Source: Candidatus Poribacteria bacterium
Lineage (GTDB): Bacteria > Poribacteria > WGA-4E > WGA-3G
Length of the DNA stretch: 64,000 nt
Direction of reading: 5' to 3'
Assembly: GCA_026706025.1 (NCBI GenBank)
Contig: JAPOZO010000063.1
Span: forward strand, 1 to 64,000
Shown here: positions 1-64,000 of the stretch, piece after piece
Layout of the letters: each line of letters opens with the position of its first letter
Numbering within the stretch: the first letter of the stretch is position 1
The notes under the pieces: generated by a model
What the model saw: the letters and a program-made list of their open reading frames with translations, nothing else
The model's database searches: none
Told to the model about the DNA's origin: nothing
Position numbers and translations under genes: made by a program

Positions 1-256
1 AAAAATAGAGTGGAGACGGCTTTTTGTAAAGATATCCGGGGCCTTCTTGCGCAATGCTAAATAAATCCGTCCGAGATCTTAAGGTATTTAGAGATTTTGT
101 GGTAGCATCATGATATTTCTGCATACGCACAGGGTGTTCCTCGATATGGATCATCGCGTTAATCAACATCAAAACGAAAAGCAATGCTGTCGCAAGTGCA
201 AATCGGAGGCTATTAAGGTTGTCATACAGTTCACGTTTTGTAATATGCCAAATCAT
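1..256 (-). CDS. ABC-2 type transporter permease, partial (runs off left edge)
   Basis: An ATG at 256-254 on the complement opens 85 codons without a stop up to the window edge, so only the N-terminus is present. The start MIWHITKRELYDNL is clearly related to the N-terminus of the next permease (MILTTLIRRELLDNL): a short cytoplasmic amphipathic stretch, one hydrophobic helix at about residues 19-36, then a periplasmic loop with a KPSPL segment matching the RPPNL of the neighbour. It would be a membrane subunit of an ABC exporter. It starts 105 bp downstream of the paralogous gene at 362-1900 and is probably co-transcribed. The ribosome site is weak (CTAAGAT). Family assignment rests mainly on the paralogue. 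Confidence 0.72.
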   Translation of the reverse strand, partial: MIWHITKRELYDNLNSLRFALATALLFVLMLINAMIHIEEHPVRMQKYHDATTKSLNTLRSRTDLFSIAQEGPGYLYKKPSPLYF

Positions 257-337
257 ATCTTAGTTCTCGGTTGTCAGCAATTAGGAGTCAACAAGAAGCC
301 TTGTGGTATTCAAGTGAGAGGTACCTACTTACATACT

Positions 338-361
338 GATGGCTGATCACTGACAGCCATC
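338..361. terminator. 8-bp hairpin between the two permease genes
   Basis: GATGGCTG and CAGCCATC form a perfect 8-bp stem with an 8-nt loop, directly after the stop codon of the 362-1900 gene. There is no clear T-run, so it may be an attenuator, an mRNA-stabilising hairpin or a REP remnant rather than a true terminator. Confidence 0.35.
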
Positions 362-1900
362 TTACACTTTACTCCTTTGGAAAACCAAAAGTATTACTAT
401 AAAGAGAATTAAGTTCATCATGAACAGCAGGAGTAAATCGGGTAGTGCTCGCATCGCATTTATATCCACACCACTTCTCTGAAAAGAAAACTGAGGAAAA
501 TTTTCCCAATCCACCGATCCCTTGTCAGCAGAAAACCACCGTCGATCCCCGAACGCGTTTATATCGTAGAGATAGTCAACCACAGTCCTCCGGTACTTTC
601 GCGTCGCCTCGTAAAAATCTCTGAGTCCAAATAGGTCTGTACCCGCCCACGCTTGCGTCGCAGCGTCATACATCCCGACTGGCGAGAACCTCAAAAAGAT
701 GCGATCAACTATCGCTGGCTGAACGAAAACAGATTCAAGTACCTGTTTTCGCACAAGCCACGCACGTTCCGCGGTGTCGATGGTCTTTGGCACCGTGAAG
801 CGGTAATAGTTCTGCACGTGCGGCACCCGTGCTTCAAATTTATCATCAAGCTTCTCTATGTTTGAACCAGCAAGATAGGTGTATAGAAGTGTTGATTGTA
901 TTTTATGCCAATGCTCATAGTTGAAACCTGAACCACCTACCATACCAAAATGCGGATCTTCCCCTACTATACCAAAATGTGGATCTTCCCCTTGAATTGG
1001 ATCATTGGCAAGGTAGTCCTTACGTTCTCGGTCGAATGCCTCCCATATCTGTTCAATCTGATTAAAAGCAGATTCCAGACGGTCTTGGGAAGGCTGCGCG
1101 GGATTAATCGCAACAAGAATCACATTCGGATATACCAATACCAAAAATCCCCAGACAAACATCGCAAGCATTAGCGCAGTACCTGTTCTGCGGGCCATTA
1201 CTGAAATCAACATACCGCTGAGGTAGAAAACCGAAAGATACGCAATTGAACTCAAGACAATCCCACCAATACGAAGAAAATCATCAACCTTTAGTGATAC
1301 AATGGACGATGTCATTAGCAATATCACAACTAAGAGAAGACTTATCAAAAGCGGCACCAGCAAACATATCATTGCGCTAATGTATTTCGCCAATAAGATT
1401 TTAGCACGACTCACCGGATGCATTAGGACAAGACGCAATGTGCCGCGCTCACGCTCCCCGGCAAGTGCATCGTAGGCAAAAATAAGTGCCATAAGGCTCA
1501 AAACCACCTCAAAGATAAAGGTAATATCAATGGATGAGAAGAGATTCAGAAATGGATTCGTTGATCCATACTTCTGACCATCCCACAGTGTGGGCACATA
1601 ACTATAAAATACAAATACTTCGTTATTCAACCGCTTATCCAAGCCAACATTGAAAATACTCAACAGATTAGGTGGACGGACAACATCCCAACTTACCCCC
1701 GAATAGGTATCTCTTTCCTGCATTTGCTCGTGATTCGATTTAACAGCAGCACTGTAACTTGCTAACCGCCGATCATAATCCTTAATCAGCACAATGGTAC
1801 TTGCAACAACAAGCAGCAGCATAATGAGAACAGCTGCTGCAAATCGGAACGTCATTAGATTGTCAAGGAGCTCTCGGCGGATGAGTGTTGTTAGTATCAT
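362..1900 (-). CDS. ABC-2 type transporter permease (512 aa)
   Basis: Inner-membrane permease subunit of an ABC exporter. An N-terminal helix (about residues 20-40) is followed by a long periplasmic loop. A helix then leads into the hallmark cytoplasmic stretch AGERERGTLRLVL and PVSRAKILLAK (about 145-175), typical of ABC-2 permeases. Several more helices follow (about 175-265), then a second large periplasmic domain (about 270-480) and a C-terminal helix. This long-loop form resembles the DUF3526-type permeases. The ATG at 1900 has a good ribosome site (GAGAGG, 6 nt upstream). A 27-bp tandem duplication at 941-994 repeats GEDPHFGIV/GEDPHFGMV in the second loop. The ATPase partner is not in the window; the next gene is a truncated paralogue. 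Substrate unknown. Confidence 0.85.
   Translation of the reverse strand: MILTTLIRRELLDNLMTFRFAAAVLIMLLLVVASTIVLIKDYDRRLASYSAAVKSNHEQMQERDTYSGVSWDVVRPPNLLSIFNVGLDKRLNNEVFVFYSYVPTLWDGQKYGSTNPFLNLFSSIDITFIFEVVLSLMALIFAYDALAGERERGTLRLVLMHPVSRAKILLAKYISAMICLLVPLLISLLLVVILLMTSSIVSLKVDDFLRIGGIVLSSIAYLSVFYLSGMLISVMARRTGTALMLAMFVWGFLVLVYPNVILVAINPAQPSQDRLESAFNQIEQIWEAFDRERKDYLANDPIQGEDPHFGIVGEDPHFGMVGGSGFNYEHWHKIQSTLLYTYLAGSNIEKLDDKFEARVPHVQNYYRFTVPKTIDTAERAWLVRKQVLESVFVQPAIVDRIFLRFSPVGMYDAATQAWAGTDLFGLRDFYEATRKYRRTVVDYLYDINAFGDRRWFSADKGSVDWENFPQFSFQRSGVDINAMRALPDLLLLFMMNLILFIVILLVFQRSKV
941..994 (-). repeat. Tandem 27-bp in-frame duplication in the permease
   Basis: Two adjacent 27-bp units (941-967 and 968-994, 23 of 27 bases equal) encode GEDPHFGIV and GEDPHFGMV. 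The unit length is a multiple of three, so the frame is kept. It looks like a recent local slippage product. Confidence 0.8.
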
Positions 1901-2067
1901 GTATTCCTCTCAACAAGTTTACCAGTTCCCACTTTTTCTTCTCGCTTATCACGCTGATCCATCTATTATGTCTACTTACTGATCGATCCTAAGCCTAGAG
2001 AGCGGTTCTTTTAGTTGTAAAAATTAAAACAGCTTCATGCTAAAGTTGCGGTGTCCAGTCAAGAAAC

Positions 2068-2254
2068 TCACGGGGATTCAAGTGATTCTACCTCGCTCGG
2101 TTTCTCAAGTACCTGCGTAAATCGGTCGTGTTGTGCTATGTCGCTTTCTGTCGTCCGGATAACGTGCCAGGAATACAGCAGGCTACCGCCGACAACAAGC
2201 ACAAAGAACGCGAAACAGCCTTGGAACCATCGACTGGATAGTAAACCGTAACAT
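2068..2254 (-). pseudogene. Small single-span membrane protein, frameshifted
   Basis: An ATG at 2254 follows an excellent ribosome site (GAGAGG, 9-nt spacing) and starts MLRFTIQS, but this frame ends after about 23 codons. In the +1 frame the sequence continues as SRWFQGCFAFFVLVVGGSLL, then a charged tail and a TGA at 2068. That is a strong transmembrane helix with a short soluble C-terminus, and it fits the upstream piece if one base near 2232-2236 is extra. The repaired protein would have about 61 residues. It lies 168 bp upstream of the permease gene on the same strand and may belong to its operon. The shift is either a real mutation or a sequencing error. Function unknown. Confidence 0.5.
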
Positions 2255-2529
2255 ATTGTTCACCTCTCTCAGAGGCAGTGATCGGAAATTGCCGATAAAG
2301 TCAAACGTTGGAGAGATAGCAATCTTCCATTTGCTATAGATTGTAGTGCTTTGTTTGGTATATAGTGACGCGACTTAGCAATAAAAGCGTACATAATTCT
2401 GCAAAAAAGTAGAATTCTTATGAAAAATATTGGTAGGAAGCTTGCCTAAAACGGGAACGGAATTGGTAAGGTCGGAAAGCGTACCATAAAACACAAACTA
2501 TTTCTGATTTACATTCAAATTGCTACAGT

Positions 2530-4023
2530 TTATTTGACGATCCGACCATCAATATGATGCGCCGCCACGTTGCGTCCACAGAGGCTCAACACTGTTGGAA
2601 AGACATCAACAGAACGGATACACTGCTCTGCAATTGGATAATTCGTCGCAAGCGGGATGTGCATGTGCTCCGCAATTAACGCGCCGTGTGTAGCGTGATG
2701 CCTTGGTATTTCATAGCGGGCGCGTAAATCGTAACCGCTCTCAGCACTTAAGGTAAGGTCACCGGTTCGTTCACTGTTGAAAATCTGCCACAATTGAACG
2801 ATACCATCGGGATACGAACTGTCGTAAGTTTCTCGAAGTGCTTCTCGTGAGGACAGACTTTTGTAGAGGACACCGTATCCGAGTGGGTCTGTTCCAGCAA
2901 ACTCGTAAGAGAAACGTAGCGCGTCTGCACATTCAATAGAATTCGCTACAGTTTGTGGGTTTCCGTGATCCGTACCCAGTGAGTGACAAGAGATTTTCGC
3001 TTGTCCAGTTCGGCTTTGGACGATGATGTTTCCTGTATCACTCTGTCCCGCGACGAATCCCAATCCTTCTAGCTCAATCAGAGAACCAATGATGCCCATT
3101 CGGTAGAGTTTCTCGAAAGGTGTTCGTTCCCCCCATCCTTTTTTACCCGAACTGTTTTTAAAATAGAGATGCGTCATCCCATTTCCTGAGACCATGCTGG
3201 CGGATACGGTGCCTTGCCGCCAAACTTTGGGATAGTGCAAACACCGCCAACCGCCGTCATCTAAACGCTGTGGGATATCAATGTGCGTATGTGTGTCGCT
3301 CATCCCGTGGTCGCTGGTAATTAGAATAAGTGTATCTTCAAGCGTATTCGCCTTTTGCAAAATGTCAACAAGTTTACCAATCGCAGCGTCTATCTCTCGG
3401 TAAGTTTGGAGCACCTGTGGCGATTGTATCTCTGTGAGGTGAGAAAAAGTATCGACTGCGGGAAAAAGGCACGTGATAAACTGGTCACCTGTTTCAGCGG
3501 CTTTGTGTAACTGGCGAATTGCAATCTGGTTGACGAACCGCCATCGATGCGAAAAATGGGCGTAGGTATAGAGAAACGGTTTAATCCAGCGCGTCAGATT
3601 TTTAGCGGGTGGACACCCGCGGGCAAGTAGGTTGTAGATGTTACTTACGGGTGAGAAGAAATTAAATAAAGTAGGAGAATTAGGGGGCAAGTCGGCTTCA
3701 AAACGCAGTCCATCAAGTCCCATATAACTGCAGATGCCGGGTCGTTTGAAGCGGTGTGGGAGTTGAAAATTTGATTTGGATAGCCACCGAATCCCCGGGA
3801 TATTAACTGTACCCGGATACAACCCCATAAAAAATGGGATAAAGGCAGGTCCCGTTGTTGAAGGGAAGGCAGAAATCCCTTTGTTCAGACTACCGCGATC
3901 TACGACGTACTTCTTGATGTTTGGCAGGTCACCGTTTTCAATCAACGCTTTAAAGATTTCGTAGGGTGCCCCATCAATGATAATAAAGACCAAACGTTTG
4001 AAGTCCGGTTCGCTTGATACCAT
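2530..4023 (-). CDS. Type I phosphodiesterase / nucleotide pyrophosphatase (alkaline phosphatase superfamily), 497 aa
   Basis: Metal-dependent hydrolase of phosphodiesters or phosphonate-type substrates. The N-terminus VFIIIDGAPYEIF carries the first metal-binding Asp, and the nucleophile region is ISAFPSTTGPAFIPF (Thr in STTGP). A second metal site reads LFPAVDTFSH, then the signature ITSDHGMSDTHTH, and a late His near TDHGNPQT and HHATHGALIAEH. This is the metal ligand set expected of the phosphodiesterase/pyrophosphatase family. No signal peptide is visible, so it is probably cytoplasmic. The ATG at 4023 follows GGGAGG. It lies downstream of the zinc-ribbon gene in the same direction (77 bp apart), with a small palindrome at 4047-4061 between them. 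The natural substrate cannot be deduced. Confidence 0.85.
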   Translation of the reverse strand: MVSSEPDFKRLVFIIIDGAPYEIFKALIENGDLPNIKKYVVDRGSLNKGISAFPSTTGPAFIPFFMGLYPGTVNIPGIRWLSKSNFQLPHRFKRPGICSYMGLDGLRFEADLPPNSPTLFNFFSPVSNIYNLLARGCPPAKNLTRWIKPFLYTYAHFSHRWRFVNQIAIRQLHKAAETGDQFITCLFPAVDTFSHLTEIQSPQVLQTYREIDAAIGKLVDILQKANTLEDTLILITSDHGMSDTHTHIDIPQRLDDGGWRCLHYPKVWRQGTVSASMVSGNGMTHLYFKNSSGKKGWGERTPFEKLYRMGIIGSLIELEGLGFVAGQSDTGNIIVQSRTGQAKISCHSLGTDHGNPQTVANSIECADALRFSYEFAGTDPLGYGVLYKSLSSREALRETYDSSYPDGIVQLWQIFNSERTGDLTLSAESGYDLRARYEIPRHHATHGALIAEHMHIPLATNYPIAEQCIRSVDVFPTVLSLCGRNVAAHHIDGRIVK

Positions 4024-4046
4024 CTCTCCTCCCTAAATATGTGGGT

Positions 4047-4061
4047 GCGGTTTATGACCGC
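4047..4061. repeat. Small palindrome GCGGT/ACCGC (REP-like)
   Basis: GCGGT and ACCGC flank a 5-nt loop in the gap between the zinc-ribbon gene and the phosphodiesterase gene. Related GTGCGGTTTA palindromic stretches occur near 6198, suggesting one dispersed REP-like family. Confidence 0.4.
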
Positions 4062-4100
4062 GCTGGAACGTCAACCGTCAAACCGGGGCAGAAGACCATT

Positions 4101-4355
4101 CTACGAATTTCCTCGTTCGGTATAGACTTTCCATAGCCGCTGTGGATTCTCAACAGAGAGACCAACGTTACCACACTCACCACAGACAGTCGCCCTTAGT
4201 GCCTCTCTGTGAGCCTGCTTGAAAATCAAGGCATCCGGGTTACCCTGTACCTCAACTTCCAAATCTTGTCCTACGCCAGCATCGTAGCGATCCCGAATCC
4301 GTAAGTTGGGCATGATATTCTCAGAACCGCACCTGCCACATTTCATCGCAGCCAT
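4101..4355 (-). CDS. Small zinc-ribbon protein (84 aa)
   Basis: The protein has two CxxC knuckles, CGRCG near the N-terminus and CGECG near residue 60, which would form a single zinc ribbon as in many small nucleic-acid or adaptor proteins. The middle segment (IRDRYDAGVG) has no recognisable enzymatic motif. The start at 4355 (MAAMKCGRCG) is chosen because AAGGAG lies 10 nt upstream; an ATG further upstream has no ribosome site and would add an unlikely tail. It may be co-transcribed with the phosphodiesterase downstream. Exact role unknown. Confidence 0.7.
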   Translation of the reverse strand: MAAMKCGRCGSENIMPNLRIRDRYDAGVGQDLEVEVQGNPDALIFKQAHREALRATVCGECGNVGLSVENPQRLWKVYTERGNS

Positions 4356-4827
4356 CTGGATGGATCTCCTTATTTCGATAATCTGTTCTCGTTGGTTTAA
4401 CTTACGCAAACTATTATACCGCAAATTTCAACCGATGTCAATCTTCTGATAACGAAATCACAGGACCATTCAATTTTAAGGAATTATTGGATTGGACGTC
4501 TTTTTTTCCAGGATCCGGTGCGAAACGCTGCGATAGGCTGCGACAGGCTGCGAAAATTTCAGCGGTTTTTTAAAAAACATAACATATATTAAGTGTTATC
4601 GCCTGCGAAAAGGACAACACCAAAAACGGACAATTGAATGACCCTGCACGAAATCGTGAAATCGCAAAACGTGTGTAAATATTTTGTTAAAAGTTCAGAT
4701 TGAAAGGGACCATACACAAGAGATATTTCGTTGTATCTTTTCAGCATTTTCCCGTCCATATTAGACATACTGCACACGGTTTTTCTGAATGGACGAAGAA
4801 CTGATAATCCACAAATGAAATTTTAAT
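4356..4827. other. Intergenic region with three 10-bp tandem repeats
   Basis: This divergent gap is AT-rich and holds no convincing gene. At 4527-4556 three near-identical 10-bp units (GCTGCGATAG, GCTGCGACAG, GCTGCGAAAA) stand in tandem, followed by a short TTTTTTAAAAAA palindrome at about 4565-4576. These could be protein-binding sites, or part of a terminator; nothing in the sequence decides this. Confidence 0.5.
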
Positions 4828-4857
4828 TTGACAACCTATTATGTAATGTTGTATAAT
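4828..4857 (+). promoter_or_regulatory. Sigma-70-type promoter of the RHH regulator gene
   Basis: Consensus TTGACA (4828-4833) and TATAAT (4852-4857) are separated by 18 bp. They lie about 50 bp ahead of the ATG at 4909, giving a short leader with a good ribosome site (AGAGGAGA). Confidence 0.8.
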
Positions 4858-4870
4858 GATTACATGTAAT
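4841..4870. promoter_or_regulatory. Candidate operator overlapping the -10 box
   Basis: ATGTAAT (4841-4847) is followed by the perfect 12-bp palindrome ATTACATGTAAT (4859-4870), giving three half-sites of one 7-mer in inverted and direct arrangement across the -10 box. Ribbon-helix-helix proteins bind such short repeats cooperatively and often repress themselves, so the product of 4909-5232 is the likely ligand (inference). Confidence 0.55.
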
Positions 4871-4908
4871 TAAATTAACTGTATTTTTAGAGAAAGAGGA
4901 GATTTACA

Positions 4909-5232
4909 ATGCCAGAATTGAATCCAAGACAACAAGGCAGAAGGCAACGTGGGCGACGTGGCCCGCGGCATCCAAGAGAACCACGAAGACGGAATAATGT
5001 GGTTATGGTCAGGGTCGATGAGGAAAATCTCAGTCGGATTGACGAACTTGTGGAATCAGGACAGTTTAACAGCCGTTCTGAAGCGACAGCATTCCTCATT
5101 GGTGAAGGCATCAAATCCAAACAGCAGATGTTTGATAAAATGGCGGAAAAGATTTCTCAGATCCAAGGCTTGAGAGATGAACTTGAGGTGATGATTGCCG
5201 AAGACGCAAAACCATCCGAATCAGCCGAGTAG
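4909..5232 (+). CDS. Ribbon-helix-helix (CopG-like) DNA-binding protein (107 aa)
   Basis: A basic N-terminal tail rich in Arg and Gln (residues 1-27) leads into a classic RHH fold. The beta strand is NVVMVRVDEENLSRIDEL, then a turn at GQFNSRSEAT and a second helix AFLIGEGIKSK. The C-terminus (about 65-100) is predicted helical and may dimerise. The Arg-rich arm could contact DNA nonspecifically. Its own promoter is overlapped by a palindromic repeat, suggesting autorepression. The esterase gene follows 38 bp downstream on the same strand and is likely co-transcribed. The start ATG has a strong AGAGGAGA site. Confidence 0.8.
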   Translation: MPELNPRQQGRRQRGRRGPRHPREPRRRNNVVMVRVDEENLSRIDELVESGQFNSRSEATAFLIGEGIKSKQQMFDKMAEKISQIQGLRDELEVMIAEDAKPSESAE

Positions 5233-5270
5233 AAAATAGATGAAACCCCCGATAACGGAGAAGAAAGTCA

Positions 5271-6197
5271 ATGAGAAAGCCAGCGATGCAGATTATAGAA
5301 ATACTTATCTTGATTTTGTTTTTTGTAGCCACAACCTTGGTACTGGCACAGCGTCGAAGATCCACGGAGGCTATGAAAGTCCCCGAAGGTATAACAGCTT
5401 ATCGGGACATTGCTTATGTTACGGATGGACATGAACGACAGAAATTAGACCTCTATGTGCCAGACACCGGAAAAAACTTACCACTTGTTATCTGGGTACA
5501 CGGGGGAGCCTGGCGTGGCGGAAACAAGAAGCATTACGTCCCAATGGCATATCTCAATGCTGGCTATGCAGGGGCGAGTATTAACTATCGCTTGAGCCAG
5601 CACGCTATCTTTCCTGCGCAAATTGAGGATGTGAAAGCTGCTGTTCGGTGGCTGCGCGCCAATGCGGAGACTTACTGCCTTGACCCAAATCGTTTTGCAG
5701 CGTGGGGTTCATCTGCCGGTGGACACCTTGTTGCTATGCTCGGTACAACTGGCGACGTAGAGGCGTTTGAGGTGGGAGAAAACTTGGAAGTATCCAGTCG
5801 AGTCCAAGGGGTAGTCGATTACTATGGTCCCACCGATTTCCTTCAGATGGATGCACACCGCCTGCCTGAAGGACTGGTGCATGATACCCCTGACTCTCCT
5901 GAATCTCAATTGGTAGGGGGTCCGATTCAAGAACATAAGGATCGCGTCGCGAAAGCAAATCCAATCACTTATGTGTCCGCAGACGATCCGCCTTTTCTGA
6001 TTATCCACGGAGATCAAGACAAACTTGTTCCGTATCATCAGAGTGTGTTGTTGAAGGACGCGTTAGAAAAAGCGGGTGTATCGGTCACATTCTATAGGGT
6101 GGAAGGCGGCGGTCACGGCTGGTTTAGGGATCCAAAGGTTCCAGAATTGACGAAAGTTTTCCTTGAGCAACACTTGAAACCGACAAAACCGAAGTAG
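5271..6197 (+). CDS. Exported alpha/beta-hydrolase, carboxylesterase type (308 aa)
   Basis: An uncleaved or signal-type hydrophobic N-terminus (about residues 6-24) is followed by an alpha/beta-hydrolase domain of the BD-FAE/esterase kind. The oxyanion motif HGGAW is at about residue 77, the nucleophile elbow GSSAGG at about 146, the acid in HGDQDKLVP and the catalytic His in GGGHGW near the end. It would hydrolyse short acyl or aryl esters, perhaps feruloyl or acetyl groups on polysaccharides, in the periplasm. The substrate is not readable from sequence. The gene follows the RHH regulator closely. Ribosome site GGAGAA. Confidence 0.85.
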   Translation: MRKPAMQIIEILILILFFVATTLVLAQRRRSTEAMKVPEGITAYRDIAYVTDGHERQKLDLYVPDTGKNLPLVIWVHGGAWRGGNKKHYVPMAYLNAGYAGASINYRLSQHAIFPAQIEDVKAAVRWLRANAETYCLDPNRFAAWGSSAGGHLVAMLGTTGDVEAFEVGENLEVSSRVQGVVDYYGPTDFLQMDAHRLPEGLVHDTPDSPESQLVGGPIQEHKDRVAKANPITYVSADDPPFLIIHGDQDKLVPYHQSVLLKDALEKAGVSVTFYRVEGGGHGWFRDPKVPELTKVFLEQHLKPTKPK

Positions 6198-6224
6198 GTG
6201 CGGTTTACCAACCACCACTACTTC
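6191..6224. terminator. Imperfect inverted repeat between convergent genes
   Basis: GAAGTAG (6191-6197) and CTACTTC (6218-6224) form the base of a hairpin holding both stop codons of the convergent esterase and DUF3137-like genes, with a GGT/ACC inner stem. No strong T-run, so a bidirectional terminator is plausible but weak. Confidence 0.35.
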
Positions 6225-6832
6225 AATATAACTTGCGGATCATCTGCATACGCCGAGTCTATTTGAACGAGACGCTGTAAAATCAGGCAGAACAGTCCGA
6301 ACAGTGCTTTTAGTAACGCTGTCTCTTTGATAACACCGACGCATTCAAAATACAATTCATCAACACCTTCAGGGAAGTCAGAACCGAACCGTCCTTCATC
6401 ATCCTTGATCCTGAGATGAATCCTTGGCTGTGTTTGACACAATTCCTTTATTCTGTCATCCGCGAGTAACAATTTGATTTTCTCTGGATTGTTGCCTTTG
6501 ATGACAAACTGCTTATCAAAAAACGGATCCCCTATTTCTATGTCCTGCATACCGAAAAATTTGCGAATTGAACTGAAAAATCCTTCACGAAAGATCTGGA
6601 AATAGAGTCCATCCTTGTTTATAAACGGTGCGCGCATCCGAGTGCATATGATAGTGGTTGTTCCGGTTGAAACGGTATAAGTATCAAGTAGAATCTGCCA
6701 TTCACCGTGTTTGTAAATAAGAACGTCCTTGCCCCAAAAGCCACCCTCAATAAATTCACCGTCTATATCCGCGGCAATCTGTCCCCAAATTTCGTCTTTA
6801 GAAGGTCCAAAAATAGATTTGCGTTTACTCAT
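6218..6832 (-). CDS. DUF3137-like protein (204 aa)
   Basis: Soluble protein with a strand-rich pattern: IYKHGEWQILLDTYTVST, a FQIFREGFFSS segment and GDPFFDKQFVIKGNNPEKI, the last typical of DUF3137-like proteins that carry a conserved 'D..FD..F.I...N' block. A hydrophobic helix near residues 170-190 suggests loose membrane association. No catalytic motif is visible. It lies 64 bp downstream of the methyltransferase gene on the same strand. Family assignment is by pattern recall and is tentative; function unknown. Confidence 0.6.
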   Translation of the reverse strand: MSKRKSIFGPSKDEIWGQIAADIDGEFIEGGFWGKDVLIYKHGEWQILLDTYTVSTGTTTIICTRMRAPFINKDGLYFQIFREGFFSSIRKFFGMQDIEIGDPFFDKQFVIKGNNPEKIKLLLADDRIKELCQTQPRIHLRIKDDEGRFGSDFPEGVDELYFECVGVIKETALLKALFGLFCLILQRLVQIDSAYADDPQVILK

Positions 6833-6896
6833 TTTTCCCTCATAATGTAGATTTTATAGAAATAGCGGACGAAAATCACACCAATGAAAAGACGAA

Positions 6897-7580
6897 TTAA
6901 CGTTTTACTGCAACCGAAACACCGTCCCGGAGCGGAATGATCGTTGTGAACACATCAGGTGAACTATAGAGAAGCCGAGTCAACTCCTTAACACCAATCG
7001 TCGCGGCGTGAAACCACTGTTCCCGTTCATCAAGTCCTTCTGGTGGGTTGCTGCCGGGTTCCTGTGTGACAACGCGCCCACCCCAGATCATGTTATCTGT
7101 AATAAACAACCCGCCACTCCTAAGTCGTGGAATTGCTTTTTGGAACGCTTCGGGATATCCGTCTTTGTCGATGTCGTTGTAGATGATGTCAAAATCGCCT
7201 TCGGTTTCGTCAATAATTTCGAGCGCATTACCAACCCGATAATCGATGCGGTCTGCGATACCGCCGCGTGCAAGATAACCTGCTGCACGATCAGCGTTCT
7301 CCTGTGAACCGTCGGTACAGATAATAGAGGCTTCCGGTTTTTGCAGTGCTTTCGCCATCCAATACGCTGAATAACCAAAACCTGAGCCCATCTCAAAAAT
7401 CCGCGTCGGATTGGTGAGCAGCACCAATTGATGCAAAACACGCCCGACGAGTGGTCCCACAATCGGAAAGCGGTTTGCGCGTGCGTGTGCTTCCATCTCC
7501 GTAAGCACTTCATCGCGTTCAGGGATAATGTCGAGTAGATAATTGTCAATCGACGGATGAAGAATATCCAAACGTTGCAT
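6897..7580 (-). CDS. SAM-dependent O-methyltransferase, COMT-like (227 aa)
   Basis: Class I methyltransferase of the small, metal-dependent catechol/caffeoyl-CoA O-methyltransferase type. The glycine-rich SAM motif is FEMGSGFGYSAYW (about residue 60), the ribose-binding acidic residue is in IICTDGSQEN, and the metal-binding DIIYNDIDKDGY follows with the family's D..K..Y layout. It ends with IPLRDGVSVAVKR, the usual C-terminal strand. The ATG at 7580 has GGAG 6 nt upstream. It is encoded 38 bp after the Gfo/Idh dehydrogenase, likely one operon. The acceptor substrate is unknown. Confidence 0.88.
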   Translation of the reverse strand: MQRLDILHPSIDNYLLDIIPERDEVLTEMEAHARANRFPIVGPLVGRVLHQLVLLTNPTRIFEMGSGFGYSAYWMAKALQKPEASIICTDGSQENADRAAGYLARGGIADRIDYRVGNALEIIDETEGDFDIIYNDIDKDGYPEAFQKAIPRLRSGGLFITDNMIWGGRVVTQEPGSNPPEGLDEREQWFHAATIGVKELTRLLYSSPDVFTTIIPLRDGVSVAVKR

Positions 7581-7618
7581 AAATCGCTCCTTGCTGGCGA
7601 GGTATCAGTTCGCTGTTT

Positions 7619-8746
7619 TCAATTACTTTCTTCTCTTTTCCACCGTTCAAGCGGGTGTTCGCGTGGTGTGAGTGGCATAGGCACCCGAGCCTGCTGACGA
7701 TGTGATTCCCACGTCGCATGGATCATTTCGAGGCAATCCCGACCGTCCCTGCCGCTGGCGAATGGATCCCGGTCCTCCTCAATCGCTTCAATCAGGTCGC
7801 GTAGCATGAGGCGTTGCAATAACAACCGTATTGATGCCTTGTCTCGTGGGTTACCTTGCTCGTCAAGGTCCTCAGCGGGTAGATGTACCGGTTCCCACGC
7901 TTCTGCGGGGGTCTTATGTTGTCCTTTGTGAATAAACATCGTTGTACCGACGCTCTCTCGGATAGCAATTCTGCCCTCGGTACCGATGATGTCAATACCG
8001 TAAGCGTTATCGTTTGTCTGGGGTTGTGCGAGGAACTGCACATCGGCATGGATGCCATTCTTAAAGCGGAAAGCAGCGTGTCCCCGTTCTCCAAGCACAA
8101 GTCCTGCATCCCGGTCATGTGGATGGACCTCTTGGGTATGTTTGATGTCATCAACGGTTGATTCGCGTCCATCCATCTGCACGAGGTGCGCATGCGTCCA
8201 CTCGACATCGCCGGCAAAGAGACGCAACCAATCATAAAGGTGCGTGCCCATCTCCATCAGCGAGTTGCCTACCTTGCGTCCGCCTTTATCCGTTGCCTTC
8301 AGCAGCACAACATCCCCGATTTCGCCTTTTTCGATCAACGAAAGCACGTGACGATTGTAAGGGCTGGCACGCTTGATGTGGTTAATGGCAAACTTGACGT
8401 GATACTCGTCACAGGTTTCAACCATTTCGTCGGCTTCAATCAGGTTGAGAGCAGTCGGCTTCTCACAGAAAACATGGATACCGCGCTGTGCCGCTGCTAT
8501 TGTTGGCGGGTGGTGCATCGGTGCCTGCGTTGGAACGATCACAATATCGGGCTGTTGTTCGTCAAGCATCTTTTCGTAGTCGTTATAGATGGCATTGACC
8601 CCGAACCGCTCACCCCATGCTTCCGCACGTTCTGGGTTGATTTCCGCCCCAGCGACGAGTTCGCAGTTTGCCTCTAACTGCACTGCCTCGGCATGTGCTC
8701 CACCCATGCCGCCCAAGCCGATAATTGCTATACGATAGTTGTTCAT
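7619..8746 (-). CDS. Gfo/Idh/MocA-family oxidoreductase (375 aa)
   Basis: NAD(P)-dependent dehydrogenase. The Rossmann motif IAIIGLGGMGGAHAE lies at the N-terminus, the conserved CEKPTALN (catalytic Lys in EKP) near residue 95, and a C-terminal alpha/beta domain contains the HLYDWLRLF helix and a FKNGIHADVQF sheet. Members act on cyclic sugars, inositols or derivatives; the substrate is not deducible. First gene of a minus-strand cluster with the O-methyltransferase and the DUF3137-like gene. Start ATG with GGAG 6 nt upstream. Confidence 0.9.
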   Translation of the reverse strand: MNNYRIAIIGLGGMGGAHAEAVQLEANCELVAGAEINPERAEAWGERFGVNAIYNDYEKMLDEQQPDIVIVPTQAPMHHPPTIAAAQRGIHVFCEKPTALNLIEADEMVETCDEYHVKFAINHIKRASPYNRHVLSLIEKGEIGDVVLLKATDKGGRKVGNSLMEMGTHLYDWLRLFAGDVEWTHAHLVQMDGRESTVDDIKHTQEVHPHDRDAGLVLGERGHAAFRFKNGIHADVQFLAQPQTNDNAYGIDIIGTEGRIAIRESVGTTMFIHKGQHKTPAEAWEPVHLPAEDLDEQGNPRDKASIRLLLQRLMLRDLIEAIEEDRDPFASGRDGRDCLEMIHATWESHRQQARVPMPLTPREHPLERWKREESN

Positions 8747-8971
8747 GCGTATCTCCGAAGTTTGCGAAAAAAGTGTGCTGGTTTATACCTATCATAGCAA
8801 CTTCAAAGTCAGAGTGCAACAAAAAAGTTGAAGAAAATGCTGTAGATATAGTTGAATAAAGAGGGAATTGATTATCACGATACCGAAGCAAAATTTGAAC
8901 CCCAAAATCCAACCCCAAGACGAACCTAATAAGTGAACCAACGACCCATTTGATGAATAGGAAATAAACAG

Positions 8972-11900
8972 ATGACAAAAGAACGAATTCAGATTTTAGT
9001 TGATACTTCACGCGATACCGGTTGGTCAAACGGATTGATACGAATTGAACCGGACAACATCTATCAAACTACTAACAACCGAGAGTATCTCAGTGAAGCA
9101 GTGCTAAAAAATTATGATGTACTGACAATTTGCAACAGCACCGCGCTAAAATACACCAATGCAGAACTCCAATTGATCCACGAGTTTGTGGAAAATGGTG
9201 GCGGGCTGTTTTTATCCGCCAGCACAAGCCGGTTCGAGCGAGATGTCCGTGAGCCGATCTCGGAATTAGGGATTAATCAGGTTGCCTCTCTTTTCGGTGC
9301 ACAATTTCTCCCATTACCCGAAGGACAAGGCGAAATGGATACCGACGCGAATCCTTTGCGCGGCTATGCAAAGAAAGACCTCTGCTTCACTAACCACGAA
9401 ATTACCGATGGATTGGGAATTGACGACCTGGGTCTCACGTATTGCGGTATCCTTGATATCCCTGCGGAGGGTGGCGTTTTCCTTGAACACTGCGAGACGA
9501 AAGAACCTGTTGGGGCATGTCTCGATTTTGGATCAGGACGCGTCCTGTTAATCAACACACAACTCTTTCAATGGGAAAACCACCCTGTATCTGGGCGATT
9601 CATCGATTGGTTGGGAACCAACCGCGAAGAAACACCCCAGCAAAAACCTTCTTTGACAATGGATACACAGACGATTCCCGATGAAATTCCGATCGACGAA
9701 CAGGTCAGAGAGGACGGCAAGATCAAGGTTTTCTATACGCGCTTCGTCGAGGACCGTGTGGATACGTGTATGGCATTTGCTAAAAAACTGGCGGAGGAGA
9801 TGCTCTCAAAATTCCCTGACAGTGAGAAAATTGATTGGAAAATCGATTTAATTCCGTCGTGTGTTCATAAATACGGCTCCAATTGGGAGGATTCGGTCAT
9901 GACAATCGGGGCATGTGTCAACCCTGCAAGACTTGCCTATTCGCTCGGTGTTGAGGCGAGTGGGTTGCTCGCTGAGAAAACGCCGTTTGGGAAGGCATCG
10001 GATGTTCTTTTTGACGGCTACCAATTCTTCTTTGGTATCTGGGCAATGAAATTGCTCGGATTTGAGCGAGAAGCGGCGATGATGGTCGCCGAAGCCGAGC
10101 GGCAATTTCATGAAAATGCTGACGAGAAGCTGGTTGATGTCGCTAAGATTTACGAACAACGCTCTCGCAAGCCGATTTGGATACTGAAGGTACTCCTTGA
10201 GAAATATGGAGACGAGCTGTTTGTCCGACTCACTGAGGTATTCTCCGAAAAGGATAGCGACACAGAAGAGAATATGCCCCACCCAACCTTCTCACGGGTG
10301 AATCGACAGATCTACTACCTCAGCCGAGCAGTCGGTGAAGACCTATTTCCATGGTTTGAAGAGAATGGTACGACCGTCCATCCGCTTCCATTGTTACCGA
10401 ATGACAGCGACGAATTTGCGGCGGAGATTCGTGGATACCTCAACACAATAATTCGTGACACAAGCATAGATACAAGCGACAGGATCGATGCAATTGATAG
10501 CCTTCTTGAAATCACTGACGACGCTGAGCATCAGATTTCGGCGTGTAGGGACGAGGCAACCTCGCCCCTACACACGGCGGACAGATATGAACGACTGATT
10601 GCAGCGGCGAAACTGATCAGGAGCTGCGATGACCGAGCGGTGAAAGTGCTTGAAGCACTAACAGTTGAAACGGGAGATGATGGACTTGTGGCGATGACGG
10701 TTCTGATGTTGGTTCATAATAGTCGAGGTGGCGAAATCGCGGATCGGCTCGCGGAGATTGCGCCGCATCATGATCACAGATACCAACTTGAAACTGGATA
10801 CCTACTTGCCAAAATTGGGCATCCAGCCGCCGAAGCGTTCTCATACAAAAAACTCACAGACGAAAATGGAACACGTCTTTTAACAATGGATGTCAAACGC
10901 AATGCGGAATTATATCACTATCCGATCATTGCAGACGATCGCGTTGCCATTTGCAATGTAATTCTCCATACACACCATTTCCCTCACAACACGCACGCTC
11001 CAGGTACTTATGTGAGTTGGGTGCATACCACGCCAAAGTATCGCCGAAAGGGAATCGCGCGGCGGGCATTCGGTGCGTCGATGTCGCATGAACTCGTTCG
11101 CCGGTACTCTTGTATCTCTCTTCACACCGGTACAGATAATAACGCCCATGGCATGTACAGGAATTTTGGGTTCGTTGATGGGTTATTAGGGCGACAATTC
11201 ACCAAAGCGTTGCGGGACGAACAGACAAAGGTCGTTGAGGACTTAGTCGTCCGTCCCTATAGACATGGGGATGAAGTTGCGATGGCAAGCGTGTGCAACG
11301 CATTTTATGTGGACCAGGTAGCCCTTAGACCGAGACATGCCGAGAGGCGTAGAACGACAGAAACTCGGTTGATTTATCTCGCAGAGAAGGATAGAGAACT
11401 GTTTGGGTATGTGCAAGCGCAGTGTTTTGAGAAGGAAAAGAATGTCTCAATCACCGAATTCTGTCTTAAAACCCAACCACCTGAAGATTCCAAACACCCG
11501 GAAGGTTTCCTTGAGGATGTCGGTGCAGCGATGCTCTGCGCGTTACATAACGAATTGGTGAAACGTGAATATAAAAAAATAAAATGGGGATTTGAAGGAG
11601 AGGCGGAAAACAGTTATGCGAGAATGCTGTTCCACAATTTTGGGTACACGTCGGAAGATGCAGGTTGGGTATGGATGTTCAAGATCGTTAATTTGCCGAT
11701 GCTACTTGGCGAACTTTCCCCACTACTTTTGAAGCGACTGAATGAGAGCGATGATTACAAAGGTTGGCAAGGGACAATCAGCATCAAAGGTTCGGAACAT
11801 CGGGCAAGTCTTATTATCAAAGATGGTGAAATTCGCGTATCAGAAGAGGTCTCAGAGGCGACTGGAATTTGTCTTTCTACGGACGATGACACGATCACCC

Positions 11901-12025
11901 GGTTCATTTTGGGGGTCATTACACCCTATGGAGCATATCTACAGAATCAATTACACATTGCCCCGACAGTCAACAGTTCGGTAACCCGTTTGTTAGGGAC
12001 GCTGTTCCCTTCACACCAGCGATAG
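8972..12025 (+). CDS. Large multidomain protein: amidotransferase-like domain + Eis-like acetyltransferase (1017 aa)
   Basis: The N-terminus (1-225) resembles ThuA/class-I amidotransferase-like folds (LKNYDVLTICNS, VENGGGLFLSAST). The middle (about 240-640) is helical with no catalytic motif that I recognise, and includes a HEAT-like stretch around 500-620. The C-terminal third follows the Eis plan. A GNAT domain carries the acetyl-CoA motif YRRKGIARRAF (about 690) and the HTGTDNNAHGMYRNFGF strand-helix. A second GNAT-like domain spans about 750-905, and a sterol-carrier-like domain about 915-1017. Eis proteins N-acetylate amines of aminoglycosides or peptides; the target here is unknown. A palindromic repeat is embedded in frame at 10543-10573. 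Stands alone on the plus strand; SD AGGAAA. Confidence 0.7.
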   Translation: MTKERIQILVDTSRDTGWSNGLIRIEPDNIYQTTNNREYLSEAVLKNYDVLTICNSTALKYTNAELQLIHEFVENGGGLFLSASTSRFERDVREPISELGINQVASLFGAQFLPLPEGQGEMDTDANPLRGYAKKDLCFTNHEITDGLGIDDLGLTYCGILDIPAEGGVFLEHCETKEPVGACLDFGSGRVLLINTQLFQWENHPVSGRFIDWLGTNREETPQQKPSLTMDTQTIPDEIPIDEQVREDGKIKVFYTRFVEDRVDTCMAFAKKLAEEMLSKFPDSEKIDWKIDLIPSCVHKYGSNWEDSVMTIGACVNPARLAYSLGVEASGLLAEKTPFGKASDVLFDGYQFFFGIWAMKLLGFEREAAMMVAEAERQFHENADEKLVDVAKIYEQRSRKPIWILKVLLEKYGDELFVRLTEVFSEKDSDTEENMPHPTFSRVNRQIYYLSRAVGEDLFPWFEENGTTVHPLPLLPNDSDEFAAEIRGYLNTIIRDTSIDTSDRIDAIDSLLEITDDAEHQISACRDEATSPLHTADRYERLIAAAKLIRSCDDRAVKVLEALTVETGDDGLVAMTVLMLVHNSRGGEIADRLAEIAPHHDHRYQLETGYLLAKIGHPAAEAFSYKKLTDENGTRLLTMDVKRNAELYHYPIIADDRVAICNVILHTHHFPHNTHAPGTYVSWVHTTPKYRRKGIARRAFGASMSHELVRRYSCISLHTGTDNNAHGMYRNFGFVDGLLGRQFTKALRDEQTKVVEDLVVRPYRHGDEVAMASVCNAFYVDQVALRPRHAERRRTTETRLIYLAEKDRELFGYVQAQCFEKEKNVSITEFCLKTQPPEDSKHPEGFLEDVGAAMLCALHNELVKREYKKIKWGFEGEAENSYARMLFHNFGYTSEDAGWVWMFKIVNLPMLLGELSPLLLKRLNESDDYKGWQGTISIKGSEHRASLIIKDGEIRVSEEVSEATGICLSTDDDTITRFILGVITPYGAYLQNQLHIAPTVNSSVTRLLGTLFPSHQR
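10543..10573. repeat. Palindromic REP-like repeat inside a coding region
   Basis: GTGTAGGGACGAGG (10543-10556) and CCTCGCCCCTACAC (10560-10573) pair with one mismatch around a 3-nt loop. The element is read in frame as about CRDEATSPLHT, at a linker near residue 525 of the Eis-like protein. Confidence 0.8.
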
Positions 12026-12042
12026 CAATCAGCCGATTGTCA

Positions 12043-15000
12043 TTAGAAACCCATCATGGCTCGAACAAACGTTGTATTACTTGTTTTCCGTTGAAATAGA
12101 TTCGTAGTTCTCCGGTGACCTGAAAGAATGATGATATAGAAGCCGAGCCAACTGCCCCTGCTGATGATTTGCGTTTCAAAAATACGGGTTCGCAAGTCAG
12201 AACGGTACAGGTTTGGCACGCGAGTGTCCGCTGGGAAGGTTTGTAGGTAGTTCCTGAAGTTTTTATCCCGATTCGTAAATTTCCGATACTGGAATCCGCC
12301 AATGATACTTAACCGCTGCGTAAACTGATAATCGAGACGGACACCGAGAATATCCTCTCGACTTCGACGATTGAATCGCAAATATTCAATCGGTTGATCG
12401 TCGGTTGGCAGGAACAGGTCTGGGTTGAGTGTTTTTAGAATTTCTTCGGCAGTTCGATCAAAAGCGCGGTCCCAGACGTACTTAACCATAGGTGTCAGCG
12501 TTAAATCTTCAGCAATTTTGTTGACATACGGGAGTTTTACAAGCGGAATCTTGTATCTCGCCTTCAGAATAGTGAGCTGATTACGGATGTTCCGTTTGGG
12601 GTAACGGCGTTTTTTCCAATTCGCAGCGTTATAGATTAAACCGGTGTCAGTCGGGTCAAGTGCGTTAATTCCGTGATCGGGATAGAAGGGATAAATACGT
12701 CCAGGATTGTCAGCGCGGACCTGTTCAATTGGCACCATAAAGTCAACGCGTTCATCAGGTTTAAAGTTTTCTGATGCCGGATCGTATTCAACATCCTTGA
12801 AAAGTGCCTTTTCTGCATCTTGTTCAAACTGTTTTTGCATGAGAAGGAACAATTTGGCTTCAAGGGTCAAGTTTGATACTGCGGTATAGATGCATTGAAG
12901 GGTTGTTGTATTCACCCGTGCGTTGTAAAAATCAAGTTCGTCATTAATGTGGATTGGCTCCAATTCTCCAACAGGCAAAACAATTGTGTAATCCGGAATA
13001 TCATCCTGCGCGCGTACGAATCGATTTTGGAAATCAAAGCTGCCAAAATCGGGGATGTCGCGTTTGTACGTGACATGTATGTATTTGGCGTTATTTTTAC
13101 GCCGACTTGAAATTTCGCTTTCGTTTAACCAACCCATTTGGACAGTCAGGTTATCAAGCAGATTATATTTCGCTTTAAGGTGATACCCCTGGCGGTCTAT
13201 CCCGTATTCATATTCCGGTTCAAAGTCATCCTCAATGGTATCAATGGTACCGTTATTGTTTAGATCAATAGGGTTGGTAAACACAGGCGGGTCAGCATCA
13301 AAGATGAGAAAATCTTCTTGATAGTCTAATATCCCGTTCTGATCTCGGTCATCAGCGTGTGGAATTACGCTATTGAAATTAATGCTATCGGGCAAGTCAT
13401 TGTCATCATCGTCATCCTCAACCAGCGTATAATTGATTGCGTCCCACGGAATTTGCTCTTCCGGGAGTTCGTCTTCTACCAAAGGCACACCCGGTCGCCT
13501 TTCAAGCGTATAAATTTGCCCGCGGTTCGGATGTGCCCCGAAATTCAGATAGTTAGTTGTATAGCCTGGATCAATATGATACAAGACCGCCTCTAAGTGG
13601 AGTTTGCCAAAGCGAGACTTAAGTTGAACGAACCATGCCGTTTCTCTACCGAGTTTTCCGTCGCCATTTTCATCTGTTCCGTCCCCGCCTAAAAAAGCTT
13701 CAAAACGTTCGCCTTCAGTTTCCGAGTAAGTGGGGATACCATTTGCATCTACTGGGAGACCGCTGAGAAAATCAATAAAGACCCCTGTTTCTTCCTCACC
13801 ATCTGGACCTTGAATAGTCGTTTGGGTTCGACTGAACCCTATTTTATCTTTCGGAATAGTCGGGTACTGCTTGTATTTACCATTAATAGAGTAGTGTGCC
13901 CTGACGAAAACATTGCTGACAGTTCCTTCAAGGTCAAGTCCATAGAGCGTTGCTGCCCGGGCGGCACCATAGCGATATCGGACTTTCCGAGGTCTCCCTT
14001 CCCGTTTCCATTGCGTCGGATTATCTACAAGTTTTTTCCTGTTTTTGATATAATCCGGCGATTGCCCGTAATTCCCCGGTGCCTGAATTATGTCGCGATA
14101 CGGCATCTGAATGCGCCCATCCGTGGTTTTAATCCATTCTTGAAGGTCAGGACTTTCCTCTGCTCTATTCGCTTCACTAAAACCGATAACCGCGATATTA
14201 TAATCGCCTGCAACCACCATGTCAAATACAACGGATTTGATTGTTCGCGGGTCAATGTTAATCTTATCGTCAGTCAGGTTAAGATCGTACTTCATTTTAT
14301 TGAAACCATTGACAATTTTCCACTTTCCGTCAACGGAATCGCGTATTTCAGAAGTCCCTCCGGCGTGATCAACCGGAACAAGTTCGTCAGCGAAAACCTC
14401 GAATCGGTGCGTCATCTCAGGTAGAAGGGCGGGTTCAACGCCTTTCACTATAGCTGCAAAGGATAATTTTTCAAATCCTTGTGTAACAATTGTAATCTTC
14501 ATGCTTTTGAAAGCTGCACCGACACCGGCTTGGATATGATCGTTATGTCTGTCCGGATCATAAGCACGAAAATCTGTGAACGCCCGCGTGTGATTGTCTT
14601 CAGGCGAGTCATCACGGAAGACAACGGATATTCTTTCAAGCGGTGTATTTGCGACAGTCCCCATTAGCGAACTTATCAAACGTTCTGGATGTTCTTTATG
14701 TAAATTTACATAGGTAAATCCGACGCGGAACATTTCGCCTAAAAGTCCTTGTCCACGAAAACCGATGAGGCGGGCGTTTTCTATGTTCCTGACACCGCTT
14801 GATTGGTTCAAGCCGTTTCGGCGTCCAAGATCCCCTGCGAGTCTTTGCACTAAGGTATCATCTGTTAGTTTAATAGGATTAGAAATACGTGAGTGGATGA
14901 GGCTAAAGAGATGGTGTTCTTGGGCAAAAGAGATGTCCCACCGAAGCCCATCAAATTCAGTTTTGTATAGAATATATCGGTTTGGAAACAGAGTAGCGGG

Positions 15001-15396
15001 TTTGAAACGCATGTGATCGCCAATAGCAAACTCCGTATGTCTACCGAGAAAAGTTTCCTCAACCAAAATGGTCCGGTCTAATTGCGTCGTGAAACGAAGG
15101 CTATCGAGTTGTCCGCCCCACCCAACCACTAATTTACCGTTCTGATCAAATTCTTTCTGATCAGTATACGTATTAAGTTCATTGCCTTCCACGATCTCTT
15201 TACCGTAGAGGTCGTAGAAAAATTGCGGTTCTTCTTCCAATTGAAATCTGTTTGAGAACTTAGCTTCGCTCTCAATGGCAGGCAAGAGCGGTTGGTAGGG
15301 TCCGAGACTGTCCGCGCCACAACTATAGAAGACAGATGTGCTCAGGGCGCAAGCCGCTACAAGCATAAAATTAATCGCTCGTTTTAACTTATCCAT
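12043..15396 (-). CDS. Large outer-membrane beta-barrel-like lipoprotein with EF-type Ca-binding loops (1117 aa)
   Basis: The N-terminus has a signal with a lipobox-like VFYSC (Cys about 26). The body is long and rich in alternating-polarity strands ending in aromatic residues, as in outer-membrane barrels. Near residues 670-720 are Asp/Asn-rich loops (DDRDQNGILDYQED, DLNNNGTIDTIEDD) of the dockerin/thrombospondin-3 type, then EYGIDRQGYHLKAKYN. The protein at 38329-40281 has the same loop block and strand pattern and is a shorter paralogue. It is the last gene of a likely operon with the WD40 and propeller genes upstream, suggesting a joint role at the cell surface. Start ATG with AAGGAGG. 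Role unknown. Confidence 0.65.
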   Translation of the reverse strand: MDKLKRAINFMLVAACALSTSVFYSCGADSLGPYQPLLPAIESEAKFSNRFQLEEEPQFFYDLYGKEIVEGNELNTYTDQKEFDQNGKLVVGWGGQLDSLRFTTQLDRTILVEETFLGRHTEFAIGDHMRFKPATLFPNRYILYKTEFDGLRWDISFAQEHHLFSLIHSRISNPIKLTDDTLVQRLAGDLGRRNGLNQSSGVRNIENARLIGFRGQGLLGEMFRVGFTYVNLHKEHPERLISSLMGTVANTPLERISVVFRDDSPEDNHTRAFTDFRAYDPDRHNDHIQAGVGAAFKSMKITIVTQGFEKLSFAAIVKGVEPALLPEMTHRFEVFADELVPVDHAGGTSEIRDSVDGKWKIVNGFNKMKYDLNLTDDKINIDPRTIKSVVFDMVVAGDYNIAVIGFSEANRAEESPDLQEWIKTTDGRIQMPYRDIIQAPGNYGQSPDYIKNRKKLVDNPTQWKREGRPRKVRYRYGAARAATLYGLDLEGTVSNVFVRAHYSINGKYKQYPTIPKDKIGFSRTQTTIQGPDGEEETGVFIDFLSGLPVDANGIPTYSETEGERFEAFLGGDGTDENGDGKLGRETAWFVQLKSRFGKLHLEAVLYHIDPGYTTNYLNFGAHPNRGQIYTLERRPGVPLVEDELPEEQIPWDAINYTLVEDDDDDNDLPDSINFNSVIPHADDRDQNGILDYQEDFLIFDADPPVFTNPIDLNNNGTIDTIEDDFEPEYEYGIDRQGYHLKAKYNLLDNLTVQMGWLNESEISSRRKNNAKYIHVTYKRDIPDFGSFDFQNRFVRAQDDIPDYTIVLPVGELEPIHINDELDFYNARVNTTTLQCIYTAVSNLTLEAKLFLLMQKQFEQDAEKALFKDVEYDPASENFKPDERVDFMVPIEQVRADNPGRIYPFYPDHGINALDPTDTGLIYNAANWKKRRYPKRNIRNQLTILKARYKIPLVKLPYVNKIAEDLTLTPMVKYVWDRAFDRTAEEILKTLNPDLFLPTDDQPIEYLRFNRRSREDILGVRLDYQFTQRLSIIGGFQYRKFTNRDKNFRNYLQTFPADTRVPNLYRSDLRTRIFETQIISRGSWLGFYIIILSGHRRTTNLFQRKTSNTTFVRAMMGF

Positions 15397-15464
15397 TGGT
15401 TAAGTCCCTCCTTACGGACGAATTAACTGGAGGCGTTGAAGTTTTTCGTCACCATCAAACCGTC

Positions 15465-17807
15465 TCATTTCTGAATAAGCATTTTACGGGTTGCCGAGAA
15501 ATCGCCTGCGTGAATTGTGTAGAGATAGACACCACTACTCACAGACTCACCGATCTGATTACGTCCGTCCCAATAGACGGCTTGTGCCTGTGAGGAATAA
15601 TCGCCAGCAGGCATTAATCCGAGAGATAAGCGTCGCACCAACTGACCCGTTGAACTGTAAATCTGAATCGTGACATGGCTTTCGTCTGTGAGTTGGAACG
15701 GAATCCATGTTTCTGGGTTGAACGGATTCGGAAAGTTTTGTAGGAGCTGATCCCGTTTTACCGCTCCCAACATAACCACCTGTTTACCTCCTGGCTCAAC
15801 GGCAACAGGCTGCGAAGGTAGCAGTACACTTCCATCCCAGATGCGGATTTGACCGCTTACTGCCTCCGAAAGCAGAATGCCCCCCTCTCGACTGATGTCA
15901 AAATACACTGGAATGGATGGATGCTCAAGCGGTGTGCCTGTCTGCCAGTCCCAGACTTGAGAGTAACCGTCTCGACGGGCAAAGAGATAGCGGCCATCTG
16001 GGCTAAAGTGCACTGGGTGATATCCTCCATCCAAGGTTGTTAGAAGTTGAGGACCGTCTAACAAGAGTTTCCAGATGTGGAGTTCCAAGTCTCCAGATGC
16101 TGCTAACACCGTTGAACCATCTGTGTTAGAAGTAAAGGCAAGCGTTGGCATTGGGCTGTTAAGAAGTTCTGGCACCTGCCATGCATATTGAAAGACGAAA
16201 GTATCACCCTCGCGTTTCCATAATTGAATCCAATCTTGATGGTCTCTCGTTCTGCCGGAAGCAGCGAAATATTCGTCATTTTTGCTGAAGGCGATCTGGT
16301 AATAAATATGTATTGATGCAAGTGGATTTTCTGACTTAATCTGTTGTAGTTTCTCCGGATTTTTGGTGTCCAAAATGGAAAGCCCTTCCCAGTAAGTCAT
16401 CGTTGCAATCCACCTTCCAGAGGCACTAAAGACAATTTCTTCAAGGTTCCCAATAGGCTGGAGAAATTGGATTTCAATATTACCGGTCTGAAGGTTGCGG
16501 ACCTCAACCCAAGGGTCCCTGCCAACAGCGAGTTTCTGACCGTCTGGAGAGATTGCAAGCCCCTCGAAAGTCATACCTTCTGCCGAAATGATACGTTTCA
16601 TCTGCTGGGACGCGACCTCCCATGTCTTAATAAAGTATTCAGAAGTAGAAACTACGGTTTTTCCATCAGGACTCAACCTCACCACATCGTAGAACCGATC
16701 TCTGAGGAAACCAGTCTGCACATTCAAGGGTCGCTTTTCCTCTATATCCCATATTACGACAGCGTCCCAATAGTGCAGAAGCACGATTTTCCCGTTCGGT
16801 GATAGTGTTAACTCTTTTAATTCGCGGAACTCACTGCCAAACGTATCAATCTGCTGCCCCGATTTGACATTCCAGATGCGGACTTGATCATCCCATCCTT
16901 GCCAGGGTCCGGGAGCAGACCGACTCAGTCCAGCGGTCTCAGTCGTAACATACAGGTGTTGACTATCTGGACTGAATACCACATCTGAAATCCTTCCAAC
17001 GCCGCTTTGTGCTTTCCAGAGTAACTGCCTCGATGCCACATCCCACACGTGAACGGAAGCGGGTCCTCTCTCGAACGACGCGATGTATCTGCCATCCGGA
17101 CTGATAGCGACATCTTCAACCCAATTTCCTGTGTGCCCCTCAAAGTGTGTTTCTAACCGGCGCGTCTCAACATTCCAGAGTTCAATATCAGGTCGCATTG
17201 AGGCGACGATTAGATAACGACCATCCGGACTAAAAATCGCAGTTCGATCACGGAGACCGGATGTACACGAGCTGCCGTTGTCGAAGTAATAACACGATTT
17301 CAATGGACGCCGTGCGCCTACCATTCTTTCGAGGTACTCACCAGTCTGCCAATTCCAGAGATGAATTCCATCATTAGATGGGATTGCAAACAGCGGCTCT
17401 GCCGGACTAAATGCCGCGACATCATAGATGCGGAATCCGACTCTCCATTCACTGACTTGCTCGCGGGCCTTAACATTCCAGATACTTACAGTAGCACTCT
17501 TTCCATCATGAGCATGTGTAAAAATTGCTAAATGTGAGGCATCTGGACTCAACACGACATCGCTGAAATACCTGCGTTCGGCGAATTCATCTATAACCGC
17601 GCCGGTATTCGTATCAATAATTTGGATACGTGCTGGAGTAACACGTACAACGGCTTCATTGGAAAGAAAAGCGTGCTGTTCTGGAAAAGGTTGCCCAACC
17701 GTGCCAATCGGTTCAATCGCAAACGCAAGAGAAGAAAAATAGACAAGGCTCATTAGGACAATAGCAGTTTGAAAACTTCGTCTTATAAGAGTACTGTGCG
17801 TTTTCAT
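15465..17807 (-). CDS. Exported WD40-repeat protein with FlgD-type C-terminal sorting tag (780 aa)
   Basis: Start taken at 17807 (MKTHSTLIRR), because GGAGG lies 6 nt upstream; an upstream in-frame ATG lacks such a site. A signal peptide (about 1-32, ending SSLAFA) precedes at least ten WD40-like blades with repeated FSPDGRYL...VWDWQTG segments. The last 95 residues form a FlgD-like Ig module beginning LLQNFPNPFNPETWIPF and ending VYLYTIHAGDFSATRKMLI, known in Por-secretion (T9SS) style tags and in related phyla. It is therefore probably surface-exposed or secreted and used for binding. Upstream gene ends 40 bp away. Confidence 0.85.
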   Translation of the reverse strand: MKTHSTLIRRSFQTAIVLMSLVYFSSLAFAIEPIGTVGQPFPEQHAFLSNEAVVRVTPARIQIIDTNTGAVIDEFAERRYFSDVVLSPDASHLAIFTHAHDGKSATVSIWNVKAREQVSEWRVGFRIYDVAAFSPAEPLFAIPSNDGIHLWNWQTGEYLERMVGARRPLKSCYYFDNGSSCTSGLRDRTAIFSPDGRYLIVASMRPDIELWNVETRRLETHFEGHTGNWVEDVAISPDGRYIASFERGPASVHVWDVASRQLLWKAQSGVGRISDVVFSPDSQHLYVTTETAGLSRSAPGPWQGWDDQVRIWNVKSGQQIDTFGSEFRELKELTLSPNGKIVLLHYWDAVVIWDIEEKRPLNVQTGFLRDRFYDVVRLSPDGKTVVSTSEYFIKTWEVASQQMKRIISAEGMTFEGLAISPDGQKLAVGRDPWVEVRNLQTGNIEIQFLQPIGNLEEIVFSASGRWIATMTYWEGLSILDTKNPEKLQQIKSENPLASIHIYYQIAFSKNDEYFAASGRTRDHQDWIQLWKREGDTFVFQYAWQVPELLNSPMPTLAFTSNTDGSTVLAASGDLELHIWKLLLDGPQLLTTLDGGYHPVHFSPDGRYLFARRDGYSQVWDWQTGTPLEHPSIPVYFDISREGGILLSEAVSGQIRIWDGSVLLPSQPVAVEPGGKQVVMLGAVKRDQLLQNFPNPFNPETWIPFQLTDESHVTIQIYSSTGQLVRRLSLGLMPAGDYSSQAQAVYWDGRNQIGESVSSGVYLYTIHAGDFSATRKMLIQK

Positions 17808-17846
17808 GAGAAACCTCCGAATAGTGCAGTAGTCCGGATAAAACAA

Positions 17847-18944
17847 TCAATCTCGCCTATAAGTGGTCTGCTTCAGGTGAGCCCATGTTGTTACTGTCCT
17901 TCCGTGCGGTTGTACAGAAACAGGTGGGATAACCGGAAGTTCGGCACGGTAAATGCCGTTATCTCGCGTCCCCACGTATAGTCCGTCTCCGTACGAAAGG
18001 AGAGCGTCAATAGATAATCCCTGAAGTCCCATGGCAGACCACGTCTCTGAGTGAGCATCAAAGGCATAAACACCATGAGTGGCCAATCCGGCAAATAAGT
18101 ACCCACCGCGGACAGCGAAACTATAGACGTACGGTCGGTCATTTGAATCCTCAGTGTTATCAATTGGCAATCCGTCCATCGGATATTCCCATGTTTGCAG
18201 TGTTTCGCTCCAACGTCCGACGCCTTTTTGGCCTGCGACATACAGTTGCCCTTGAAGCACTGCCCAATCATTAGTGCGGTCACATTGGGAGAATGGAAGA
18301 TTTTGCCATGTCAGTCCATCGTCGGGCGATCGCGCCATCGAATTGGTTGAGATGGCAGTCCATAGATAACCGTCGAACGCTGTTATTGCGTAGATGCTAT
18401 TGCCCGCATACCACTCCTCTGAAACGTCGTGCCATGTCTCTCCACGATCTGTTGAGATGTAGGTGCCCCCGTGGTACATCACATTGATGATCGTATTGTC
18501 GATGATAAGGATGTGTCGGACTGTGCCGTAAAAGTGTTCTCCATCTACATCTTGGAAGCGTAGACCCTCATTTAAGGGTTTCCATGTTTCTCCGGCATCA
18601 TCTGATCGGAATATTCCGTGTCGCCACGTTCCGACATAAACGGTATTTCGATCGGTTGTAAGTGTGGTAATGACCTCATCTTCATTTCCGAATGTAGTAA
18701 TGACCTCATCTTCATTCCCGAATGTAGTAGGCGACCATGTATTCCCGCCGTTTTCGGAAAAAAGTAAGCCCGCTGATGTACCAGCGTAGAGTCGATGATC
18801 TGCCCCTTCGAGTACCGATACATAGTGCATGGGTGTCCCGTTATCAAGTCGGATCCACTCCAATTCTAAATCGAGTTCCTGTGCCCACGCCGTTCCCACC
18901 ACGATAACCAAGAAAACTATTCGTGTACAAAGCCGAGTCCACAT
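17847..18944 (-). CDS. Exported BNR/sialidase-like beta-propeller protein (365 aa)
   Basis: Start at 18944 (MWTRLCTRIVF), preceded by AAAGGAG; a longer upstream in-frame ATG lacks an SD. Signal peptide to about residue 20 (TAWAQ). The rest carries repeated Asp-box-like motifs (SENGGNTW, SDDAGETW, STDRGETW, SPDDGLTW), typical of BNR/VPS10-type six- or seven-bladed propellers that bind or cleave glycans. No sialidase Arg triad was identified, so a binding role is as likely as a catalytic one. A perfect-frame 30-bp tandem duplication (18669-18728) repeats TTFGNEDEVI. First gene of the putative operon with the WD40 and barrel genes. Confidence 0.78.
   Translation of the reverse strand: MWTRLCTRIVFLVIVVGTAWAQELDLELEWIRLDNGTPMHYVSVLEGADHRLYAGTSAGLLFSENGGNTWSPTTFGNEDEVITTFGNEDEVITTLTTDRNTVYVGTWRHGIFRSDDAGETWKPLNEGLRFQDVDGEHFYGTVRHILIIDNTIINVMYHGGTYISTDRGETWHDVSEEWYAGNSIYAITAFDGYLWTAISTNSMARSPDDGLTWQNLPFSQCDRTNDWAVLQGQLYVAGQKGVGRWSETLQTWEYPMDGLPIDNTEDSNDRPYVYSFAVRGGYLFAGLATHGVYAFDAHSETWSAMGLQGLSIDALLSYGDGLYVGTRDNGIYRAELPVIPPVSVQPHGRTVTTWAHLKQTTYRRD
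18669..18728 (-). repeat. 30-bp tandem duplication (29 of 30 identical)
   Basis: Two adjacent 30-bp units (18669-18698, 18699-18728) differ at one base and encode TTFGNEDEVI twice, inserting ten residues in one propeller blade. Near-identity suggests a recent slippage event. Confidence 0.85.
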
Positions 18945-18983
18945 TGTTTTACTCCTTTTGTCTGTGAGAATCATAAAATCCCG

Positions 18984-19367
18984 CTATTTGAGGGCAACGG
19001 TGTAAAACTGAATTGTCTCAATGCGACTATTAGCTGTTCTTGAGAGCTTTATGATTTTAACGGCATCTGTCTCCGCAGTGAGTGGAGTTTCAAATGGAAG
19101 CCGCCCACCGGGTACTTTCTTAGCGAGTTCCCATTGTCTGCTCTCATCGCGAACATGAATTTCAATGTTTTGCAATTGTCCAGAACCGAGCAGCGCAATT
19201 TTCCGAATATCCGCACTTTCTGGAAGCCAATAAATTTCCCCGTGGAAAGTTACCTTCCCGTTCACTGGACGATTGATCAAGATGTACTCCTGATCTGTCA
19301 AAAGTGTGGCACAACCGATATATGATAAACAAGCGAGTATGAAGAGTAGACCTTTCCATCTTTTCAT
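18984..19367 (-). CDS. Small lipoprotein, paralogue 1 (127 aa)
   Basis: Start at 19367 (MKRWKGLLF) with AAGGAG in front; earlier in-frame codons belong to the leader. Signal with lipobox IGCA (Cys about 17), so a membrane-anchored periplasmic or outer-membrane lipoprotein. The mature part has an IEIHVRD...W core and a strand pattern reminiscent of a small beta-sandwich. It is about 60 percent similar to the product of 19712-20104. The two genes and their leaders form a tandem duplication. Both have interlocking inverted repeats just ahead of the start. Function unknown. Confidence 0.75.
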   Translation of the reverse strand: MKRWKGLLFILACLSYIGCATLLTDQEYILINRPVNGKVTFHGEIYWLPESADIRKIALLGSGQLQNIEIHVRDESRQWELAKKVPGGRLPFETPLTAETDAVKIIKLSRTANSRIETIQFYTVALK

Positions 19368-19406
19368 GATTTTTCTCCTTGCATATAGTATTTCGGGTTG
19401 ATAGGT

Positions 19407-19479
19407 GGAGCGATACGGCAAGTGAGATAGGAGAGCCGATCACATCGCTCCGTGTTTCTCCAAGGAGAAAGGCTTTCCC
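19407..19479 (-). promoter_or_regulatory. Structured leader with interlocking stems, copy 1
   Basis: On the transcript the order is stem A (GGGAAAGCC, 19479-19471), a hairpin TTTCTCC/GGAGAAA (19470-19455), stem B (GGAGCGATGTG, 19451-19441), A' (GGCTCTCCT, 19437-19429) and B' (CGTATCGCTCC, 19417-19407). A pairs A' with one mismatch and B pairs B' over 11 positions with two G.U pairs. The A-B-A'-B' order allows an H-type pseudoknot or mutually exclusive folds. It ends 39 nt before the ATG of the lipoprotein. No known riboswitch class was recognised. Confidence 0.5.
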
Positions 19480-19572
19480 ATGGTTTACTCAGCGTTGTTT
19501 AATATGTCAGCAATTTTCATGCCAATGCCAAATATGTTAAATATGCCCATTATCTTGGTATTACAACTGTTA

Positions 19573-19605
19573 ATGCACGTCGCATTTGGGTGAGTACGCC
19601 GCAAA
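19573..19605 (-). repeat. Dispersed repeat, copy 1
   Basis: On the minus strand this stretch carries TTTGCGGCGTACTCACCC followed by AAATGCGACGTGCATT. A near-identical plus-strand copy lies at 22532-22566. It is in the gap between the two lipoprotein genes and overlaps no convincing gene. Confidence 0.75.
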
Positions 19606-19711
19606 CTTGCACAAAAAGGGGCGAAACGGTCTAAAAAATGCCCGAAGAAGTGCAGTCTTCGCAGTCCAAATCATTGAAGTCGAACTTCCCGTATGGGGCA
19701 ATGGATTATTT

Positions 19712-20104
19712 CTAATCACCTTTATCAGCAACCGTGTAAAACTGAATCGTCTCAATGTTCCCGGCTCCAGTCATTGAGTATTTTATAATTTTGATAGCGT
19801 CTGTCTCAGCAATAAGTGAGATTTCAAACGGGAATTCGATGCCGCCTGGCACTTTCTTAACCGGCTCCCATTGATTTCTCCTGTCACGCACGCGAATTTC
19901 AATGTTTCGGATTTTTCCAGAACCGAGCAGCACAACTTTCCGAATATCCGCTCTCTCTGGGAGTGAATAAATTTCTCCGTTGAAAGTTGCCTTTTCACTC
20001 ACTGGACGATCGATCAAGACATATTCTTGCTCCGTAAAAAGCGCGGCGCAGCCAATCTGTGATAAACAAGCGAGTATAAAAAGTAAGCCCTTCCACCTTT
20101 TCAT
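19712..20104 (-). CDS. Small lipoprotein, paralogue 2 (130 aa)
   Basis: Start at 20104 (MKRWKGLLFILACL), preceded by AAAGGAG. The N-terminal signal ends in a lipobox IGCA with Cys about 17. The mature domain (LGSGKIRNIEIRVRD...FPFEISLIAETDAIKI) matches paralogue 1 throughout. Its strand-rich pattern suggests a discoidin-like or small beta-sandwich domain, but I do not recognise a named family. Convergent neighbours and a duplicated structured leader make the pair look like a recent local duplication. Confidence 0.75.
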   Translation of the reverse strand: MKRWKGLLFILACLSQIGCAALFTEQEYVLIDRPVSEKATFNGEIYSLPERADIRKVVLLGSGKIRNIEIRVRDRRNQWEPVKKVPGGIEFPFEISLIAETDAIKIIKYSMTGAGNIETIQFYTVADKGD

Positions 20105-20142
20105 GATTCTTTCTCCTTTGCACATAGCACAGACGGATAGAG

Positions 20143-20216
20143 GGAGCGATGCAGTAATTGAGGTAAGGGAAAGCCTTTTGCATCGCTCCGTATTCCCCAA
20201 GGAGGTAGGCTTTCCC
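20143..20216 (-). promoter_or_regulatory. Structured leader with interlocking stems, copy 2
   Basis: Order on the transcript: A GGGAAAGCCT (20216-20207), a CTCC/GGGG hairpin, B GGAGCGATGCA (20189-20179), A' AGGCTTTCCC (20176-20167), B' TGCATCGCTCC (20153-20143). Both stems are perfect (10 and 11 bp). Two nt separate B and A', and 13 nt separate A' and B', which is sterically fit for an H-type pseudoknot. The end of stem B changes from A-U here to G-C in copy 1, a compensatory pair change. It lies 38 nt before the start codon. Confidence 0.55.
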
Positions 20217-20381
20217 AGGTTTACTGAGCGTTTTAATATACTAAGCAACTTTCATGCCAAAGGCAACTCAAGCGCAAAATATCTTTGAAAGCGGGTTTTC
20301 ACTGAATATTAGACAGCCATATTATTTTTAGTGTCCAATTTCTGAACAGTTTTGTTCAAAAATCTGGTGGCACGGAAGTCC

Positions 20382-20410
20382 TTGACATCTGTCAATTTTT
20401 TAAGTATACT
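20382..20410 (+). promoter_or_regulatory. Sigma-70-type promoter of the 20456 operon
   Basis: TTGACA (20382-20387) and TATACT (20405-20410) are spaced by 17 bp and lie about 45 bp before the start codon of the epimerase gene. Confidence 0.75.
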
Positions 20411-20455
20411 TAGCCATAGGGTAATTCTCGCCTTTCAAACGGATTGGAGACATTG

Positions 20456-21487
20456 ATGAAGATTTTGATCATTGGTGGCACAGGGTTGATTAGCACTGCG
20501 ATTACGCGCACGCTCATTACACGTGGCGATGATGTGGTGCTTTACAACCGTGGACAGACGGATACCGATATTCCAGAAGGATATAACACTATTACCGGCA
20601 ATCGTAAGGACTACGCCACTTTTGAAGCACAGATGGCAGAAGCGGGGAATTTCGACGCAGTCATTGACATGATCGGTTTCGGACCGGCGGACGTTGAGAG
20701 TGCCATCCGAGCATTTCGGGGTAACATTGGTCAATTTATCTTCTGTAGCACGGTCGATGTCTACACCAAACCCGCGCGTCGCTATCCAATCCGAGAGGAG
20801 GCAGAGCGGCAACCGATGCAGTCTTTTCCGTATGCCTACAATAAAGCAAAGTGCGAACGACTCTTGGAAGCAGCACACGAACGCGGCGATTTTCCGGTCA
20901 CAATCATCCGTCCCGCGCACACCTACGGCGAGAGGCGCGGGCTGATTCACTCGCTTGGACTCGGGGGTGCCTATTACTTCAACCGAATCCGTCTCGGAAA
21001 ACCGATTATCACACACGGCGATGGCTCTTCGCTCTGGGCAGCGTGCCATCGTGACGATGTGGGGCAGGCGTTCGCTGAGGCTGTTGGCAATGAGAAGACA
21101 TTCGGTAAAGGTTACCATACGGCAAGCGAAGAACCGATGACGTGGAACCAGTACCACCAGACAGTCGCACAAGCGATGACTGCAGCAGCACCCGATCTAA
21201 TTCATATACCGACTGATTTCTTGTTTGAGATTGCTCCAAAGGAAACAGAATGGTGCAAAGAAAATTTCCAATACAACAACATCTTCGATAACGCCGCGGC
21301 GAAAGCAGATTTGAACTTCCGTTATACAATCCCATTTGTTGAAGGAGTGCGTCGGATTGTGGCTTGGCTGGATGCACGGGACCGCATTCACGATAAAGAT
21401 GAACCCGCGATTTACGGCGAAATTATTGAAAGATGGAAAAACCTCAGCACTAAAGAGACCTTTTTCGGTTCATCCGGCAACACATAG
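20456..21487 (+). CDS. NAD-dependent epimerase/dehydratase family protein (343 aa)
   Basis: Extended short-chain dehydrogenase of the sugar-nucleotide epimerase kind. The NAD-binding motif is MKILIIGGTGLISTAI, VIDMIGF follows at the usual distance, and the active-site Tyr/Lys pair is in YAYNKAKCE (about residue 125). The start at 20456 is preferred because GGAG stands 6 nt upstream; a TTG 12 nt earlier is unlikely. The substrate is probably a nucleotide sugar or related sugar. It leads a plus-strand group with the nucleoside hydrolase 6 bp downstream. Confidence 0.85.
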   Translation: MKILIIGGTGLISTAITRTLITRGDDVVLYNRGQTDTDIPEGYNTITGNRKDYATFEAQMAEAGNFDAVIDMIGFGPADVESAIRAFRGNIGQFIFCSTVDVYTKPARRYPIREEAERQPMQSFPYAYNKAKCERLLEAAHERGDFPVTIIRPAHTYGERRGLIHSLGLGGAYYFNRIRLGKPIITHGDGSSLWAACHRDDVGQAFAEAVGNEKTFGKGYHTASEEPMTWNQYHQTVAQAMTAAAPDLIHIPTDFLFEIAPKETEWCKENFQYNNIFDNAAAKADLNFRYTIPFVEGVRRIVAWLDARDRIHDKDEPAIYGEIIERWKNLSTKETFFGSSGNT

Positions 21488-21493
21488 ATTTAA

Positions 21494-22474
21494 ATGCAGT
21501 ATTCAATCTTCTTTTATTTACGGCGAAACTTGAAAGTTTTGTCCTTTGCGACAGTATTGACGCTTTTTGTTATGATTATGACACCATCCAATTTGCAGGC
21601 ACAAGATACCGAAATAACGCCCCCCAAAAAGGTAATATTTGAGACGGATATGTCTACCGACGTAGATGATGTCGGTGCACTCGCTGTGCTGCATACCTTA
21701 GCAAATAGTGGGGAGGCAGAAATCCTCGCTATTAGTTTCAATGAAGTGCATCCAAGTGCTGCCAATGCTATCTGCGCGATAAATACGTGGTACAACCGGG
21801 GCAACATTCCCATCGGTATCTATAAAGGCGATCTCGCTGACCCTGACGAATCCAGTTACCTGGACACCATCGCTAAGTTCCCACACGATCTCCCGACTAT
21901 TCCAACACCCAGTTCTCTGGAACTTTATCTGCAAGTACTTGGTGAGCAACCCGATAACTCAGTGACAATTATTAGCGTTGGGTTCCTCAACAATCTCTAC
22001 GATCTCCTGAAAACCGATCCTGACCTCATTTCTCAAAAAGTCACTGAATTGGTAGTGATGGCAGGGCTTGTTGATGATCCTTATAACACGATCCGCCACG
22101 ATCTGATTGGTAAATCGGAATATGTGATCCACAATTGGCCCACATCTCTCGTTATCAGCCATTATGGAGCGTCTGTACACACGGGGGCGAGACTCGCGGA
22201 AACGCCTGCTGGAAATCCTGTGCGGGAGGCGTATTATCGTCGATTCAACGAGCAGTACAAAGGGCGTTCCAGTTGGGACCAACTTGCGGTCTTATACGGT
22301 GTGCGTGGTCTCGGTGATTATTTTACTGAGGTTACAGAAGGCAGTGGGAGACTAATGAACGGTTTTGAGTGGAAGATGAAACCCAGTTTCAGGTCTTACT
22401 TGGACCCAAAATTGTCGGACGATGAGTTTGTCCGTATTATTGAAGATTTAATGATCAAACCGCCCGGAAAATAA
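21494..22474 (+). CDS. Exported nucleoside hydrolase, IU family (326 aa)
   Basis: Signal peptide (about 1-36, ending SNLQAQ) then the inosine-uridine nucleoside hydrolase fold. The calcium-binding signature is near ETDMSTDVDDVGAL (about residue 51), and the conserved helix VHPSAANAICAINTWY resembles the N-x-x-x-x-x-N region. It would cleave the N-glycosidic bond of ribonucleosides for salvage, apparently outside the cytoplasm. It starts 6 bp after the epimerase stop, implying translational coupling; no clear ribosome site is visible. An extra TTG further downstream is a less likely start. Confidence 0.85.
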   Translation: MQYSIFFYLRRNLKVLSFATVLTLFVMIMTPSNLQAQDTEITPPKKVIFETDMSTDVDDVGALAVLHTLANSGEAEILAISFNEVHPSAANAICAINTWYNRGNIPIGIYKGDLADPDESSYLDTIAKFPHDLPTIPTPSSLELYLQVLGEQPDNSVTIISVGFLNNLYDLLKTDPDLISQKVTELVVMAGLVDDPYNTIRHDLIGKSEYVIHNWPTSLVISHYGASVHTGARLAETPAGNPVREAYYRRFNEQYKGRSSWDQLAVLYGVRGLGDYFTEVTEGSGRLMNGFEWKMKPSFRSYLDPKLSDDEFVRIIEDLMIKPPGK

Positions 22475-22531
22475 TCTATAGCGAAACCTAAAAATAAAGA
22501 AACACTTTACATCCTCCGGTAGGTTCGGTTT

Positions 22532-22566
22532 TGCGGTGTACTCACCCAAATGCGACCTGCATTATT
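22532..22566 (+). repeat. Dispersed repeat, copy 2
   Basis: Carries TTTTGCGGTGTACTCACC followed by CAAATGCGACCTGCATT, matching the minus-strand copy at 19573-19605 except at two or three bases. It sits in the gap between the nucleoside hydrolase and the glycosidase-like gene. An ATG in it opens a longer reading frame into the next gene, but that start is not used in this annotation. Confidence 0.75.
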
Positions 22567-22604
22567 GTGCGTTTGTGCTTTATCACAAAGGAACGCCAAC
22601 CACA

Positions 22605-23684
22605 ATGGCTGGTTTTTACACAATTGAGAAGCGGGACGGACGTTGGTGGTTCGTCACACCCGATAGCGCGCTGTTCTGGTCCATCGGCATGAACCATATC
22701 GACTCAGCTGCGTTGCGGTATGCAGCGTCGGATGGCGTGTGGGAGCGCGAGTTCGACAACAGCCATGAACAGTGGCTACGCGCAGTCGCCGATGATCTAC
22801 GCGACTGGGGCTTTAATACAATTGGCTGGACTCAGGAAGTCGTAATCATCACCGAAGGCTACCACCGCCATTCGCGCCCGTTCACCTATGAGGAATACCA
22901 ATGGGCGGACATGCCTTACTGCCACCTGCTACCTTTCACCGAGGCACATCAGTGGCAAGTTGAGGTCCGTATGCCCGACTTGATGAGCTCTGACTTCGAG
23001 GAGTGGTGCGACTACGTCGCCCGCGATGAGTGCGTACGCTTGCGCGACGATCCGAAACTGATCGGCTACTTCTACTGCGATTGTCCGCAGTGGGTGCACG
23101 CCTCGCCTGCCACGAAGTGGCGTGGATCGTTAGTCGATCCAGTCCTGCTCGCATCAGAGGCGGGCCGCCGCGAACTCTCTGCCATCGCCGAACGCTACTA
23201 CAGGATCACCCATGACGCTATCCGTCGCTATGACCCGAACCACCTAATCCTCGGTGACCGATGGGAGGCAAATGCAGTGCTACCCGAAGAGGTGGTACGT
23301 GCAGCACTGCCCTACGTTGATGTGTTCAGTTTTCAATGTTTTGGCACAGTGAAGAATATCGCTACGAAGATGCGACACTGGGCTGATTTCGCAGACAAAC
23401 CGGTTCTGCTGGCAGACGCGGCGGGGCATATACGCGCCCACGGTGACACCCGCTGGCCCCCGACAGCGGACCGTTTGCACGATGCAGACCACTATCGCCA
23501 AGTGATGGATGCCCTTTGGGATATCCCGCAATGCGTCGGATACCACCTATGTGGTGCCTACATTAAGAACAACGCCCGCAAGTCCGGATTTCGCGACCAC
23601 GCAAACAATCAGATTGACGAGACGGTGGCTGGTATTCGCGCCGTCAACACCGAAATGCAGCGGAGACACAATCGAATAAATTAA
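22605..23684 (+). CDS. Glycoside-hydrolase-like protein, agarase-type fold (359 aa)
   Basis: Start at 22605 (MAGFYTIEKRDGRWWFV), where conserved protein begins; an upstream in-frame ATG lies within the dispersed repeat. Features of a (beta/alpha)8 glycosidase like the agarase-related enzymes are seen: RWWFVTPDSALFWSIGMNHID at the start (about 10-32), LRDWGFNTIGWTQE, then IGYFYCDCPQWVH and LILGDRWEANAV (about 235), and DKPVLLADAAG. The exact catalytic Glu pair is not certain: GDRWEAN could hold the acid/base. Polysaccharide substrate unknown. No signal peptide is seen, so it may be cytoplasmic. Confidence 0.6.
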   Translation: MAGFYTIEKRDGRWWFVTPDSALFWSIGMNHIDSAALRYAASDGVWEREFDNSHEQWLRAVADDLRDWGFNTIGWTQEVVIITEGYHRHSRPFTYEEYQWADMPYCHLLPFTEAHQWQVEVRMPDLMSSDFEEWCDYVARDECVRLRDDPKLIGYFYCDCPQWVHASPATKWRGSLVDPVLLASEAGRRELSAIAERYYRITHDAIRRYDPNHLILGDRWEANAVLPEEVVRAALPYVDVFSFQCFGTVKNIATKMRHWADFADKPVLLADAAGHIRAHGDTRWPPTADRLHDADHYRQVMDALWDIPQCVGYHLCGAYIKNNARKSGFRDHANNQIDETVAGIRAVNTEMQRRHNRIN

Positions 23685-23715
23685 AAGTTTGTACCTCGCC
23701 TAACGGAAGGTTGCA

Positions 23716-26142
23716 ATGACAAGATATATCTTACGAATAATAATCTTCACGGCTGCTTTTTTCTTAGGTATAGCAGCTGCCGTGAATGCACAAAAAAAAT
23801 CGGAGGTGAATATGGTTGAACGTTGGGGAATATTTGAATTAACCTTGGATGGACCGGACACTGGAAATTCGTTCACTGAAGTCGAATTGACAGCAAAATT
23901 TGAGCAAAGTGGTCGGACTTTCGAGCCACACGGTTTCTATGACGGAGACGGAATATACAAAATCCGCTTCATGCCGGATTCAATCGGCGAATGGATGTAC
24001 AGAACAAAAAGTAACCGCGCCGAACTCAACGGCAAGACCGGGCAGTTTACGTGCATCGAACCCTCTGAAGGAAACCACGGACCCGTGCAGGTCTATAAAG
24101 ACTTCTACTTGCAATACGCCGATGGAACGCCGTATCACCAATTTGGGACGACCTGTTATGCCTGGGCACATCAAGGCAAGGCAATGGAGGAACAGACGCT
24201 CGAAACGCTCGTCGAAGCACCCTTTAACAAGATGCGGATGTGCATTTTTCCAAAAGATTACGTCTACAACAAAAATGAACCCGTCCACTACCCGTTTGAA
24301 GGAAAACCCTTAAAAGATTGGGACTTCACAAGATTCAACCCAGAATTCTGGCAGCACTTCGAGCAGCGCGTTCAAGACTTGTTGGACCTCGGTATTGAAG
24401 CAGACATCATCCTGTTTCATACTTATGACCGGTGGGATTTTGAAAACATGGATGCCGAAAGTGATGACCGGTATATCCGATATGCCGTCGCACGTTTAGC
24501 GGCTTTCCGTAACGTCTGGTGGTCCCTCGCAAATGAATTTGACATCATGCCTGCGAAACAGGAATCAGATTGGGACCGATTTTTCCAAGTTATCCGAGAT
24601 CACGATCCCTATCAGCGTTTACGTGGCATCCATAACTGTAGACGTTGGTATGACCACAATAAGCCATGGGTAACACACACCAGCATCCAAACCTCTAACA
24701 TGACCCAAGGTATCAACTATCGCACGCAATACGGAAAACCTGTTATCTATGATGAGTGCCGCTATGAAGGCGATGTTCCGCAGGGGTGGGGAAATATCAC
24801 CGCAGAACAGATGGTCCAAAACTTCTGGGCAGGCACCGTTTCCGGGTGCTACGTCGGACACGGAGAAACATACAAACACCCGGAAGACCTCCTCTGGTGG
24901 GCAAAGGGCGGTGTGTTGCGCGGTGAGAGTCCATCGCGAATTGCATTTCTCAAAGACTTCATGGCGGATGCACCAGCGTTTGATACGCTTGAACCGATCG
25001 GCGATGCAGCGGGGAGATATGTCCTTGCCAAACACGGGGAATATTATCTCACTTACACAACCGATCCGCAGACGATAACACTGGATTTGAAGGGAGAACA
25101 ACCCTATAAAGTCGATCGTATAGATACTTGGAACATGAAAGTCGTTCCAGTCGGTACGGCACAGCCCGGGGAATATACGTTCGCTGCACCGAACGGTGGT
25201 TCTGCCTATCGCTTTACACCGTACGCACCCGGCGAGAAACTCCGTCCGGAGGCGAAAGCATCCGCCGATGTGCTTCAGGGTAGTGCCCCACTTACAGTGA
25301 CTTTCTCAGCAGCAGGCGATCTGGCACACCACTGGACTTTCGGAGACGGCACAACATCCACTGAATCGGATCCGACGCACGTTTACGAAAGCCTTGGTCA
25401 ATACGTTGTAACGCTCACGGTGATGGACCCGGAGGGTGACACGGCAACGACATCTCTCGCAATTCACGTATCACCGGAAGCACCCGCTGACATCGGAACG
25501 CACACAGAATTCCCCGGTTCACGCGATGGGCTCGTTTTTCTCTGGCACGGCACGCTTGAAGACAGTGGAGATATTGAACCCCGCGGCGATGCAACAATCG
25601 GTGAAGATGGACGGATGAATCTGACCGGCGGTGCGTTTCTTGCAGAGGCTGTCAATGATACGCTGCTCGCAGCGTGTCAGGAAAGCAATCAATTAACACT
25701 TGAGTGTCTCGTTACAACGGAGAATCTGAATCAGGATGGTCCCGCCCGGATTATCACGTTTTCAAATGACATTACCCATCGCAACTTCACCTTCGGACAG
25801 GATGGAAATCGTTTTGCTGTGAGAATTCGCACGCCACGGACTGGATCAAACGGATTAGGCGGTGAGTTTTCTTTCGGTAAGATTGAGGCGGGGAAATCGA
25901 CACACGCTATCGTTAGTTATTTTCAAGGAAACGTCTACTGCTATATCAATGGCGAACTTGTCCATGTTAGCAACGGAACGCAAGGGGATTTCAGCAATTG
26001 GGAACGCTATCGGTTGCTTTTCGGTGATGAAGCGAGTGGCGGTCGGAATTGGGAAGGCAAACTCAGCCGTGTAGCGATCTACAGCCGATTCGTTGGCGTA
26101 GAAGAAGCCGCGCATAAGTTCAAACTGGTTCAAGGTGAATAA
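23716..26142 (+). CDS. Exported glycoside hydrolase: DUF5060 + DUF4038/5605-like barrel + PKD + LamG domains (808 aa)
   Basis: Signal peptide (about 1-25, VNAQ). An N-terminal DUF5060-like beta domain (about 30-115: VERWGIFELTLDGPD, FYDGDGIYKIRFMPD) is followed by a TIM barrel with TTCYAWAHQ, VWWSLANEFDIM (candidate acid/base Glu about 275) and VIYDECRYEGD (candidate nucleophile about 347). A putative collagen-binding-like module comes next, then a PKD domain (about 515-590: HWTFGDGTTSTESDPTHVY) and a C-terminal LamG/concanavalin-like domain (about 605-805). Likely an extracellular polysaccharide-degrading enzyme. Ribosome site GGAAGG. Confidence 0.8.
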   Translation: MTRYILRIIIFTAAFFLGIAAAVNAQKKSEVNMVERWGIFELTLDGPDTGNSFTEVELTAKFEQSGRTFEPHGFYDGDGIYKIRFMPDSIGEWMYRTKSNRAELNGKTGQFTCIEPSEGNHGPVQVYKDFYLQYADGTPYHQFGTTCYAWAHQGKAMEEQTLETLVEAPFNKMRMCIFPKDYVYNKNEPVHYPFEGKPLKDWDFTRFNPEFWQHFEQRVQDLLDLGIEADIILFHTYDRWDFENMDAESDDRYIRYAVARLAAFRNVWWSLANEFDIMPAKQESDWDRFFQVIRDHDPYQRLRGIHNCRRWYDHNKPWVTHTSIQTSNMTQGINYRTQYGKPVIYDECRYEGDVPQGWGNITAEQMVQNFWAGTVSGCYVGHGETYKHPEDLLWWAKGGVLRGESPSRIAFLKDFMADAPAFDTLEPIGDAAGRYVLAKHGEYYLTYTTDPQTITLDLKGEQPYKVDRIDTWNMKVVPVGTAQPGEYTFAAPNGGSAYRFTPYAPGEKLRPEAKASADVLQGSAPLTVTFSAAGDLAHHWTFGDGTTSTESDPTHVYESLGQYVVTLTVMDPEGDTATTSLAIHVSPEAPADIGTHTEFPGSRDGLVFLWHGTLEDSGDIEPRGDATIGEDGRMNLTGGAFLAEAVNDTLLAACQESNQLTLECLVTTENLNQDGPARIITFSNDITHRNFTFGQDGNRFAVRIRTPRTGSNGLGGEFSFGKIEAGKSTHAIVSYFQGNVYCYINGELVHVSNGTQGDFSNWERYRLLFGDEASGGRNWEGKLSRVAIYSRFVGVEEAAHKFKLVQGE

Positions 26143-26204
26143 AATCTACATACTTGAGCGTTTGGAATCGGTCAACAATGAAATCAAAAGCACCGGACAT
26201 CACT

Positions 26205-29200
26205 TTACGCCTCTGGCAGTGTATAAACACCGCGTCGAACCTTTACAATTTCACCGATCCCCACAAGGCGCGTGAGTTCAGTATTTATTGCTTTTGGATG
26301 TCCTTGAATCGCCGCCACGAGTTCGGGTGTTTTTTTCTGTCCATCGGCGAGAAGTGCGAGAATTTGCTCTCGGAAAGGGATGCGTGCGATTTTCCCACCC
26401 CTCAGCCTTTGCAAGACTCGGTTCGCCTGCCTTGGGGAGCATCCTAATATACGTTCTACTTCTTGTCTGCCGGATTCAGGTGTCAGATTGTCGCGTTCTG
26501 TCTCAAAACGTTGGCGTGTCGCTATCACCTCGGAAAGTTTGTCTAACCCACCGGCAACCTCGAAATCTGCCCAGTCAAAAAGGAGCGTTTCAGGTCTGTC
26601 GGTGATCTCAGGAACTCGCAACCCCGTAATCAACACAACTTTCTTGTTTGCCAAGCGGTTCAGCTGAGCTAGTCCTATAATCTGTGTGCATATACAGGTG
26701 ACCGTCTTTTCATAAATGCTCTGGACGCGTTCGTCTTTGTAACGGTAGAGTTCAGGTTCCATTTGATAGGAGAGCGGTTCCTCATCGTTTCCAAACAAGG
26801 TCTGCGTGCGCTCCAAAATGGCGTGTGGTTCTATTTCCGGCATGCCAACTATCCAGATGACTTCTGCCTCTTGAAAAGCGGTTTCCAATCCTTTCACCCT
26901 TCGGAAAGCCGTCAAAAAACAGACGTTCTCATTTTTCGCGATATCCTTCAGCTGTCTAATTGTGTAAACATGCGTTATAATCCCGTGTTTAATATTCGGA
27001 TCCCGTTCAATTTCAGCTTGGATTCTCGAAAAAATGTGTTGTCCTGTTTCAGACACTCCAAGAACATCCCACGTGTTATTGATATCTAAAATTGTCTTCC
27101 ATGGATAAGTCCCGGTGCGAATCTGGAAAACGCGGTTCCCAGGAGCCCACGCTATCGGTTGGGTGGAAAGAATCTCGGTTTCCGCATCCAAGAACGTCCG
27201 ATGTAGATGCTCGCCGTAGAGAGCTGGGGAGGTGACCAAAAGGTGTCTGACACTTGGATGTAGGGCCGGCGGCACCCAGAAACGTAGGACTTCGTCCTCC
27301 CATTGCATCGGGGCGTCGGTGTCCCTCCTGTAATGGAGAAAGAAACGTTTGAGTTGATGCCAGAACGTCCAGTTTGGATCCGAACAAACGGTTGGGAATT
27401 CCTGAATGTTTTCAATAGTTGCCGCATCCAAGATCCCCAGCCTGACAGCATCCGCTATAGGCATCAAGATTTTCATGTCTTCATTCGGTACAAAAGTGTG
27501 GAGTTCAAAAAGGGGCAACTCTTGTGCCGCCAGTCTATCCACAGCTGTAGCGTCCAAAGGAATATAAGCAGAAATCCCTCGCTCAAACTCGATTGTATAG
27601 CGTGCTAATTCTTCTCCGGTCTCTGCATCAATTGCCCCTCGTTCGACCACTCTGCCCTGGACTTTGACGTTGCACATCTGTTGGATAATTTCTTTTCCCA
27701 GCCATTCAAACGTCTGCATCACTGTCCGGAGGCGTTTGATGGAGTGAGCATGGGATTTGTCTCTGATTCCTACTGCATTGAGTAGGAGTATGGCAAAGTT
27801 TCCTAAGGCACTACCTCGCCAGTTGGCAACCCATTCCTCTAATACAGTTTTTGATAATTCGCATTCAAGAAACAGCGCGTTTTCTCTCAGGACATTGATG
27901 ATACAAAGCGGATGTGTTCCATCCTGCCTTTCGAGAAGTCGTTCCACTATTTTTCCGTATTGTGGATCTAAAAATAGTCGAGAATCCTCTAATATTTGTG
28001 TTTTGGTAGTTTGTAATGTGGAGAATTGTGATAGATAACCACGCGCCTGACATGCTGTATAGACGGGGCACTGCGGACAGATAATTTCGTTCGGATTCCC
28101 ACCCTTTTTCTCAAGTGCTTCGCACCGCTGAGGATCCTCACAGACGTTGCCATGTTCAAAAGGAGTTGCCATGCGGATGTCAACGGGGATATCTTTCACT
28201 TCATCCCAGAGATACATCCGATCCCGCCAGCGTGTGACCGATCCCACATTTCGTTTATGAAAAAATTGCTCTGCTTCTGCCGCAAGTTCAGAATCCTGCA
28301 CGTAAATTACCTCACTATTTTGCAGAAGGGATTCTACTTCATCATCTTTCTCCGCATCTATATCGGAAATAAATCCAAGAACGCGCACGCTCCTATCGAA
28401 AGCACGCTGCACCTGAACGCTAATTTTTTCTCGTGTTTCGTGAATATCTTCTGTAGGTCTAAACTTGTGCAAGACCGGAGCCGGACGTTTTATTGCCAAT
28501 GGACTGAGTGTCCCTTCCCGAATGGCAGGCACCTTATCATCTACAGGGAGCCCCGTCGCGGGGACAGGCAGGAGGATGCCAGTATCCTCCCAAACATCTG
28601 TTATGAGTGTGGCTTCCATAGGCAGCCCAACATCAGAGGTAGAGGCACATACCCACACGCCTTCGTCGTTTTCCCACAGTGATACCTCCGTGTTGCCGCT
28701 CTCACTACTTCGTCGGTCCCAATAGTGACATCCATCCTCTTGCTTGAGATAAGAAAACCCGCGCTTGAAAAACGCCTCTTTGGCGAGATCGAGTTTACCC
28801 GATCCGAGAGAGTATGGCACGTCGGAGGCACTCTCCTTGTATTGAAGGCTTTGGGGAACCGGTTCATGAAGCACAGCGCGAAGTGCATCGATAGGGGCAA
28901 AGAGAACCTCTTTAGGAATCACAGGCGGATCTAACAAGTCCCCGAGCAGGATTTCAGCGAGCGCATCCCAGCAAGTGTGTCCTTTCTCACCGAAAATTTC
29001 AAGATACGCGTCGTATTGGTGGGGATCTTCTGCTGTCGGTGGACCTTTATAGACATACAATCTTGCTCGCTTGGTGTTCGGGTGCAGGTACCCCGGTACC
29101 CTGCAAGAAAAGCGCAACCCCCCGGAGTTTGACATCGTCAACAACGGGTTGGCAACGGCATCAACAAGTGCTTGAACACAAGCAAGAACGGCATCAGGTG

Positions 29201-29591
29201 CAGCACATAAGGCTTGATATGTAAAGGCAATATCGTGCCAGGGCGCGCCATCGCGTGCCGACGGCATACCGGTATACACGTGAATCCCCCACGACTTCAA
29301 CCATTGGATGGTGGCCCAGTTTGCCGTCTGTTGACGTTTCAAGAACCGATCGCCTCCAAAAGATCGCGGCGGTCGGTCAGTTCCTGGGGCCTGTCCTATC
29401 GGCATAAAGGAAATATTTGCTGCCTCTAAGTCTTGAAGCATCACAGGGTATCTGTGTGCACAATAGACTGTGAAATGGTAAGGAAGCCCTTTGTAAAGCC
29501 GAGGTGTTACAGTCGTCTTCCGTTGCTTTAATGGCTTCCCATGCCGTTGGTGGCAGCGTGCAATCACATCTTGCAAGACATTGGTTGTCAT
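26205..29591 (-). CDS. Large replication-like protein: primase-like N-terminus, SF2-helicase-like core lacking ATPase motifs, C-terminal winged helix (1128 aa)
   Basis: Start at 29591 (MTTNVLQDVIARC). Residues about 60-240 resemble an archaeo-eukaryotic primase-like region (PLLTMSNSGGLRFSC, GEKGHTCWDALAEIL). A cysteine cluster with ICPQCPVYTACQ lies near 485-515. The second half has helicase C-terminal-like blocks (HGIITHVYTIRQLKDI, FRRVKGLETAFQEAEVIWIVG). At the places where a P-loop and a DE box would be expected, the sequence reads GFISDIDAEKDDEVESLL and LCIINVLRENALFL, so both ATPase motifs appear lost. The last 80 residues look like a winged helix. Domain names are my inference; it may be a relic of an integrated plasmid or phage replication gene. 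Confidence 0.5.
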   Translation of the reverse strand: MTTNVLQDVIARCHQRHGKPLKQRKTTVTPRLYKGLPYHFTVYCAHRYPVMLQDLEAANISFMPIGQAPGTDRPPRSFGGDRFLKRQQTANWATIQWLKSWGIHVYTGMPSARDGAPWHDIAFTYQALCAAPDAVLACVQALVDAVANPLLTMSNSGGLRFSCRVPGYLHPNTKRARLYVYKGPPTAEDPHQYDAYLEIFGEKGHTCWDALAEILLGDLLDPPVIPKEVLFAPIDALRAVLHEPVPQSLQYKESASDVPYSLGSGKLDLAKEAFFKRGFSYLKQEDGCHYWDRRSSESGNTEVSLWENDEGVWVCASTSDVGLPMEATLITDVWEDTGILLPVPATGLPVDDKVPAIREGTLSPLAIKRPAPVLHKFRPTEDIHETREKISVQVQRAFDRSVRVLGFISDIDAEKDDEVESLLQNSEVIYVQDSELAAEAEQFFHKRNVGSVTRWRDRMYLWDEVKDIPVDIRMATPFEHGNVCEDPQRCEALEKKGGNPNEIICPQCPVYTACQARGYLSQFSTLQTTKTQILEDSRLFLDPQYGKIVERLLERQDGTHPLCIINVLRENALFLECELSKTVLEEWVANWRGSALGNFAILLLNAVGIRDKSHAHSIKRLRTVMQTFEWLGKEIIQQMCNVKVQGRVVERGAIDAETGEELARYTIEFERGISAYIPLDATAVDRLAAQELPLFELHTFVPNEDMKILMPIADAVRLGILDAATIENIQEFPTVCSDPNWTFWHQLKRFFLHYRRDTDAPMQWEDEVLRFWVPPALHPSVRHLLVTSPALYGEHLHRTFLDAETEILSTQPIAWAPGNRVFQIRTGTYPWKTILDINNTWDVLGVSETGQHIFSRIQAEIERDPNIKHGIITHVYTIRQLKDIAKNENVCFLTAFRRVKGLETAFQEAEVIWIVGMPEIEPHAILERTQTLFGNDEEPLSYQMEPELYRYKDERVQSIYEKTVTCICTQIIGLAQLNRLANKKVVLITGLRVPEITDRPETLLFDWADFEVAGGLDKLSEVIATRQRFETERDNLTPESGRQEVERILGCSPRQANRVLQRLRGGKIARIPFREQILALLADGQKKTPELVAAIQGHPKAINTELTRLVGIGEIVKVRRGVYTLPEA

Positions 29592-29731
29592 TGACACACT
29601 TCCCTACAGTAAGGCGTTTTTCTTGAGCTGGGTAAATTCCAGATACCTATTCTGCCAAGAAGGAGAACGCTAAAATCCAAAGTAGAATCCCTGACCTTCG
29701 CGAGTTAAATCACAAAAGTCGTAAAATTGCA

Positions 29732-29760
29732 ATTATACTTTTTAATTTCATATTTGAAAA
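29732..29760 (-). promoter_or_regulatory. Candidate promoter of the 26205-29591 gene
   Basis: On the complement a TTTTCA -35-like box (29760-29755) and a perfect TATAAT (29737-29732) are spaced by 17 bp, about 140 bp ahead of the start codon. Confidence 0.45.
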
Positions 29761-30120
29761 ATATGGTTCGATATGATTATTATAGCACCATCCAAGATTA
29801 AATACGAAATAAAAGTTATGCTGCTTAAAAATGGCAACTTAGGTTATCATAAATTTCATTTTTTGTCAAGTTTTAAATTTGATATAAAGTCAATAGTAAT
29901 CAGAGCTTAAGCCTAAGTTAGATTGCGCCATATCTTATTGAATTAAAATAAAAAATACAGTAATATCTTGATAAAACTTTTTGTAATTCACCTCTATTTT
30001 TTGGCAAACCTTTGCGATAAATGTTCACATCAGATCCGAATTTGTGTTCTCTTCCTTTTCCATCACGGGTAAAGGAGATAACTTGCTTTCGCAAGTTTAG
30101 TACCAAGTCTTTAACAAACC

Positions 30121-30200
30121 TGAGCTTGATAAAGACTTAGGGATCTACGCATTTTTTCTTAAAGTCCGCCTGATACGGGGATTTAGGGGGTTAGATCACT
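30121..30200 (+). repeat. Dispersed repeat, left bracket of the small-gene cassette
   Basis: TGAGCTTGATAAAGACTTAG begins the unit, followed by ACGCATTTTTTC, AAAGTCC and GGGGATTTAGGGGGTT. A diverged copy in the same orientation lies at 32471-32550, and the inner part recurs in the MITE at 58290-58376. Confidence 0.7.
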
Positions 30201-30479
30201 AAAGCTCCCGTCTTTTTGGATGAATATATTGCTTTTTTGCTCAATGTGCGTATGCCTTCTTGGCTTCTAATACTTTTTTCAAACTGGCGTTTTAACAAAC
30301 CACATTTATATTCGCATTTTGGGGAAAGTAAAACAAATAATGTAGGGTAATCACTTTTGCTGATAGTCTGTGAGTTTCGATAAATGTGTTAAAGATCCCC
30401 GCGGTATTTAGAAAATGGACTTTTCTCATAAGAAACCGGATGAAATTTTAAAGTATTATGCAATTTTTATTGACATAAT

Positions 30480-30508
30480 TTGCTTTTTCCCTAAAAATAT
30501 CATATAAT
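30480..30508 (+). promoter_or_regulatory. Candidate sigma-70-type promoter
   Basis: TTGCTT (30480-30485) and TATAAT (30503-30508) are 17 bp apart. Transcription from here would pass the 12-codon frame at 30625 and the interrupted gene at 30780. Confidence 0.45.
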
Positions 30509-30624
30509 TTACAGTTATGTGCAGACTTTTAAATTTATAAATACAAATAATTATAGAAATTGTCTAAACATAACTATAATGGCATTTAGAATTAAAGAAA
30601 CATTTTCTTTAGGGGAGTAAGACC

Positions 30625-30663
30625 ATGACAAAAACGAAATTAAAAATCAGGCGTATGTCCTAA
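30625..30663 (+). CDS. 12-codon reading frame with strong ribosome site (leader peptide or truncated gene)
   Basis: ATG at 30625 follows AGGGGAG with good spacing and encodes MTKTKLKIRRMS before TAA. Such a strong site on so short a basic peptide suggests either a leader peptide or the preserved start of a gene lost by mutation. No continuation in another frame was convincing. Confidence 0.3.
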   Translation: MTKTKLKIRRMS

Positions 30664-30779
30664 GAAGACCCAAAATACCCGCTTCGCTGGTGGGGTTGCC
30701 CAACCTCGCCAATTTTTATAGATAGTGCATTCAATTAGCTTACAATCGGTTGTGAGGACCTGTACGAAGTGTATATCAA

Positions 30780-31298
30780 ATGTTCACTGTTGCTGCTATT
30801 AGTAACATCGCCTTATGCGCAACAGCCTTTCACAGTAAACAGATTGACGCGATGCGTCAGCTTCAGCTAGCGAGTGTTCCTTGATACCTTGAGATCAACC
30901 GAACTTTAGAAGTCCAAATAGATGACGTAAAACCGAATCGGAAGATACCCCAAATGCAATCTTTTATGCGAACGCAATTACTTGATTTCTTGAGCAAATT
31001 GAATGTCACTCTGAGGAGCCATGATGGTGAATGGTACGCTGCGACCGCGCCGATCTATAACCACCTCGGCGTAAATAAGTCTCACGCCAACCGCAGAATG
31101 AGGAAATACGACAACTTGAGCGTGAAAATAAAGAATAAACGCTTCATTCGGTTAGAGTACATCCCCTGGCATCTGGCGAATTTATATGGGCATCACACAC
31201 TATCGGATGAAACCCAACAACGTATAGCAGGGCTCCTAAATCACTGGGGCATTCCTGTACCGCAACTTCAAGGCGTTTTTGATAAACGGAACACATGA
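30780..31298 (+). pseudogene. Gene interrupted by one in-frame TGA (about 172 codons), antirepressor-like setting
   Basis: One reading frame runs from ATG 30780 (MFTVAAISNIALCATAFHSK) to TGA 31296, broken only by a TGA at 30882-30884. The text continues smoothly after it (YLEINRTLEVQIDDVKPNRK), then a basic helical region with IYNHLGVNKSHANRRMRKYD that looks like a DNA-binding or phage-regulator segment. A single change from TGG to TGA would explain it. After 31298 further protein-like fragments occur in other frames to about 31475, so the locus is decaying. No selenocysteine-type hairpin was seen after this TGA. The ATG at 30954 with GGAAG could still yield the C-terminal 114 residues. Confidence 0.5.
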
Positions 31299-31769
31299 CA
31301 CGTTAGTGGCTTATGCAACGGAGAATACCCGCGCGGTCTTTGGTGAGGGGAGGCATTTAGACACTCACCAGATACTAAAAGGCACCTGCGGACCGATATA
31401 CCCAAAGTTGAGTTAACCCAGTATATCGGTTTTAAGGGAAAACCCGATACAACGCGATTGAATTCAGTCGATGAATAATATAATTACCACCTTTGCTATA
31501 GGTACTGCCACAACCGCATCCAGTCTGTTATGGCTTGTAGACGAATTCTCTGGAGATATGCCAGAAGCAGAAGCAGAAGCGGAACTACTGAGAGCAATTT
31601 CATGTTTTGGATTCTACAATGGAAGTCTTGTTTGGGAGGTATTTTGTGGGCATATAAAGGCGTTTTTATCAAAATCTTTACGCCCACCCCCAATCTCTTA
31701 GTTGACTTTAATTGAAAAGAAATTCAGAAGCAATGGATACCAACCTAACCCATCTACGAAAGGAACACC
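31299..31769. other. Relic region between the interrupted gene and the small-gene cassette
   Basis: Short protein-like fragments in shifted frames follow the interrupted gene, for example NGTHDTLVAYATENTRAVFG near 31290-31350 and IPKVELTQYIGFKGKP near 31398-31450. They suggest decay of the same or a neighbouring gene. A 76-codon frame from 31471 has no ribosome site and a low-complexity EAEAEAE run, so I do not call it. Confidence 0.4.
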
Positions 31770-32006
31770 ATGAAAATTCGTCTTGGTCGCAAGACAATAG
31801 ACCCTGAAAAGGTGAATCACTTCAAACCCATCGGCCCAAGAGTTTGCATACTCGAATTCATAACCGGAGAATCCATAACCGTGGCATGTAGTGTAAAAAT
31901 ACCAAACAACACTATATCATTCGCTGGAACTCCTGAAGACCTAAAAACACTCTTGGCAGAATATATTGAAGCCAACAACAAGTCAACCAATAGAAGAACC
32001 AACTAA
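31770..32006 (+). CDS. Small protein, paralogue A (78 aa)
   Basis: ATG with AAAGGA 7 nt upstream encodes MKIRLGRKTIDPEKVNHF and a following strand-rich core (CILEFITGESITVAC, NTISFAGTPEDLKTLL) plus a short polar tail. The protein at 32162-32365 has the same length of core and matching residues (FKTGESIHVKC, MTISYHGTFEELKALI), so the two are tandem paralogues. Size and fold suggest a small beta-barrel or SH3-like adaptor. Family not recognised. The setting in an AT-rich decaying island suggests mobile-element accessory genes. Confidence 0.65.
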   Translation: MKIRLGRKTIDPEKVNHFKPIGPRVCILEFITGESITVACSVKIPNNTISFAGTPEDLKTLLAEYIEANNKSTNRRTN

Positions 32007-32018
32007 AAGGAAAATCGT

Positions 32019-32165
32019 ATGCTTACGACTAACAGCAGACGTTTCATAGGCGGTTTTTGCTTGGGTATTTCTTCAGCATCTGTGTGGAAACGTGCATCAA
32101 TCAAACACCCAAGCCCCAGAATGATGGCATTTGTACGGACCATGAAAATTAGGGGATGTTTATGA
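32019..32165 (+). CDS. Small protein (48 aa) overlapping the next gene
   Basis: ATG at 32019 has AAAAGGA upstream with 8-nt spacing. The 48-codon frame ends at TGA 32163, overlapping the next start in an ATGA junction, a typical sign of translational coupling. The peptide (MLTTNSRRFIGGFCLGISSA) is basic with a short hydrophobic stretch. It has no recognisable relatives; its main role may be to couple translation. Confidence 0.4.
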   Translation: MLTTNSRRFIGGFCLGISSASVWKRASIKHPSPRMMAFVRTMKIRGCL

Positions 32166-32365
32166 AACTTCAACTCGGTGGCAAGCAGATCCAACTCAGC
32201 AGAGTTCAACGTGTCCGTAGAATTGGACAACACATTGCCCAAATTAACTTCAAAACTGGTGAATCCATACACGTGAAATGCGGTGTCCGTTCCGCGGATG
32301 GCATGACAATCTCTTATCACGGCACATTTGAAGAACTCAAAGCGTTGATTGATAAGTTCAAGTGA
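32162..32365 (+). CDS. Small protein, paralogue B (67 aa)
   Basis: Start at 32162 (MKLQLGGKQIQLSRVQRV), chosen because AGGGG lies 6 nt upstream and because it aligns with the start of paralogue A. An ATG six bases earlier would overlap the ribosome site. The core IAQINFKTGESIHVKC and MTISYHGTFEELKALIDKFK matches paralogue A. Function unknown; probably the last gene of a three-gene mini-operon. Confidence 0.65.
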   Translation: MKLQLGGKQIQLSRVQRVRRIGQHIAQINFKTGESIHVKCGVRSADGMTISYHGTFEELKALIDKFK

Positions 32366-32470
32366 ACTTATGAAAATGAATACGGCAGAACGACCTGTCT
32401 AACATCACAGACCATCAGGGTGAAAATGGTTGAGAAACCATGCCTCGGTGCGTTTCTCATCAATCGAACA

Positions 32471-32550
32471 TGAGTTTGATAAATACTTAGGGCAGATGCA
32501 TTCCCGATTAAAGCCGCTCCGATAACGGGATTTAGGGGTTAATATAACCA
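32471..32550 (+). repeat. Dispersed repeat, right bracket of the small-gene cassette
   Basis: TGAGTTTGATAAATACTTAG opens the unit, followed by GATGCATT, AAAGCC and GGGATTTAGGGGTT, a diverged direct copy of 30121-30200. Imperfect inverted flanks ATGCCTCGGTG (about 32435) and CACGGCGAGGCAT (about 32560) hint at a small mobile element of roughly 130 bp. No gene lies between here and the next one. Confidence 0.6.
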
Positions 32551-32664
32551 AATACTCCCACGGCGAGGCATTTTCAGCAAAATAGGTTTCCTATTTAAAG
32601 CGAGATTAAAAACCGCGCCTACATCAAAAGATGGAATTGATCATCGTGCCACTGAAGCGAGGAT

Positions 32665-33690
32665 TCATACATCTATCCGATACACACGGGTGGCAGTGTC
32701 ATGAAACAGAGATGTACGTTCATCGTCCGAGTAACCTGACGACAAACGTTTAAACGCGTTATACATCACATTGTAGGCGAACGAGACCTTATCGACCGGG
32801 AAATTGCTTTCAAACATACACCGTTCCGGCCCAAACTGCTCAATACAGTAATTCATAAAGGGTGCTATAGATCCCGCCAATTCCTCAGAACCGATCGGTT
32901 TTTCGCGTTCGTGCCAATCAAACCCGGTGCGCGGCATCCCGATACCGCCGAGTTTGATGTGGACGTTAGGGCAAGCCGCCACAGCAGCGATACCGCTCCG
33001 CCAAGTCGCTAACACTTCGTCATCCTTACCACCGTAAGGACCAACTCGCAGCAAACCACCGATATGGTTCAGAATAATAGTCAAATCGGGTACGGCTTTC
33101 GCAAAATCCACGAGTTCAGGAAGTTGTGGGAAATACATCCAAGCCTCAAAGGACATCGCCATACTTGCCAGCACCCGCGCTCCAGCACGGAAATCCTCAC
33201 GCGCCAGTTGTCCGGCTGTTCTATATGCGGAAGTGCCACCTATTTCTGGATGTGGATCCGAGGTGACAGAGTGTCGGATACCTCGGAATCGATTCGGACT
33301 CGCTGCTTGTAAGGCTTCCAATACAGGTGCAACGCGTTCACCCAAGTTCAAATTAGCATGTCCAACAATCGCATCGGCAGCACGACTCGGACCGTATAAA
33401 CCGCTTGCACTCGCAGCCGCCAACCCTTGCACAAATTCTACCTCTCCAACAGGACGCATCTCTTCCGGCCCATCAGCGCGATACATTGCCCGCGCCTCAA
33501 CAAACACGGTAGAACGGACATTGTGTCCGCTATCAATATCTGCAATCAACTCATGGAGCAAATAACCTTGATAAGGAATACGTTCGGTTCGGAAATCCCA
33601 AAAATGGTGATGTGGGTCGCAAATCGGTAGTTCCGGTTCCAGTATCGGTTCCTTCGTTAAAGCGAGCCAGTCGTTGCCGCCAAATGGCAT
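32665..33690 (-). CDS. Amidohydrolase, 2-pyrone-4,6-dicarboxylate hydrolase-like (341 aa)
   Basis: Metal-dependent TIM-barrel hydrolase. The N-terminal metal motif reads CDPHHHFWDFR (about residue 23). A VGHANLNLG strand and DLTIILNHIGG (about 205) follow with the later His, then NVHIKLGGIGM and FESNFPVDK (about 295) with the catalytic Asp or metal-ligand region. This fits the amidohydrolase-2 group acting on lactones or dicarboxylates. No signal peptide. ATG at 33690 with GGAGG 6 nt upstream. Substrate unknown; divergent from the giant propeller gene, which starts 200 bp away. Confidence 0.85.
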   Translation of the reverse strand: MPFGGNDWLALTKEPILEPELPICDPHHHFWDFRTERIPYQGYLLHELIADIDSGHNVRSTVFVEARAMYRADGPEEMRPVGEVEFVQGLAAASASGLYGPSRAADAIVGHANLNLGERVAPVLEALQAASPNRFRGIRHSVTSDPHPEIGGTSAYRTAGQLAREDFRAGARVLASMAMSFEAWMYFPQLPELVDFAKAVPDLTIILNHIGGLLRVGPYGGKDDEVLATWRSGIAAVAACPNVHIKLGGIGMPRTGFDWHEREKPIGSEELAGSIAPFMNYCIEQFGPERCMFESNFPVDKVSFAYNVMYNAFKRLSSGYSDDERTSLFHDTATRVYRIDV

Positions 33691-33803
33691 AGAATACCTC
33701 CATCTCTATAGTCACTCAAGTTGTTTGTTCCACTCCTCACGTACACTGTAGGATATTTTTGTATTTTTGTCAAACAAGTTTTGATTCCTTAATTACACTT
33801 CTC

Positions 33804-33832
33804 TTGCTTATGAAATGTATTTATGCCATAAT
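33804..33832 (+). promoter_or_regulatory. Candidate promoter of the giant propeller gene
   Basis: TTGCTT (33804-33809) and CATAAT (33827-33832) are 17 bp apart, about 60 bp before the ATG at 33891. Confidence 0.45.
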
Positions 33833-33890
33833 AGTTGTCAAATACTAAAATGACTCTTGGATTAACTGCGGTGAAGGGGTAACCTTAGCA

Positions 33891-36800
33891 ATGATGAACC
33901 GATTAGCTGACAACGATCCTCCGATTATGTTTGAAAGCTTAGGACTCAAGCATAACCGTTCGTACACCGTTCCGGTTGTATGTCTCCTTTTTTTATTTCT
34001 GCTTTTTATAATTACCGGTTGTGGTCCATTGGTAACCACCGATCCGCAGTCCAGTGTTCCACTTGAGGGTTCAGGTGCAGATTCACATCCGAAAAAGGTA
34101 TGGCCAGTACAACGGACGCTCGTCAGTAACGAAGTTAACTGTATTGCTGCCGATGCGGACAACGTATGGATTGCGACAGCACGGGGGGTTTCACGCTGGA
34201 TACGTCAGCAGGATAGATGGCTACACTATACGATGGAAGATGGGTTAGCAAACGATATGGTGAATGCCGTTGCAATTGAAGGGCAGTGGATTTGGTTCGC
34301 TACAGATGAAGGCGTAAGCCGCTACGATACCCAAACAGACACCTTTTCAACCTTCCGAACGATTGATGGCTTAGCGAGCGACCAGGTTTCCTCTATTGCC
34401 GTGGATGGGAATTACGTCTGGTTTGGCACATCCGAGGGGTTAAACCGCTATGACAAAACGATTGATAGTTGGGCGGTACGTACCCGAAAAGACGGTTTGG
34501 TTAGCAAAATAATCACAACGATCGCAGTCGAGGCAGAATACGTCTGGGTCGGCACAGATAGGGAAATAAACCCGGATCCCCACGGATGGGATGAGGATCC
34601 GAGGTTCAGCAGAGGCGGCGTGAGTCGTTACCACCGAGACACCGATTCTTGGAATAATTATACAAAATCAGATGGCTTGATAGACAGCGAGATCGCTACG
34701 ATTGCCGTGGACGATGACAGCGTTTGGTTTGGTACGCAAAAAGAAGGGGTCAGTCAATACAACAAAGTTGATCAGACCTTCATCAAGACGTATACGAAGA
34801 CCGATCTCCTGAAAAGCAATATGATCACCTGTATCCGTTCAGATGGATTTCAAGTCTGGTTTGGAACTGCCAATGCTGGCATCCATCGGTTCATCAAACC
34901 TGTCAATACATGGGTGCATTACACCAAAGCAGACGGATTAGCAAGTAACCATGTCAGTTGGATTACTACACAAGGGAATGATGTCTGGTTTGCGAGCAAA
35001 GAAGATGGTGTGAGTCGCTTCGATAAGGTGACCGGGGAATGGACAATTTACAAGCAAGCAGATTTTCTTGCCGACAATGATGTCCGCGATATAGCACGTG
35101 ATGCCGATGGGAACCTCTGGGTAGCGACTGTTGCGGGAATTTCGGTTTACTCCGCTCAAACGCGCAGCTGGGAAGTTATCTCGAAAGAAGATGGATTGCC
35201 GACGCCTTATGTCACGTCAATACTTATTAGCCAGAATAGCCATCAGCCATCAGCAGTCAGCAGTCAGCAAGAGGACTCTCGTGGCAGTGATAACAAAAGC
35301 AACATCCACAACAAACCTACTGATAGCGGACAGCCGACGGTTTCTGATAGCCGACGGTTTCCGACAGCCATTTGGATTGGGAGCGATCGAGGACTTGGTG
35401 AAGGGACATATCTTAATGATGAATGGGCATTTCATACCCCACCTCAAGCGGAGACGCAAGGTGAAGCCTTTATAACAGCACTTGATGCTGACGCTGCACA
35501 GCCTAATCCTACCATCTGGATCGGCACCACTTTGGGACCCGCCATGTATGACTCAACATCTCAAAAATGGACGCAGCTTGCCGTGCCAGACGCGCCCAAA
35601 AACCCGCTTATATTATCTGTGCTTGTTCACGATGGCAGCGTCTGGTTTGGTGGCACTGAAGGCATTTGGCGATATTCAATTGCCGATAAGAAGATGCATG
35701 CTGCTGCTGACGGACTTCCCAATCTCAATGTTAATGTCCTGCTATCCACAAGCGAAACAGGAAAGGAAGAGACGCTTTGGGTAGGAACAGGTCAAGGGCT
35801 TGCGAGATATGACAGCACCCGGCAGCGTTGGGTGTCGTTGTCCTTTAATGCCCAATTGCCTTCGCCTAATGTCACCGCGCTCGCTTTTCGAGATGGCATC
35901 CTCTGGATCGGTACACCCCAAGGCCTGGGAAGCTATACAATTGCCTCCAATGCTTGGAGTTCTCTCTCAAATGTACCACATAACATCCGAGACATCCTGT
36001 GTGAGGCAGATGAAACGCTTTGGTTGGCGACAGATATCGGTCTTGTTGAATATAACGTACAAAATGGAAAAGAGGCACTGCATCAATCCCGTCCAGTACG
36101 GGAACCGTTCCTTGAAATCAGAGTCTCAGACATCAAATTTGATGGCGATTATATCTGGTTCAACAACTGGCGGGCTTCACCGAACGGTAGTATTGTGCGG
36201 TTTCATCGTCCAACAGAGACGTGGCGGCGTTTCACACGCTTAGATATTCTACAATCCACCCAAAAAAGATCTATGACGTTTATACGTTGGAGTTATGTCG
36301 ATACCAATGCCGTCTGGTTCACAACGGATTACGGTGTGCTGCGCTACGATAAAAGGGCAGATACGTGGCAGCATTTTACGACAGAAGATGGACTCTCTAC
36401 AGATGATGTGGATAAGATCGCTGTCAGTGAGCAGAGTGTCTGGGTCATTCCGATAATAGGGCTGGAATTAAATCATTATAGTAAAGCAACTGGAACATGG
36501 CAGGTAGTTGAAGAAGAAGGCCACCGTGAGATTGAGCGCATAAAGACACTTGGGGTTGATGGACCGAATGTCTGGTTCGCATCTGGCCGTGGACTCACGC
36601 GGTACAATGAAATTACTGGTGAATGGAAGAATTTTGGACCGAGGGATGGACTGGCAGGTCGAGGCGGCGAATGGATTACTATAGATGATGATTTCATCTG
36701 GGTGGCACGTTCAGAATGGGACAGAGGCAGCAACCGTCCATTGTCACGATACGATAAGAAAACGAAAAAATGGACGACGTTTTCAACGAATGACGTGCTT

Positions 36801-38198
36801 GCTGCGAGTACCATTAGACGCGTTATCGCAACAGAGAATGATGTCTGGATACTCTACAGGCCTTGGGACGACGCAGGTGTCACTCGATACGACAGGCGTA
36901 CAAAGGAGTGGACGACGATCCGATCTGGACGCGGAACGCTCGAACTGGCAGCCGATGACGACTATCTCTGGTTAGCTGCACCGAACGAAGGACTTCGACG
37001 ATTTCATTTCGCCTCTGGTACTTGGACAACGTTTAAAGATCTCAAGGGGCTGCTCCACAATCATGTCGGCGAGTATGGACTCGCAGTCGATGAAGACTAT
37101 GTATGGGTAGGGACCCTGCGCGGGCTTTCCCGTTATGATAAGCGGAAAGAATCCTGGACACCATTGACCGCTCTACCCACTCTTATTGGACGCACTGTTC
37201 GGACAGTAGATGCCGATGAACGTTTCGTTTGGGTCGGCACCGACGAAGGTATGTCCCGCTATGACAAGGTTTTAGGGACCTGGAAGAATTATCGACAGGA
37301 GGGTGGATCCGAAAATATAGAAACCCACGGGGGCCATTGGCACCGGCATGGACGAAAAAAGAGAGACTCTCTCTCCGATAACGTTGTGAGTTCTATTGTA
37401 ACAGATGAACAATACGTCTGGGTCGGGACACGCGATGGCGCGAACCGCTTTGATAAAATAGCACTGCAGTGGGACCAGTACAAGACTGAGCATGGGTTAC
37501 CCGCTAATAATGTGACTTCTGTCAGCAGCGATGGCAATAGTATCTGGGTCGGGACTAATTCCGGGATTGGGAAGTATCCGCGCACAGCAGATGACCTCAA
37601 CGCATGGATTACCTACACATCCGGGACCGAGATCCAACCTTCTGCCGTATCTAAGGAGTTCGCCGAATCATTGGTTACCGACCAAATTTGGTGTATCACA
37701 GCGAGCAAGAGACACGTCTGGGTCGGCACACGCCGAGGTGTGAGCAAATACGATGTCGGTAGAGACATCTGGAAGACAATCACAATGGAAGATGGACTCG
37801 CCAGCGATGAAGTCAGTTGTATCGCTATTGATGGCGACAATGTCTGGTTTGGCAGTGATCGCGGCGTGACCCTCTATAATGAAAGAACAGAGGTGTGGGC
37901 TGCCTACACAACCGAAGCGGGACTCGCCAGTAACAAAGTTACCACTATCGGTGTTGATGGCGCAGAAGTTTGGATCGGTACTTACAATGCGGGCATCAGT
38001 CGATTTGATCAGTTAACAAATAGTTGGACGACTTATACGCGAGAGGACGGTTTGGCGCATAACGGTATCCTCTCTATGGCTATTGATAGGAACTACGTTT
38101 GGTTTGGCACATATCGTGGATTAAGTCGTTTCGATAAACGCACAGGTATCTGGACGGTCTTCACAGAGGTCTATGGCCCCGAGGATATTTTGAGATAA
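33891..38198 (+). CDS. Giant regulator-propeller-repeat lipoprotein (1435 aa)
   Basis: The N-terminal hydrophobic stretch with a lipobox (FIITGCG, Cys about 45) predicts a lipoprotein. The mature protein is built almost wholly of Reg_prop-type repeats of about 45 residues with the pattern VWFGT..GVSRYDK......YT..DGLASNxV, more than twenty copies, forming two or more seven-bladed propellers. Such repeats occur in the periplasmic sensor part of hybrid two-component systems, but no kinase or receiver domain is present here, so it may be a stand-alone binding or sensing protein. A repeat element inserted at about 35232-35372 encodes a Ser/Gln-rich linker. The ATG at 33891 is preceded by GAAGGGG. 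Confidence 0.8.
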   Translation: MMNRLADNDPPIMFESLGLKHNRSYTVPVVCLLFLFLLFIITGCGPLVTTDPQSSVPLEGSGADSHPKKVWPVQRTLVSNEVNCIAADADNVWIATARGVSRWIRQQDRWLHYTMEDGLANDMVNAVAIEGQWIWFATDEGVSRYDTQTDTFSTFRTIDGLASDQVSSIAVDGNYVWFGTSEGLNRYDKTIDSWAVRTRKDGLVSKIITTIAVEAEYVWVGTDREINPDPHGWDEDPRFSRGGVSRYHRDTDSWNNYTKSDGLIDSEIATIAVDDDSVWFGTQKEGVSQYNKVDQTFIKTYTKTDLLKSNMITCIRSDGFQVWFGTANAGIHRFIKPVNTWVHYTKADGLASNHVSWITTQGNDVWFASKEDGVSRFDKVTGEWTIYKQADFLADNDVRDIARDADGNLWVATVAGISVYSAQTRSWEVISKEDGLPTPYVTSILISQNSHQPSAVSSQQEDSRGSDNKSNIHNKPTDSGQPTVSDSRRFPTAIWIGSDRGLGEGTYLNDEWAFHTPPQAETQGEAFITALDADAAQPNPTIWIGTTLGPAMYDSTSQKWTQLAVPDAPKNPLILSVLVHDGSVWFGGTEGIWRYSIADKKMHAAADGLPNLNVNVLLSTSETGKEETLWVGTGQGLARYDSTRQRWVSLSFNAQLPSPNVTALAFRDGILWIGTPQGLGSYTIASNAWSSLSNVPHNIRDILCEADETLWLATDIGLVEYNVQNGKEALHQSRPVREPFLEIRVSDIKFDGDYIWFNNWRASPNGSIVRFHRPTETWRRFTRLDILQSTQKRSMTFIRWSYVDTNAVWFTTDYGVLRYDKRADTWQHFTTEDGLSTDDVDKIAVSEQSVWVIPIIGLELNHYSKATGTWQVVEEEGHREIERIKTLGVDGPNVWFASGRGLTRYNEITGEWKNFGPRDGLAGRGGEWITIDDDFIWVARSEWDRGSNRPLSRYDKKTKKWTTFSTNDVLAASTIRRVIATENDVWILYRPWDDAGVTRYDRRTKEWTTIRSGRGTLELAADDDYLWLAAPNEGLRRFHFASGTWTTFKDLKGLLHNHVGEYGLAVDEDYVWVGTLRGLSRYDKRKESWTPLTALPTLIGRTVRTVDADERFVWVGTDEGMSRYDKVLGTWKNYRQEGGSENIETHGGHWHRHGRKKRDSLSDNVVSSIVTDEQYVWVGTRDGANRFDKIALQWDQYKTEHGLPANNVTSVSSDGNSIWVGTNSGIGKYPRTADDLNAWITYTSGTEIQPSAVSKEFAESLVTDQIWCITASKRHVWVGTRRGVSKYDVGRDIWKTITMEDGLASDEVSCIAIDGDNVWFGSDRGVTLYNERTEVWAAYTTEAGLASNKVTTIGVDGAEVWIGTYNAGISRFDQLTNSWTTYTREDGLAHNGILSMAIDRNYVWFGTYRGLSRFDKRTGIWTVFTEVYGPEDILR
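35232..35372 (+). repeat. 'Cagtcagc'-type palindromic repeat inserted in frame
   Basis: Iterations of AGCCATCAGC and CAGTCAGCAG on the left and inverted GACAGCCGACGGTTTCTGAT-like units on the right flank a central stretch. The element stays open in the gene frame, encoding a low-complexity linker (NSHQPSAVSSQQEDSRG...TDSGQPTVSDSRRF). Related elements lie at 38203-38325 and 59356-59450. Confidence 0.65.
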
Positions 38199-38202
38199 AG
38201 AT

Positions 38203-38325
38203 GGTTATCAGTTATCAGTCGTCAATTGTCAGTTAAAGAGGGTTTCTGTGGCGAATACAGCAAACTGGACTGCCACAAGGTGACTCTTAACTGAAAACCG
38301 ATAACCGACAACTGATAACTAATTA
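38203..38325. repeat. Intergenic palindromic repeat, TTATCAGTTATCAGT family
   Basis: Left arm GGTTATCAGTTATCAGTC and right arm CCGACAACTGATAACT are inverted copies around a unique centre. The element fills the whole gap between the propeller gene and the next ATG, leaving no ribosome site for the latter. Confidence 0.75.
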
Positions 38326-38328
38326 ACT

Positions 38329-40281
38329 ATGAACACAAAAACAGAGGTCCGAAAGTGGCTTATCTCTTGTCTCCTTCTCTTACTGCTAAATTGTGCTTTT
38401 GTATTCTATGCTGACGCAGAGGACGTATACAGCCTATTTGGCAAGTTATTCCTTTCTGGACGCGTCGAATACGATTTCACAAACAGACGAAACTTTCTTG
38501 CAGACACTGAAGAAGAGCGAGTCAGGCAAGACGACTTTGATTTTGATCGCCTCTTTCGGCGCGGTTTCCACAGTGTCATGGTTATTGAGGAAACCGCGGG
38601 CAGCGTCAAAAACATCCTCAGTCTCGGAGAGGTCCCGACAACCTTTACGAAATTCACCTTTGATCAGATTGACCTGAGTGGTGTCCGTTGGGAGGTGCGT
38701 TCCAATCGCACGGATTGGACGATTCTAATGGTGCCTGGCTTGCTCAATCGCCTGAACGGGCAAGAGGAAAGGACGGAAGGGTCTGGCATCGGTTTGCGTG
38801 AGGTCACAAAGTTCGGCAATTCACAACTGGGGCTTTCTTGGTACTTCCGAGAGGTACCCGTGTGGGCGGTGGACCTGGAAACTAATTTTACCAACTACGG
38901 TGTAAAAGCAGAGGTGGCTGTCACGCCAAAGAGTGCGTTGCAAAAGAATCTGACTTCACGTTTGGATGCGACGACAACGATTTTCAAAGCCTTCCAAACC
39001 GTCGGTGACACGATTTTTCAGGCAGAAGCCTTTCGCGTCGGTCCCCGGTTCGATGCCTCCCGCTCCGTCGGCGATAATGATGACCAAGACCGCTACTCCG
39101 ATAACACGTTTCTTGACCCACCCTCCCTGATTATTCCCGGCGATCTTGATAAAAATAACAACGGTATTTTTGACTATGAGGACGACATTCTGCTTTTCGA
39201 TGTCGATGAGGATTTCCTTGACGAAAGCGATCGGAACAACAACGGTATTCGGGATGAGGAGGAAAATGATAAAGACCCGAATTACGAATTCGATGTCGGA
39301 CTGCGAGGTATACGGCTTTTTATGAACCGTAAGATAAGTCAGCAGGTGAGCGTCGTTGACCTCGATCTTGGGTTGCAGATAGAAGAAAACCTCAGACTCA
39401 GAAATACCCCCACCTCAACGAAAGCATTCGCTAACATTGTTTACCAAAAACAACTCGCACAAGCTTCTTCGCTTGTTGTTGAGAACGAACTCAAATTGGT
39501 AAAAGATCGGATTCCTGACGAAACCTGGTATTATGCCGGATTTTTGGGGAGACAAGAAGAACGCCTCTATCGATCCCAGCCGGAAATCCAGAAAATGGTC
39601 AGAGAGGGAGATCTACAATTCTTCTATGTCGATGGGGGTGTCGAAGTCGAAAAAAGACGCAGGGACCCGCGGTTGATGCAGAACGACCTCATTAACACCG
39701 CCAAAATCACGTATGAATATCACGGAATTGAACGAATGGTTACGACGGCTCGCGCCAAAATTCAGTACGATTACGATTTCGACAGAGATAATGAACACTA
39801 CGAAGTCGGTATTTTCAAGACGTTGTACCGCCTGCGTCCCTCCAAATCGCTGGAAATTAGTCCAATGTTCAAATATACCATCCGCAACGGTTTCCGCATG
39901 GCAGAAGACAGGATCGAGTACCTTCCGCTAACCGCGGAAATCGACGGCGAGGAGATCTCACGCGGGCTCCGATTGCGCGAAATCGAACGTACACACGTGC
40001 GTGATATGACACCAGCACTTATCCTCAAGGTTGTCTATCAGTTTACGAAGACTATCAAACTTACTGGTGGTGGTCAAATTCTTTTATTCAATGATATGCG
40101 TGATGATGATAACGATTTTGTCCGTCAGGCGTTATTAGCTGAGATGGAAAAAAGTTTCACCGCCTATCGGAAGCAGATGTTTCTACATATCGGTGCCAGA
40201 TACATAGACCAACGCGCAATCGGGGAAGTTAACGACCAAAACTACATGGAACTTTTCGTCCGCGTCTTTGGGAAATTCTAA
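38329..40281 (+). CDS. Outer-membrane protein with EF-type Ca-binding loops, paralogue of 12043-15396 (650 aa)
   Basis: Signal peptide (about 1-30, FVFYADA) then a strand-rich body. At about residues 280-325 are Asp/Asn loops LDKNNNGIFDYEDD and DRNNNGIRDEEEN, followed by YEFDVGLRGIRLFMN, the same order as in the larger barrel-like lipoprotein. The C-terminal third alternates polar and hydrophobic residues as in an outer-membrane barrel and ends VRVFGKF, with a terminal Phe typical of BAM substrates. The start codon directly follows a repeat element and has no visible ribosome site. Role unknown; partner of the propeller gene by position. Confidence 0.65.
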   Translation: MNTKTEVRKWLISCLLLLLLNCAFVFYADAEDVYSLFGKLFLSGRVEYDFTNRRNFLADTEEERVRQDDFDFDRLFRRGFHSVMVIEETAGSVKNILSLGEVPTTFTKFTFDQIDLSGVRWEVRSNRTDWTILMVPGLLNRLNGQEERTEGSGIGLREVTKFGNSQLGLSWYFREVPVWAVDLETNFTNYGVKAEVAVTPKSALQKNLTSRLDATTTIFKAFQTVGDTIFQAEAFRVGPRFDASRSVGDNDDQDRYSDNTFLDPPSLIIPGDLDKNNNGIFDYEDDILLFDVDEDFLDESDRNNNGIRDEEENDKDPNYEFDVGLRGIRLFMNRKISQQVSVVDLDLGLQIEENLRLRNTPTSTKAFANIVYQKQLAQASSLVVENELKLVKDRIPDETWYYAGFLGRQEERLYRSQPEIQKMVREGDLQFFYVDGGVEVEKRRRDPRLMQNDLINTAKITYEYHGIERMVTTARAKIQYDYDFDRDNEHYEVGIFKTLYRLRPSKSLEISPMFKYTIRNGFRMAEDRIEYLPLTAEIDGEEISRGLRLREIERTHVRDMTPALILKVVYQFTKTIKLTGGGQILLFNDMRDDDNDFVRQALLAEMEKSFTAYRKQMFLHIGARYIDQRAIGEVNDQNYMELFVRVFGKF

Positions 40282-40342
40282 TAAGCTGCCTACTGCATTT
40301 TTCCAAAATTTCGTAAATTATGCATTTTTTTTGTAATTTAAT

Positions 40343-40371
40343 TTGACAAACAGATGTGTAGGGTGTATAAT
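40343..40371 (+). promoter_or_regulatory. Strong sigma-70-type promoter of the blaI-M56 operon
   Basis: Perfect TTGACA (40343-40348) and TATAAT (40366-40371) with a 17-bp spacer, about 110 bp before the blaI-like start. Overlapping repeats TACTA (40371-40375), TACGTA (40380-40385) and TAGTA (40394-40398) right after the -10 box are plausible operator half-sites for the repressor. Confidence 0.8.
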
Positions 40372-40482
40372 ACTATTACTACGTATTTAGTTTTAGTATT
40401 TACAGACCGTAATTCGCAACATGCGCCTTAACATTTTGACTTGTAGATCACATTCACCTTTTATATATAAGGATCAAATCAA

Positions 40483-40869
40483 ATGAGACCCCAGAGATTA
40501 CACCATTTAGAACTTGAAGTGATGAAAGTGGTATGGAAATTGACGCATGCCACGGTCAACGATGTCCTTGATAACATTGACCGCAAGCTCGCCTATACCA
40601 CCGTCGCTACCACTATGAAAAGCCTGGAAAAGAAGGGTTTTTTGTCGCATCAAGTTGATGGTAGGACGTTCGTTTACCAGCCTTTAGTCAAAGAGACAGA
40701 GATTACGCATTCGATGCTCAACGATTTGTTAGAACGGCTTTTTGACAACTCAGCCGAGAAGCTGGTGAACACACTCCTCGAAGTGCGACAAACGAGCGTA
40801 GATGAACACAACCGCTTACAAGCGTTAATTAACAACTATCAACCTGAAGGAGAAGAAACCAATGAGTAA
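40483..40869 (+). CDS. blaI: BlaI/MecI-family transcriptional repressor (128 aa)
   Basis: Winged-helix repressor of the BlaI/MecI/CopY family. The N-terminal wing-helix RLHHLELEVMKVVWKLTHAT, the recognition helix YTTVATTMKSLEKKGFL and the wing HQVDGRTFVYQPL are standard, followed by a helical dimerisation tail with NLLERLFDNSAEKL-like spacing. In the classical system it is cleaved when the M56 sensor is activated. Its stop overlaps the start of that sensor gene by eight bases, so both are made together. A strong promoter with candidate operator repeats lies upstream. Ribosome site AAGGA. No beta-lactamase gene is present, so the regulon is different here. Confidence 0.9.
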   Translation: MRPQRLHHLELEVMKVVWKLTHATVNDVLDNIDRKLAYTTVATTMKSLEKKGFLSHQVDGRTFVYQPLVKETEITHSMLNDLLERLFDNSAEKLVNTLLEVRQTSVDEHNRLQALINNYQPEGEETNE

Positions 40870-43800
40870 GCAAATCCTCCTTTCCCTGCTCAACTGCTCC
40901 TGGCAATGGATGCTCCTGAGCGGCTTGATATGGTTTGTAACAAGTTCCATGTTTCGCAAAAGTCGTCGTTCCAACACCACTGTCCATCTGCTTTGGCTGT
41001 TGTCTTTACTCAGTCTACCGATCTTGTTCGGTTTGAACCAGTTTGTGCCAGCCCTCTCCATCGCGGGAGACCCGGTCCCCGAATTAACTCAGGCGAAGCC
41101 AATAAACGTATCAGGTTTAGCTGCACTGCCTACAGATTTGCCGGAAATCTCATCCACTGAAAATAACACACAATCCGAAAACCAACTGTTTGCTGGTGGT
41201 AAATCCCTCGTCAATTGGACGAAGATGGATTTCCTACTCTGCGTCTGGGCAATCGGTGCACTCGCTATGTTCGTCCGGTTCACGTTTGGTTTGTCCCGAA
41301 TCTATCAGCTCCGACGCAGTGCTGTAGTGGCTGATGACTCCTATCAAGCAATTTGCCGACGATTGGCGCGACAGCTGGACATAAAGCGTCCGGTCACCGT
41401 GTGTTTCTCGGATCGGATAGCATCACCGATTTCATTCGGTTGGTTATCCCCGTCCGTCCTGATGCCGCGAAAACTGGATTTGGAACAGTTTGCGTTAGTC
41501 GCCGCTCACGAATTGGCACATGTGCAACGACTCGATTGGTTAACGAACCTCTTTTCGCACTTGGTCGGGGTTATCTTCTTTTTCCACCCAATTTACCATC
41601 TCCTTAATCGCGAACTCGTCCATCTCCGAGAACGCATCTGTGACGATTGGGTTATCCAATTGACGGGTGCTCGGAAAAACTACGCGCAATGTTTATTGGA
41701 TCTGGTGCGCCACAGAGATAGGGCTATTCCACTCGCTTTATCTTTAAATCAGCCATCCCAGTTGGAATCTCGAATTGATACTATTTTGAAAAACAACCGA
41801 CGGTTAGACGTGCAGCTGAAGCCGCGCTTGCGGTTAATGGTAGCGACTTTGCTCCTAACCTGTCTACCCTTGTTGGCAATGGCACAGTTGGTGCCGTTGA
41901 AAACTTTCCAAGTCTCACTCTTCGCACAGACACCTGAGAAATCAGAAAAAGCGGTTGATAAGACTGCAGAAAAGCAAGACATGGGAAAAACGAAAGCTGG
42001 AAAAATGGCTGGGAAACAGTACAAAGACGAATCATATATCACAGTGAAGGCCCCTGTACTGCTTGAGCCGTCTGAAGAAAACCGAATATTCTCTGGACCG
42101 CAGCCCGGGGAAAAACTTTCACCGTTGACAGTGACGGGTATTGGTGGTAAAATTGACGGAACAACGTTTGATATGACCACGAAAGCAGATGGAAAACCGC
42201 TCGTCCTCTTCTTGCAAGATACCAATGCAGTTGGTATAAAAGGGCTTGTTAACGTGTTTGAATTGCTGCTTCAAATTGACGCTTTCCAAAAAAGGCAGAG
42301 CCAGGCAACGGGGACCGAAATGCCTAATCAAGGGCTCCAGATAGGTGTTGTGTTCCTTGCAGATAATCTCGATACCTTACCCGAATGGGCGCGTAACATG
42401 TTAAAAGAAGAGATCCCAAATGCGGTATTAAAAGGGATATCTCCCGATGGGCGCGAAGGACCAGGGAGTTATGGACTGAACCGCAATGTCGCACAGACCG
42501 TTCTTATCGCTGAAGATGGGCAAGTGCTACACAACTTCGCTTTCACACAACCGATGCTCTATACCGATCCACATTTTCTCGGTGCCATCGCACAAGCGAT
42601 TGAAGTAGCACCTGCCACACTGGAGAAATGGCTGAATGAAGCGTCAGCGAACCGCCACTACGAGAAAAAGGTGAAGGCTGTCATCATTAAAGAGGGCGAC
42701 GATATCTCTGGTGATGCGCCTGAATGGGTGGAACTCCGCAATCTAACCGATGAAGAACTGAACATGAAAGGGTGGATATTCAACCTTGTCACCACCGAAT
42801 TGGACACCGAGAGGAAACTCATCCGATTCACTAACCATGTTGAAATCCCTGCTGGTAAGGTGAAGTATGTCATCATTAACGATAGCGACGGTACCTCTGG
42901 TGATACGCCTGACTGGATGGAACTCCGCAATCCAACCGATGGTGATACGTCTGAATGGTTGGAACTCCACAATCCAACCGATAAAGAACTGAACTTAAAA
43001 GGGTGGGCACTCGAAATTGTCCCCACCGTATTGGATACTAAAGGGAAGCGTATCCGATTCACTAACGATGTTAAAATCCCTCCTGATGGTGTCCTCCTTC
43101 TGGTTCGCGACCCAAAATCGCTGAAAAAATCGGGTATTATCTTGGAAGAAGATGAGCAACCCCAGAAGGAAAAAAAGGAACGTGGACGGACAATGGAGAA
43201 AGACGGTGCTCGCGATCGTGAACGCATGTCATCTCGGGAAGAGCTCGTCAAACGGTTCGACAAAGATGGCGATGGCAAATTGAATGCGGAAGAAGGCATG
43301 GCAGCGCGCCGCGCCTTAGCAAATCGAGCATCTCAAAACCGAAACCGCAGAGCAAACGTTGAAGTGAAAAATCCCGCTGAATTCAAAAAGGTTCAAGGCG
43401 CAACACTCTTCTCTGGTCCACAACCCGGTGAAAAGCTGCCGCCGCTAATGGCGACAGGCATACGTGGTCGCGCGAAGGGTAAAACGTTTGATTTCATCGC
43501 TAAAACAGATGATGGAAAGCCGCTCGTTCTGTTTTTGCAAGATGGAAATGTTACAGGTTTGCACGGATTGATTGGTATTTCACAGATGATTGAAAAAATC
43601 GCCAACAAATCTAAGCAAAAACTGCACATGAGGGCAGTGTTTCTCGGTGACGACCCTAAAACGTTGAAACGAAGTGTGCTGCAGTGGATCAATAGTTCAA
43701 TCTCGGTGGAGACTGATGATCCTAACATGCCGGCAGGAAGTGTGACTGTTAGCCCAATCTCACTGCGTATGCCAGAGAACGTTTTACTTGGCATTTCTCC

Positions 43801-45244
43801 TGACGGGCGTGAAGGACCGGGTAACTATGGATTAGACCGTAATGTAGCACAGACGGTCATCATCGCTAAGGATGGAAAGGTACTTCACAATTTTGCTTTC
43901 ACACAACCGATGCGCTCTAACGATCCGCATGTACTGGGTGCCATCGCGCAAGCAATCGGAGAAGATCCAGCATCAGTAGAAAAATGGTTAAACGAAGCAC
44001 CTGCTGAAGATGCACGTACGGAACGAGACAGAAGGCAAATGGAGGATAAAAGCAACCACACGGAAGAGCTGCAGAAACAACTCAATACACTTCGTGAAAG
44101 GTTGCAGCGCCTAAATGAAACCGTAGCCAAGACGAAGGGTAAAGAGGATAGGCTTGATCAGGTGGAAGAGTTGCTCGAACAACTCAACGCGGATGTAAAA
44201 ATATTGCGGCGCATGCAAAAGAGCATCTCCCCAGCAAAGACGAAGGGTAAAGAGGATAGGCTTGATCAGGTGGAAGAGTTGGTCAAACAGCTCAACGCGA
44301 ATCTGGAAGCATTGCTGCGCATAAATAAACGTGCCTCTGCAGCAAAGCGGAAGAACGAAAACCGATATAGTAGAAGTAACGTTGAAGTGAAAAATCCGGC
44401 TGAGTTCAAGAAAACGCAAGGGACAGCAATTTTCTCTGGTCCACAACCCGGCGAAAAACTTCCGCCTCTGAAGGCTAAGGGCATCAACGGTGAAACTCAA
44501 GGCAAAACGTATGATGTCATCGCCAAAGCAGATGGACAACTCCTCGTTCTCTTCCTACAAGATGAAAGCGGTCTCGGGTTGCGCGGGTTGCTTGGCATTT
44601 CTCGTTTACTTGCTCGAATCGCCGAGAAGTCTGAACAGACAATGCATATAAGCGCTGTGTTTTTAGGGGATACACCGGATACCGTGGAAAGCCAAGTTAG
44701 TAGGTTAGTCCCACATATTCCAAGTGAGGTCTTACTCGGTATTTCTCAGGACGGGCGGGAAGGTCCAGGCAGCTACGGGTTAAATCGTAATGTAGCGCAG
44801 ACGGTTATCATCGCCAAAGATGGAAAAGTGCTACACAACTTTGCTTTCACACAACCTATGCTCCGCCCCGATCCCTATGTGCTTGGTGCCGTAGGAGAGG
44901 CAATAGGGATAAAACCTGCGACGCTGGAAAAATGGTTGAACCCACAAAATCCTGTAATCGAAATCAAGAATCCTGCCGAGGGTGGAAAAACTGGCGAAAT
45001 GCGCCTCAACGGAAACATTGTACAGTTTGATGAATTGCCTGGCCGCCTTCTCAACTTATCTGAAGAACAAAAATCTACGCTTATTATCCAATCTGAACGA
45101 GATGTACCTCATGAACAGATCGTCAAAGTAATGGATATAGCAAAAGAGGCAGGTATTGATAAAATTGAGTTCGCGATGCGTCCGTCTGAAAATAAGCGCA
45201 TGGAAAGCGGTAGGGAACAGATGCGCCGCGGTAAAGAGGAGTAA
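40862..45244 (+). CDS. BlaR1-like M56 metallopeptidase with lamin-tail and redoxin-like sensor modules (1460 aa)
   Basis: Membrane-embedded zinc peptidase. Helices lie in about the first 330 residues; the catalytic motif HELAH is at about 215 and VHLRERICDDWV follows at the usual distance. In classical BlaR1 a penicillin-binding domain follows; here it is replaced. Residues about 400-590, 845-1045 and 1185-1365 are three related redoxin-like domains without a CxxC. Between the first two lie lamin-tail-like segments (WVELRNLTDEELNMKGW) and an EF-hand (RFDKDGDGKLNAEE, about 797). A coiled coil with two 36-residue repeats (about 1090-1165) precedes the third. Likely an activator that cleaves the BlaI-type repressor on an unknown cue. 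Start overlaps blaI. Confidence 0.8.
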   Translation: MSKQILLSLLNCSWQWMLLSGLIWFVTSSMFRKSRRSNTTVHLLWLLSLLSLPILFGLNQFVPALSIAGDPVPELTQAKPINVSGLAALPTDLPEISSTENNTQSENQLFAGGKSLVNWTKMDFLLCVWAIGALAMFVRFTFGLSRIYQLRRSAVVADDSYQAICRRLARQLDIKRPVTVCFSDRIASPISFGWLSPSVLMPRKLDLEQFALVAAHELAHVQRLDWLTNLFSHLVGVIFFFHPIYHLLNRELVHLRERICDDWVIQLTGARKNYAQCLLDLVRHRDRAIPLALSLNQPSQLESRIDTILKNNRRLDVQLKPRLRLMVATLLLTCLPLLAMAQLVPLKTFQVSLFAQTPEKSEKAVDKTAEKQDMGKTKAGKMAGKQYKDESYITVKAPVLLEPSEENRIFSGPQPGEKLSPLTVTGIGGKIDGTTFDMTTKADGKPLVLFLQDTNAVGIKGLVNVFELLLQIDAFQKRQSQATGTEMPNQGLQIGVVFLADNLDTLPEWARNMLKEEIPNAVLKGISPDGREGPGSYGLNRNVAQTVLIAEDGQVLHNFAFTQPMLYTDPHFLGAIAQAIEVAPATLEKWLNEASANRHYEKKVKAVIIKEGDDISGDAPEWVELRNLTDEELNMKGWIFNLVTTELDTERKLIRFTNHVEIPAGKVKYVIINDSDGTSGDTPDWMELRNPTDGDTSEWLELHNPTDKELNLKGWALEIVPTVLDTKGKRIRFTNDVKIPPDGVLLLVRDPKSLKKSGIILEEDEQPQKEKKERGRTMEKDGARDRERMSSREELVKRFDKDGDGKLNAEEGMAARRALANRASQNRNRRANVEVKNPAEFKKVQGATLFSGPQPGEKLPPLMATGIRGRAKGKTFDFIAKTDDGKPLVLFLQDGNVTGLHGLIGISQMIEKIANKSKQKLHMRAVFLGDDPKTLKRSVLQWINSSISVETDDPNMPAGSVTVSPISLRMPENVLLGISPDGREGPGNYGLDRNVAQTVIIAKDGKVLHNFAFTQPMRSNDPHVLGAIAQAIGEDPASVEKWLNEAPAEDARTERDRRQMEDKSNHTEELQKQLNTLRERLQRLNETVAKTKGKEDRLDQVEELLEQLNADVKILRRMQKSISPAKTKGKEDRLDQVEELVKQLNANLEALLRINKRASAAKRKNENRYSRSNVEVKNPAEFKKTQGTAIFSGPQPGEKLPPLKAKGINGETQGKTYDVIAKADGQLLVLFLQDESGLGLRGLLGISRLLARIAEKSEQTMHISAVFLGDTPDTVESQVSRLVPHIPSEVLLGISQDGREGPGSYGLNRNVAQTVIIAKDGKVLHNFAFTQPMLRPDPYVLGAVGEAIGIKPATLEKWLNPQNPVIEIKNPAEGGKTGEMRLNGNIVQFDELPGRLLNLSEEQKSTLIIQSERDVPHEQIVKVMDIAKEAGIDKIEFAMRPSENKRMESGREQMRRGKEE

Positions 45245-45264
45245 ACCTCTGAAGGAGAAGTGCA

Positions 45265-46658
45265 ATGAACGCCGTAAAACGATGTGATGGGATTAGCCGC
45301 CGTGATTTTCTCCGCGTCGGTGGATTAACAGCCCTTGGACTCGGATTAGGCGACTTTTTTCACCTGCAACGCGCTTTTGCTGTAGAGGCGAGGTCACCGC
45401 GAAGAAACACCCAAGCAAAACCCCCTACACAGCAAAAGCAAAATCCTGCATCCTAATATGGCTTGATGGGGGTCCCAGCCATCTGGAAACCTTTGACCCG
45501 AAACCGGATGCACCACAGGAGGTTCGTGGACCGTTAAAAACCATTCCCACAAATCTGACAGGCGTACGCATCAGTGAATGCTTGGAGCGGACAGCAGACA
45601 TTATGGATAAGATTGCTGTTATACGATCAATGACTTCACCGCTTGGTGAACACAATCTCGGTACGCAGTACCTTATGACAGGCTATAAACCTACACCAGC
45701 ATTGGCGTATCCAACCTTTGGTGCAACGGTCGCCTATGTCAAATCTCAGAACAATAAGAACACTTCAGGGGATACACTAACCGCTTTACCGCCAAACATC
45801 GCAGTTCCGAACTTCACAGGTCAAGTGTCTGGGAGCGGCTATTTACCGAATGCTACGCGCCCATTTTCTGTTGGCGGTGATCCGAAAAGACCTGACTTTA
45901 AAGTTCGCGACCTTGATTTCTATGAAGGGATCGATTTACAACGCGTTTCCCGGCGGAGGCAGTTCGTCAACGCACTCAACGAATTCAGTCGTGCCAAAGA
46001 CGCTGACACAACGGCAGTATCGGATCCCGAGTTAGAACGTGCCTACAATCTGATTACATCGCCCGAAGCCAAAGCGGCATTCACGCTTTCCGAGGAGCCG
46101 CGAGAAACGCGCCAGCGATATGGCACAGATGGTGTAAACGGCATCGGGCAGAGTTGTTTATTGGCACGAAGGCTCGTTGAGAGGGGTGTACCATTCGTGA
46201 CGGTCAACCATACCGGGTGGGATACGCATCAAGATATCTTCACACTCAAAGAACGTTACCCTACGGATCGGAATGCACATCTACCCTCTCTCGATCGCGC
46301 ATTAAGCGCGCTGATTCAAGACCTTACCGATCGGCGCATGTTGGATGAAACCCTCGTGGTAGTGATGGGTGAGTTCGGACGTACCCCGAAGATTAACTCG
46401 CAAGGTGGACGTGACCACTGGCCCAACGTGTTCAGTGTGATGTTGGCTGGCGGTGGCGTGCAAGGTGGACAAATCGTCGGCAGCAGCGATGCACTCGGCG
46501 AATTTCCGAAGGAACGTCCCGTAACGCCGTCGGATCTGGCAGCCACAATTTACACACTACTCGGTATCAATCCAAGTCTTGAACTGCATACAAGTGACGG
46601 CCGCCCAGTCCGCGTCGCGCCTGACGGTGCTAATATTGTCTCGGAATTAATCGCTTAA
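45265..46658 (+). pseudogene. DUF1501 protein (Tat-exported), split by one frameshift
   Basis: The N-terminus has a twin-arginine signal (SRRDFLRVGGLTALGLGLGD) and reads to about 45440 in one frame. The rest continues in another: KSCILIWLDGGPSHLETFDP, then the DUF1501/sulfatase-like body ending at 46658 with QGGRDHWPNVFSVMLAGGGV and DLAATIYTLLGI. The break falls at a CCCCC run (45421-45425); one more C would rejoin both halves into about 464 residues. It may be a sequencing error or a true mutation. DUF1501 proteins are exported alkaline-phosphatase-fold proteins co-encoded with DUF1549 cytochrome proteins; here the partner gene is at 49396. Ribosome site GAAGGAGAAG. Confidence 0.8.
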
Positions 46659-46684
46659 TCCAACTGTCGTAGAGGAAGTTATCT

Positions 46685-48022
46685 GTGAGAAAAATAATTT
46701 GCAGCTTGTTGATCGGGATTGTTTTCGCTTGCGCGCTTTACGCACAAGGTGAAACAAAAGAGAATTATTGGAGTCAGTTCCGCGGTCCAAACGGAGATGG
46801 TAAAGCAATTGCGACTGACCTCCCTATCGAATTTAGCGAAACGGAAAACGTCCGTTGGAAAACACCGATTCACGATAAAGGGTATTCATCGCCAGTGGTT
46901 TGGGGAAATCAGATTTGGTTAACAACGGCGCGTGAAGACGGAAGAGAACTCTTTGCGATCTGTGTAGACTTAGAGAGTGGAAACATCCTACACGATATAA
47001 AAGTGTTTGATGTCGCGAAACCACAACTCGAACACGGGGACCTCAACAGTCATGCTTCGCCTACGCCTGTTATAGAGGAGGGACGCATCTACGTTCATTA
47101 CGGCACTTACGGCACCGCCTGTCTCGATACGAAAACCGGCGAGAAACTTTGGGAACGTCGAGACCTTAATTGCGATCACCGGGTACGTCCCGCCTCTTCC
47201 CCGATTATTGATGAGGATACACTATTTCTTACCTTCGATGGCGTTGATGTACAGTTTATTGCCGCACTCGATAAAAACACTGGGGACACCTTGTGGCTGC
47301 AGCATCGAAAAGTTGACTCAAATTTTGAGGATGTCCTCAGAGCCAAGGGTGTTAAGGATATAGAAGCAACGAAAAAGGAAAAACCAAACGACAATCGGAA
47401 ATCCTACGCGACCCCGACAATCATTATGTATCAAGAAAAAAAACAGTTGGTGAGTCCTGCGGCAGAAGTCACAATATCATACAACCCGAAAACAGGCGAT
47501 GAACTCTGGCGTGTTCGACATAAAGGGTGGGGCTGGAACGTTGCATGCCGTCCGATTTTTGCACACAATCTCGTCTATTTTACAACTGGCGTGGAAAAAT
47601 TGTTGTTGGCTGTTGATCCGTCTGGCATGGGTGATGTTACGGATACACATATCGTTTGGAGCAATCGCAAGGGTGTCCCTGAAATACCGTCGCCGCTCAT
47701 CATAGATGATTTGATGTTCACGGTTAACGAAGGCGGTGTGGTTTCTTGTGTAGAGGCAAAGAATGGAAATCTTGTATGGAGAGGTCGTGTCGGCGGAAAT
47801 CACTGGGCATCACCGCTATATGCGGGTGGAAACATCTATTTTTTTACCATGGAGGGACGCGTATCGGTTATTTCTGCGGGCCGAGTGTTTAAATTACTTG
47901 CACGGAACGAGTTTGATGGAGAATTCATTGCATCTGGTGCGGTTGCTGGTAATGCCCTAATCCTGCGTTCGCTTTCGTATCTCTATTGTATTGAGGGGAG
48001 AAAAATAAAAAAGCAAGAGTAG
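46685..48022 (+). CDS. Exported PQQ-like beta-propeller protein (445 aa)
   Basis: GTG start with AGGAAG upstream. A signal peptide (about 1-22, CALYAQ) precedes a propeller with repeated strand pairs and pyrroloquinoline-quinone-like motifs (NGDGKAIATDLPIEFS, TKTGEKLWERRDLN, DKNTGDTLWLQHRK, GNLVWRGRVGGNHW). The usual dehydrogenase catalytic residues are not evident, so it may be a structural or binding propeller. It follows DUF1501 by 26 bp and probably belongs to the same operon, now cut from the DUF1549 gene by the IS630 element. Confidence 0.8.
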   Translation: MRKIICSLLIGIVFACALYAQGETKENYWSQFRGPNGDGKAIATDLPIEFSETENVRWKTPIHDKGYSSPVVWGNQIWLTTAREDGRELFAICVDLESGNILHDIKVFDVAKPQLEHGDLNSHASPTPVIEEGRIYVHYGTYGTACLDTKTGEKLWERRDLNCDHRVRPASSPIIDEDTLFLTFDGVDVQFIAALDKNTGDTLWLQHRKVDSNFEDVLRAKGVKDIEATKKEKPNDNRKSYATPTIIMYQEKKQLVSPAAEVTISYNPKTGDELWRVRHKGWGWNVACRPIFAHNLVYFTTGVEKLLLAVDPSGMGDVTDTHIVWSNRKGVPEIPSPLIIDDLMFTVNEGGVVSCVEAKNGNLVWRGRVGGNHWASPLYAGGNIYFFTMEGRVSVISAGRVFKLLARNEFDGEFIASGAVAGNALILRSLSYLYCIEGRKIKKQE

Positions 48023-48116
48023 AAGAAGGCACACAGGACGACTCTTTTTGTTGCACAATCTGTTAGATTGTGGCACTTGGAACGCATGCCTTAACCAGCT
48101 TCCATCGGGAGATTGC

Positions 48117-49379
48117 CCGCAAACTTCATGAAGTTTGAAAAAATAATTCGGTAATATTGTTATTTATGTTATGCTACCGCCAAAGGAGGTATTCTCTGAT
48201 GGCAAAACCCCATAAACTTGAGTTAACTCAAGGCGAAATACAAGCTCTCGTTGAACTCCGAGATAACGGAGAACCGGCTTATCTCCGTGAGCGCGCAAGT
48301 GCTATCTTGAAAATACATGCGGGGTTTTCCCCACATGAAGTCGCACGCAACCGACTCTTGAAAAGACGCGATCCCGACACCGTCTATACTTGGCTTCGCC
48401 GGTATCGCGAGCACGGCATCCCTGGGTTGTTTCATAAACCCGGCAGAGGCCGAAAACCTGCGTTTTTTCCCAAGTCGCCTGAAGCCGCTAAGACAGAGAT
48501 CTTAGCGGCTATAGGTCAGGGACCCGAACACCTCAACCCACATCAGACGCGCTGGACGCTCCAGACGCTTCGAGAAGTTCTACCATGGTTGGAAAACGTC
48601 TGCGTCTCGGGCGCACATCGCATGCTCTCACGACTCGGTATCAGCTATAAGCGTGCCAGAGACTATGTGCGAAGCCCAGACGCAGCGTATGCTGAAAAAC
48701 TCGCCTACGTTCAAGAGGTGCTAGCAAAGACCCAGGCAACCCCTGAAACTTATGTCGCTGTTTACCAAGATGAGTTTAGTTTCACCCTACAACCCACGCT
48801 GGCAAAGGACTGGGCAGAGACCGGCACAAAGAACCCTTTGGCACGTCAGAGCCATCGTTCCCAAGAGACTTGCTATGGGATCGGAGCCCTGAACCCCCAC
48901 ACCGGAGATGTCGTTTATCAGCAAGTGAAAAGCTGCACCGTATCCGCCTTGCATGCGTTTTACACGCAGATTTCCAAACGCTACCCAAAGGCTGAGCGGA
49001 TTTACCTTATTCAGGACAATCGCGCCATACATTTTCATGCCAATCTCATGGCAGCACTGTTGCCACAGACCAAAGAGTTTCACAAACCTACACCCCAGAA
49101 ATGGACAGGTAAACATTCAAAGAAAATCGGTAAACTTGCCAACTTGCCCATAGAGATAGTGCAGCTCCGAACGTATGCGTCTTGGACGAATCCGATTGAA
49201 AAGTTGTGGCGATGGGTGCGCCAATCCGTCATACATCTTCACCGACTCAGTAATCAATGGACCGCACTCCAAGAGAAGGTGATTGCCTTCATGGAACAGT
49301 TCAAAGGCGGTTCACAGGAGTTGCTACACTATGTCGGATTATTACCGAATTAATATTTCAATCTTCATACAGTTTGCGG
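48117..49379 (+). mobile_element. IS630-family insertion sequence (about 1.26 kb)
   Basis: Terminal inverted repeats of 40 bp, 48117-48156 and 49340-49379, agree at 35 of 40 positions (ends CCGCAAACT...ATTCGGTAATA). They enclose one transposase gene; its stop codon lies inside the right repeat. A TA dinucleotide borders the right end, but the left border reads GC, so the expected TA duplication is not perfect. It separates the PQQ-like gene from the DUF1549 gene, whose start lies only 16 bp past the right end. Confidence 0.85.
48199..49353 (+). CDS. IS630-family DDE transposase (384 aa)
   Basis: Start ATG 48199 with GGAGG upstream. The N-terminal helix-turn-helix region (LRERASAILKIHAGFSPHEVA) and the HTH_29-like second domain precede the DDE catalytic core. 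First Asp in YQDEFSF (about 195), second in LIQDNRAIHFH (about 277), final Glu in SWTNPIEKLWRW (about 335). Full length for the family, with no frameshift, so probably active. Flanked by intact inverted repeats. Confidence 0.9.
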   Translation: MAKPHKLELTQGEIQALVELRDNGEPAYLRERASAILKIHAGFSPHEVARNRLLKRRDPDTVYTWLRRYREHGIPGLFHKPGRGRKPAFFPKSPEAAKTEILAAIGQGPEHLNPHQTRWTLQTLREVLPWLENVCVSGAHRMLSRLGISYKRARDYVRSPDAAYAEKLAYVQEVLAKTQATPETYVAVYQDEFSFTLQPTLAKDWAETGTKNPLARQSHRSQETCYGIGALNPHTGDVVYQQVKSCTVSALHAFYTQISKRYPKAERIYLIQDNRAIHFHANLMAALLPQTKEFHKPTPQKWTGKHSKKIGKLANLPIEIVQLRTYASWTNPIEKLWRWVRQSVIHLHRLSNQWTALQEKVIAFMEQFKGGSQELLHYVGLLPN

Positions 49380-49395
49380 TACAAAAATATTACAA

Positions 49396-51663
49396 ATGAA
49401 AACAAACCAATTCACCCTTATAGCATTGACAGTATCAACCGTGCTATTCTTGTGCGGTCACGTTCAGCAAAATATATCCTTTGCAAACAACGTAGGCGCA
49501 TCAAAACCGTCTGACCGTGTTGACTTTGAAAATGATTTGATACCGATTTTTACCAAGTTTGGATGTAATGCGGGGGCATGTCATGGTGCAGCTGCTGGTC
49601 GGGGTGAATTCAATTTGTCGCTCTTCGGTGGTAATCCACAAGCGGACTACGAGGCGATTGTTCGGCAGCTCGCAGGACGGCGCATCAATCTGATGTCCCC
49701 AGAAGAGAGCCTCGTCATTCTAAAACCGACAGCGCAAACCAGTCATGGCGGTGGGCAGGTTTTGGATGAAAATGGAGAAGGCGCGCGATTACTCCGCAAC
49801 TGGATCCGACAAGGCGCGACTTACGAAACGCTCCGTCATTTGAAGCGTGTTGAAATATCCCCGCAAAAACATGTTATCTCTAATCTTAAGAGTCCGGTTC
49901 AACTGCACGCAACTGCCCATTTTTTAGATGGGACAAGGGAAGACGTGACACGATGGACTGTCTTTACACCAGAGGACACTTCAGCGATTGAAATTAACAC
50001 ATCCACTGCTGTCGCCAAAGTGCTTCGCCGTGGTCGGCATATTATCCTTGCTCGTTATCTCACGGAAATCGTTCCCATCGAATTTATCGCCCCCTTGAAC
50101 GAAGTTCTGCCACACAGCCCAATCCAGAAAAACGAGCCTGAAACGAAGTGGAAGGCGACCCAAGAGAGAAGCACGTTGATACCTAAACCCACTTCACTTA
50201 ACCGCAAGGAAAATTTAAAAATTGATGATGAAATCCTCAAGTTACTCTCAACGCTCCGATTGCCAGTATCCCCAACTGTTGATGCTGCTACCTTCTTGCG
50301 TAGGGTGACACTTGACCTCACCGGACACCTCCCTACACCAGAGGCGGTAACCGCATTCCTTGGAGATCCAGATACAAATAAACGGGAAACGTTAGTGAAT
50401 GCCTTGCTTAACTCCGATGAATTTAACGAGTACTGGACATTGCAGCTGGCGAAGCTGCTACGGATTGGCGCGCAGGAAAGAAATACACAAGGCGCGTTTG
50501 TCTATCACCAATGGCTTTCGGAACAGATTCGCGATGGTATTGGATATAATCAGATAGCACGGTCAGTTATTTTAGCAACAGGCGATTCCGATGAGGTAGG
50601 TCCAGCAAATTTTTACCGCACAGTAAATGGACCGCGAGAACAAGCCGAATTCATGAGTGAACTCTTCATGGGAGCTCGGCTCCGATGCGCTAATTGCCAT
50701 AATCATCCACTGGATAAATGGACACAAGACGATTACCACGGATTAGTGGCGATCTTTGCCAAAATAGATAGCAATCAGATCGTTAAGGTAAAATCGTCTG
50801 GTGAGGTCATCCATCCAGCGACACGGGAAAAAGCGATACCGCGGATTCCCGGCAATCGGTTTCTGTCTGCTGATGTTCCTGATGGTCGAGTTGAACTGGT
50901 GGATTGGTTAACAGGTCAGGATAACCCATATTTCGCTAAAGCCATCGTTAACAGATTGTGGAAGACGATGATGGGACGCGGCTTAGTCGAACCTGTTGAT
51001 GATTTTCGGTCTACCAATCCAGCCACGCATCCCGAATTACTTACAGCACTCGCTGACGATTTTGTGGCGCACGGTTACGACCTGCGGCGGACGCTCAAGC
51101 AAATTTCGCTCAGTGAGGCTTATGCTCGCAGTTCTAATGCACTTCCACGAAACAAGACGGACGATCGCTTCTATTCGCACGCGCTGCAAAAGCCGCTTGA
51201 ACCGGAGGTGTTAGCGGACGCAATCTCAGATGTTCTCGGTATACCTGACACCTACGGCAATGAACCGGAAGGCACACGTGCTGTTTCTCTATTCAATCCA
51301 AACACTGAATCCGAGGCACTTGATATCTTAGGGCGATGTGGACGTGAAACCTCATGCGAAAGTTCTGCCGGAGCGATAGATGGACTTCAACGTAAACTCC
51401 ACCTATTCAATGGCGATCTTCTCAATGCACGCATCGGTGTACCTGATAGTCGGCTTGATAGATTGGTCTCCACCGGAAAATTACCGATGGAGATTGTCAA
51501 CGAGTTCTACCTCGCTGCACTAAACCGACATCCAACGGATACGGAACAACAGTTTTGGGCGCAACACATTGATGTCAGCGCATCTGCCAACTCCCAACGC
51601 GCGATCCTTGAAGATATAGTGTGGAGTCTGCTAACTTGTAATGAATTTGTGACCAATCATTAA
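49396..51663 (+). CDS. DUF1549/DUF1553 protein with planctomycete-type cytochrome-like N-terminus (755 aa)
   Basis: Signal-like N-terminus (about 1-27), then the cytochrome-like GCNAGACHGAAAGRGEF (CxxxxCH spacing, typical for this group), a BIG2-like Ig domain (about 160-235: VQLHATAHFLDGTREDVTRW), DUF1549 (about 270-470, with CANCHNHPLDKW at about 435) and DUF1553 (about 500-745, with RNKTDDRFYSHALQKPLEPEVL). Such proteins are periplasmic partners of DUF1501 proteins, common in planctomycetes, with unproven function. The start codon lies 16 bp from the IS630 end and has no clear ribosome site, so the insertion may have cut off its natural leader. Confidence 0.85.
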   Translation: MKTNQFTLIALTVSTVLFLCGHVQQNISFANNVGASKPSDRVDFENDLIPIFTKFGCNAGACHGAAAGRGEFNLSLFGGNPQADYEAIVRQLAGRRINLMSPEESLVILKPTAQTSHGGGQVLDENGEGARLLRNWIRQGATYETLRHLKRVEISPQKHVISNLKSPVQLHATAHFLDGTREDVTRWTVFTPEDTSAIEINTSTAVAKVLRRGRHIILARYLTEIVPIEFIAPLNEVLPHSPIQKNEPETKWKATQERSTLIPKPTSLNRKENLKIDDEILKLLSTLRLPVSPTVDAATFLRRVTLDLTGHLPTPEAVTAFLGDPDTNKRETLVNALLNSDEFNEYWTLQLAKLLRIGAQERNTQGAFVYHQWLSEQIRDGIGYNQIARSVILATGDSDEVGPANFYRTVNGPREQAEFMSELFMGARLRCANCHNHPLDKWTQDDYHGLVAIFAKIDSNQIVKVKSSGEVIHPATREKAIPRIPGNRFLSADVPDGRVELVDWLTGQDNPYFAKAIVNRLWKTMMGRGLVEPVDDFRSTNPATHPELLTALADDFVAHGYDLRRTLKQISLSEAYARSSNALPRNKTDDRFYSHALQKPLEPEVLADAISDVLGIPDTYGNEPEGTRAVSLFNPNTESEALDILGRCGRETSCESSAGAIDGLQRKLHLFNGDLLNARIGVPDSRLDRLVSTGKLPMEIVNEFYLAALNRHPTDTEQQFWAQHIDVSASANSQRAILEDIVWSLLTCNEFVTNH

Positions 51664-51664
51664 C

Positions 51665-51788
51665 AGGACTTACGCAGCAAACCCCTGTTCGCCGAGGTCC
51701 CCGTGCCTCGGCGAACTCTCTTTTCAGAGGTTCGCTCATAGGATCCGAAGCGTCCGCTTGCTCCACAAATGGCGTTTGCGTAAGTCTT
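51665..51788 (+). mobile_element. MITE-like element, AGGACTTACGCA ends (124 bp)
   Basis: AGGACTTACGCA (51665-51676) and TGCGTAAGTCTT (51777-51788) are inverted ends matching at 11 of 12 positions. Inside is a perfect 11-bp palindrome GTTCGCCGAGG/CCTCGGCGAAC (51687-51697 and 51706-51716). No coding capacity, so a non-autonomous element fits. A relative lies at 58290-58376. Confidence 0.7.
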
Positions 51789-51852
51789 AATTAATATAAC
51801 GGCTCTATTCAAATGGAAATGGGTCGTATCTGTTGTTTTATAGGAAAGTTTC

Positions 51853-53778
51853 GTGCTAAGCCCTTTTCTTTCAATTTTACTTGTACTCATCTGCGTAGTC
51901 CCTATTGTCCACGCACAGGAGGAAATTATGCATCACCAAGGGACAGCCAAAGCATTGATTGTAGACATGGTGCGTGAGGCAGGCAGCAGTTCAGGTGTCA
52001 ATGTTAATCCGCTGTCGGATCGCCAGAAAAAATCCCAATTTGCTGGAACGGAGGAAATAATCAGGGAGTGGATTGACGAGAACGGTGAATCAATTATTGA
52101 GACTCGCAGTGGTCCCTTTACGCCTACTGATCAGTATGTAACCACCTATAAGAATAACAAAATCTATGTTCATGTGCTTTCTTGGAATGGAAAGAACAAT
52201 ATCACTCTTCCAGCGATCACCGATCGGATAGTGAAGAACGCTTGGATTCTGGGAAATCCCGCGGTAGACGGCACTTCGTGGGGAATCGTGCGACAGCATC
52301 CGTGGGGACTTTTGATTGTAGTCCCAGAGGAGTATCAAAACGGTGTTAATGACATCGTCGTTCTTGATGTTGAAGGGGATCCTGCTACACTTAAGAAGCC
52401 AAGATTGATTGAGGCAGATCCTTCGTCGGTTATCTATCTGTTTGGAGACAGTGCTGAAGTAGGTGGGGGGCTTGCGCACCTACAGGCACAGGACTGGATT
52501 GAAGGTTGGAACCAACCATCCGCTTCACTTTCATGGAAGGTGAAACTTTCCACATCTTCCAGTTATAAACTCGCTATGACCTATACTGCTGATGCGCATG
52601 CGGTGGGTTCGGCGTTTGAGATTGTCGCTGGAGGAAATAAAAGTGTTGAAACAATTCGCCAAACGACTGGATGGGCAGGAGATTCGCAGAATTTTGAAAG
52701 GATACCACTTCCGGGGACATTGCACCTCCCTGCAGGCGAAAGCATAATTACGCTACGTCTCATCGGAGAGGCTAAATCTAAAGATCGCGTGAGAGTCCAT
52801 TCGCTTGAATTGATTTCGCCGCTCGCTGACCAAGCAAGGATTGTTTCAAACGAGAAAGCACAGCAGATGCGTGCTAAGGCAAATTGGTTCGTTGAGGCGA
52901 AGTACGGCGTGATGTTCCATTGGTCGACAACGACACAACCGTTGCGGGGTCCTCAAAAACCTTATGAGGAAGCGGTGAACGCTTTTGATCTTGATGTTTT
53001 CGCCGATATGGTGCGTGAAACCGGAGCTGGCTACGTCATTTTCACTGCTGTCCACGGAATTATGCATTTTCCAGCACCCTTAAAATCGGTCGAAGCGGTT
53101 ATGCCGGGACGCACCTGCCAACGCGATCTAATTGGAGAAATGGCTGGCAAGCTGCAAGAACATGGTATTCCCCTGATTCTTTACTTTCATCACGGTGTAG
53201 GAGATTCGGAGTGGGTGAAAGCCGCTGGGTTTTTAAGTCAAGACAAGTCAGGGTTCTTCAAAATTGAGCGTGACATTCTTACCGAGATCGGCATTCGCTA
53301 TGGTAAAAAAATTGCGGGATACTGGTTCGATGATCGGTATCCGCTTCAACCGTTTGAAAAGTTGTATAAGGCGACCAAAGTTGGGAATCCCGAACGCATC
53401 GTCGCTTGGAACAGTTGGATTCTCCCCAAAACGACTGAATTTCAAGAATATTATGCTGGGGAGTTTGGCGGGGCACTCGTGAATCCACCCGCAAGTTTCT
53501 TTGCAGAGGGTGGCAGCGCAGGCAGTTTACAACCGCACGGTTTGATTTTTCTCGACGATCCTTGGCAGCACGGATATCCAAATACCGATATTGCTCCACC
53601 CTTATTTACCACGCAGCAGATTATCGATTACGTGGAGGCGTGTATTGCCCAAGAACTGGTGATTACGATGAATATCGGGATTACTCAGGATGGAAAGGTC
53701 TCGCCTGAAACGCTCGAACAGATGAAAGTCTTACAAAGAACGATCCGAGAGGATTCAAACGCATCGGGAGTTAATTGA
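51853..53778 (+). CDS. Exported alpha-L-fucosidase-like (GH29-type) protein (641 aa)
   Basis: GTG start with AGGAAA upstream. Signal peptide (about 1-21, IVHAQ). Residues about 30-180 and 200-310 form beta-sandwich modules, the second with a carbohydrate-binding-like feel (SAEVGGGLAHLQAQDWIEGW). The C-terminal barrel resembles GH29 fucosidases: WFVEAKYGVMFHWSTTTQPL (about 343), YVIFTAVHGIMHF and ILYFHHGVG, with KIAGYWFDDRYPLQ (about 485) holding the candidate nucleophile Asp. Substrate could be host or algal fucosylated glycans. The cytochrome-WD40 gene overlaps its end. Confidence 0.75.
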   Translation: MLSPFLSILLVLICVVPIVHAQEEIMHHQGTAKALIVDMVREAGSSSGVNVNPLSDRQKKSQFAGTEEIIREWIDENGESIIETRSGPFTPTDQYVTTYKNNKIYVHVLSWNGKNNITLPAITDRIVKNAWILGNPAVDGTSWGIVRQHPWGLLIVVPEEYQNGVNDIVVLDVEGDPATLKKPRLIEADPSSVIYLFGDSAEVGGGLAHLQAQDWIEGWNQPSASLSWKVKLSTSSSYKLAMTYTADAHAVGSAFEIVAGGNKSVETIRQTTGWAGDSQNFERIPLPGTLHLPAGESIITLRLIGEAKSKDRVRVHSLELISPLADQARIVSNEKAQQMRAKANWFVEAKYGVMFHWSTTTQPLRGPQKPYEEAVNAFDLDVFADMVRETGAGYVIFTAVHGIMHFPAPLKSVEAVMPGRTCQRDLIGEMAGKLQEHGIPLILYFHHGVGDSEWVKAAGFLSQDKSGFFKIERDILTEIGIRYGKKIAGYWFDDRYPLQPFEKLYKATKVGNPERIVAWNSWILPKTTEFQEYYAGEFGGALVNPPASFFAEGGSAGSLQPHGLIFLDDPWQHGYPNTDIAPPLFTTQQIIDYVEACIAQELVITMNIGITQDGKVSPETLEQMKVLQRTIREDSNASGVN

Positions 53779-55139
53779 TGAAGTGTGAACAACACCTAAA
53801 TTTAGCAGTCTCTATCTTTAGTTTAATATTTATCCTTGTGTTTGCTGCACTTCCTATCTCAGCGGAACCTCAAACCAAGATTAACTTTGAAACTCAGATT
53901 TTACCTATCCTCCAAAATCGTTGCTTCAGTTGCCATAGTGCACCAAAAGTAGATGCCAATGGGAACGCTACAAAATCGAAGGGTGGTGTTCAACTGGACA
54001 GTGTAAAAGGCATTGAGACGAGCCTGCACGGAGAGGTTATTATCGCTGGCGAACCTACGGATTCTCTGCTCTACCAGCGTATCACGTTACCCGAGGGTGA
54101 TACCGGTATTATGCCACCCGTTGAGGAAGGTGATCCGTTGACGGAGCAGGAAATCGATCTCATCCGAAAGTGGATTGAGCAGGGAACAGACTATGGAGCA
54201 TGGACAGAAAATCAATCGGAGTCCAAACCATCGACGACTGACACTCATCCGCACCAACCTACTGTGATGCCACCAATTACTGCGCTTGCGTTTTCTCGAG
54301 ATGGGAAATCGGTTGTAGCATGTTCACAGGTGGGTTTGCATGTTTACGATTGGCCAACGCTCAATCTACAGAGAACTATTGCGGTCCAAGCCCGTAATAT
54401 TCACGATCTTGCGTTTTCACCTGACGGGACTCAGTTGGCTGTTGGGGGTGGGAATCCTGCAACCACAGGCACTATAGAGATTTTTTCATGGTCCCAAGGC
54501 GAATCGCTCCGTATCCTTAGCAAGCATCGCGATTCCGTTACGGCTGTCGCTTGGCGGGATGCGTCGTCACTCGCCTCGGCAAGCTTGGACCGACGCATCA
54601 TCGTTTGGGACTTGCCTACTGGCACTGCCATCCAGCAGTTGGAAGGTCATTCAAAAGGGGTGTCATCCCTCTGTTTCCTGAGTGATAAGGATATACTCGT
54701 GAGCACGGGGATAGATCAGAGTGTCCGCGTTTGGGATTTGACCTCTGGTGAATTGATTCGCAGTATGAACAATCATACGCTGCCGGTTCATGACCTTGCC
54801 CTGCATCCAAGTGATGCTGGACTCCCTGTAATTGTTTCAGCAGGCGATGACCGCACTGTTCGGCTTTGGCAGCCAACTATCGGACGCATGGTTAAGTTCG
54901 CACGACTCAAGGAAGCACCACTGAATATAGCATGGCTAAACAATGGCTCAAAGATTGTCGCCGCTTGTGCCGATGGCGTTGTCCGTCTCGTTGATCCAGA
55001 TTCAGTAGAAGTTACGGGTGAGATTCCCGCGCTAAACGGTTGGGCTTACTCTCTGGCTGTTCACCCAACGGATGGTAGTGTTGTTGTTGGCGGTCAGAAC
55101 GCGCAGGTAAAGAAGTTACCAGCGACCAGTTACCAGTAA
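53778..55139 (+). CDS. Exported cytochrome-WD40 fusion protein (453 aa)
   Basis: ATG at 53778 shares its A with the upstream TGA (TGATG coupling) and has GGGAG 7 nt upstream. A signal peptide (about 1-28, PISAEP) is followed by a planctomycete-type cytochrome module with CFSCHSA and the LVYQRITLPEGDTGIMPP-like segment (about 95-120), then about six WD40 blades (FSPDGTQLAVGGG, GHSKGVSSLCFL, IDQSVRVWDLTSG) to the C-terminus. Such fusions occur beside DUF1501/DUF1549 genes and are probably periplasmic. Electron-transfer role is inferred from the single heme motif. Confidence 0.85.
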   Translation: MKCEQHLNLAVSIFSLIFILVFAALPISAEPQTKINFETQILPILQNRCFSCHSAPKVDANGNATKSKGGVQLDSVKGIETSLHGEVIIAGEPTDSLLYQRITLPEGDTGIMPPVEEGDPLTEQEIDLIRKWIEQGTDYGAWTENQSESKPSTTDTHPHQPTVMPPITALAFSRDGKSVVACSQVGLHVYDWPTLNLQRTIAVQARNIHDLAFSPDGTQLAVGGGNPATTGTIEIFSWSQGESLRILSKHRDSVTAVAWRDASSLASASLDRRIIVWDLPTGTAIQQLEGHSKGVSSLCFLSDKDILVSTGIDQSVRVWDLTSGELIRSMNNHTLPVHDLALHPSDAGLPVIVSAGDDRTVRLWQPTIGRMVKFARLKEAPLNIAWLNNGSKIVAACADGVVRLVDPDSVEVTGEIPALNGWAYSLAVHPTDGSVVVGGQNAQVKKLPATSYQ

Positions 55140-55192
55140 CCAGAAAAGAGTGCCGCGCAGTGAGAGTTAACTGGAAACTGGAAACTCTTAAT
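55118..55192. repeat. Short palindromic repeat at the gene end (ACCAGTTACCAGTAACCAG type)
   Basis: CGACCAGTTACCAGTAACC and AACTGGAAACTGGAAACT are inverted arms around a short centre. The left arm overlaps the last codons and stop of the cytochrome-WD40 gene. It belongs to the same spacer-repeat style as 38203 and 59356. Confidence 0.5.
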
Positions 55193-55195
55193 TAT

Positions 55196-56161
55196 TTATG
55201 TCATTTCAACGACGGTGCCCAATCCTTTTGTTTCCGCTTCTGCAAGCACTGCTGATGCAGAGACCGCATCTTGCACCGCTACGCCTACGGATTTGAAAAA
55301 CGTGATTTCGTCATCTGACTGCCGTCCCTGTTTGTCGCCGTTGAGGATTTCGCCGATTTCGGCATCAATTTGAGCGTTGGGAATAATCAGGTCTCCCGCC
55401 TCCTCCGAGCAGGCTTCACGCGAGTCAACAACAATTCGATCTGATCGCCTTATTGTCGTGGTATCGACTTCCCGTTTTTCTGGCACAAACGTGCCGACGG
55501 CTGTGATGTGTGTGCCCGGTTGTAGGTCGTTCCCGTCGAAAAGAGGCGTTGCCGATGTCGTTGCACATAGGACAATATCGGCATCCGCAACGACTTCTTG
55601 TGGTGTGGATACAATATTGATTTTGGGTGGGTCTGTCCACCCCGAAATTTCGGTAGCGAGTTGTTGTGCCGAGGCTTGTGTCCGACTGATGAGATTCACG
55701 CACGCGATGTCTCTGACCGCCATTACCGCCTGTAACTGTGCTCTTGCTTGGACACCCGCTCCGAAGAGTCCGACCTTCTTTGCGTCTTGTCTGGCAAGCA
55801 GATCTGCTGCCACGCCACCACCGGCACCTGTTCGAATGGCAGTAAGACTGGTACCGTCCATGAATGCTTTCGGCAATCCCGTCGTTGGGTCAAGGACTAA
55901 AACTGTCGCGGTGATACGAGGTAAGTCAAGATTTGGGTTATCGTCATAAACAGAGACAACTTTGATACCGAACTCACTGCGCTCTGGGAGATAGGCAGGC
56001 ATTATGAGCGTAACGCCTTTGTCGGTAGAGATGTGTTGTCGTGGCGGCGCGACCGCCTTGCTTGCTGAAAGTTGACCGTAAGCGTGCCGCATTGCATCAA
56101 TCGCTTTCGGCATCGGTAGGGCTGCTCGGACATCGGACGCGGAGAGAATTCTGATAGGCAT
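55196..56161 (-). CDS. Ornithine cyclodeaminase/mu-crystallin family protein, probable ketimine reductase (321 aa)
   Basis: NAD(P)-binding protein of the OCD/mu-crystallin family, with VGLFGAGVQARAQLQAV (about residue 125) as the Rossmann glycine motif and LCATTSATPLF and ITAVGTFVPEKREVDT downstream. The N-terminal dimerisation part has the conserved DKGVTLIMPAYL. The family covers ornithine cyclodeaminase, alanine dehydrogenase and delta-1-pyrroline-2-carboxylate reductases. Its start lies 4 bp after the stop of the enolase-superfamily gene, with the ribosome site inside that gene's end, so the two are co-translated. The paired context favours a pyrroline-2-carboxylate reductase (inference). 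Confidence 0.8.
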   Translation of the reverse strand: MPIRILSASDVRAALPMPKAIDAMRHAYGQLSASKAVAPPRQHISTDKGVTLIMPAYLPERSEFGIKVVSVYDDNPNLDLPRITATVLVLDPTTGLPKAFMDGTSLTAIRTGAGGGVAADLLARQDAKKVGLFGAGVQARAQLQAVMAVRDIACVNLISRTQASAQQLATEISGWTDPPKINIVSTPQEVVADADIVLCATTSATPLFDGNDLQPGTHITAVGTFVPEKREVDTTTIRRSDRIVVDSREACSEEAGDLIIPNAQIDAEIGEILNGDKQGRQSDDEITFFKSVGVAVQDAVSASAVLAEAETKGLGTVVEMT

Positions 56162-56165
56162 GCAA

Positions 56166-57269
56166 TTACTCCACCTGAACTAACGCTTCGCCTAATACAT
56201 TCATGTTTGGTGTAATACCCAAACCCGGTTGCGTTGCGGCTGCCATTCTGCCGTTGACGCGTTGCGGAGCACCTTCCGCTGTACTGACGGTGACGTAACT
56301 GTTGAAATCGGTGGCGGTGAAAAGGAATTCTGTCGGTGTGCTGTGGGCGAGGTGGGCAATCGCGGCGGTTGTAATGTCCCCGCCCCAACTATCTTCAATT
56401 GTCATCGCCACGCCGAGTTCAACGCAAAGATCTCTGGCGAGTTTCGCTTTTGTCAATCCACCGAATTTGCTGATCTTAATATTGACGACATCCATCGCAC
56501 GGTCGGCGTGACCGCGTAACAGCACATGAATGCTGTCAACCGTCTCGTCAAGAACAAAGGGATGATCTGTCCGCTGACGGATGGCGAGGCACTCTTCGTA
56601 GGAAAGGCAGGGTTGCTCAATATAGACATCCACATCCCTGACCCCTCGGACGACGCGAATTGCCTGATGCATCAACCAACCGGTATTCGCATCCGCAATC
56701 AGCACATCTCCGGGTTCCATTAGTTCGGCAACGGCGCGGATACGTTCAATATCGGTATTTGGGTCGCTACCGACCTTCAACTGGAATTTGCGGTATCCTT
56801 CCGCACGATAGGTTGCCACCTTCGCTGCCATATCTTCAGGAGATTGTTGGGAGATCGCACGATAGAGCATGAAATCTTCCCCATACCTTCCACCAAGAAG
56901 TGTGCAAACGGATTGGTTTGAAATTTTGCCGAGGATGTCCCAGCACGCGATGTCGATTGCAGATTTCACGTACGGGTGTCCCTTGAGCGCGATATCCATA
57001 CGCTGATTCAGTGGGAGCAGTTGCGTCGGGTCTTCGCCGATGAGGTGCGGTGCAAGTTCAGCGATGCCGGTCCGGGTTCCCGTCGCATAAGCAGGGAGGT
57101 AGAACGGTCCCAACGGACAAACCTCGCCGTACCCCGTGATACCTTCATCCGTTTCAATTGAGACGATGGTGCTATCAAAGATGGATACAGATTTCCCACC
57201 GGACCAGTTATAACTGCCTTCATGGAGTGGAAGGTTAACTTGATAGGCTTTAATACACTGAATTTTCAT
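56166..57269 (-). CDS. Enolase-superfamily dehydratase/epimerase, possible cis-3-hydroxy-L-proline dehydratase (367 aa)
   Basis: Mandelate racemase/muconate lactonising group. The capping domain carries [20 protein letters not shown]. The barrel has the first base YRKFQLKVG (Lys about 165), metal ligands in IADANTGW (Asp about 195), YIEQPC (Glu about 220) and LDETVDS (Asp-Glu about 246), and the second base in [10 protein letters not shown] (Lys about 270). This matches the hydroxyproline/proline-betaine branch rather than true mandelate racemases. Paired with a ketimine-reductase candidate, a route from cis-3-hydroxy-L-proline to proline is likely (inference). Ribosome site AAGG. Confidence 0.7.
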
Positions 57270-57377
57270 ATTTTTAATTTACCTTGCGGTTCAGTGAGGA
57301 GGATTGGTATTTTCATACGCTTCTCCGTATATCCATCTCGGCGCGCTGCTTGGGACTACTTCTTACAGTAAAGCCCC

Positions 57378-57463
57378 TAATTACTTGAACACCGAAAGAA
57401 CGGCGGGTTACAAACCCCGCCTGCAAGGGACAGGGGTTTTGTGTCTCCGATAATTACTTGAAC
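57378..57463. repeat. Hairpin element flanked by direct repeats TAATTACTTGAAC
   Basis: TAATTACTTGAAC occurs at about 57378 and again at about 57451. Between them a GGCGGG/CCCGCC palindrome (about 57402-57421) forms a hairpin. Direct repeats around a palindrome suggest a transposed REP-like element with a long target duplication. It lies in the gap between the enolase and AIM24 genes. Confidence 0.55.
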
Positions 57464-57476
57464 TTACCTTGTAGTG

Positions 57477-58208
57477 TTAGTTACTTGGAGATGGTATCTG
57501 TTCGATGATACGGTCGGCAAGCCGCGAAAAGGGGAGGCTCTGAAGGTAAACGATACCTGTCCCTTGCAAGGTTGCGAGGAAAAGTCCTTCACCGCCGAAG
57601 AACATTGATTTTAAACCTTTTACCATTTCAATGTTGTAATCAACACTGGATGAGAAGGCAACAAGGCAACCGGTGTCAACACGAAGCACCTCGTTGTTGA
57701 GTTTCTTTTTTATAACTGATCCGCCAGCATGCACAAAAGCCATGCCATCGCCACGAAGGTGCTGGAGAATAAAACCCTCACCGCCAAAAAAACCGGTACC
57801 CAATCTACGTGAGAAGGCAATATCCAGTTCGGTACCCAAGGCGGCACAGAGGAAGGCATCTTTCTGACAGAGCAACTCTCCGCCCATTTGTGCAAGATCA
57901 ATCGGGAGAATATGCCCAGGATAGGGCGCGGCGAAAGCCACACGTCTTTTACTGTTGCTTGTATTGGTGAAGTGCGTCAAAAACAATGACTCTCCGCTGA
58001 GTGCTCGCTTACCGGCACTCAGGAGTTTGCCCATAAGCCCTTCGTCCCTTTCGGAACCATCGCCCATCTTTGCCTCATAGACAATGTCATCCTCCATCCA
58101 GTTCATAGCACCCGCTTCGGCGACGATCGTCTCGCCTCTATCAAGTTCAACCTCGACGACTTGCATATCGTTACCGAAAATTTCATAATCTACTTCGTGA
58201 CTCTGCAT
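57477..58208 (-). CDS. TIGR00266/AIM24-like beta-barrel protein (243 aa)
   Basis: Start at 58208 ([16 protein letters not shown]), at the conserved beginning of the family; a longer frame upstream lacks a ribosome site. The protein is strand-rich and typical of the AIM24 family: [20 protein letters not shown] (about 15-35), LFLTHFTN, and repeated [10 protein letters not shown] and [12 protein letters not shown] blocks forming a trimeric double-psi-like barrel. Members are found in all domains and have unclear function, possibly membrane-related. No partner genes are evident. Confidence 0.85.
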
Positions 58209-58650
58209 TATTTTGTTGTCCCTTTTAACTTTTGAATGTTGTCGCAGCAAGCGGAAACCCTACAACCGCGCTGCGTTTTTATTACAAATAGGACTTACGC
58301 ATTTTCTTTAAAGTCCCTGATAAGGGGGATTTAGGGGGTTTAAAACACTGAAATTACTGCTTTTTGCGGGAGTCCTAAAAAAATAATAACATGTTTAATG
58401 GAAACCTTCAAGGAAAAATCAGGATGATTTAGGGGGTTTAGTTCTCCTATAGGAGGGATCTCCGAATCCTGACACATTCCTATAGAAACAGTTCCGAATC
58501 GTCATTTCCCGACCAGAATGGTTAAAAATTGAAAACAAAATAGCCCTATCTCTCGTATAATATAGAAACATGAGTTGGGTTCAAGGATTTAGAGAACGCC
58601 AATCTCTGGTAGATCGTTCACCCCAAAATTTTCAAGTAGGAAAGATTTCG
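58209..58650. other. Intergenic region with MITE and promoter-like sequence
   Basis: Holds the MITE-like element at 58290-58376 and a further GATTTAGGGGGTTTA stretch at about 58428. Also a direct -10-like TATAAT at 58556-58561 without a matching -35 at normal spacing. No gene found. The TATAAT may start transcription of the deacetylase gene with a leader of about 80 nt. Confidence 0.5.
58290..58376 (+). mobile_element. MITE-like element, second copy (87 bp)
   Basis: AGGACTTACGCA (58290-58301) and TGCGGGAGTCCT (58365-58376) are inverted ends. The inner sequence (TTTAAAGTCC, GGGGGATTTAGGGGGTTT) links it to the repeats at 30121 and 32471, so one family may underlie all four loci. Confidence 0.6.
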
Positions 58651-59358
58651 ATGAGTTTAATAATTACCACTGCGATAGGATTTGGCGCAGCGGGGCTGCT
58701 ATGGTTTTTCTTTCGACCACCGTTTGGAAAGAATATCGTTCGCCTGAACACAGACCAACGGGTCGTCGCACTTACTTACGATGATGGACCGAATCCGCCT
58801 TATACGGATCGGTTGCTTGATGTTCTCGCCAAGCACAATGTAAAAGCCACATTTTTCATGATTGGAAATCGGATTGAAAGGCACCCCGAAACGACAAACC
58901 GAGTTATCGCCGAAGGTCACCAGATCGGTAATCACTCCTATAGCCATCCGCTGCTGGGTTTCTTGCCTCCGTCCTATGTCCAGCGGCAAATTGAACGAAC
59001 AGATGCGCTGCTTCGGCAACACGGAATTGTGGAGACAGTTGTATTTCGGGCACCGATGCTAACAAGGTTTCTACCCGTCGCGTGGGTGCTTGCAAAAGAT
59101 GACCGAACACATATCAGTTGCGATGTGTGGAGTTGGGATTGGACGACACAGAACCCTGACAAGATCACTGAAACAGTGGTAAAAAAGACAAAACCGGGTT
59201 CAATCATCGTCCTACACGATGGAAAAGCGGAAAATAAGAATGCAAATCGTTCAGGGACGATCGAAGCGACAGACCGAATCATCACGGCACTTAAGCAGGA
59301 TGGGTATCGGTTTGTACGGTTGTCGGATTGCCTCGCAGTGGAGAGTAATCAGAGTTAA
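58651..59358 (+). CDS. Membrane-anchored polysaccharide deacetylase, NodB type (235 aa)
   Basis: Start at 58651 (MSLIITTAIGFGAAGLL), preceded by AGGAAAG with 6-nt spacing; an ATG 81 bases earlier has only a weak context. One N-terminal helix (about 2-22) then a NodB homology domain: motif 1 LTYDDGPNPPYTD, motif 2 HQIGNHSYSH with metal His residues, motif 3 VFRAPMLTRFL, motif 4 SCDVWSWDW and motif 5 IIVLHDGK. All metal and catalytic residues are present, so an active carbohydrate esterase (peptidoglycan or chitooligosaccharide type) is likely. Confidence 0.88.
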   Translation: MSLIITTAIGFGAAGLLWFFFRPPFGKNIVRLNTDQRVVALTYDDGPNPPYTDRLLDVLAKHNVKATFFMIGNRIERHPETTNRVIAEGHQIGNHSYSHPLLGFLPPSYVQRQIERTDALLRQHGIVETVVFRAPMLTRFLPVAWVLAKDDRTHISCDVWSWDWTTQNPDKITETVVKKTKPGSIIVLHDGKAENKNANRSGTIEATDRIITALKQDGYRFVRLSDCLAVESNQS

Positions 59359-59450
59359 CAGTTAACAGTCATCAGTTAAGAGATAGTTTGCTTGGGCAAA
59401 TTCCTCTTTAATTGACAACCGAGAACTGACAACTGTTAACTGACCACTAT
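59356..59450. repeat. Intergenic palindromic repeat, GTTAACAGTTAACAGT family
   Basis: GTTAACAGTTAACAGTCATC and GACAACTGTTAACTG are inverted arms around a central 40-base stretch. Same family as 38203-38325. It separates the convergent deacetylase and selenoprotein genes. Confidence 0.65.
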
Positions 59451-59453
59451 TCT

Positions 59454-61025
59454 TCAGTCTGCTGGCTCTACAGAAATTTTTGCCTTAAAAGCGTTGACAG
59501 ACGTTTCTGCTTCATTTGAATACCCAATAGCACCCAACTTAAAGAACTGACCTCGGTCAAAACGATGCGTAATTTGTCCTGTCTCGCCGGATTCACTCCA
59601 CGCCCAAGCAAGTAGGTCTTTTTGAGGTATTCCTGCTGTTGTGGGAAATTCTGTATCGCCGTTAACCAGATAAAACGTGCCATCACCGTCTCCCCTGCCA
59701 ACTTCAATATCAACGGTTAGCGTGCCGCCCTTTTCAAAGGCACTTACATCAATGATGACGATGGTATAATCATGGCGGCCGCCTATTGGTGTCTGAAAAG
59801 TGTCCAATACGGCTTGCGAAGGATGCTCAGGGGTAAAAACAAGATTACCCAGTCCGGGCTGTTTTCCTGCCAAAGCTTCTTTGAGAAATGTGAGATAATA
59901 TTCAGATATTGAAAGTTCCTTCTTCTCACTGTCGTCGCTGAGTTCGTTGACCAATTGCCTACCCATTAGTTCAAACGCAGACGATATAACCAAGCAATCT
60001 ACGGGTGAGCCTTTTTTCGGTCCGGTTTTCCACCCCTTAATAATTGCTTGAGCCAGAGGATGCTTTGTGTCAAAGTTCTTAGCCTCGCGTTCGCGTCTTT
60101 TAGCAATCGGTTCCCGCAAACTCTGAATACGTCCCAATTCAGAATTGGGGACCCAGGTGTTAATAAAATTGTCATTCAAGAATTCTATGATTTTATCTTC
60201 AGAGAGGACACCTGCCCTCAACCCCTTGCCGCTCCCTCAGCAAGATTCATCGGCGAGCGGTCCATTTATTGAAATCGCATGGATCGGTTTCTGTTCTGCG
60301 GGTGCCACCTCCAACGCTTCCGCCAGCGGGACCCAGTTAATTTGTTCTGATTTGTAGAAACAGCGTATCAGTTTGTGCTCTGCTTCTTCTTGTGTAATGG
60401 ATTCTATAAATTCAGTGCTTGGCACGCCATCTTCTGTTCCTGTATGGAGTTCCATTTGGGGGCAGAAACCTATATCCGTAGACCAAGTAGGGGTTTCAGC
60501 GTCTTCCGTCCTGTTCCACCAAGTGTCGAAATTCAGGGTGCCTTTAGGGACGTGCATCTGAAAAAATACGACGCTCTCTTTGGCTCGATCAATAACAAGA
60601 TGTCCAGCGAATTGAGAAGGTGTGAACCAACCGTTAGGTAAGGCAAATTCCGCATGGATACGAAATACAATGTCAACGCATTCATCGTTGTAGGCACGCA
60701 AACATGCCCACAGTCCACAGGAATCCCCTGAATCGCCGTGCATGTCCAGATGGGGTTCAGGATGGAGTTGCTTCAGCAGTTCGAGAACACCAGCGTGTTC
60801 AATCTCCCAGAGAGTTCCCACTGAAACGGCTTTCTTAGGAAGGAAATCGCGAAAAATTGAGGTAGAATACTGTTTTTCTGGATCAGCGACGTGCAGATTT
60901 GCCAAGGCGTCCCATCTTACATGAAAGTTGTATTGTGTGTATTCAATTGGCGCGATAAAGCCTTTAACAGAAATTTCTGCGTTATTGTCAAGATTAATCG
61001 TGATTTTGTTTGGTGAAGTTTTCAT
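59454..61025 (-). CDS. Selenoprotein candidate 1, Cys-Sec redox protein (523 aa, Sec263)
   Basis: Reading through the TGA at 60239-60237 joins two frames into one protein of 523 residues. Residues 1-255 form an uncharacterised domain with GLWACLRAYND and FRIHAEFALPNGW. The junction is GPLADESC-U-GSGKGLRA, an adjacent Cys-Sec pair, followed by VLSEDKIIEFLNDNFINTWV, whose spacing recalls thioredoxin-like folds (Thioredoxin_7/DUF255 style). The C-terminal part ends in a strand-rich FDRGQFFKLG region. ATG 61025 overlaps the ribosome site inside the previous gene (one-base gap). The terminal stop is also TGA. Two paralogues lie directly upstream. A redox role is inferred. Confidence 0.85.
60202..60219 (-). 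ncRNA. SECIS-like hairpin, copy 1
   Basis: Starts 17 nt after the TGA. GAGGGC and CCUCUC surround AGGUGU; a nearby register gives six pairs closing an AGGU loop. A stem with G and U in the loop about 20-30 nt after UGA is what bacterial SelB needs. It also codes the LRAGVLS segment. Confidence 0.55.
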
Positions 61026-61026
61026 T

Positions 61027-62661
61027 TTAAGTTCCTTCTACAGAAATTTTTGCGTGAAAAGCGTTTATATCGCCTATTTCACTCCATTGGTCTCCAGTTG
61101 CACATAACTTAAAGCGTTGACCACGATCAAACTGATACGTAATTTGTCCAAATTCACCGGGGAATATCCCCCAGACTCTGGTAAGTGCGCCAAGTGCCTT
61201 CTTATATTCATCGCTTTCTTGGCTGTTCCATTCTGTGGGATCAATGCCATCAGGCACTTTTTCCGTCGGGAGTTTTTTGTCTCCGTCAAGGAGATGGAAA
61301 ATCCCTATTCCATTGTCTCTCCCGACTTGGATGTTGGCAGTGAGTGTGCCACCAGCTTCAAACGCCGTGGCATCAATGTAGACAACAGTGTAATCCTGAT
61401 GTGCGAGCATCGGGGTCCGAAAAGTATCTACGACCTCCTTTGAGGGTTGCTCCGGCGTAAGGATGAGATCACCCAACCCGGGACGTTTTCCTGCCAAGGA
61501 CTCCCTGAGAAATAGTAGGTAAGGTTCGGCGTGGTCATCAGACTCCGTCAGTTTGTCAAGGAACATGTAAGCCGCGTGGTCGGGTTCCGTCATGTTGTCG
61601 AGAAATATATTGTAGTCCATGCCACCCATCGCTTCAAACTCCGGTGAGATAACCAAACAATCCACTGGTGAACCCTTTTTCCAGGTTTTGATAATTGCTT
61701 GTGCTAAGGGATGGCTTGTGTCGAAGGTCTTACCTTCGCGTTCGCGTCGCCTTGCAATCGGTTCTCGCAAACTCGGGGTTCGTCCTAACTCGGCGTTGGG
61801 GATCCATGCGTTGATGAAGTTTTCGTTCAAAAATTCTATGATTCGATCTTCAGAGAGCTCAACTGCCCTCAGGATTTTACCAGTCCCTCAGCACGCCTCA
61901 TCAAAGAGCGGTCCATCTATTGAGATGACATGGATCGGTTTCCCTTGTGCGGGTGCTGTCTCCAACGCTTCCGCCAGCGATACCCAGTTGATTTTCTGAA
62001 ACTTATAGAAACACGAGAACAGTGCGCGTTCGGCTTCTTCTTCTGTAATTGACGTGGCGAGTTCGGCATCAGTAGGTTGTGTGCCAGCAGCAAGTTCTAT
62101 TCGTGGGCAAAAACCGATTTCCGCTGCGCCACCCGGGTGCGCCGGTGCTTTCCAACCCGCGTCAAAGTTCAGTGTCGTTTCAGGCACGTACATCCTGAAC
62201 GACACAACTTTCTCTCGGATTCGGTCAATAACCAAGTGTCCAGTAAATTGCGAAGGCGTAAACCACCCATTTTCCATGACGAATTCGGCGTGGATACGGA
62301 ACAGAATCTCGGCAAATTCGTTATTGTAAGCACGCAGACATGCCCACAAACCAAAAGAATCTCCATTATTGATGTGCAAATCCAAGCTCGGATTCGGGTG
62401 AAGTTGCCTTAGCAACGTTAGCGCGCCTTCTGCTTGAATCTGCCAGCATTCACCCACCGAAACAGCTTCCGATGGCAGAAACGCTTGAAAAACGGAGGCA
62501 AGATACTGCTTTTCGGGTTCAGCGACCCGAAAGTTCGCCAACTCGTCCCACTTCACGTGGAAGTTGTATTGCGTGTATTCGATCGGCGCGATGAAGCCTT
62601 TGACGTTAACTTCTGTGTCCCTATCAAGATTAAGCGTGATTTTGTTTTCTAAGGTTTCCAT
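61027..62661 (-). CDS. Selenoprotein candidate 2, Cys-Sec redox protein (544 aa, Sec258)
   Basis: Read-through of the TGA at 61890-61888 gives one frame of 544 residues. The N-terminal domain (FHVKWDELANFRVAEPEKQY, GLWACLRAYNNEFAEILFR) matches copy 1. The junction reads GPLFDEAC-U-GTGKILRA, then VELSEDRIIEFLNENFINAW. The C-terminal half has two additional short insertions (around DNMTEPDHAAYMF and TEWNSQESDEYKK). The stop TAA is one base from the ATG of copy 1, with its ribosome site (AGAAGGAAC) overlapping this end. No ribosome site is seen near the first start-like codon after the TGA, which argues against a separate second gene. Confidence 0.85.
61853..61870 (-). ncRNA. SECIS-like hairpin, copy 2
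   Basis: Starts 17 nt after the TGA. GAGGGC and GCUCUC form six pairs (one G.U) around the loop AGUUGA. Confidence 0.55.
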
Positions 62662-62662
62662 G

Positions 62663-64000
62663 TCAGTTCTCCTCTACAGAAATTTTTGCGCGAAAGGCAT
62701 TGATACACGGTTCATCTTTCGCCCAATGTCCGGTAACACCCAACTTAAAAAATTGACCTCGGTCGAAAGCGTGCGTGATTTGACGGGTGTCACCGGGTTC
62801 TCCCCACTCCCAAGTAAGCATGTCTTTAGGAGTTTCTTCTTCTGTGGAGAGTTCGGTATCGCCATCAAACAGATAGAACGCTGCTTCCCCCTCTTCCCTA
62901 CCAATTTCAATGTCAACGGTTAGCGTGCCTCCGTTTTCAAATGCCGTGGCATCAATCACAACTACGGTATAATCCTGATGGTTTCCAGCCGTTGGAGTCC
63001 GAAAAATGTCCAACACCGATTGCGAAGTCTGCTCAGGGGTGAGAACAATGTTCCCCAATCCGGGTTGTTTTCCTTCTAAGGCTGCCTTGAGAAACGCGAA
63101 ATAATACTCATGTTTCGACAGTCCGCTACGCTCACTGTCTTTACCGAGGTCATTGACCAGTAGTCTACCCATCAGTTCAAACCCTGGTGATATGACGAAA
63201 CAATCTACCGGTGAACCTTTTTTCGCGCCGATTTTCTCCCCTTTGATCATTGCTTGTGCTAAAGGGTTCGATGTGTCAAAAGTCTTACCCTCGCGTTCGC
63301 GTCTTTTGGCAATCGGTTCCCGCAAACCAGGGATACGTCCTAATTCACAGTTGGGGACCCATGTATTGATGAAATTTTCGTTCAAAAATTCAATAACTTC
63401 GTCTTTGGAGAGCACACGTGCCCTCAGGCTTTTACCGCTCCCTCAGCACGACTCGTCCAAGAGCGGGCCATCTATTGAGATGGCATGGATCGGTTTCTGT
63501 TGTGCAGGAACCATCTTTAACGCTTCTTCCAGCGATACCCAGTTAATTTGCGCCGATTTGTAAAAACGTAACATCAGTGCGTGCAATGCTTCCTCTTGGG
63601 TGATCGCTTCCGTGAATTTAGCATTTTGCAAAACGTCTTGTTCACCTGCACAGAGTTCCATTTGCGGGCAAAATCCGGCATCGGCTGCGCGGAGTCCTTC
63701 TCTAATTCTCCAACGTACATCGAAGTTCAGGGTGGCATCCGGAACGTGCATCTTGAAGGCAACAACTTTCTTTTTTAACCGGTCAATAACCATATATCCG
63801 GCAAGCTGCGATGGCGCAAACCAACCTTTTTCTAAAACGAATTCCGCGTGGATACGGAACAGAATCTCAGCAAACGCATTATTGTAGGCGCGTAGACATG
63901 CCCACAAACCGTAAGAATCCTCGCCACCAATTTCCAAATCCAGTTGTGGACTCGGATTGAGTTGTCGTAACAGCGTTAGTGCGCTTTCTTCTTCAATCTC
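62663..64000 (-). CDS. Selenoprotein candidate 3, partial (runs off right edge; Sec at visible residue 186)
   Basis: The frame is open from the right edge (64000) to TGA 63445-63443 and on to TGA 62663. Its beginning lies outside the window. Visible N-terminal part EIEEESALTLLRQLNPSPQL and GLWACLRAYNNAFAEILFR matches the two other copies. The junction is GPLLDESC-U-GSGKSLRA followed by VLSKDEVIEFLNENFINTW. Its end lies one base from the ATG of copy 2, with the ribosome site GAGGAG at this junction. It is probably the first gene of the three within the window, but more copies could lie upstream. Confidence 0.82.
63408..63425 (-). ncRNA. SECIS-like hairpin, copy 3
   Basis: Starts 17 nt after the TGA. 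GAGGGC and GCUCUC form six pairs (one G.U) around the loop ACGUGU, again with G and U. Confidence 0.55.

Follow-up and report, generated by a model that had tools for sequence, protein, structure and literature searches.

Two lipoprotein genes of a Candidatus Poribacteria bacterium are each preceded, on the minus strand, by two long stems in interlocking order (Table 1), and comparison with related genomes makes it very probable that these stems form a real RNA pseudoknot that is under selection. The element is probably a regulatory mRNA leader, structured and duplicated, and the chances are about even that it is an uncatalogued cis-acting leader of the H-type pseudoknot class, which would most likely influence translation, or else mRNA stability, by way of a factor that binds it. 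If so, surface lipoproteins with a CBM-like fold would be subject to two layers of control, one at the sigma-54 promoter and one in the leader pseudoknot. All positions refer to the window, the whole stretch of 64,000 nucleotides that was analysed.

A preliminary description of this DNA, made from the sequence alone, had placed the same two-stem layout ahead of both lipoprotein genes, and this is borne out when the region is read on the minus strand. The described stretch opens at 20216 with the first base of the 10-bp stem of copy 2 (5' arm) and closes at 19407 with the last base of the 11-bp stem of copy 1 (3' arm). In copy 2 the minus-strand order is GGGAAAGCCU - 17 nt - GGAGCGAUGCA - 2 nt - AGGCUUUCCC - 13 nt - UGCAUCGCUCC, that is, B5-A5-B3-A3 with loops of 17, 2 and 13 nt. 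Stem B pairs GGGAAAGCCU with AGGCUUUCCC over 10 bp and stem A pairs GGAGCGAUGCA with UGCAUCGCUCC over 11 bp, both perfectly, as had been described, and in a search for the best interlocking stem pair the energy of copy 2 was matched in 0 of 300 dinucleotide shuffles. The changes in copy 1 had been said to preserve pairing. This is correct for the 11-bp stem A (GGAGCGAUGUG/CGUAUCGCUCC), in which the inner terminal pair is G-C rather than A-U and a G.U and a U.G wobble are found, but not for stem B (GGGAAAGCC/GGCUCUCCU), in which one internal A.C mismatch had been missed. Because of this mismatch, copy 1 alone shows no clear win over its shuffles. The two copies in the window would on their own be weak evidence, and the proof comes from relatives.

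Table 1. Leader elements, promoters and genes in the window
Feature	Position	Strand	Basis
Copy 2 sigma-54 (-24/-12) promoter TTGGCATGAAAGTTGCT; predicted transcription start near 20233	20244..20260	-	
Copy 2 stem B 5' arm GGGAAAGCCU, helix S1	20207..20216	-	sequence
Copy 2 loop 1, 17 nt; conserved CUCCUUGG at 20197-20204, anti-Shine-Dalgarno-like	20190..20206	-	
Copy 2 stem A 5' arm GGAGCGAUGCA, helix S2	20179..20189	-	
Copy 2 stem B 3' arm AGGCUUUCCC	20167..20176	-	
Copy 2 stem A 3' arm UGCAUCGCUCC	20143..20153	-	
Copy 2 Shine-Dalgarno AAGGAG, downstream of and outside the pseudoknot	20113..20118	-	sequence
Lipoprotein gene 2, 130 aa, lipobox IGC, CBM32/F5-8C-like beta-sandwich	19712..20104	-	ORF and model
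Copy 1 sigma-54 promoter TTGGCATGAAAATTGCT; predicted transcription start near 19498	19509..19525	-	
Copy 1 stem B 5' arm GGGAAAGCC	19471..19479	-	
Copy 1 loop 1 with 6-bp hairpin UUUCUC-CUUG-GAGAAA	19452..19470	-	
Copy 1 stem A 5' arm GGAGCGAUGUG	19441..19451	-	
Copy 1 stem B 3' arm GGCUCUCCU, one A.C mismatch with 5' arm	19429..19437	-	
Copy 1 stem A 3' arm CGUAUCGCUCC	19407..19417	-	
Copy 1 Shine-Dalgarno AAGGAG	19375..19380	-	sequence
Lipoprotein gene 1, 127 aa, about 72% identical to gene 2	18984..19367	-	ORF

Both leaders are preceded by the sigma-54 site TTGGCAT-GAAA[A/G]-TTGCT, which fits the pattern of sigma-54-dependent promoters (TGGCAY-N5-TTGCW) in a genome that carries rpoN (E 8e-59). 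The genome contains 53 sites of the form TTGGCAYN5TTGCW vs one for a reversed control pattern, and the site is aligned in nearly all homologous leaders. The predicted transcription start lies about 17-19 nt before stem B, so that the pseudoknot stands at the 5' end of the mRNA. The Shine-Dalgarno sequence follows about 25 nt past its last paired base (20143 in copy 2). The spacing from promoter to leader ranges from about 14 to 43 nt among leaders, and in some the leader is intact despite insertions of roughly 130-190 nt between it and the sigma-54 site. Short insertions, possibly MITE-like, were seen between promoter and leader at L040 (upstream of 8365), L063 (upstream of 10229) and L068 (upstream of 9939). 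Among the sigma-54 sites of the whole genome (G000), several of those examined precede genes for exported or surface proteins, for example at L107, L115 and L117.

Comparison of 52 leaders places the element in the H-type class, with helices in A-B-A'-B' order and loops long enough to span them. Stem B, which serves as helix S1, has 9-10 bp and stem A, helix S2, has 11 bp; loop 2 is 2-3 nt long in every leader, and loops 1 and 3 measure 17-25 (typically about 19) and 9-14 nt, varying by single bases. The constant short loop 2 and the fitting lengths of loops 1 and 3 fit a fold in which the two stems coexist and stack. The additional hairpin that had been described in loop 1 is present in copy 1 (6 bp) and its close relatives and is weak or absent in most others. 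As a general conserved third stem it was rejected, given a mean of -2.6 kcal/mol vs -1.6 in shuffles and shifts of register.

The stems are 81-87% identical among relatives, compared to 41-60% for four-fold sites of the downstream gene, and stem columns change two to three times less often than loop columns. Pairing is found in 93.9% of alignment cells; shifting the 3' arms by 1-3 columns lowers this to 35-53%. Double changes occur in 23 cells vs 7.5 in shuffles. A home-made, phylogeny-aware null was used, in which the substitutions of each column are redistributed over a FastTree tree and a helix score credits double changes that remain compatible and counts broken pairs as a cost; the scores of stem A and of stem B each exceed 300 of 300 null simulations. 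Double changes that keep the pair are seen at A48-75 (A-U/G-C), A47-76, A38-85, B4-60 and B10-54, and at A43-80, where G-C becomes A-U in leaders of a different gene. Reconstructed single changes preserve the pair in 54 of 94 cases, with 39 expected from the loop spectrum (p = 0.001). G.U pairs are created more often than A.C mismatches (40 vs 22 events, p = 0.015; 39 to 23, p = 0.028, in an enlarged set), which points to the coding-sense RNA as the acting strand. Covariation is modest, with a best single pair at E about 0.02 among the 20 stem pairs tested; the structure-directed tests were significant, but no stem pair was when covariation was assessed over all column pairs.

Loss of pairing in homologous leaders had been named as the observation that would count against the structure. 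Most homologues keep both stems, and some secondary copies lack stem A: it is broken in tandem second copies (for example L047_2, L052_2 and L049_2) and in copies at PD40 genes (L051_2, L059_2 and L061_1). The element is dispensable in some places, since several copies have a broken stem A. The leaders of the PD40 gene with an MKRK start (L058, L061, L051 and L059) have a mutated stem A 5' arm in three of four cases and keep stem B and loop 1; a new, hairpin-capable sequence, CUAUCC..GAUAGG, follows.

The downstream lipoprotein has no Pfam family above the cut-off. Its AlphaFold2 model (pLDDT 86.8) has Foldseek matches to CBM32 and F5-8C domains at a TM score of about 0.5-0.58, so the predicted protein resembles carbohydrate-binding module 32 at the level of fold only. 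Leader copies precede four kinds of gene; the products include the CBM32-like lipoprotein, LamG-like, PD40/WD40 and YCF48-like proteins, as well as another lipoprotein. The last, of another family with the motif SGCDSVEDEDN, occupies a separate locus and has its own leader, with altered arms that still pair (L069, L167 and L168). Near the lipoprotein genes, at 18663-18722 within the BNR-repeat gene 17847-18974, a 30-nt tandem duplication (93% identical) repeats the ten residues TTFGNEDEVI.

As proposed in the preliminary description, related genomes were searched with a covariance model. It found the leader in 33 of 38 genomes of one Poribacteria genus, and the 45 genomes from the rest of the class gave no hit. 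The five genus genomes without the leader are also without the lipoprotein. Six genomes (G017, G019, G021, G024, G028 and G035) keep the leader without a lipoprotein match, in some cases directly ahead of LamG-like, WD40 or YCF48-like genes, which indicates a function that does not depend on one protein. The scan with Rfam covariance models, likewise proposed, assigned no family: Rfam 15 gave no match to the whole window at the gathering cut-off, copy 2 had only chance matches at relaxed thresholds (E 1.8 and 4.9), and the leaders of three relatives had none. Poribacteria are sponge-associated bacteria, and our literature search found no report of a regulatory RNA like this leader in the phylum.

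In the sister genus, eight of the lipoprotein orthologues that were fetched have a sigma-54 site whose distance to the start codon is 60-86 nt; in copy 2 of the window it is about 156 nt. The shorter spacing leaves too little room for the pseudoknot, and the sister genus has the lipoprotein and the promoter without it. On this comparison the pseudoknot is most simply read as a recent addition, in one genus, between an older sigma-54 promoter and the ribosome-binding site. The sister genus thus offers a natural before-and-after comparison, through which the gain of a regulatory RNA becomes testable. A phage origin was rejected, given that the motif is in no viral contig.

In the mechanism that we propose, the pseudoknot would form some 15-20 nt into the sigma-54 transcript, upstream of the ribosome-binding site, and would tune how the operon is translated, or how long its mRNA lasts, by binding a factor, either a protein or a small molecule. 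The presence of this factor would decide whether loop 1 and the spacer before the Shine-Dalgarno sequence are free. Loop 1 carries CUCCUUGG in 41 of the 52 leaders and CUCCU in five more, and CUCCUUGG is complementary to AAGGAG. As long as the pseudoknot is incomplete, loop 1 may pair with AAGGAG and so mask the ribosome-binding site; once the full pseudoknot has formed, loop 1 would be held and the site accessible. We rate the chance that the element acts mainly on translation at slightly under even, and the specific switch between loop 1 and the Shine-Dalgarno sequence is a rather unlikely, tentative suggestion. Leaders that lost CUCC retain an ordinary Shine-Dalgarno sequence. Pairing of the two as the default fold was rejected, with only five of 42 predicted minimum-energy folds using it. 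A leader peptide was also rejected, given that an ATG upstream of stem B is found in a subset only and that loop lengths shift the frame.

In the leader of T4 gene 32, a protein-nucleated translational operator, an H-type pseudoknot lies far ahead of the start codon and unstructured RNA leads from it into the ribosome-binding site (PMC3014915); the Poribacteria leader shares this placement. Gene 32 is autoregulated by gp32, whereas the Poribacteria leader persists in genomes without the lipoprotein, so that autoregulation by the lipoprotein is unlikely. The translational operator of E. coli rpsO, for S15, also contains a pseudoknot (PMC3014915), but rpsO is a ribosomal gene and there is no match of sequence or in Rfam. 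Two suggestions of the preliminary description can be set aside. A ribosomal-type leader does not agree with the downstream genes, which encode lipoproteins and other exported proteins. A transcription attenuator does not agree with what follows the 3' arm of stem A, CUCUAUCC.., without a U run; the sequence there is CUCUAUCCGUCUGUGCUAUG in copy 2 and ACCUAUCAACCCG in copy 1, and by eye no intrinsic terminator is seen.

The alternative that survives best, though we consider it improbable, is a 5' stability element, in which the pseudoknot, standing close to the 5' end, protects the mRNA against 5'-end-dependent decay and senses nothing. The ompA leader, with its 5' stabilising stems, which are simple hairpins, is alike in giving a surface-protein mRNA a structured 5' end and unlike in having no conserved pseudoknot. 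Such a role would agree with a pseudoknot near the predicted 5' end and an unstructured stretch before the Shine-Dalgarno sequence, with spacings to both promoter and Shine-Dalgarno sequence that are free to vary, and with a leader common to different exported-protein genes. A plain stabiliser, however, would need neither the conserved loop sequence nor the conserved stem sequence.

The riboswitch of the preliminary description is less probable still. The pseudoknot would bind a metabolite and switch translation of surface-protein operons, and a compact conserved pseudoknot with a conserved loop sequence, upstream of the Shine-Dalgarno sequence and reused before several operons, is of the kind expected. 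It would work like H-type preQ1 class I riboswitches, for which translational control through access to the Shine-Dalgarno sequence is known (PMC11625349). PreQ1 class I and SAM-II riboswitches share with this leader the interlocking stems, the very short loop 2 and the 5' position, but here the stems are longer, at 9-11 bp, and the targets encode exported proteins rather than metabolic functions. The consensus aptamer sequences of preQ1 and SAM-II are not found and no Rfam riboswitch class matches. In preQ1 class I the Shine-Dalgarno sequence is at least partly inside the pseudoknot, whereas here it lies outside. The target genes share no obvious metabolite, and restriction to one genus would be unusual for a metabolite aptamer.

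About as doubtful as the riboswitch is a two-state, attenuator-like switch, in which A and B are mutually exclusive hairpins rather than one pseudoknot. Nested minimum-energy folds do form A alone, and the helices are separately conserved, but the constant loop 2 and the lengths of loops 1 and 3 suit coexistence, and neither stem is followed by a terminator or U run. Quite improbable is the reading of the repeats as DNA operators, for example sites for a repressor or the sigma-54 activator, with RNA pairing incidental. In its favour, the repeats lie just downstream of the sigma-54 promoter and the sequence of stem A hardly varies; a promoter-proximal operator is nevertheless disfavoured because the leader survives the 130-190 nt insertions, and the variable promoter spacing and loop lengths, the greater tolerance of one strand's wobble pairs over those of the other, and paired changes that obey base-pairing rules also stand against it. 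The weakest reading, a functionless relic conserved by recent shared ancestry or a mobile palindrome, could draw on the confinement to one genus and the decay of some copies, and it is barely credible beside conservation well above that of four-fold sites, compensatory changes and viral contigs without matches. The dispersed transposon palindrome that the preliminary description had raised is cleared as well, in that the inverted repeat GGAGCGAT-N15..45-ATCGCTCC is confined to these leaders in the six genus genomes checked.

It is conceivable, and we offer it as speculation, that these Poribacteria use 5' pseudoknots dedicated to sigma-54 transcripts as a second layer of control, at the level of RNA, with the leader as a new class of regulatory RNA, possibly a riboswitch; the elements at L267-L270 show the same interlocking order.

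The element at L267-L270 is a second, unrelated, conserved non-coding element that is also sigma-54-driven and lies outside the window, at C63:127516-127701, C63:132176-132360, C63:375346-375505 and C34:90605-90745 of G000. One copy was scanned and had no Rfam match. Its arms are GTGTAAG / CCAAATCCC / CTTACAC / GGGATTTTGG, or as RNA GUGUAAG-CCAAAUCCC..CUUACAC..GGGAUUUUGG, with the interlocking order assigned by eye. Relatives, several of them truncated, are present in 17 of the 38 genus genomes.
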